Below the pieces are notes generated by a model. It saw only the letters and a program-made list of their open reading frames with translations. It was not told where the DNA came from and did no database searches. Positions 1-15,496 of a stretch of DNA of 15,496 nt are shown in pieces (position 1 is the stretch's first letter; every line of letters starts with the position of its first letter). The stretch is taken from assembly GCA_016280695.1 (NCBI GenBank), contig JAEEHG010000020.1, forward strand, positions 1 through 15,496, in the 5' to 3' direction. The position numbers were made by a program, and so were the translations under genes. The DNA comes from Solobacterium sp. GTDB lineage: Bacteria; Bacillota_I; Bacilli_A; Erysipelotrichales; Erysipelotrichaceae.

Positions 1-1
1 T

Positions 2-340
2 GAAATCCTTGCCAAGACCTTCATCGAGGGCACAACCACAGAGAACATCTACCTCGGCGGCGGCAACGTCTTCGAAGACACCAAAGAGAACAATGCCCTG
101 GTTGACTTCATTGACAAGATCAGCCAGCAGTATGGTTACGGTTCTGTCGGCAAGGTCTTCCTGGGCGGCGGTTCCGATGCCCCGAACTTTGCCCGTTACG
201 GCGCCATCACCATCTGCGCCTGCGGTGTCCTGGGTGAATGGAACCACACAGACCGTGAATATGCGATTGTTGAATCCATGTTCACAAGAGCCAAGATGTG
301 GGGCGCTGTCGTCACACATCTGAACGAACACAAGCATTAA
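2..340 (+). CDS. M20-family metallopeptidase, C-terminal fragment (cut by window edge)
   Basis: An open frame runs from the window edge to a TAA stop; the start lies outside, so only the last 112 residues are visible. The fragment carries the closing catalytic-domain signature of M20 zinc peptidases: GGGSDAPNFARYGAIT, followed by GEWNHTDREYA, where the His is the expected last metal ligand. The same arrangement (GGGSDASHVA...FNHTENEYA) occurs in the complete M20 enzyme at the other end of this window. Members hydrolyse dipeptides, N-acyl amino acids or folyl-glutamates in the cytoplasm. A YfcC-type permease follows after 38 bases with no terminator between, suggesting an uptake-and-hydrolysis operon. 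Substrate cannot be read from this fragment. Confidence 0.85.
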   Translation, partial: EILAKTFIEGTTTENIYLGGGNVFEDTKENNALVDFIDKISQQYGYGSVGKVFLGGGSDAPNFARYGAITICACGVLGEWNHTDREYAIVESMFTRAKMWGAVVTHLNEHKH

Positions 341-378
341 TTCCAGATTTGGTTGATAAATAAAGGAGATAGAAAACT

Positions 379-1746
379 ATGTCAACTGCTGCTGTACCGA
401 AGAAGAAGGGGTTCAAGATTCCGCATCTGTTCTTCCTCATCCTCTTCATCCTCATCTTCATGAGTCTTATGACTTATGTCATTCCGCCGGGAGTATTCGA
501 AGAAGGCGTCTTCACATATCTGCCTGAGAGAACTCCGGTCAATCCGTGGAAGGCAATGATGCTGATCCTGGACGGTATGAAGAATTCCGGCCAGATCGTC
601 GGCCTGCTTCTGGCTGCCGGTGGTTATACCAGCGTTGTTCTTTCCACCAAGTCCATTGACAAGATGATCGACTTCGCGATCTACAAGCTGCAGGACAAGG
701 GTATGTCCGTGCTCGTACCGGGCGTCTTCCTGCTCTACTGCTTCATCGGCTGCTTCGCCGGTGGTGACCAGATCATCGCGATGGTCCCGATCGGCCTCAT
801 GTTTGCCAAGAAGATGCGTCTTGACCCGGTCTGCGGTCTGGCTCTGGTCCTGTTTGCATATCATATCGGCGGTCTTTCTTCCCCGAACTATGCTATGCAG
901 CCGCAGCTGCTGATGGACGTCCCGGTTTACTCCGGCTTCGGTCCGCGTGTTGTCTGCTTCATCATCATTTCCCTGCTGTCCCTGCCGCCGGTTCTCAGCT
1001 ACTGCAAGAAGGTCGCTGCTGATCCGACAAAGTCCGTACTGCCGGTTGAAGACTGGGTTCCGGAACTGGATACAAAGGCTGATGCTGTTGAAGAAAAGAC
1101 AGTCAGCACACAGGATATTCTTACAGTTATCATCTTCCTGCTCCAGCCGATTCTCGCCCTCACCCTGGTCACAGGCATGAAGCTTGGCAACGGCGCTCTG
1201 GTTGCTCTGCAGATCATCCTGGCCATTGTCATTGGTCTGATTCACAAGTACGACATGGACAAGACCGGTAAGACATTCGCCCAGGGTACAGCCATGATGG
1301 CCTTCGTCGGCTACATCATCGGCTGTGCTTCCGCCATGTCTCTGGTTATGAGCCAGGGCCAGATCATTGCCACAATCGTCAACTTCTTCTGCATCCCGCT
1401 GAAGAACCTCGGTTCCGGTCTGGCTTCCGTCGGTATCTCCATGGTCTGCACAATCGTCAACATGATCGTTCCGTCCGCTTCTGCCAAGGCTGCCATCCTC
1501 TGCCCGATTATCAAGCCGATGTGCGAAAACCTCGGTATCACTCTGCAGATGGGTGTTCAGGCGCTGGGTTACGGCGACAAGCTGACAAACATCATTTCCC
1601 CGGTTCTGGGTACAACTGTTGCGGCTCTTGGCCTTGCCAACATTCCGTATGACAAGTGGTTCAAGTGGGTCGCTCCGAAAATCGCTTACATCGCAGTAAT
1701 CTGCTGGGCTTCCCTGTACGTTCTGTCGATGCTGGGCTTCGCGTGA
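379..1746 (+). CDS. yfcC: YfcC-family permease (C4-dicarboxylate/basic amino acid carrier superfamily)
   Basis: This 455-residue, very hydrophobic protein has about 11-12 predicted membrane segments. Family hallmarks are an N-terminus of basic residues then FKIPHLFFLILFILIF (12-27) leading to TYVIPPGVF (32-40), and a C-terminal block around residue 398 reading YGDKLTNIISPVLGTT followed by NIPYDKWFKW. A charged cytoplasmic-type loop lies near residues 210-245. YfcC proteins are inner-membrane carriers commonly annotated as basic amino acid or peptide transporters, but the substrate is poorly defined for most members. The start is supported by AAGGAGAT ten bases upstream. It shares a transcript with the preceding M20 peptidase, so a peptide or N-acyl amino acid substrate is a fair inference. 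The antisense strand is open over its whole length, which is a codon-usage effect. Confidence 0.85.
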   Translation: MSTAAVPKKKGFKIPHLFFLILFILIFMSLMTYVIPPGVFEEGVFTYLPERTPVNPWKAMMLILDGMKNSGQIVGLLLAAGGYTSVVLSTKSIDKMIDFAIYKLQDKGMSVLVPGVFLLYCFIGCFAGGDQIIAMVPIGLMFAKKMRLDPVCGLALVLFAYHIGGLSSPNYAMQPQLLMDVPVYSGFGPRVVCFIIISLLSLPPVLSYCKKVAADPTKSVLPVEDWVPELDTKADAVEEKTVSTQDILTVIIFLLQPILALTLVTGMKLGNGALVALQIILAIVIGLIHKYDMDKTGKTFAQGTAMMAFVGYIIGCASAMSLVMSQGQIIATIVNFFCIPLKNLGSGLASVGISMVCTIVNMIVPSASAKAAILCPIIKPMCENLGITLQMGVQALGYGDKLTNIISPVLGTTVAALGLANIPYDKWFKWVAPKIAYIAVICWASLYVLSMLGFA

Positions 1747-1779
1747 TTCTCTAAGCGGAAACAAGTCAAACAGTATTGG

Positions 1780-1822
1780 AAAAAGCATATTTCCTGGCTA
1801 AAACAGGAGATATGCTTTTTTT
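1780..1822 (+). terminator. Rho-independent terminator after the M20-yfcC operon
   Basis: A 17-bp stem with one G-T wobble (1780-1796 pairing with 1804-1820) closes a 7-base loop and ends in a run of seven T. It lies 34 bases after the yfcC stop codon. The A-rich left arm could also act on leftward transcripts. Confidence 0.9.
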
Positions 1823-1869
1823 GGTTCTTCTTATATTTATAACAGTTTATGTATGACAGACACCATTTA

Positions 1870-1919
1870 TATGCATAAAAACGTATTTTCTATTATGTTT
1901 TAATAGCAATGTATGCATG
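1870..1919. promoter_or_regulatory. Paired ATGCAT motifs upstream of lysR (candidate operator)
   Basis: TATGCATA (1870-1877) and TATGCATG (1912-1919) lie 42 bp apart, four helical turns, in the AT-rich region before the LysR gene. The same core appears as an inverted pair before the decarboxylase operon (8290-8321) and in an inverted repeat before the permease at 14115. LysR proteins usually autoregulate and bind dyads with a T-N11-A core, so these could be its sites. The assignment is inference. Confidence 0.35.
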
Positions 1920-1921
1920 AA

Positions 1922-1939
1922 TTGTATCGTGTATTACAT
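1922..1939. promoter_or_regulatory. Crp/Fnr-like palindrome upstream of lysR
   Basis: TTGTAT-CGTGTA-TTACAT matches 10 of 12 specified positions of the perfect palindrome TTGTAA-N6-TTACAA found at 10487-10504. It is centred at 1930.5. It would place a weak CAAAAT -10 box (1960-1965) at the class II distance, and also lies upstream of the better TATTAT box at 1968. Binding by the Crp/Fnr protein encoded at 10586 is inference. Confidence 0.4.
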
Positions 1940-1967
1940 ATTATCTTAATCAAAATAAACAAAATGG

Positions 1968-1973
1968 TATTAT
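1968..1973 (+). promoter_or_regulatory. Probable extended -10 box of the lysR promoter
   Basis: TGG-TATTAT forms an extended -10 element 37 bases before the lysR start codon. The -35 region (about 1945-1950, CTTAAT) is poor, as expected for a regulator-dependent or extended -10 promoter. Confidence 0.4.
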
Positions 1974-2010
1974 CCCTGCAAAAGCACTGACGCGGAAAGA
2001 GAGGCACCGA

Positions 2011-2916
2011 ATGGCAATTACAATATCTGAATTGATTTACTTTCTGAAAACTGCGGAGCTCCAGAATGTAACCAAAGCTGCGCAGGAACTGCATATTATG
2101 CAGCCGTCACTGAGCCGTTCCATTTCCGCCCTGGAAGATGACCTCGGTGTACAGTTGTTTGACCGTACCGGACGGAACGTTGTCCTGAACCGTTACGGGG
2201 AAATCGTGCAGAGCTACGCAGGCCGGATCATCAACCTGCTGGACACCATGCAGAATGAACTGAACAACGAGAAAGGCATCGGTGACAAGACAATCACTAT
2301 TTCCTTCTCTTCTGCCTCCACGCATCTGGCGGTGCTGATCAGTGATTTCAATAAGACATTCCCGGATATTCATTTCGATATCCTGCAGCACAATCAGCGT
2401 GAACTGAACGCTTTTTCCCGGCAGACCGACCTGAACATTTTCTCCAGTTCAGTCCCCATCAGCAATGATCATACCGTCATCCTGCTGCAGGAAAACCTCC
2501 TGCTGGCTGTGCCGGAAAATGATCCGGCTGCTTCCCTGCAGGATGTACGGCTTTCCGATTTTTCCGACCATGGTTTCATTGCCATGCAGAAATGGAATGA
2601 CCTGCGTACAATTACAGACTATTACTGCAAGATGGCCGACTTTGTCCCGCAGATCCTGCTGGAAAGCGACAGCCCGCATACCGTCCGTGAATTCATCAAG
2701 GCCGGTATCGGCGCTGCCTTCGTCCCGGAAATCACCTGGAGTGAAGTCAGCGGCGAAAACATCTCCCTGAAGCGGATCCAGTCCCCTTCCTGTGTCCGCT
2801 ATATCTGCCTGTCATGGAATCCTACCGGTTATCTCTCAGCACACGCAGCCCGGTTCCGGGACTTCCTGATCAATCATTTCGAGGAATACGCCCGCCGCGG
2901 CAAGACGGTCAGATAA
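2011..2916 (+). CDS. LysR-family transcriptional regulator
   Basis: The 301-residue length is normal for the family. An N-terminal winged helix-turn-helix spans about residues 4-65: NVTKAAQELHIMQPSLSRSI (19-38), then LEDDLGVQLFDRTGR (41-55) and the hydrophobic turn into the linker helix. A substrate-binding domain of the periplasmic-protein fold occupies about residues 90-295. The start is supported by GAGAGG seven bases upstream. The gene is monocistronic, lies between the yfcC terminator and its own terminator, and converges on the malonate-decarboxylase-like operon instead of diverging from it. Its target is therefore not given by position, but the shared ATGCAT motif makes that operon a candidate. 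The co-inducer is unknown. Confidence 0.93.
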   Translation: MAITISELIYFLKTAELQNVTKAAQELHIMQPSLSRSISALEDDLGVQLFDRTGRNVVLNRYGEIVQSYAGRIINLLDTMQNELNNEKGIGDKTITISFSSASTHLAVLISDFNKTFPDIHFDILQHNQRELNAFSRQTDLNIFSSSVPISNDHTVILLQENLLLAVPENDPAASLQDVRLSDFSDHGFIAMQKWNDLRTITDYYCKMADFVPQILLESDSPHTVREFIKAGIGAAFVPEITWSEVSGENISLKRIQSPSCVRYICLSWNPTGYLSAHAARFRDFLINHFEEYARRGKTVR

Positions 2917-2934
2917 TTCCTCATACAATTCCTC

Positions 2935-2959
2935 AAACGGGACCTAAGAGCCCGTTTTT
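2935..2959 (+). terminator. Terminator of lysR
   Basis: AAACGGG (2935-2941) pairs with CCCGTTT (2951-2957) across a 9-base loop and continues into a T run, starting 18 bases after the lysR stop. Confidence 0.75.
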
Positions 2960-2975
2960 CCATGCCTCCTGATAC

Positions 2976-3007
2976 AAAAAACCGGTTCCGTACAGAACCG
3001 GCTTTTT
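2976..3007. terminator. Bidirectional terminator between lysR and the decarboxylase operon
   Basis: CCGGTTC (2982-2988) and GAACCGG (2995-3001) form a stem around the loop CGTACA. It is flanked by A-run 2976-2981 and T-run 3003-3007, so it can act on both strands. For the minus strand it sits 14 bases past the beta-subunit stop codon. Confidence 0.88.
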
Positions 3008-3021
3008 GTTGTTTTCAGCGC

Positions 3022-4185
3022 TTATTTGAAGAACAGCAGCAGCATGCCTGCCGCAACCGCCGAACCGATGACACCGGCCACATTCGGGCCCATGGCGTGC
3101 ATCAGCAGGAAGTTGGAAGGATTGTACTTCTGGCCTTCCTTCTGGACAACTCTGGCTGCCATCGGAACTGCCGAGACACCGGCCGCGCCGATCAGCGGGT
3201 TGGTCTTGCCGCCGTCCAGCTTGCTCATGAGCTTGCCCAGCATGATACCGCCGGCCGTACCCATGGAGAAGGCAACGACACCCAGGACGATGATCTTGAT
3301 GGTCTCGGCCCGCAGGAACATTTCAGCCGAAGCCTTGGCACCAACGGTAACGCCCAGGAAGATCGAAACAATATACATCAGGGAATTCTGCAGGGCATCC
3401 ACCAGATGCGGCACCCGGCCACTTTCCTTGATCAGGTTGCCCAGCATGAGCATGCCGATCAGCGGTGCGGCATCCGGCAGCAGCAGGATCGTGAAGATCG
3501 TTACCACAATCGGGAAGATGATCTTTTCGGTCGTGCTGACAGGACGCAGCTGTTCCATCTTGATCTTGCGCTCTTCTTCCGTTGTGAGCAGCTTCATGAT
3601 CGGCGGCTGAATGACCGGGACCAGAGCCATGTAGGAATAGGCCGCAATGGCAATCGCGCCCAGCAGGTGCGGGGCCAGCTGGCTGGTCAGCAGCAGGGCC
3701 GTCGGGCCGTCAGCACCGCCGATAATACCGATGGAGGCCGCTTCCCGGCCAGTAAAGCCCAGGAAGATCGCACCGAAGAAGGTAACGAAGATACCCAGCT
3801 GGGCAGCCGCGCCCAGCAGCAGGCTCTTCGGGTTGGCAATCAGCGGTCCGAAGTCCGTACCGGCGCCGATGCACAGGAAGATGAGCGGCGGATAAATACC
3901 CAGATCAACACCCTGGTACAGGTAGTAGAGCAGGCCGCCGTGTTCATCCCCGATCGCATGCTTCATCAGACCGGCAAACGGGAAATTCACCAGCAGCATG
4001 CCAAAGGCAATCGGAATCAGCAGATACGGTTCGAAGCCTTTTTTGATAGCCAGATACAGGAACAGACAGGCCAGCAGGATCATGACCAGATGGCCCGGGA
4101 TCATAATCCCGAACAGTTCTGTGTCCAGAGCGAAGATCTGAGAAAACCCTGTACTGTTCCAGAAATCGAGCAGTATATCAAGCAT
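3022..4185 (-). CDS. oadB: Sodium-pump decarboxylase, beta (membrane) subunit
   Basis: This 387-residue polytopic membrane protein belongs to the OadB/MmdB/GcdB/MadB family, which decarboxylates carboxybiotin and couples this to Na+ export. Diagnostic motifs are [11 protein letters not shown] (153-163), with the Asp at 159 matching the Na+-binding Asp of OadB, and [18 protein letters not shown] (329-346), carrying the conserved Asn, Ser and Arg. Hydrophobic segments cover roughly 25-48, 53-75, 99-140, 152-200, 222-250, 268-285, 295-318 and 365-386. Length matches MmdB/GcdB forms near 375-390 residues. AGGAGG overlaps the biotin-carrier stop codon 11 bases upstream, so translation is probably coupled. 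It is the last gene of the operon. No key residue appears to be missing. Confidence 0.95.
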
Positions 4186-4196
4186 GAGGGCTCCTC

Positions 4197-4673
4197 CTAT
4201 CGCAGGGATACGAGCAGGTCACCCGCAGCCACTGTCTGGCCCTTGCTGACGGAAACAGATGCCACAGTGCCATCGGACGGAGCGACGATTTCATTCTCCA
4301 TCTTCATGGCTTCAATGACCACCAGGGTCTGGCCGGACTTGACGGCATCACCGGCCGCGACATTCACTGCCAGGATCGTCCCCTGCAGCGGGGCGGTCAC
4401 ATCACCGGCACCCGCCGGGGCAGCAGCCTTGGCCGGGGCAGCCGGAGCCGCAGCGACCGGGGCCGGCGCAGCCTGAACAACCGGAGCCGGCGCAGGAGCC
4501 GGGGCCGGACCGGCACCGGACTTGACGAATCGCGTCGGGGCCTGGCCCTGGTCATAGACCGGAGCCGGAACTCTCTCCATCGGTGCTTCAATATTGCCGG
4601 TAACGGTACCGAGTTCTTCAACTTCTACTTCGTGTGTCTTTCCATCGACAACAATGCGGAATTTCTTAATCAT
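4197..4673 (-). CDS. Biotin carboxyl carrier subunit of the decarboxylase
   Basis: This 158-residue protein has the expected three parts. An N-terminal segment (1-50) begins [18 protein letters not shown], a flexible Ala/Pro-rich linker covers about 55-90, and a biotinyl domain covers 92-158. The biotin attachment motif is EAMKM with Lys at 124, preceded by APLQGTI and followed by the second half of the hammerhead fold ending in DLLVSLR. It carries CO2 as carboxybiotin from the carboxyltransferase to the membrane beta subunit. It corresponds to MmdC/GcdC. It lies 15 bases after the gamma-subunit gene and 11 before the beta-subunit gene. The linker is encoded by GC-rich repeated codons, a compositional feature common to this family. 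Confidence 0.95.
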
Positions 4674-4688
4674 CTTTCTATCCTCTCT

Positions 4689-5039
4689 TTACTGCAGTGA
4701 ATTTGTTCTTGAAATGCGGCTCCAGTCAGACTCACCGCTGACCGGGCGGATGCTGCGGACAACAAACTGGCTTGAGTTCTTGCCCAGATAGGCAGCGACG
4801 GCGGCGGTAATGGCCGCGGTGATTTCCCCGCTGTCCTGTACCGGTGCTTTGACCGGTTCCGGCTCCGGGGCAGCCGCTGCGGCAATTGCCTGTACCGGGG
4901 AAGGTGCCTTCTTCCGGTTCAGAATTTTCGCTGTCAGCGTAATCAGCCATGATATGGACAGAAGCACCAGGAAGACGATGCTGATCGAAAACAGGCACAC
5001 CGTAACCGCCTGGGATAACGTTAACTGATCTCCAAACAT
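4689..5039 (-). CDS. oadG: Sodium-pump decarboxylase, gamma (OadG-type) subunit
   Basis: This 116-residue protein has one N-terminal membrane helix (about 11-37), a basic stop NRKK, and an Ala/Pro linker (45-68). Its C-terminal tail (71-116) contains EITAAITAAVAAYL, then FVVRSIRPV and WSRISRTNSL, the usual closing pattern of OadG/MmdD/GcdD proteins. In characterised systems this subunit anchors the carboxyltransferase to the membrane and assembles the complex. AAGGAG sits five bases before the start, only 9 bases after the carboxyltransferase stop. No small epsilon-type (MmdE) gene accompanies it here. Confidence 0.88.
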   Translation of the reverse strand: MFGDQLTLSQAVTVCLFSISIVFLVLLSISWLITLTAKILNRKKAPSPVQAIAAAAAPEPEPVKAPVQDSGEITAAITAAVAAYLGKNSSQFVVRSIRPVSGESDWSRISRTNSLQ

Positions 5040-5048
5040 GATGGCTCC

Positions 5049-6596
5049 TTACAGCGGAATGTTGCCGTGCTTCTTCAGCGGCTTGCTGACCCGCTTGCCC
5101 TGCAGTGATTCAAAGGCAGAGATCAGATACTTTCTGGATTCATGCGGCATGATGACATCATCCACATAACCGCGGGAAGCCGCGATATACGGATTCATCA
5201 TGGTATCCTGATATTCCTTGATCCGGGCTTTTCTTTCAGCTGCCGGATCTTCGGCATTCTTGATGGCTCTGGAGAAGATAATGTTGGCTGCACCCTCGGC
5301 GCCCATGACGGCGATTTCCGTATCCGGCCAGGCGTAGACAAAGTCTGCCCCCAGATGCTTGGAGCACATGCCGATGTAGGCACCGCCGTAGGCCTTGCGG
5401 GTAATCAGCGTGACCTTCGGTACGGAAGCCTCACTGTAGGCAAACAGCATCTTGGCCCCGTGCCGGATAATGCCGCCATGTTCCTGGGCCGTGCCCGGCA
5501 GGAAGCCCGGGACATCTTCCAGGGTCAGCAGCGGGATATTGAAGGCATCACAGGTCCGGATGAAACGGCTGGCCTTGTCGCTGGAGTTGATGTCCAGAAC
5601 ACCTGCCATGGCCTTCGGCTGGGAAGCGATGACGCCGATGCTGCGGCCGTTGAGACGGATGTAGCCGGTGATGATGTTCGGCGCAAAGTATCTCTGGTAT
5701 TCGAAGAACTCACCGTTGTCGGCGATCGAATGGATGATGTCGTACATGTCATATGCCTTGTTCGGATTCTCCGGGACAATCGTGTCGAGCATTTCATCTT
5801 CCCGGTTGAGGTCGTCCGTGCAGGCATACTGCGGCGCGGTTTCATTGTTGTTCTGCGGCAGGAAGGTCAGCAGCGCGCGGATTTCCTGCAGGCAGGAATC
5901 TTCATCGGCACAGGCGAAGTGGGCACAGCCGGAAATCCGGTTGTGCGCCATGGCGCCGCCGAGGGCCTCGGCAGTAACTTCCTCACCGGTAACGGCCTTG
6001 ATGACCTGCGGGCCGGTAATGAACATTTCACCGGTACCCTGCACCATGAAGATGAAGTCGGTAATGGCCGGGGAATACACGGCACCGCCGGCACACGGAC
6101 CCATGATGACGGAAATCTGCGGAATGACACCACTCGCCATCGTGTTGTTGTAGAAGATGCGGCCATAGCCGGCCAGGGCGTCAACACCTTCCTGAATCCG
6201 GGCCCCGCCGGAGTCATTGATGCTGATCATCGGGCAGCCGACCTTCATGGCTGCTTCCTGGGCAGCCGCGATCTTCTGCGCGTGCATTTCACCCAGCGAA
6301 CCGCCGATGACGGTAAAGTCCTGGGCGGAAGCGTAGGCCATGCGGCCGTTGATCAGGCCATAGCCGGTCACAACGCCGTCTCCGGCTGCTTCTTTCTTTT
6401 CCATGCCGAAATTGACACAGCGGTGTTTTACAAACAGGCCGGTTTCGACAAAGGTATCCGGATCGAACAGTCTTTCAAGCCGTTCCCGGGCCGTATACTT
6501 GCCCTGGCTGTGCTGTCTGTCGATGGCCTTTTCGCCGCCGCCCAGACGCAGCTGTGCTTTCCGGTCCAGCATTTCCTGCTGCTTAACAGTAGTCAT
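5049..6596 (-). CDS. mmdA: Carboxyltransferase (alpha) subunit of a biotin-dependent acyl-CoA decarboxylase, MmdA/PccB family
   Basis: This 515-residue protein matches the usual length of MmdA (about 510) and is clearly shorter than GcdA (about 590). The N-terminal crotonase-like half has SGGARIQEG (129-137) and MGPCAGGAVYSPAITDF (165-181). The C-terminal half has DVPGFLPG (361-368), GGIIRHGAKML (374-384) and RKAYGGAYIGM (400-410). These motifs form the two oxyanion pockets that hold the acyl-CoA thioester and biotin. It moves the free carboxyl group of malonyl-CoA or methylmalonyl-CoA to biotin. Ile408 sits where Streptomyces PccB has the Asp that favours propionyl over acetyl groups, which fits a small acyl group but does not prove it. 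TAGGAGA precedes the start, 11 bases after the mdcA-like gene. Confidence 0.93.
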   Translation of the reverse strand: MTTVKQQEMLDRKAQLRLGGGEKAIDRQHSQGKYTARERLERLFDPDTFVETGLFVKHRCVNFGMEKKEAAGDGVVTGYGLINGRMAYASAQDFTVIGGSLGEMHAQKIAAAQEAAMKVGCPMISINDSGGARIQEGVDALAGYGRIFYNNTMASGVIPQISVIMGPCAGGAVYSPAITDFIFMVQGTGEMFITGPQVIKAVTGEEVTAEALGGAMAHNRISGCAHFACADEDSCLQEIRALLTFLPQNNNETAPQYACTDDLNREDEMLDTIVPENPNKAYDMYDIIHSIADNGEFFEYQRYFAPNIITGYIRLNGRSIGVIASQPKAMAGVLDINSSDKASRFIRTCDAFNIPLLTLEDVPGFLPGTAQEHGGIIRHGAKMLFAYSEASVPKVTLITRKAYGGAYIGMCSKHLGADFVYAWPDTEIAVMGAEGAANIIFSRAIKNAEDPAAERKARIKEYQDTMMNPYIAASRGYVDDVIMPHESRKYLISAFESLQGKRVSKPLKKHGNIPL

Positions 6597-6607
6597 AGAT
6601 TCTTCTC

Positions 6608-8236
6608 CTATTTCTTAAAGCTTGCCGGCACTTCATACAGTCCGCCGGAGATTTCTGCGAGTTCATCGAGGGTCTTGGCTGCCAGCAGGTCCCTGTTGGC
6701 CCGGGCCGGATCGATATCCAGATCTTCCGGATAGGCAACCTTACCGGCTTTTCTGAGTTCGGCGATCTCTTCCTTGGTGAGTTTGTCACCCAGCGGCGTG
6801 CCCTGGGCTACAGCCCCCATCAGGCGGCCTCTTTCCTCAGCGTCCGCAGCCATGTACAGGTAGGCAATGCCCTGTTCGGTGACCACGTGTGTGACATCTT
6901 CGCCGTACATCATGACCGGTACGGAGTCCATGCCGGCATCACGGCCGATCTTGACTGCGTCCAGTTCAGGCACGAAGGCCGGGCCGAACTTGGAAGAGCT
7001 CTTGACCATCTGCACGACCAGCTTGCGGCCGGAGATCATTGAGCCGTTGCCCGGAGCCATATCCTTCCAGGCCTGGGTGACGTGTCTTCTGCCGCCGGAC
7101 ATGTTGCCCATGTTCGGGGCGCCGCCGTAACCGGACAATCTGCCGTTGGTAACGGTGGAAGAGTTGCCGGCGTAGTCCATCTGCAGGGTGCCGCCGAGGA
7201 ACAGGTCCATGCCGTACAGACCGGCGACCTGTGCCAGTGCGCGGTTGGAGCGGAGCGAGCCGTCCTTACCGGTGAAGAAGATGTCCGGTCTGGCCGCAGC
7301 GTATTTTTCCATGCCGACTTCACCGCCGAACGCGCAGACCTGCTTGACCCAGCCGTCTTCAATCGCCGGGATCAGCGTCGGATGCGGATTCAGCACCCAG
7401 TGTGTGCAGATCTTGCCCTTCAGACCCAATTCATTGCCGTAGGTCGGCAGCAGCAGTTCAATGGCACAGCCGTTGTAGCCGATGCCGTGGTTCAGGGACA
7501 TGACCCCATGCTTGGCATAGATGCCCTTGATGACCATCATGCCCATCAGGATGTGTGCGTCCTGAATCTTGGCCGGATCCCTGGTGAACAGCGGTACCAT
7601 CGGGTACGGCTGGTCAGCCTTGACGATATAGTCAATCCAGTCACCGGGGATATCCACCCGCGGCAGTTCTTCGGTTTCGACAATTTCATTAACCTGTACG
7701 ATGACGATGCCGTTCTTGAAGGCAGCCGCCTCGGCAATGGTCGGGGTTTCTTCAGTATTGTGGCCGGTGAACAGGTTGCCGTGCCGGTCCGCCTTGTCCG
7801 CGGCCAGCAGCACCACATTCGGGGTCAGGTCAACATACAGACGGCCATACAGTTCCAGATAGGTATGGATCGCACCGATCCGCAGCTTGCCTTCTGACAG
7901 GTACTTCGCCAGCTGCAGGCTCTGCACACCCGCAAACGCGAAGTTCAGTTCCTCGGCAATACCCCTGGCGAACAGTTCCAGATGTTCATCCCGTGAGATT
8001 GACGGAATGATCATGTTCAGGTGATTGATTTTTTCCGGGCTGACCTTTGTCAGGGCACCGGCGAGGAAGGCAGCCTGCTTCTGGTTGCACCCTTCCAGGA
8101 CAACCTTGTCATGCGGTCTTATGACCGCCTCAAGAAACGGGACAATGTCTTCGGTAGACACGATCTTCCCGTTTGTCAGAGAAGCTGCCGCATCCATTCT
8201 TTCCGCTTTGGAAAGCTTCTGTGTATTCCACTCCAT
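6608..8236 (-). CDS. mdcA: MdcA/MadA-like malonate CoA/ACP transferase
   Basis: The 542-residue length fits MdcA, the alpha subunit of malonate decarboxylase, which exchanges acetyl for malonyl on a thioester carrier. Supporting motifs are EGCNQKQAAFLA (48-59), the first-domain block LAADKADRHGNLFTG (144-158), LNHGIGYNGCAIELLLPTYG (248-267), and the family signature GYGGAPNMGNMSGGRRH (369-385). A distant relation to citrate-lyase alpha and other CoA-transferases is expected. The start is set by AAAGGAGAATAGCAC before the ATG. It is first in the operon, 11 bases before the carboxyltransferase. No MdcC/MadE acyl carrier protein, MdcD/E pair or MdcB/G/H maturation gene is in the window, so CoA is more likely than ACP as thioester carrier. 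Malonate is the simplest substrate; another small dicarboxylate remains possible. Confidence 0.85.
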   Translation of the reverse strand: MEWNTQKLSKAERMDAAASLTNGKIVSTEDIVPFLEAVIRPHDKVVLEGCNQKQAAFLAGALTKVSPEKINHLNMIIPSISRDEHLELFARGIAEELNFAFAGVQSLQLAKYLSEGKLRIGAIHTYLELYGRLYVDLTPNVVLLAADKADRHGNLFTGHNTEETPTIAEAAAFKNGIVIVQVNEIVETEELPRVDIPGDWIDYIVKADQPYPMVPLFTRDPAKIQDAHILMGMMVIKGIYAKHGVMSLNHGIGYNGCAIELLLPTYGNELGLKGKICTHWVLNPHPTLIPAIEDGWVKQVCAFGGEVGMEKYAAARPDIFFTGKDGSLRSNRALAQVAGLYGMDLFLGGTLQMDYAGNSSTVTNGRLSGYGGAPNMGNMSGGRRHVTQAWKDMAPGNGSMISGRKLVVQMVKSSSKFGPAFVPELDAVKIGRDAGMDSVPVMMYGEDVTHVVTEQGIAYLYMAADAEERGRLMGAVAQGTPLGDKLTKEEIAELRKAGKVAYPEDLDIDPARANRDLLAAKTLDELAEISGGLYEVPASFKK

Positions 8237-8289
8237 GTGCTATTCTCCTTTTTTTACTTTTAAATAATAAATAGAGAATAGATAACGAA

Positions 8290-8321
8290 TTATGCATGTT
8301 GCGGTGGTTGCCAATGCATAA
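8290..8321. promoter_or_regulatory. Inverted repeat before the decarboxylase operon (candidate operator)
   Basis: TTATGCAT (8290-8297) and ATGCATAA (8314-8321) form a perfect 8-bp inverted repeat with a 16-base spacer, about two helical turns centre to centre. It lies 54 bases upstream of the mdcA-like start and downstream of the racemase-operon terminator, so it falls in the only space available for the operon promoter. I see no strong -35 box here, as expected for an activator-dependent promoter. The LysR protein at 2011 is a candidate ligand because the same core occurs in its own upstream region. Confidence 0.45.
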
Positions 8322-8342
8322 ACGGTTATGTATTTGCGGAAC

Positions 8343-8379
8343 AAAAAAAGGCGCATTCCCGCAGCTGCGGGAATACACC
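8343..8379 (-). terminator. Terminator of the PLP enzyme-racemase operon
   Basis: On the minus strand GGTGTATTCCCGCAG pairs with CTGCGGGAATGCGCC (8379-8365 with 8364-8350, two G-T wobbles) and is followed by seven T (8349-8343). The central 20 bases are a perfect palindrome. It begins 6 bases after the racemase stop and insulates the decarboxylase operon downstream. Confidence 0.9.
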
Positions 8380-8385
8380 TTCTGC

Positions 8386-9099
8386 TCAGTAATAAACCGT
8401 CGGATTAATGCCGTATTCCAGAAGATTTGCCGTTGAAATGATGTCAAATACAGGAACATCCAGATCTTCCCGGAGGGCCCGGGCATACGAAGGGAGATTG
8501 CTGCATTCCAGGATGACCGCTTTCAGGTCCGGGGTCTTTTCCTTCAGCTTCCGGCCGGCGTTCAGCACATCCTGTTCCATCCTGGCCACATCGATGTCAT
8601 GACCGCCGTTGATGACAATCTCGGCAAAGTGGGCCTCGTCCTCCATGCCCTGGATGGACAGGCGGATATCGGGTGTCCAGCCGGAGTTCATGATGTGCTT
8701 CATGCTGAGCAGTTCGGAATGGCCGGTAATGATGCCGATGGCACCGCTGCGGCCGATCAGCTGCCAGACCAGGGGAATCTGCACCAGGGCCGAGCCGGCA
8801 AACAGGAGGTCAGCCTCCCTGCCGATTTCGTGCTGATACAGCGACATCATGCCGCAGTCCCCCAGCACGGTCCTGATCCCGTATTTCTTCAGATTCAGGC
8901 AGCCGTCAATGATCCTCTGCCGGATCTCGTCCGAACCCTGAATCAGGTCCGCGAATCCGCCCTGAATGACTTCATAACGGACCTGATAATCAAATGTTTC
9001 AGCATTGCCGGCATCGCCCGGAATCCGCGGCGTATCGGTCGAGAACACGAGAATCCCGACGTTCTGTCCGTAGAACGGACGGCCAGTTTCGATCTTCAT
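8386..9099 (-). CDS. Asp/Glu/hydantoin racemase-family protein
   Basis: This 237-residue protein shows the N-terminal signature TPRIPGDAGNAETF (23-36) typical of a widespread, mostly uncharacterised branch of the Asp/Glu racemase superfamily. The two catalytic-type cysteines are present: Cys82 in VLGDCGMMS and Cys199 in VILECSNLPSY, one per lobe of the pseudo-symmetric fold. A Cys pair points to racemase or isomerase chemistry and away from arylmalonate decarboxylase, which has only the second Cys. It starts 9 bases after the class V PLP enzyme stop with no clear ribosome binding site, so translation is probably coupled. It may act on the same amino acid-like substrate as that enzyme. The substrate is not readable from sequence. 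Confidence 0.82.
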   Translation of the reverse strand: MKIETGRPFYGQNVGILVFSTDTPRIPGDAGNAETFDYQVRYEVIQGGFADLIQGSDEIRQRIIDGCLNLKKYGIRTVLGDCGMMSLYQHEIGREADLLFAGSALVQIPLVWQLIGRSGAIGIITGHSELLSMKHIMNSGWTPDIRLSIQGMEDEAHFAEIVINGGHDIDVARMEQDVLNAGRKLKEKTPDLKAVILECSNLPSYARALREDLDVPVFDIISTANLLEYGINPTVYY

Positions 9100-9108
9100 G
9101 GAAACCGA

Positions 9109-10359
9109 TTACTTGTTGTAATCCGGCTCTCTGCCGACCAGGGCGATGATGTCCTTCATGCCCTTGATCATGGCATCGATGTCTTCCTTGACATTGAACC
9201 ACTGGCAGGAGATACGGAAACCGCCGACACTGTCAGTGAATCTCTGGGCAACGAAGATGTTCTTGGCATGCAGTTCACGCATGATCATGCGGTCGAATTC
9301 CGGATCCTTGTACAGGCGGGCGATGATGATGCCGGCCCGGCGTTCCGGATCGCGGTGTGTGATGCATGTGCCGCCGATCGCTTCGATCTGGTCCATGCAG
9401 TATTCACCCAGTTCCCAGACATGTTCCTGGATGTTCTCAATGCCGATTTCGTTGACCAGGCCGAGGGATTCACCCAGGGCGATGGCACCGGCATAGTTGG
9501 ATGTACCGCCGATTTCATACTTGCGGGCTGTGTTCGGGAATGTCCAGTCATAGACAGCCTGGGCATCAACCTTCTCCCAGTAAGCGCCCCAGCCGCCTTC
9601 CGGAACAGTTGTGTTCAGGTAGCCGCCGTAGGACTGCTTGATCTTGTCCAGGGAACCCTTGTTGACATACAGGATACCTGTGCCGTACGGGCTGTTGGCC
9701 CACTTGTGGCCGCCGGCAGCCAGCAGGTCGATGTGGCACTGCTTGGTGTCGATCTTTGTGACACCCATCTGCTGGACCGCGTCAACAACGAACATGATGT
9801 TGTTGGCCTGGCACCAGTCACCGATTTCCTTCAGGTCGCTGGCCCAGCCGTTGCACCATTCAACCGTGGACATGACCAGGATCTTGGTTGTTTCATCCGC
9901 CAGCTTGGCGAAGTCAGAAGCGCGGAACCGGTTGTCTTCAGTCTTGCAGACGCGGATGTCAATGTTCTTTGTCTTCCGCATCAGGCACCACGGCAGGGCA
10001 ACCTGGATGAATTCGAGGTTGGTTGTGATGATGCTGTCACCGTCATTGAGCTCGATACCGGCTGCGGCGATGTTCAGACCATGGGATGTGGATTCGATCA
10101 GCGCGATTTCTTCCGGATCGGCATTGAAGAGCTTCTGTGCTTCTTCGTACGCCTTGCCGCGCAGGCTGTCCATGGCGATATGATGTGCGGAGCTGTTTTC
10201 CTCGTCCTGTACACCGGTCATGTCAGCGAAAGCCTTGACGGCGTTGATGGCACGCTGCGGCGCGAAGCTGACACAGGCGGCATCCAGGAATGTCATGGTT
10301 TCGAGGACCGGGAATTCCCTGGCCCGCAGTTCTCTCCAGTTAATGTCTTTTGCACTCAT
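9109..10359 (-). CDS. Class V aminotransferase-fold PLP enzyme (cysteine desulfurase/isopenicillin N epimerase-like)
   Basis: The chosen ATG at 10359 gives 416 residues and follows GGGAGG by eight bases; an in-frame TTG start at 10386 would add nine residues but would itself overlap that site. PLP-binding features are DAVQQ (193-197), AAGGHKW (214-220) with Lys219 as the Schiff-base lysine, and YEIGGTSNYAGAIALGESL (281-299), the phosphate-binding and family signature. Members include cysteine desulfurases, kynureninase, epimerases and lyases, so the reaction cannot be assigned. It shares an operon with a racemase-family protein and diverges from a Crp/Fnr regulator, with a Crp-like palindrome centred at -41.5 of its predicted promoter. 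No Fe-S assembly scaffold is nearby, which argues against a housekeeping IscS role. Confidence 0.85.
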   Translation of the reverse strand: MSAKDINWRELRAREFPVLETMTFLDAACVSFAPQRAINAVKAFADMTGVQDEENSSAHHIAMDSLRGKAYEEAQKLFNADPEEIALIESTSHGLNIAAAGIELNDGDSIITTNLEFIQVALPWCLMRKTKNIDIRVCKTEDNRFRASDFAKLADETTKILVMSTVEWCNGWASDLKEIGDWCQANNIMFVVDAVQQMGVTKIDTKQCHIDLLAAGGHKWANSPYGTGILYVNKGSLDKIKQSYGGYLNTTVPEGGWGAYWEKVDAQAVYDWTFPNTARKYEIGGTSNYAGAIALGESLGLVNEIGIENIQEHVWELGEYCMDQIEAIGGTCITHRDPERRAGIIIARLYKDPEFDRMIMRELHAKNIFVAQRFTDSVGGFRISCQWFNVKEDIDAMIKGMKDIIALVGREPDYNK

Positions 10360-10410
10360 TCTCTTTTCCTCCCTTTTTCCAATCAAGAAATGTGTACGTT
10401 TTACACGGTA

Positions 10411-10439
10411 AGCATAACCGCTCCTTGAAAAAGTATTTG
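10411..10439 (-). promoter_or_regulatory. Predicted promoter of the PLP enzyme-racemase operon
   Basis: On the minus strand TATGCT (10416-10411) is a -10 box, 17 bases from the weak -35 CAAATA (10439-10434). The implied start is near 10404. The poor -35 overlaps the Crp-like site 10437-10454, whose centre falls at -41.5, the usual class II activator position. Confidence 0.45.
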
Positions 10440-10454
10440 TAAACCAGATGACAA
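10437..10454. promoter_or_regulatory. Crp/Fnr-like operator, imperfect
   Basis: TTGTAA-ACCAGA-TGACAA differs at one position from the perfect palindrome 50 bp away at 10487-10504. Position relative to the leftward promoter suggests activation of the PLP-enzyme operon. Confidence 0.55.
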
Positions 10455-10486
10455 ACAGCGGAAAAAACCAAAAAAGATTTTTTTAT

Positions 10487-10504
10487 TTGTAACGAATATT
10501 ACAA
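10487..10504. promoter_or_regulatory. Crp/Fnr-like operator, perfect palindrome
   Basis: TTGTAA-CGAATA-TTACAA is a perfect 6+6 inverted repeat, extending to TTTGTAA/TTACAAA. It lies 81 bases before the Crp/Fnr start. Position 10495.5 is about 42 bp before a start that would use TATTTT (10526-10531) as -10, so autoregulation is likely. It lies about 91 bp upstream of the leftward start. Confidence 0.6.
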
Positions 10505-10585
10505 AACTGTCTGATAATAAAATCGTATTTTATACATGACAGCGAAGTTCATTGCCGAAACATGCACGCGGAAAGGAACGGTACC

Positions 10586-11284
10586 ATGAATAAACATCAG
10601 TCAACTTCTCCGTGGATTTCCGGTGATCTGGAATGCCTGCGGGCATTGACGGATAACCGGCTGCCGGCCGCATACAAAAAAGATGCCATTGTGTATTACC
10701 AGGATGACGCGGCAGAAAACATTTTCATTGTCAAATCCGGCCGGATACGGATTACTACCTATGCCGAAAACGGCTTGGAAAAACAGGTATTTATTGCAGA
10801 AAAAGGAGCGGTTTTCGGAGAATTGTCCGCCCTGGTGGACAGTGTCTACCGCTGCAGCGCCGTTGCCATTGTCGACGCGCAGATCTACCGGATCCCGATT
10901 GGTGAATTCATGCGGATTCTGGAATCTGACTGGAAAACCGCCGCCTACTTCATCCGCTCGCTGTGCCGCAAGGGTCTGACCTTTGAGCAGGAAATCCTGG
11001 ATCTTTCCTTCATGCAGGCGACCCACCGGACCATCAAAACCCTGCTGAACCTGTGTGACCAGTACGGCACCCCCTGTATGGTGGATGGCCGGCCGGGCAC
11101 CCGGATCAACATCCGGTTCTCCCATCAGGATGTCGCCAACCTGATCGGTTCCAACCGGGTAACCGTATCCAACATCTTCTCTGACCTGGCCAAAAACGAC
11201 ATCGTTACCAAGGACAGCGGACGCTACATCGTACTGAACCGGCAGAAAATGCTTGACCTGCTGGAACAGGAATCAGAACTATAG
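10586..11284 (+). CDS. Crp/Fnr-family transcriptional regulator
   Basis: The ATG at 10586 follows GGAAAGGAACG by a normal distance and gives 232 residues; an upstream in-frame ATG at 10562 lacks a site. A cyclic-nucleotide-binding-type beta-barrel covers about 25-115 (IFIVKSGRIRITTY 46-59; VFGELSALVDSVYRCSAVAI 77-96). A dimer helix spans about 116-145, and the winged helix-turn-helix is at 179-215 (SHQDVANLIGSNRVTVSNIF). The cysteines (17, 90, 127, 157, 164) do not form the N-terminal cluster of Fnr, so oxygen sensing through an Fe-S cluster is unlikely. The recognition helix RVTVSN lacks the Glu found in Crp (RETVGR) and Fnr (ETISR). The effector is unknown. An ElaA-type gene follows in the same operon. 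Confidence 0.92.
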   Translation: MNKHQSTSPWISGDLECLRALTDNRLPAAYKKDAIVYYQDDAAENIFIVKSGRIRITTYAENGLEKQVFIAEKGAVFGELSALVDSVYRCSAVAIVDAQIYRIPIGEFMRILESDWKTAAYFIRSLCRKGLTFEQEILDLSFMQATHRTIKTLLNLCDQYGTPCMVDGRPGTRINIRFSHQDVANLIGSNRVTVSNIFSDLAKNDIVTKDSGRYIVLNRQKMLDLLEQESEL

Positions 11285-11295
11285 GAGGACAGTAT

Positions 11296-11757
11296 ATGAA
11301 ATACGTGATCAAAACATTCGATGAACTGACAAAAGAAGAACTTTATGATATCGCCCGTCACCGCCAGACAGTCCTGATTATCGGCCAGGGAAACATCTTC
11401 CATGACCTCGACGGCCGGGATAATGAATGCATTCACCTGTCAGCTTACGATGATGACGGAATGATCGGCTATTCACGCATCATGCCCAGTTCCACCGGCC
11501 TGCACGGCGACAACGGTTCCTTCGGCCGTCTCTCTGTGCTGGAAGAAAAAAGAAAGCACGGTACGGGCAGCGAACTGGTCAGAAGATCCGTGGATTATCT
11601 GCAGAACACCCTGCATGAGCCGAAGATCATGATTTCCGCAATGTCCTATCTGGAGCACTTCTACAACCGCCTCGGCTTTGAACGCGTCGGCGATCTGTAC
11701 TTCATTGAAGGCGTTGAACACATCAACATGATCTACACCGGCAAGCCGCACGAATAA
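11296..11757 (+). CDS. elaA: ElaA-family GNAT acetyltransferase
   Basis: This 153-residue protein fits the ElaA branch of GNAT N-acetyltransferases. It has the N-terminal FDELTKEELYDIARHRQTV (8-26) and DLDGRDNECIHL (37-48). The acetyl-CoA-binding strand and loop cover FGRLSVLEEKRKHGTGSELV (76-95). The C-terminal block is YLEHFYNRLGFERVGDLYF followed by EGVEHINM. It would transfer an acetyl group to a small-molecule or protein amine; the ElaA substrate is not established. An excellent AGGAGG site precedes the start, and only 11 bases separate it from the Crp/Fnr gene, so the two are co-transcribed and ended by the hairpin at 11768. Confidence 0.85.
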   Translation: MKYVIKTFDELTKEELYDIARHRQTVLIIGQGNIFHDLDGRDNECIHLSAYDDDGMIGYSRIMPSSTGLHGDNGSFGRLSVLEEKRKHGTGSELVRRSVDYLQNTLHEPKIMISAMSYLEHFYNRLGFERVGDLYFIEGVEHINMIYTGKPHE

Positions 11758-11767
11758 ACATACAGAA

Positions 11768-11790
11768 AAGGCTCTTCACTGAAGAGCCTT
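11768..11790. terminator. Terminator between convergent elaA and pfkA
   Basis: AAGGCTCTTC and GAAGAGCCTT form a perfect 10-bp stem with the loop ACT. It begins 10 bases after the elaA stop and lies 10 bases beyond the pfkA stop on the other strand. It probably serves both, though the T tracts on either side are short. Confidence 0.82.
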
Positions 11791-11800
11791 ATTTAATCTG

Positions 11801-12793
11801 TTAATCTTCCGGGAAAGCCTTGATGCCGACTGTCTCAAGGATTTCATACCGATCCATCTGCAGGCTGCGCTTCATCTTCAGCGCCTCCTCAATCGGGATT
11901 GCCGTAATCGCGCCGTTCTGGATGCAGATGACGGTATTTTCTTTTTCTTCGGCAAAGGCCTTGACCGCGTAATAGCCCATCCGGGTTGCCGTTTCACGAT
12001 CTCTGGCACTCGGCGAACCGCCGCGCTGGATATGGCCCAGTACGGTCACCCGGGGATCAATGCCGATTTCATCCCTGATGGCAGCCGCGATGTCATAAGC
12101 CTTGCCGGCTCCTTCCGCCACAACGATCATGAAATGTGTATTGCCGGCAATGCGTGAATCCCGGATCTTTTCAATGACGTCTTCTTCGATATTGAGCTTC
12201 TTCTCCGGCACCAGCACGGCGGTTGCCCCGACGGCTATGCCGACATACAGCGCCAGGAAGCCGGCATCCCGTCCCATAACCTCAATCACTGAGCAGCGCT
12301 CATGCGACTGCATGGTATCCCGCAGTTTATCGATGCAGTCAATGGCTGTATTGCAGGCGGTATCAAAGCCGATCGAGTAGTTCGTGCAGCCGATGTCGTT
12401 ATCAATTGTTGCCGGCACCCCGACCACCGGGATACCCATGCGGGACAGCTCCAGCGCGCCGCGGAACGTACCGTCCCCGCCGATGGCCACGATTCCGTCA
12501 ATGCCCAGCATCTTGCAGGTCGCAACAGCCTTTTTCCGGCCTTCCTTTGTTTTGAACTCCTCACTGCGGGCAGTGTAGAGAATGGTTCCGCCCCGGGTCA
12601 GGATATGGCTGACACTGCCTGGCTTGAGAACCTCAAAGTCCCCGGAAATCAGCCCGTGCCATCCCCGGCGGATACCGATGCATTCAATTCCCATGGACTG
12701 TGCGGTCCGGACAACTGCCCGGACGGCCGCGTTCATGCCCGGCGCGTCACCGCCGCTGGTCAGTACGCCGATCCGATCGATTTTCTTTTCCAT
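11801..12793 (-). CDS. pfkA: 6-phosphofructokinase, ATP-dependent type
   Basis: This enzyme phosphorylates fructose 6-phosphate to fructose 1,6-bisphosphate in glycolysis. With the start at 12793 it has 330 residues, near the usual 320. The open frame extends to an ATG at 12823, but GGCGG sits correctly before 12793 and MEKKIDRIGVLTSGGDAPG begins as family members do. Motifs are GGDGTF (105-110) for nucleotide binding, PATIDNDI (127-134) with catalytic Asp131, MGRDAGFLAL (173-182), and LGHIQRGGSPSARDR (252-266). Gly108 and Ala128 occupy the two positions where PPi-dependent enzymes carry Asp and Lys, so ATP is the likely donor. The gene stands alone between terminators, with its own TATAAT. 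Confidence 0.95.
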   Translation of the reverse strand: MEKKIDRIGVLTSGGDAPGMNAAVRAVVRTAQSMGIECIGIRRGWHGLISGDFEVLKPGSVSHILTRGGTILYTARSEEFKTKEGRKKAVATCKMLGIDGIVAIGGDGTFRGALELSRMGIPVVGVPATIDNDIGCTNYSIGFDTACNTAIDCIDKLRDTMQSHERCSVIEVMGRDAGFLALYVGIAVGATAVLVPEKKLNIEEDVIEKIRDSRIAGNTHFMIVVAEGAGKAYDIAAAIRDEIGIDPRVTVLGHIQRGGSPSARDRETATRMGYYAVKAFAEEKENTVICIQNGAITAIPIEEALKMKRSLQMDRYEILETVGIKAFPED

Positions 12794-12837
12794 ATGTGCC
12801 GCCTTTCCAAATGCCCAAGGCACTTTACAACAAATAA

Positions 12838-12843
12838 ATTATA
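12838..12843 (-). promoter_or_regulatory. -10 box of the pfkA promoter
   Basis: The minus strand reads a consensus TATAAT here, 44 bases upstream of the chosen pfkA start and downstream of the neighbouring permease terminator. No good -35 is evident at 16-18 bases. Confidence 0.55.
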
Positions 12844-12871
12844 TAACTCCCGGAAGCGTTAAGAAAGAATC

Positions 12872-12900
12872 AAAAAGCAGGAATCGCGGACGATTCCTGC
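12872..12900 (-). terminator. Terminator of the M20 peptidase-permease operon
   Basis: GCAGGAATCG and CGATTCCTGC form a perfect 10-bp stem (12900-12891 with 12886-12877) around a 4-base loop, followed on the minus strand by five T and TTGATT. It lies 27 bases after the permease stop. Confidence 0.92.
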
Positions 12901-12927
12901 CTGTTTGGAATGCTTCTGTACCTGCTC

Positions 12928-14115
12928 TTACAGCATGCCGATGACGATGCCGGCCAGAACAACGGACAGAATCGTAACCACGGTGATGCCGCCGAGGACA
13001 TACGGAACGGACAGTGTATCTTCGATGTAGGTCTTTTCATCCGGTGTTTCACCGACTGCTTCGGCAACTTCACGGCAGATGACAACATTGGACGGGAAGC
13101 CCAGGAACTGCTCAACACCGATACCCATGGCCAGATCCTTGTCACCGACAAGCTTCCAGACCGGCAGCACGTAGCTGATCAGGGCAATGCCGGCAACCGC
13201 GAAGGCAAACAGGACAACTGTCTGGAAAGCCATTGTGCCGAGGTCGGCAATGGAAACCTTGGCCAGGGACGGGATGATGCCGCCGAATACGGCAACCATC
13301 AGCAGACCATAGGCCTGGGAGCGCTGCAGCGGCTTCGGCGGGAAGAAACCGCCAAGACCGGAAATGGAACCGAGCAGCAGGCACCAGATCGAGTAGTTGA
13401 TCGGGGTCAGGCCGCCGAGCACCCGGCCCAGCCATGCGGCCAGGGCAACAACAGCCATCTGTACATTGGCTGTATAGAAACCCGGGTGTGTTTCCCAGAA
13501 AGCCTTCTTGGCATTCGGATCGGCATTGCCGCTCTGCTTTGCCTTGAGTTCTGCCATATATCTGGCCGGATCCTTGCGGAATTCAACCATGAGCTTCTTG
13601 GCATACTTCAGGCCCATCGCGGAAGCGATCGGGGCCCCGACAAACTTCTGCACGGAGTAGATGACTGCACACAGGGCCGCAGCGGTTGTCAGACCTCTTT
13701 CCGCAGCCGCCTGGGTCATCAGTGTGGTAGCCATGGCGGCACCGTTGATAACCGGCATGCCGACGAGGACAGCGTCCTTGCCGACGATCGGAATGGCAAC
13801 GAGCATGAGGATGCAGGAAGCCAGCATGCAGGCCGCAGCCATGGCAACGACCCGCCATTCCTTGACCATCTGCTTGATATTGATGGTGGAACCCATGTTG
13901 AACAGGACCATGCCGGTTGCCAGGCCGGCCATGGATGTCAGACCTGCCTGATCAATGATGTCACCCGGGAGAACGCCTGTCAGGAACAGCACCAGGAAGA
14001 TGAGCATGACCATCATCATGCCGGAGAGTTTTCCCTTGGTAAAGAAACCGATGATGTCGCCAAAGCCAAAGATCAGCATGACAATGGCAAAGTAGAAATA
14101 CATTGAACTGAACAT
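12928..14115 (-). CDS. GltS-like sodium/organic anion permease, family uncertain
   Basis: This 395-residue polytopic protein has about 10-11 hydrophobic segments. It starts with FYFAIVMLIFGFGDIIGFF and has a polar loop near 175-215 (KKLMVEFRKDPARY...QSGNADPNAKKAF). Gly-rich membrane blocks include GMPVINGAAMATTLMTQAAA (about 118-137), VGAPIASAMGLKYAKK and, near the C-terminus, EQFLGFPSNVVICREVAEAV. This layout resembles sodium:glutamate symporter-like proteins, but I cannot assign the family with confidence. It follows the M20 peptidase by 70 bases with no terminator between them, so it probably imports or exports that enzyme's substrate or product. GGGG before the ATG provides a ribosome binding site. 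Na+ coupling is inference. Confidence 0.6.
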   Translation of the reverse strand: MFSSMYFYFAIVMLIFGFGDIIGFFTKGKLSGMMMVMLIFLVLFLTGVLPGDIIDQAGLTSMAGLATGMVLFNMGSTINIKQMVKEWRVVAMAAACMLASCILMLVAIPIVGKDAVLVGMPVINGAAMATTLMTQAAAERGLTTAAALCAVIYSVQKFVGAPIASAMGLKYAKKLMVEFRKDPARYMAELKAKQSGNADPNAKKAFWETHPGFYTANVQMAVVALAAWLGRVLGGLTPINYSIWCLLLGSISGLGGFFPPKPLQRSQAYGLLMVAVFGGIIPSLAKVSIADLGTMAFQTVVLFAFAVAGIALISYVLPVWKLVGDKDLAMGIGVEQFLGFPSNVVICREVAEAVGETPDEKTYIEDTLSVPYVLGGITVVTILSVVLAGIVIGML

Positions 14116-14157
14116 AATTTTTCCCCTTTTTTTTATTTTTCAGTTAATCAGTTGGTT

Positions 14158-14174
14158 GATGCACAGTATGCATC
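14158..14174. promoter_or_regulatory. Inverted repeat between M20 peptidase and permease genes
   Basis: GATGCA-CAGTA-TGCATC is a perfect 6-bp inverted repeat with a 5-base spacer. It sits 42 bases upstream of the permease start and contains the ATGCAT core seen before lysR and the decarboxylase operon. It could be an internal operator or a weak RNA hairpin. Confidence 0.3.
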
Positions 14175-14185
14175 TGAAGTCATTG

Positions 14186-15364
14186 TTATTCGCCGATACG
14201 GGCAGCGAATTCGTCGATGCGGACAACCGCATTGGCAAGCACTTCCGTCTGTTCAAAGAGACTGTCAACCAGGGCGTATTCATTTTCCGTATGATTAAAC
14301 TGCCCCCGGACACCGACAGAACAGATGGCCGGTACACCTGCCATGGCAACATGAGAAGCATCTGAGCCGCCGCCGACACGGACTGCTTCACGGGCTGCGA
14401 AACCGAGCTCTTCAGCAATATCAGAAACAAACGCGGCCAGTTTCCGGTTATCGTCATTCGGTTCAAACGGCGGCATGTATTCTTCAAAGGAAACTTCAGC
14501 TGTGCAGCCGTCGATGAAACTGCTTGCCGCGATTTCTTCCATGGCAGCCATGATCCGATGCCGTTCACTCATCAGCGTAGTCCGGCCGTCGATCATCATG
14601 GTGCAGATCGGCGGAACACTGTTGAGCATTGTGCCGCCTTCAATCTTGGTGACAATCACAGTCGTTCCCTTGTCGATGTCGGTGAGTGCTTCAATCAGCG
14701 GGATCTTATGAGCCGCTTCGGAAACAGCACTTCTGCCGCGCAGGAAGTCACTGCCGGAATGGGCACCGACTCCATGGATAGTCATCTTTGTCATGACATC
14801 ACCCCGGCGGCCGACTGTAATAGAAGGTTCCAGTGTGGCAGACTCCATGTTGAAATCGCAGAGGGCGCCAGGTGCGAGTTTTGCCATGATTTCACCTGCC
14901 CTGCTGCCGCTGTGACCCTTTTCTTCATCCCCCAGGAACATGATCCTGACCGGGCGTTCTGCCCAGCCCAGGTCATTCAGCATCCTGCAGATATGATATG
15001 TGATGGCTATGCCCCCTTTCATATCATGGCAGCCCAGGCCGCGGGCATGTCCCTGTTCATCAATACGGAAAGGATGATCACCTGGAAGAGGTACTGTATC
15101 ATAATGACCGGAGAACAGAATCGGCTTGCCGGGACGGTCAGCACCCAGGGTGCCAAACAGCAAGGGACCGTTGGTCTCGCTGACTTCATGTTTTTCCACT
15201 TTGAAGCCGATGCCCTCAAACAATGTCATCAGTTTGTTGCAGCAGTTTTCCAGATCTTCTTTCTGATTGACCTTGCTGGGTATGTCCACAATGTCCCGCC
15301 AGGTTGCAAGGATTTCATTCTGATGCGTCTGGACGTAATCATGAATCTCTTTACATAAATCCAT
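14186..15364 (-). CDS. M20-family metallopeptidase (CPG2/ArgE-like)
   Basis: The 392-residue protein is full length for M20 exopeptidases. It carries all expected di-zinc site motifs: SGHYDTV (His87, Asp89), GLGCHDMKGG (bridging Asp114), GDEEKGHSGS (catalytic Glu147, metal Glu148), FNMES (Glu174), and FNHTENEYA (His358). The dimerisation lid lies about 185-300, including HGVGAHSGSDFLRGRSA. Activity should be cytoplasmic removal of a C-terminal or N-acyl amino acid; the substrate is not determined. GGAGG precedes the ATG by five bases. It heads an operon with the GltS-like permease. Its predicted promoter has a Crp-like site at -41.5, so it may be co-regulated with the PLP-enzyme operon. Confidence 0.93.
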   Translation of the reverse strand: MDLCKEIHDYVQTHQNEILATWRDIVDIPSKVNQKEDLENCCNKLMTLFEGIGFKVEKHEVSETNGPLLFGTLGADRPGKPILFSGHYDTVPLPGDHPFRIDEQGHARGLGCHDMKGGIAITYHICRMLNDLGWAERPVRIMFLGDEEKGHSGSRAGEIMAKLAPGALCDFNMESATLEPSITVGRRGDVMTKMTIHGVGAHSGSDFLRGRSAVSEAAHKIPLIEALTDIDKGTTVIVTKIEGGTMLNSVPPICTMMIDGRTTLMSERHRIMAAMEEIAASSFIDGCTAEVSFEEYMPPFEPNDDNRKLAAFVSDIAEELGFAAREAVRVGGGSDASHVAMAGVPAICSVGVRGQFNHTENEYALVDSLFEQTEVLANAVVRIDEFAARIGE

Positions 15365-15396
15365 ACAAACCTCCTTTTTTCAGATTTGGCAGTTAC

Positions 15397-15425
15397 ATTA
15401 TTTTATGAATAATTTCGCAAAACTG
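15397..15425 (-). promoter_or_regulatory. Predicted promoter of the M20 peptidase operon
   Basis: On the minus strand AATAAT (15402-15397) serves as -10, 17 bases from the weak -35 CAGTTT (15425-15420); start near 15390. An alternative register uses TAAAAT with -35 TTACAG, three bases upstream. Either way the -35 overlaps the Crp-like site 15423-15440. Confidence 0.45.
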
Positions 15426-15440
15426 TAATTTTTACTACAT
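15423..15440. promoter_or_regulatory. Crp/Fnr-like operator upstream of the M20 peptidase
   Basis: CTGTAA-TTTTTA-CTACAT keeps the TGTA-N8-TACA core of the perfect site at 10487-10504 and matches 9 of 12 specified bases. Its centre lies 41.5 bp upstream of the predicted start at 15390, the same geometry as the site before the PLP-enzyme operon. Confidence 0.45.
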
Positions 15441-15496
15441 ATAACAAAAAACACAAAAATCCTTTGTTTTTTCTCGAAGAACTGTTCATGGCTGCA

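Follow-up and report, generated by a model that had tools for sequence, protein, structure and literature searches.

A five-gene unit predicted to encode an ACP-free malonate decarboxylase Na+ pump in Solobacterium sp. and related loci

Anaerobic malonate degradation by Sporomusa malonica reportedly proceeds via a malonyl-CoA intermediate, as the title of the respective study has it, and is said to involve a CoA transferase and an avidin-sensitive decarboxylase. Most of the malonyl-CoA decarboxylase activity was reportedly soluble and not membrane-bound, which is a poor fit to a pump. To our knowledge, the genes of this route were not identified in that study, and we know of a CoA-based, ACP-free anaerobic malonate route only from cell-extract work. 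The Mad system of Malonomonas rubra is taken here to comprise genes for a transferase, a biotin carrier, a carboxybiotin decarboxylase, an ACP (MadE) and the split MadC/MadD. As far as they have been described genetically, malonate decarboxylases depend on such an ACP. The background literature (PMC5534430, PMC7274780, PMC9960873, PMC12303837) describes the Malonomonas malonate decarboxylase as a biotin-dependent Na+ pump and the canonical MdcA as an enzyme that forms a ternary complex, lacks an acidic catalytic residue and belongs to the family II ACP transferases. Given this description as an ACP transferase, the use of free CoA by the MdcA discussed below would be a change of carrier.

The window analysed here is a stretch of 15,496 nucleotides from Solobacterium sp., whose minus strand carries between positions 8236 and 3022, in this order, genes for MdcA, an MmdA-type carboxyltransferase, OadG, a biotin carrier and OadB (Table 1). 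Judged by their sequences, the products of these five genes very probably form a membrane-bound Na+ pump that decarboxylates malonate without an ACP. The initial annotation had described an MdcA-type transferase "fused by operon" to a complete MmdA-OadG-biotin carrier-OadB set. All five genes are indeed in place and match their family models, and the wording is correct for co-transcribed neighbours but not for a protein fusion, of which there is none. The intergenic gaps of 9-15 nt leave no room for a small additional gene within the unit. The ATG of mdcA is preceded by a GGAG ribosome site, and an Rfam search of the window gave no match.

Table 1. Features of the five-gene unit and its surroundings, in window positions
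Feature	Position	Strand	Evidence
mdcA, malonate transferase alpha subunit, proposed acetyl-CoA:malonate CoA-transferase	6608..8236	-	PF16957, TIGR01110, substrate site
mmdA-like carboxyltransferase, proposed malonyl-CoA:biotin carboxyltransferase	5049..6596	-	PF01039, TIGR01117
oadG-like small membrane subunit	4689..5039	-	PF04277 59.8 bits; TIGR01195 42.7 bits
Biotin carrier protein, EAMKM motif, Ala/Pro linker	4197..4673	-	PF00364 72.1 bits
oadB-like carboxybiotin decarboxylase, predicted Na+ pump subunit	3022..4185	-	PF03977, TIGR01109, site residues
Terminator-like hairpin with T-run	8346..8383	-	17-pair stem, 8 GC pairs
LysR-family regulator, convergent with the unit	2011..2916	+	PF00126, PF03466
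DcuC/YfcC-family transporter	379..1746	+	PF03606 132.9 bits; YfcC 124 bits, under cut-off 500

The assignment of the transferase to the MdcA type, also made in the initial annotation, is borne out by PF16957 (840.6 bits) and, by a narrow margin, by the curated NCBIfam mdcA model TIGR01110 (790.9 bits, cut-off 789.15), and the protein keeps all ten substrate-site positions listed for the solved MdcA 5VIT. The carboxyltransferase is one chain of 515 aa spanning all of PF01039 (659 bits). It is of the CoA-thioester MmdA type, although its 856.7 bits against the mmdA model TIGR01117 are under the cut-off of 998.8, a value reached in none of 148 clostridial genomes. OadG exceeds the cut-off of TIGR01195 (36.05), and OadB matches PF03977 with 529.8 bits and TIGR01109 with 492 bits (cut-off 190.6). 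The Na+-site residues of OadB are kept, with D159, S338 and N368 as the equivalents of D203, S382 and N412.

The relatives were sampled as 80 loci from named genomes among the matches listed, a set without Sporomusa malonica. Together with the window's own genome, which is 77% complete, the 27 nearest MdcA loci (63-99% identity) make up the 28 genomes referred to below as pump genomes. Among the matches listed, MmdA comes after MdcA in all 27 of these loci; the full five-gene set is present in 23, while the other four end at contig ends, and none carries MdcC, MdcD or MdcE. The survey of gene neighbourhoods proposed at the outset thus recovered the expected five-gene order. The next 53 MdcA loci listed are canonical, 50 with MdcD/E and three cut by a contig end, and none of them contains pump genes. 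In the MdcA tree, one branch with a support of 100 parts the 28 pump-linked sequences from 54 canonical ones (the 53 loci and 5VIT). Three relatives, L026-L028, were flagged as long-branched in this first tree, and the same split was obtained with 100/100 support when they were left out and a careful tree was built from 49 rows. The five-gene unit, which occurs in gut bacteria, is therefore a conserved system and more than a set of chance neighbours, with a patchy distribution (7 of 195 genomes of the family).

No match to MdcC, MdcDE, MdcG or MdcH was obtained in the window. The lack of an ACP postulated in the initial annotation extends to the window's genome as far as it is complete (77%) and to the complete chromosome of Hungatella hathewayi, in neither of which an MdcC/CitD-type ACP was found. 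Split carboxyltransferase subunits are missing from the unit, their place being taken by the single chain matching the whole of PF01039. Of the maturation genes, MdcG and MdcH were found neither in the window nor in the 27 related loci. The MdcD model TIGR03133 was matched over its cut-off in none of the 28 pump genomes but in both of two controls; matches below the cut-off occur in all 28, the MmdA-type gene being among them. An ACP might nevertheless still be in use if MdcA, in the manner of a Malonomonas-like system, loaded a carrier (CitD-type or other) whose gene lies elsewhere, and MmdA acted on malonyl-ACP. The ACP model PF06857, to which MadE presumably belongs, indeed has 16 matches in 11 of the 28 pump genomes. 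However, 15 of these adjoin CitE/CitF-type genes of the citrate-lyase type, and the remaining one, in L087, is not placed in such a set because the contig ends there. The other 17 genomes, including the complete H. hathewayi chromosome, have no PF06857 carrier gene, and the carboxyltransferase is of the CoA type.

The residues of MdcA that dock onto MdcC bear on the same question. Four mutated docking positions (F424, E466, I490 and R521) were compared between 28 pump and 53 canonical MdcA, a sample without the Malonomonas MadA. Position 424 is F, Y or H in all 53 canonical proteins but S, A, K, R or Q in all 28 pump proteins; the aromatic MdcC-docking residue is lost in pump MdcA. At position 490, the canonical proteins have V, I or A and the pump group has G (27) or A (1). 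E466 and R521 are also altered in three ACP-bearing canonical relatives (L029, L036 and L046), and only F424 and I490 therefore discriminate. The use of all four positions as a diagnostic was dropped for this reason, and the changes at E466 and R521 can be counted in favour of a retained ACP. In a column-rank test that included E466 and R521 and treated columns as independent, 18 of 100000 random four-column sets were as divergent as the docking positions, and 3 of 100000 when drawn from the 405 canonical-conserved columns. Taking the setting of the carrier genes, the CoA-type carboxyltransferase and the loss of F424 in every pump MdcA together, we regard the continued use of an ACP as very unlikely.

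We hypothesize instead that the ACP-free pump operates through the two-step malonyl-CoA cycle of the initial annotation, which the data support, with the CoA, malonate and Na+ steps deduced from sequence. MdcA would transfer CoA from acetyl-CoA to malonate, yielding malonyl-CoA and acetate. The MmdA-type subunit would then carboxylate the biotin of the carrier protein with the free carboxyl group of malonyl-CoA and regenerate acetyl-CoA, and OadB with OadG, given their strong family resemblance, would decarboxylate carboxybiotin and export Na+. In sum, malonate and H+ would be converted to acetate and CO2 with export of Na+, acetyl-CoA being catalytic.

The carboxyltransferase lies within the MmdA/PccB family, and the substrate of the unit could therefore also be a different acid, for example methylmalonate, succinate or glutaconate. 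The unit would then be a decarboxylase of methylmalonyl-CoA or of some other acyl-CoA, accompanied by a transferase that activates its substrate. Position 408 of MmdA, which we take to be the acyl-specificity site of PccB, was rejected as a substrate decider: it has no power, since its Ile also occurs in 17 of 30 other MmdA and fails to separate these from the linked ones. In contrast, the Arg, Asn, Gln and Phe that contact malonate in the solved MdcA are invariant in all 28 pump MdcA, and nine of the ten substrate-site positions show no substitution across the 28 pump and 53 canonical proteins, the tenth being I, V or L and one pump MdcA lacking one of the positions. Moreover, the linked MmdA branch apart from 30 other clostridial MmdA, from which they differ at ten positions at 85% or more, and methylmalonyl-CoA mutase was found in one of the 28 pump genomes and in none of the other 27, including the window's (77% complete). 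Together with the genes flanking the unit in L026-L028, which suggest a malonate-forming pathway (see below), this makes a different acid unlikely.

The surroundings of the unit are consistent with the degradation of malonate. The DcuC/YfcC-family protein is a possible malonate uptake transporter, and in 17 of the 27 related loci among the matches listed mdcA has a divergent LysR gene upstream. An AEC-family (Mem_trans) transporter gene is found near five loci, a biotin ligase gene near five and an amidase gene after oadB in six, neighbours that would fit a malonate pump; a biotin ligase was found in 25 of the 28 pump genomes and not in three. The racemase-like and class V aminotransferase genes (8386-10386) were ruled out as members, because the strong hairpin just upstream of mdcA (8383-8346) sets the racemase-like gene apart and a racemase is upstream in only one of the 27 loci listed (L002, MdcA 99% identical). 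Running in reverse, the enzyme might draw on the Na+ gradient to form malonyl-CoA from acetyl-CoA and CO2 and so serve fatty acid synthesis, and a reversal of decarboxylase pumps has reportedly been described, going by the title of Dimroth and Hilpert 1984. Yet MdcA would then lose malonyl-CoA as malonate, and the patchiness as well as the LysR and transporter neighbours suit a catabolic rather than a biosynthetic unit, so that we consider this direction highly improbable.

In L026-L028, the unit (mdcA-mmdA-oadG-bccp-oadB) continues without a change of direction into genes for an amidase, an AllF-like protein (FdrA), AllG and a PF04199 cyclase/hydrolase. Next come the genes for three subunits of a molybdenum hydroxylase and for an NCS2 permease whose closest match is uracil permease. 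This gene content suggests uracil oxidation as the malonate source in these three relatives. Uracil would be oxidized to barbiturate by the molybdenum hydroxylase, and the ring opened by the PF04199 hydrolase to give ureidomalonate. Phosphorolysis by AllF/AllG may then yield malonamate and carbamoyl phosphate, and the amidase would release malonate for the Na+ pump. Tentatively, and with somewhat less than even confidence, we propose that some Clostridia possess an anaerobic, oxidative pathway for pyrimidines in which the malonate pump is the final stage and conserves energy. If so, the pathway would have two energy gains, and free-standing units like that of the window would be offshoots taking up malonate directly. 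No fitting paper on this idea was found in a literature search.

The unit may supply the genes for an anaerobic, CoA-based use of malonate without an ACP, and no fitting paper on the five-gene arrangement or the route was found among the open-access papers listed. It would also exemplify how an enzyme that works with a carrier protein can be adapted to free CoA and combined with a Na+ pump. As it is present in the cultured Hungatella hathewayi and H. effluvii, the proposal is testable now. Standard naming would catch only its halves, as "malonate decarboxylase alpha" and "methylmalonyl-CoA decarboxylase"; pathway tools may therefore predict incomplete malonate use or a false formation of propionate.

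Like the Mad system of Malonomonas rubra, the unit combines an MdcA/MadA-kind transferase with a biotin carrier and a membrane carboxybiotin decarboxylase, and malonate decarboxylation is predicted to be coupled to Na+ transport. It differs in that no ACP was found, that a one-chain CoA-type carboxyltransferase replaces MadC/MadD, and that OadB scores 177.7 bits against a cut-off of 596.9 for the MadB-type model TIGR03136. With the Na+-translocating methylmalonyl-CoA decarboxylase (MmdA-D) it shares the CoA-type carboxyltransferase, the OadG-type subunit, the biotin carrier and OadB, but it has a dedicated malonate transferase gene, and 27 of the 28 pump genomes gave no match to methylmalonyl-CoA mutase. 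Its MdcA has the same malonate site as that of the biotin-independent Mdc of Pseudomonas and Klebsiella (MdcA-MdcC-MdcD-MdcE); in contrast to the latter, the unit has no MdcC, MdcD or MdcE, and decarboxylation is predicted to be carried out by a biotin-dependent Na+ pump.

All five genes of the order proposed in the initial annotation, mdcA-mmdA-oadG-biotin carrier-oadB, were supported by both profile collections (table), and they look like a single separate transcription unit, given intergenic gaps of 9-15 nt, a strong upstream hairpin with a T-run and a GGAG ribosome site preceding the mdcA ATG. Positions 1700-10600 contain 14 terminator-like sites against a shuffle mean of 7.7, and among these 14 the hairpin ranks first in GC pairs and second in stem length. 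The racemase-like gene beyond it scored 203.8 bits with PRK07475, below the cut-off of 231, and among 27 related loci L002 alone has a racemase at this place. L002 also holds a counterpart (835 bits) of a 395-aa reading frame of the window that matches neither Pfam (at 1e-3) nor NCBIfam (at 1e-20).

Coordinates of the five-gene unit and of other features (window unless stated otherwise)
Feature	Position	Strand	Remark
mdcA	6608-8236	-	Pfam + NCBIfam
mmdA-like carboxyltransferase gene	5049-6596	-	Pfam + NCBIfam
oadG	4689-5039	-	Pfam + NCBIfam
biotin carrier gene	4197-4673	-	Pfam + NCBIfam
oadB	3022-4185	-	Pfam + NCBIfam
terminator-like hairpin, 17-pair, T-run	8383-8346	-	after racemase-like gene, upstream of mdcA
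Asp/Glu-racemase-like and class V aminotransferase genes	8386-10386	-	9 nt apart, upstream of hairpin
395-aa reading frame	12928-14115	-	
recurrent neighbours	379-1746, 9109-11284, 14186-15364		not every gene in each
recurrent neighbours	L014:1828-8214; L012:6283-9907		not every gene in each
methylmalonyl-CoA mutase genes	G007 (genome of locus L008), C185:2108-4524		sole case among 28 pump genomes

Judged by family and conserved residues, MdcA would convert malonate and acetyl-CoA to acetate and malonyl-CoA, MmdA would form carboxybiotin and acetyl-CoA from malonyl-CoA and the biotin carrier, and OadB with OadG would release CO2 and biotin from carboxybiotin and a proton while exporting Na+.

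Named genomes were scanned with an alignment of 16 MdcA, the best 80 of more than 80 loci were retained, and all their reading frames were searched with the window proteins and C. carboxidivorans MdcC, MdcDE, MdcG and MdcH. Within these best 80, the 27 loci L002-L028 (with the window, the 28 pump loci) have MdcA of 63-99% identity. The expected gene order was recovered here: MmdA follows MdcA in 27/27 and the complete set was detected in 22, while L025 has a suitable reading frame for the OadG missed by the search and the unit is interrupted by a contig end in L008, L014, L018 and L023. MdcC, MdcDE, MdcG and MdcH matched at none of the 27. The other 53 loci (L029-L081, canonical; MdcA 58-61%) contain MdcDE in 50, MdcC in 49 and MdcG and MdcH in 48 each, and none has MmdA, OadG, the biotin carrier or OadB; the contig stops just past mdcA in L059, L065 and L071, and L047 has no MdcC match at the locus. 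In the pump set, Hungatella hathewayi DSM 13479 is represented by its complete chromosome and H. effluvii DSM 24995 by a draft, alongside MAGs of Erysipelotrichaceae, Angelakisella, Ruthenibacterium, Lachnospiraceae, Clostridiaceae and a Spirochaetaceae bacterium. Its taxonomic presence is patchy: full-length matches occur in 7 of the 195 genomes from the window's family (one divided between two contigs), in 1 of 392 of the phylum sample, the window's own genome, and in 2 of 391 of the class of H. hathewayi, namely H. hathewayi itself and one at 59%.

Beyond the loci, the MdcD model exceeded its cut-off in 0/28 pump genomes and in 2/2 canonical controls; sub-cut-off matches in all 28 are expected for MmdA-type proteins. 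The CitD/MdcC carrier model, positive in both controls, found nothing in the window's own genome (77% complete) or the complete H. hathewayi chromosome. Across the set, a lack of carrier genes held for 17 of the 28 genomes but not for 11, which yielded 16 matches in 15 stretches; 15 of the matches adjoin two gene families, which are CitF and CitE in L082, the stretch scanned for identity, and were assigned elsewhere by clustering with it. The sixteenth (L087) lies close to the end of a 4-kb contig, and its neighbours cluster with genes found next to the citrate-lyase-type sets of L093, L094 and L096. Each pump genome has one MdcA, except one in which it is divided between two contigs.

In a quick tree of 82 MdcA, one branch with support 100 parts the 28 pump-linked from 54 canonical sequences (53 loci and the solved 5VIT), with the caveat that the long branch of L026-L028 joins the canonical side; a careful tree of the 49 rows left after removal of L026-L028, the near-copies L004, L005 and L025 and 27 canonical sequences retained the split at 100/100. 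Both trees are midpoint-rooted, so whether the pump group is truly monophyletic hinges on where the root lies. The 28 MdcA-linked carboxyltransferases likewise separate at 100/100 from 30 other MmdA, the best-scoring in a 148-genome clostridial sample, and ten positions differ between the groups at 85% or more.

Ten substrate-site positions and the mutated docking positions were taken from the study of the solved Pseudomonas MdcA (PMC5534430), which describes F424A as the sole single change that disrupted the complex. The window MdcA retains 10/10 site residues; across 28 pump and 53 canonical MdcA, nine are without substitution (one pump MdcA lacks one of them) and the tenth varies among I, V and L. 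At position F424, 53/53 canonical MdcA have F, Y or H, against S, A, K, R or Q for 28/28 pump MdcA; at position 490, the 53 canonical proteins have V, I or A, against G for 27 pump proteins and A for one. The groups differ at E466 and R521 as well, but these positions were discarded as evidence for docking loss because such changes are common to the ACP-bearing canonical relatives L029, L036 and L046. The MdcE-docking R500 varies in both groups. In OadB, alignment to the oxaloacetate decarboxylase beta subunit indicated that the equivalents of D203, S382 and N412 are retained, which the structural study of that subunit (PMC7274780) associates with Na+ binding.

In addition to the evidence from the malonate site, methylmalonyl-CoA mutase is missing from 27 of the 28 pump genomes, which makes methylmalonyl-CoA an unlikely main substrate. 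Biotin ligase was detected in 25/28 and lies close to the unit in L004, L005, L006, L017 and L019. An AEC (Mem_trans) transporter gene, of the family that includes MdcF, is close in L004-L007 and L011 (three scanned, two assigned by clustering). Genes for an M20-type hydrolase, a Crp-like regulator, a DcuC/YfcC-like transporter and a class V aminotransferase recur near the unit in different families, L014 additionally having a CN-hydrolase and a Na+:sulfate-symporter-family transporter gene. Speculatively, these recurrent neighbours could form a malonate-releasing module, e.g. from N-malonyl compounds.

In L026-L028 the unit continues on the same strand with an amidase, an FdrA/AllF-like gene (NCBIfam FdrA 480 vs cut-off 433), AllG (PF06545), a PF04199 cyclase, XdhB-, XdhC- and XdhA-type subunits and an NCS2 permease, for which uracil permease was the top named match (327 bits, below the cut-off of 477); the scan was fullest for the L026 genome, and the genes of L027 and L028 were mostly assigned by similarity. 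In L019, L024 and L025, too, oadB is followed by an amidase gene (the latter two loci being cut by the contig end), Mo-hydroxylase genes lie nearby in L019, and in L018 mdcA comes after the tail of an NCS2 permease gene. Barbiturate and ureidomalonate are intermediates of the oxidative uracil route, for which an aerobic precedent exists, and this gene content suggests such a route as the malonate source. However, in 8 of the 10 further clostridial stretches (L143-L152; the remaining two are truncated) AllF, AllG and the cyclase occur side by side, accompanied by Mo-hydroxylase genes in two, nucleobase permease genes in some and pump genes in none, so the role of the module is wider. Also counting against the uracil route, xanthine dehydrogenase models gave the best matches to the Mo subunits, every one below cut-off, and no carbamate kinase was present among the scanned genes just past the permease.

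No description of such a gene set was found in the open-access papers searched; a biochemical precedent for the malonyl-CoA route was reportedly provided by Dehning and Schink in 1994. The unit resembles the Malonomonas pump in its proposed mode of working, but defining parts of that pump are missing here; it is similar to methylmalonyl-CoA decarboxylase, from which it differs by the added malonate transferase.
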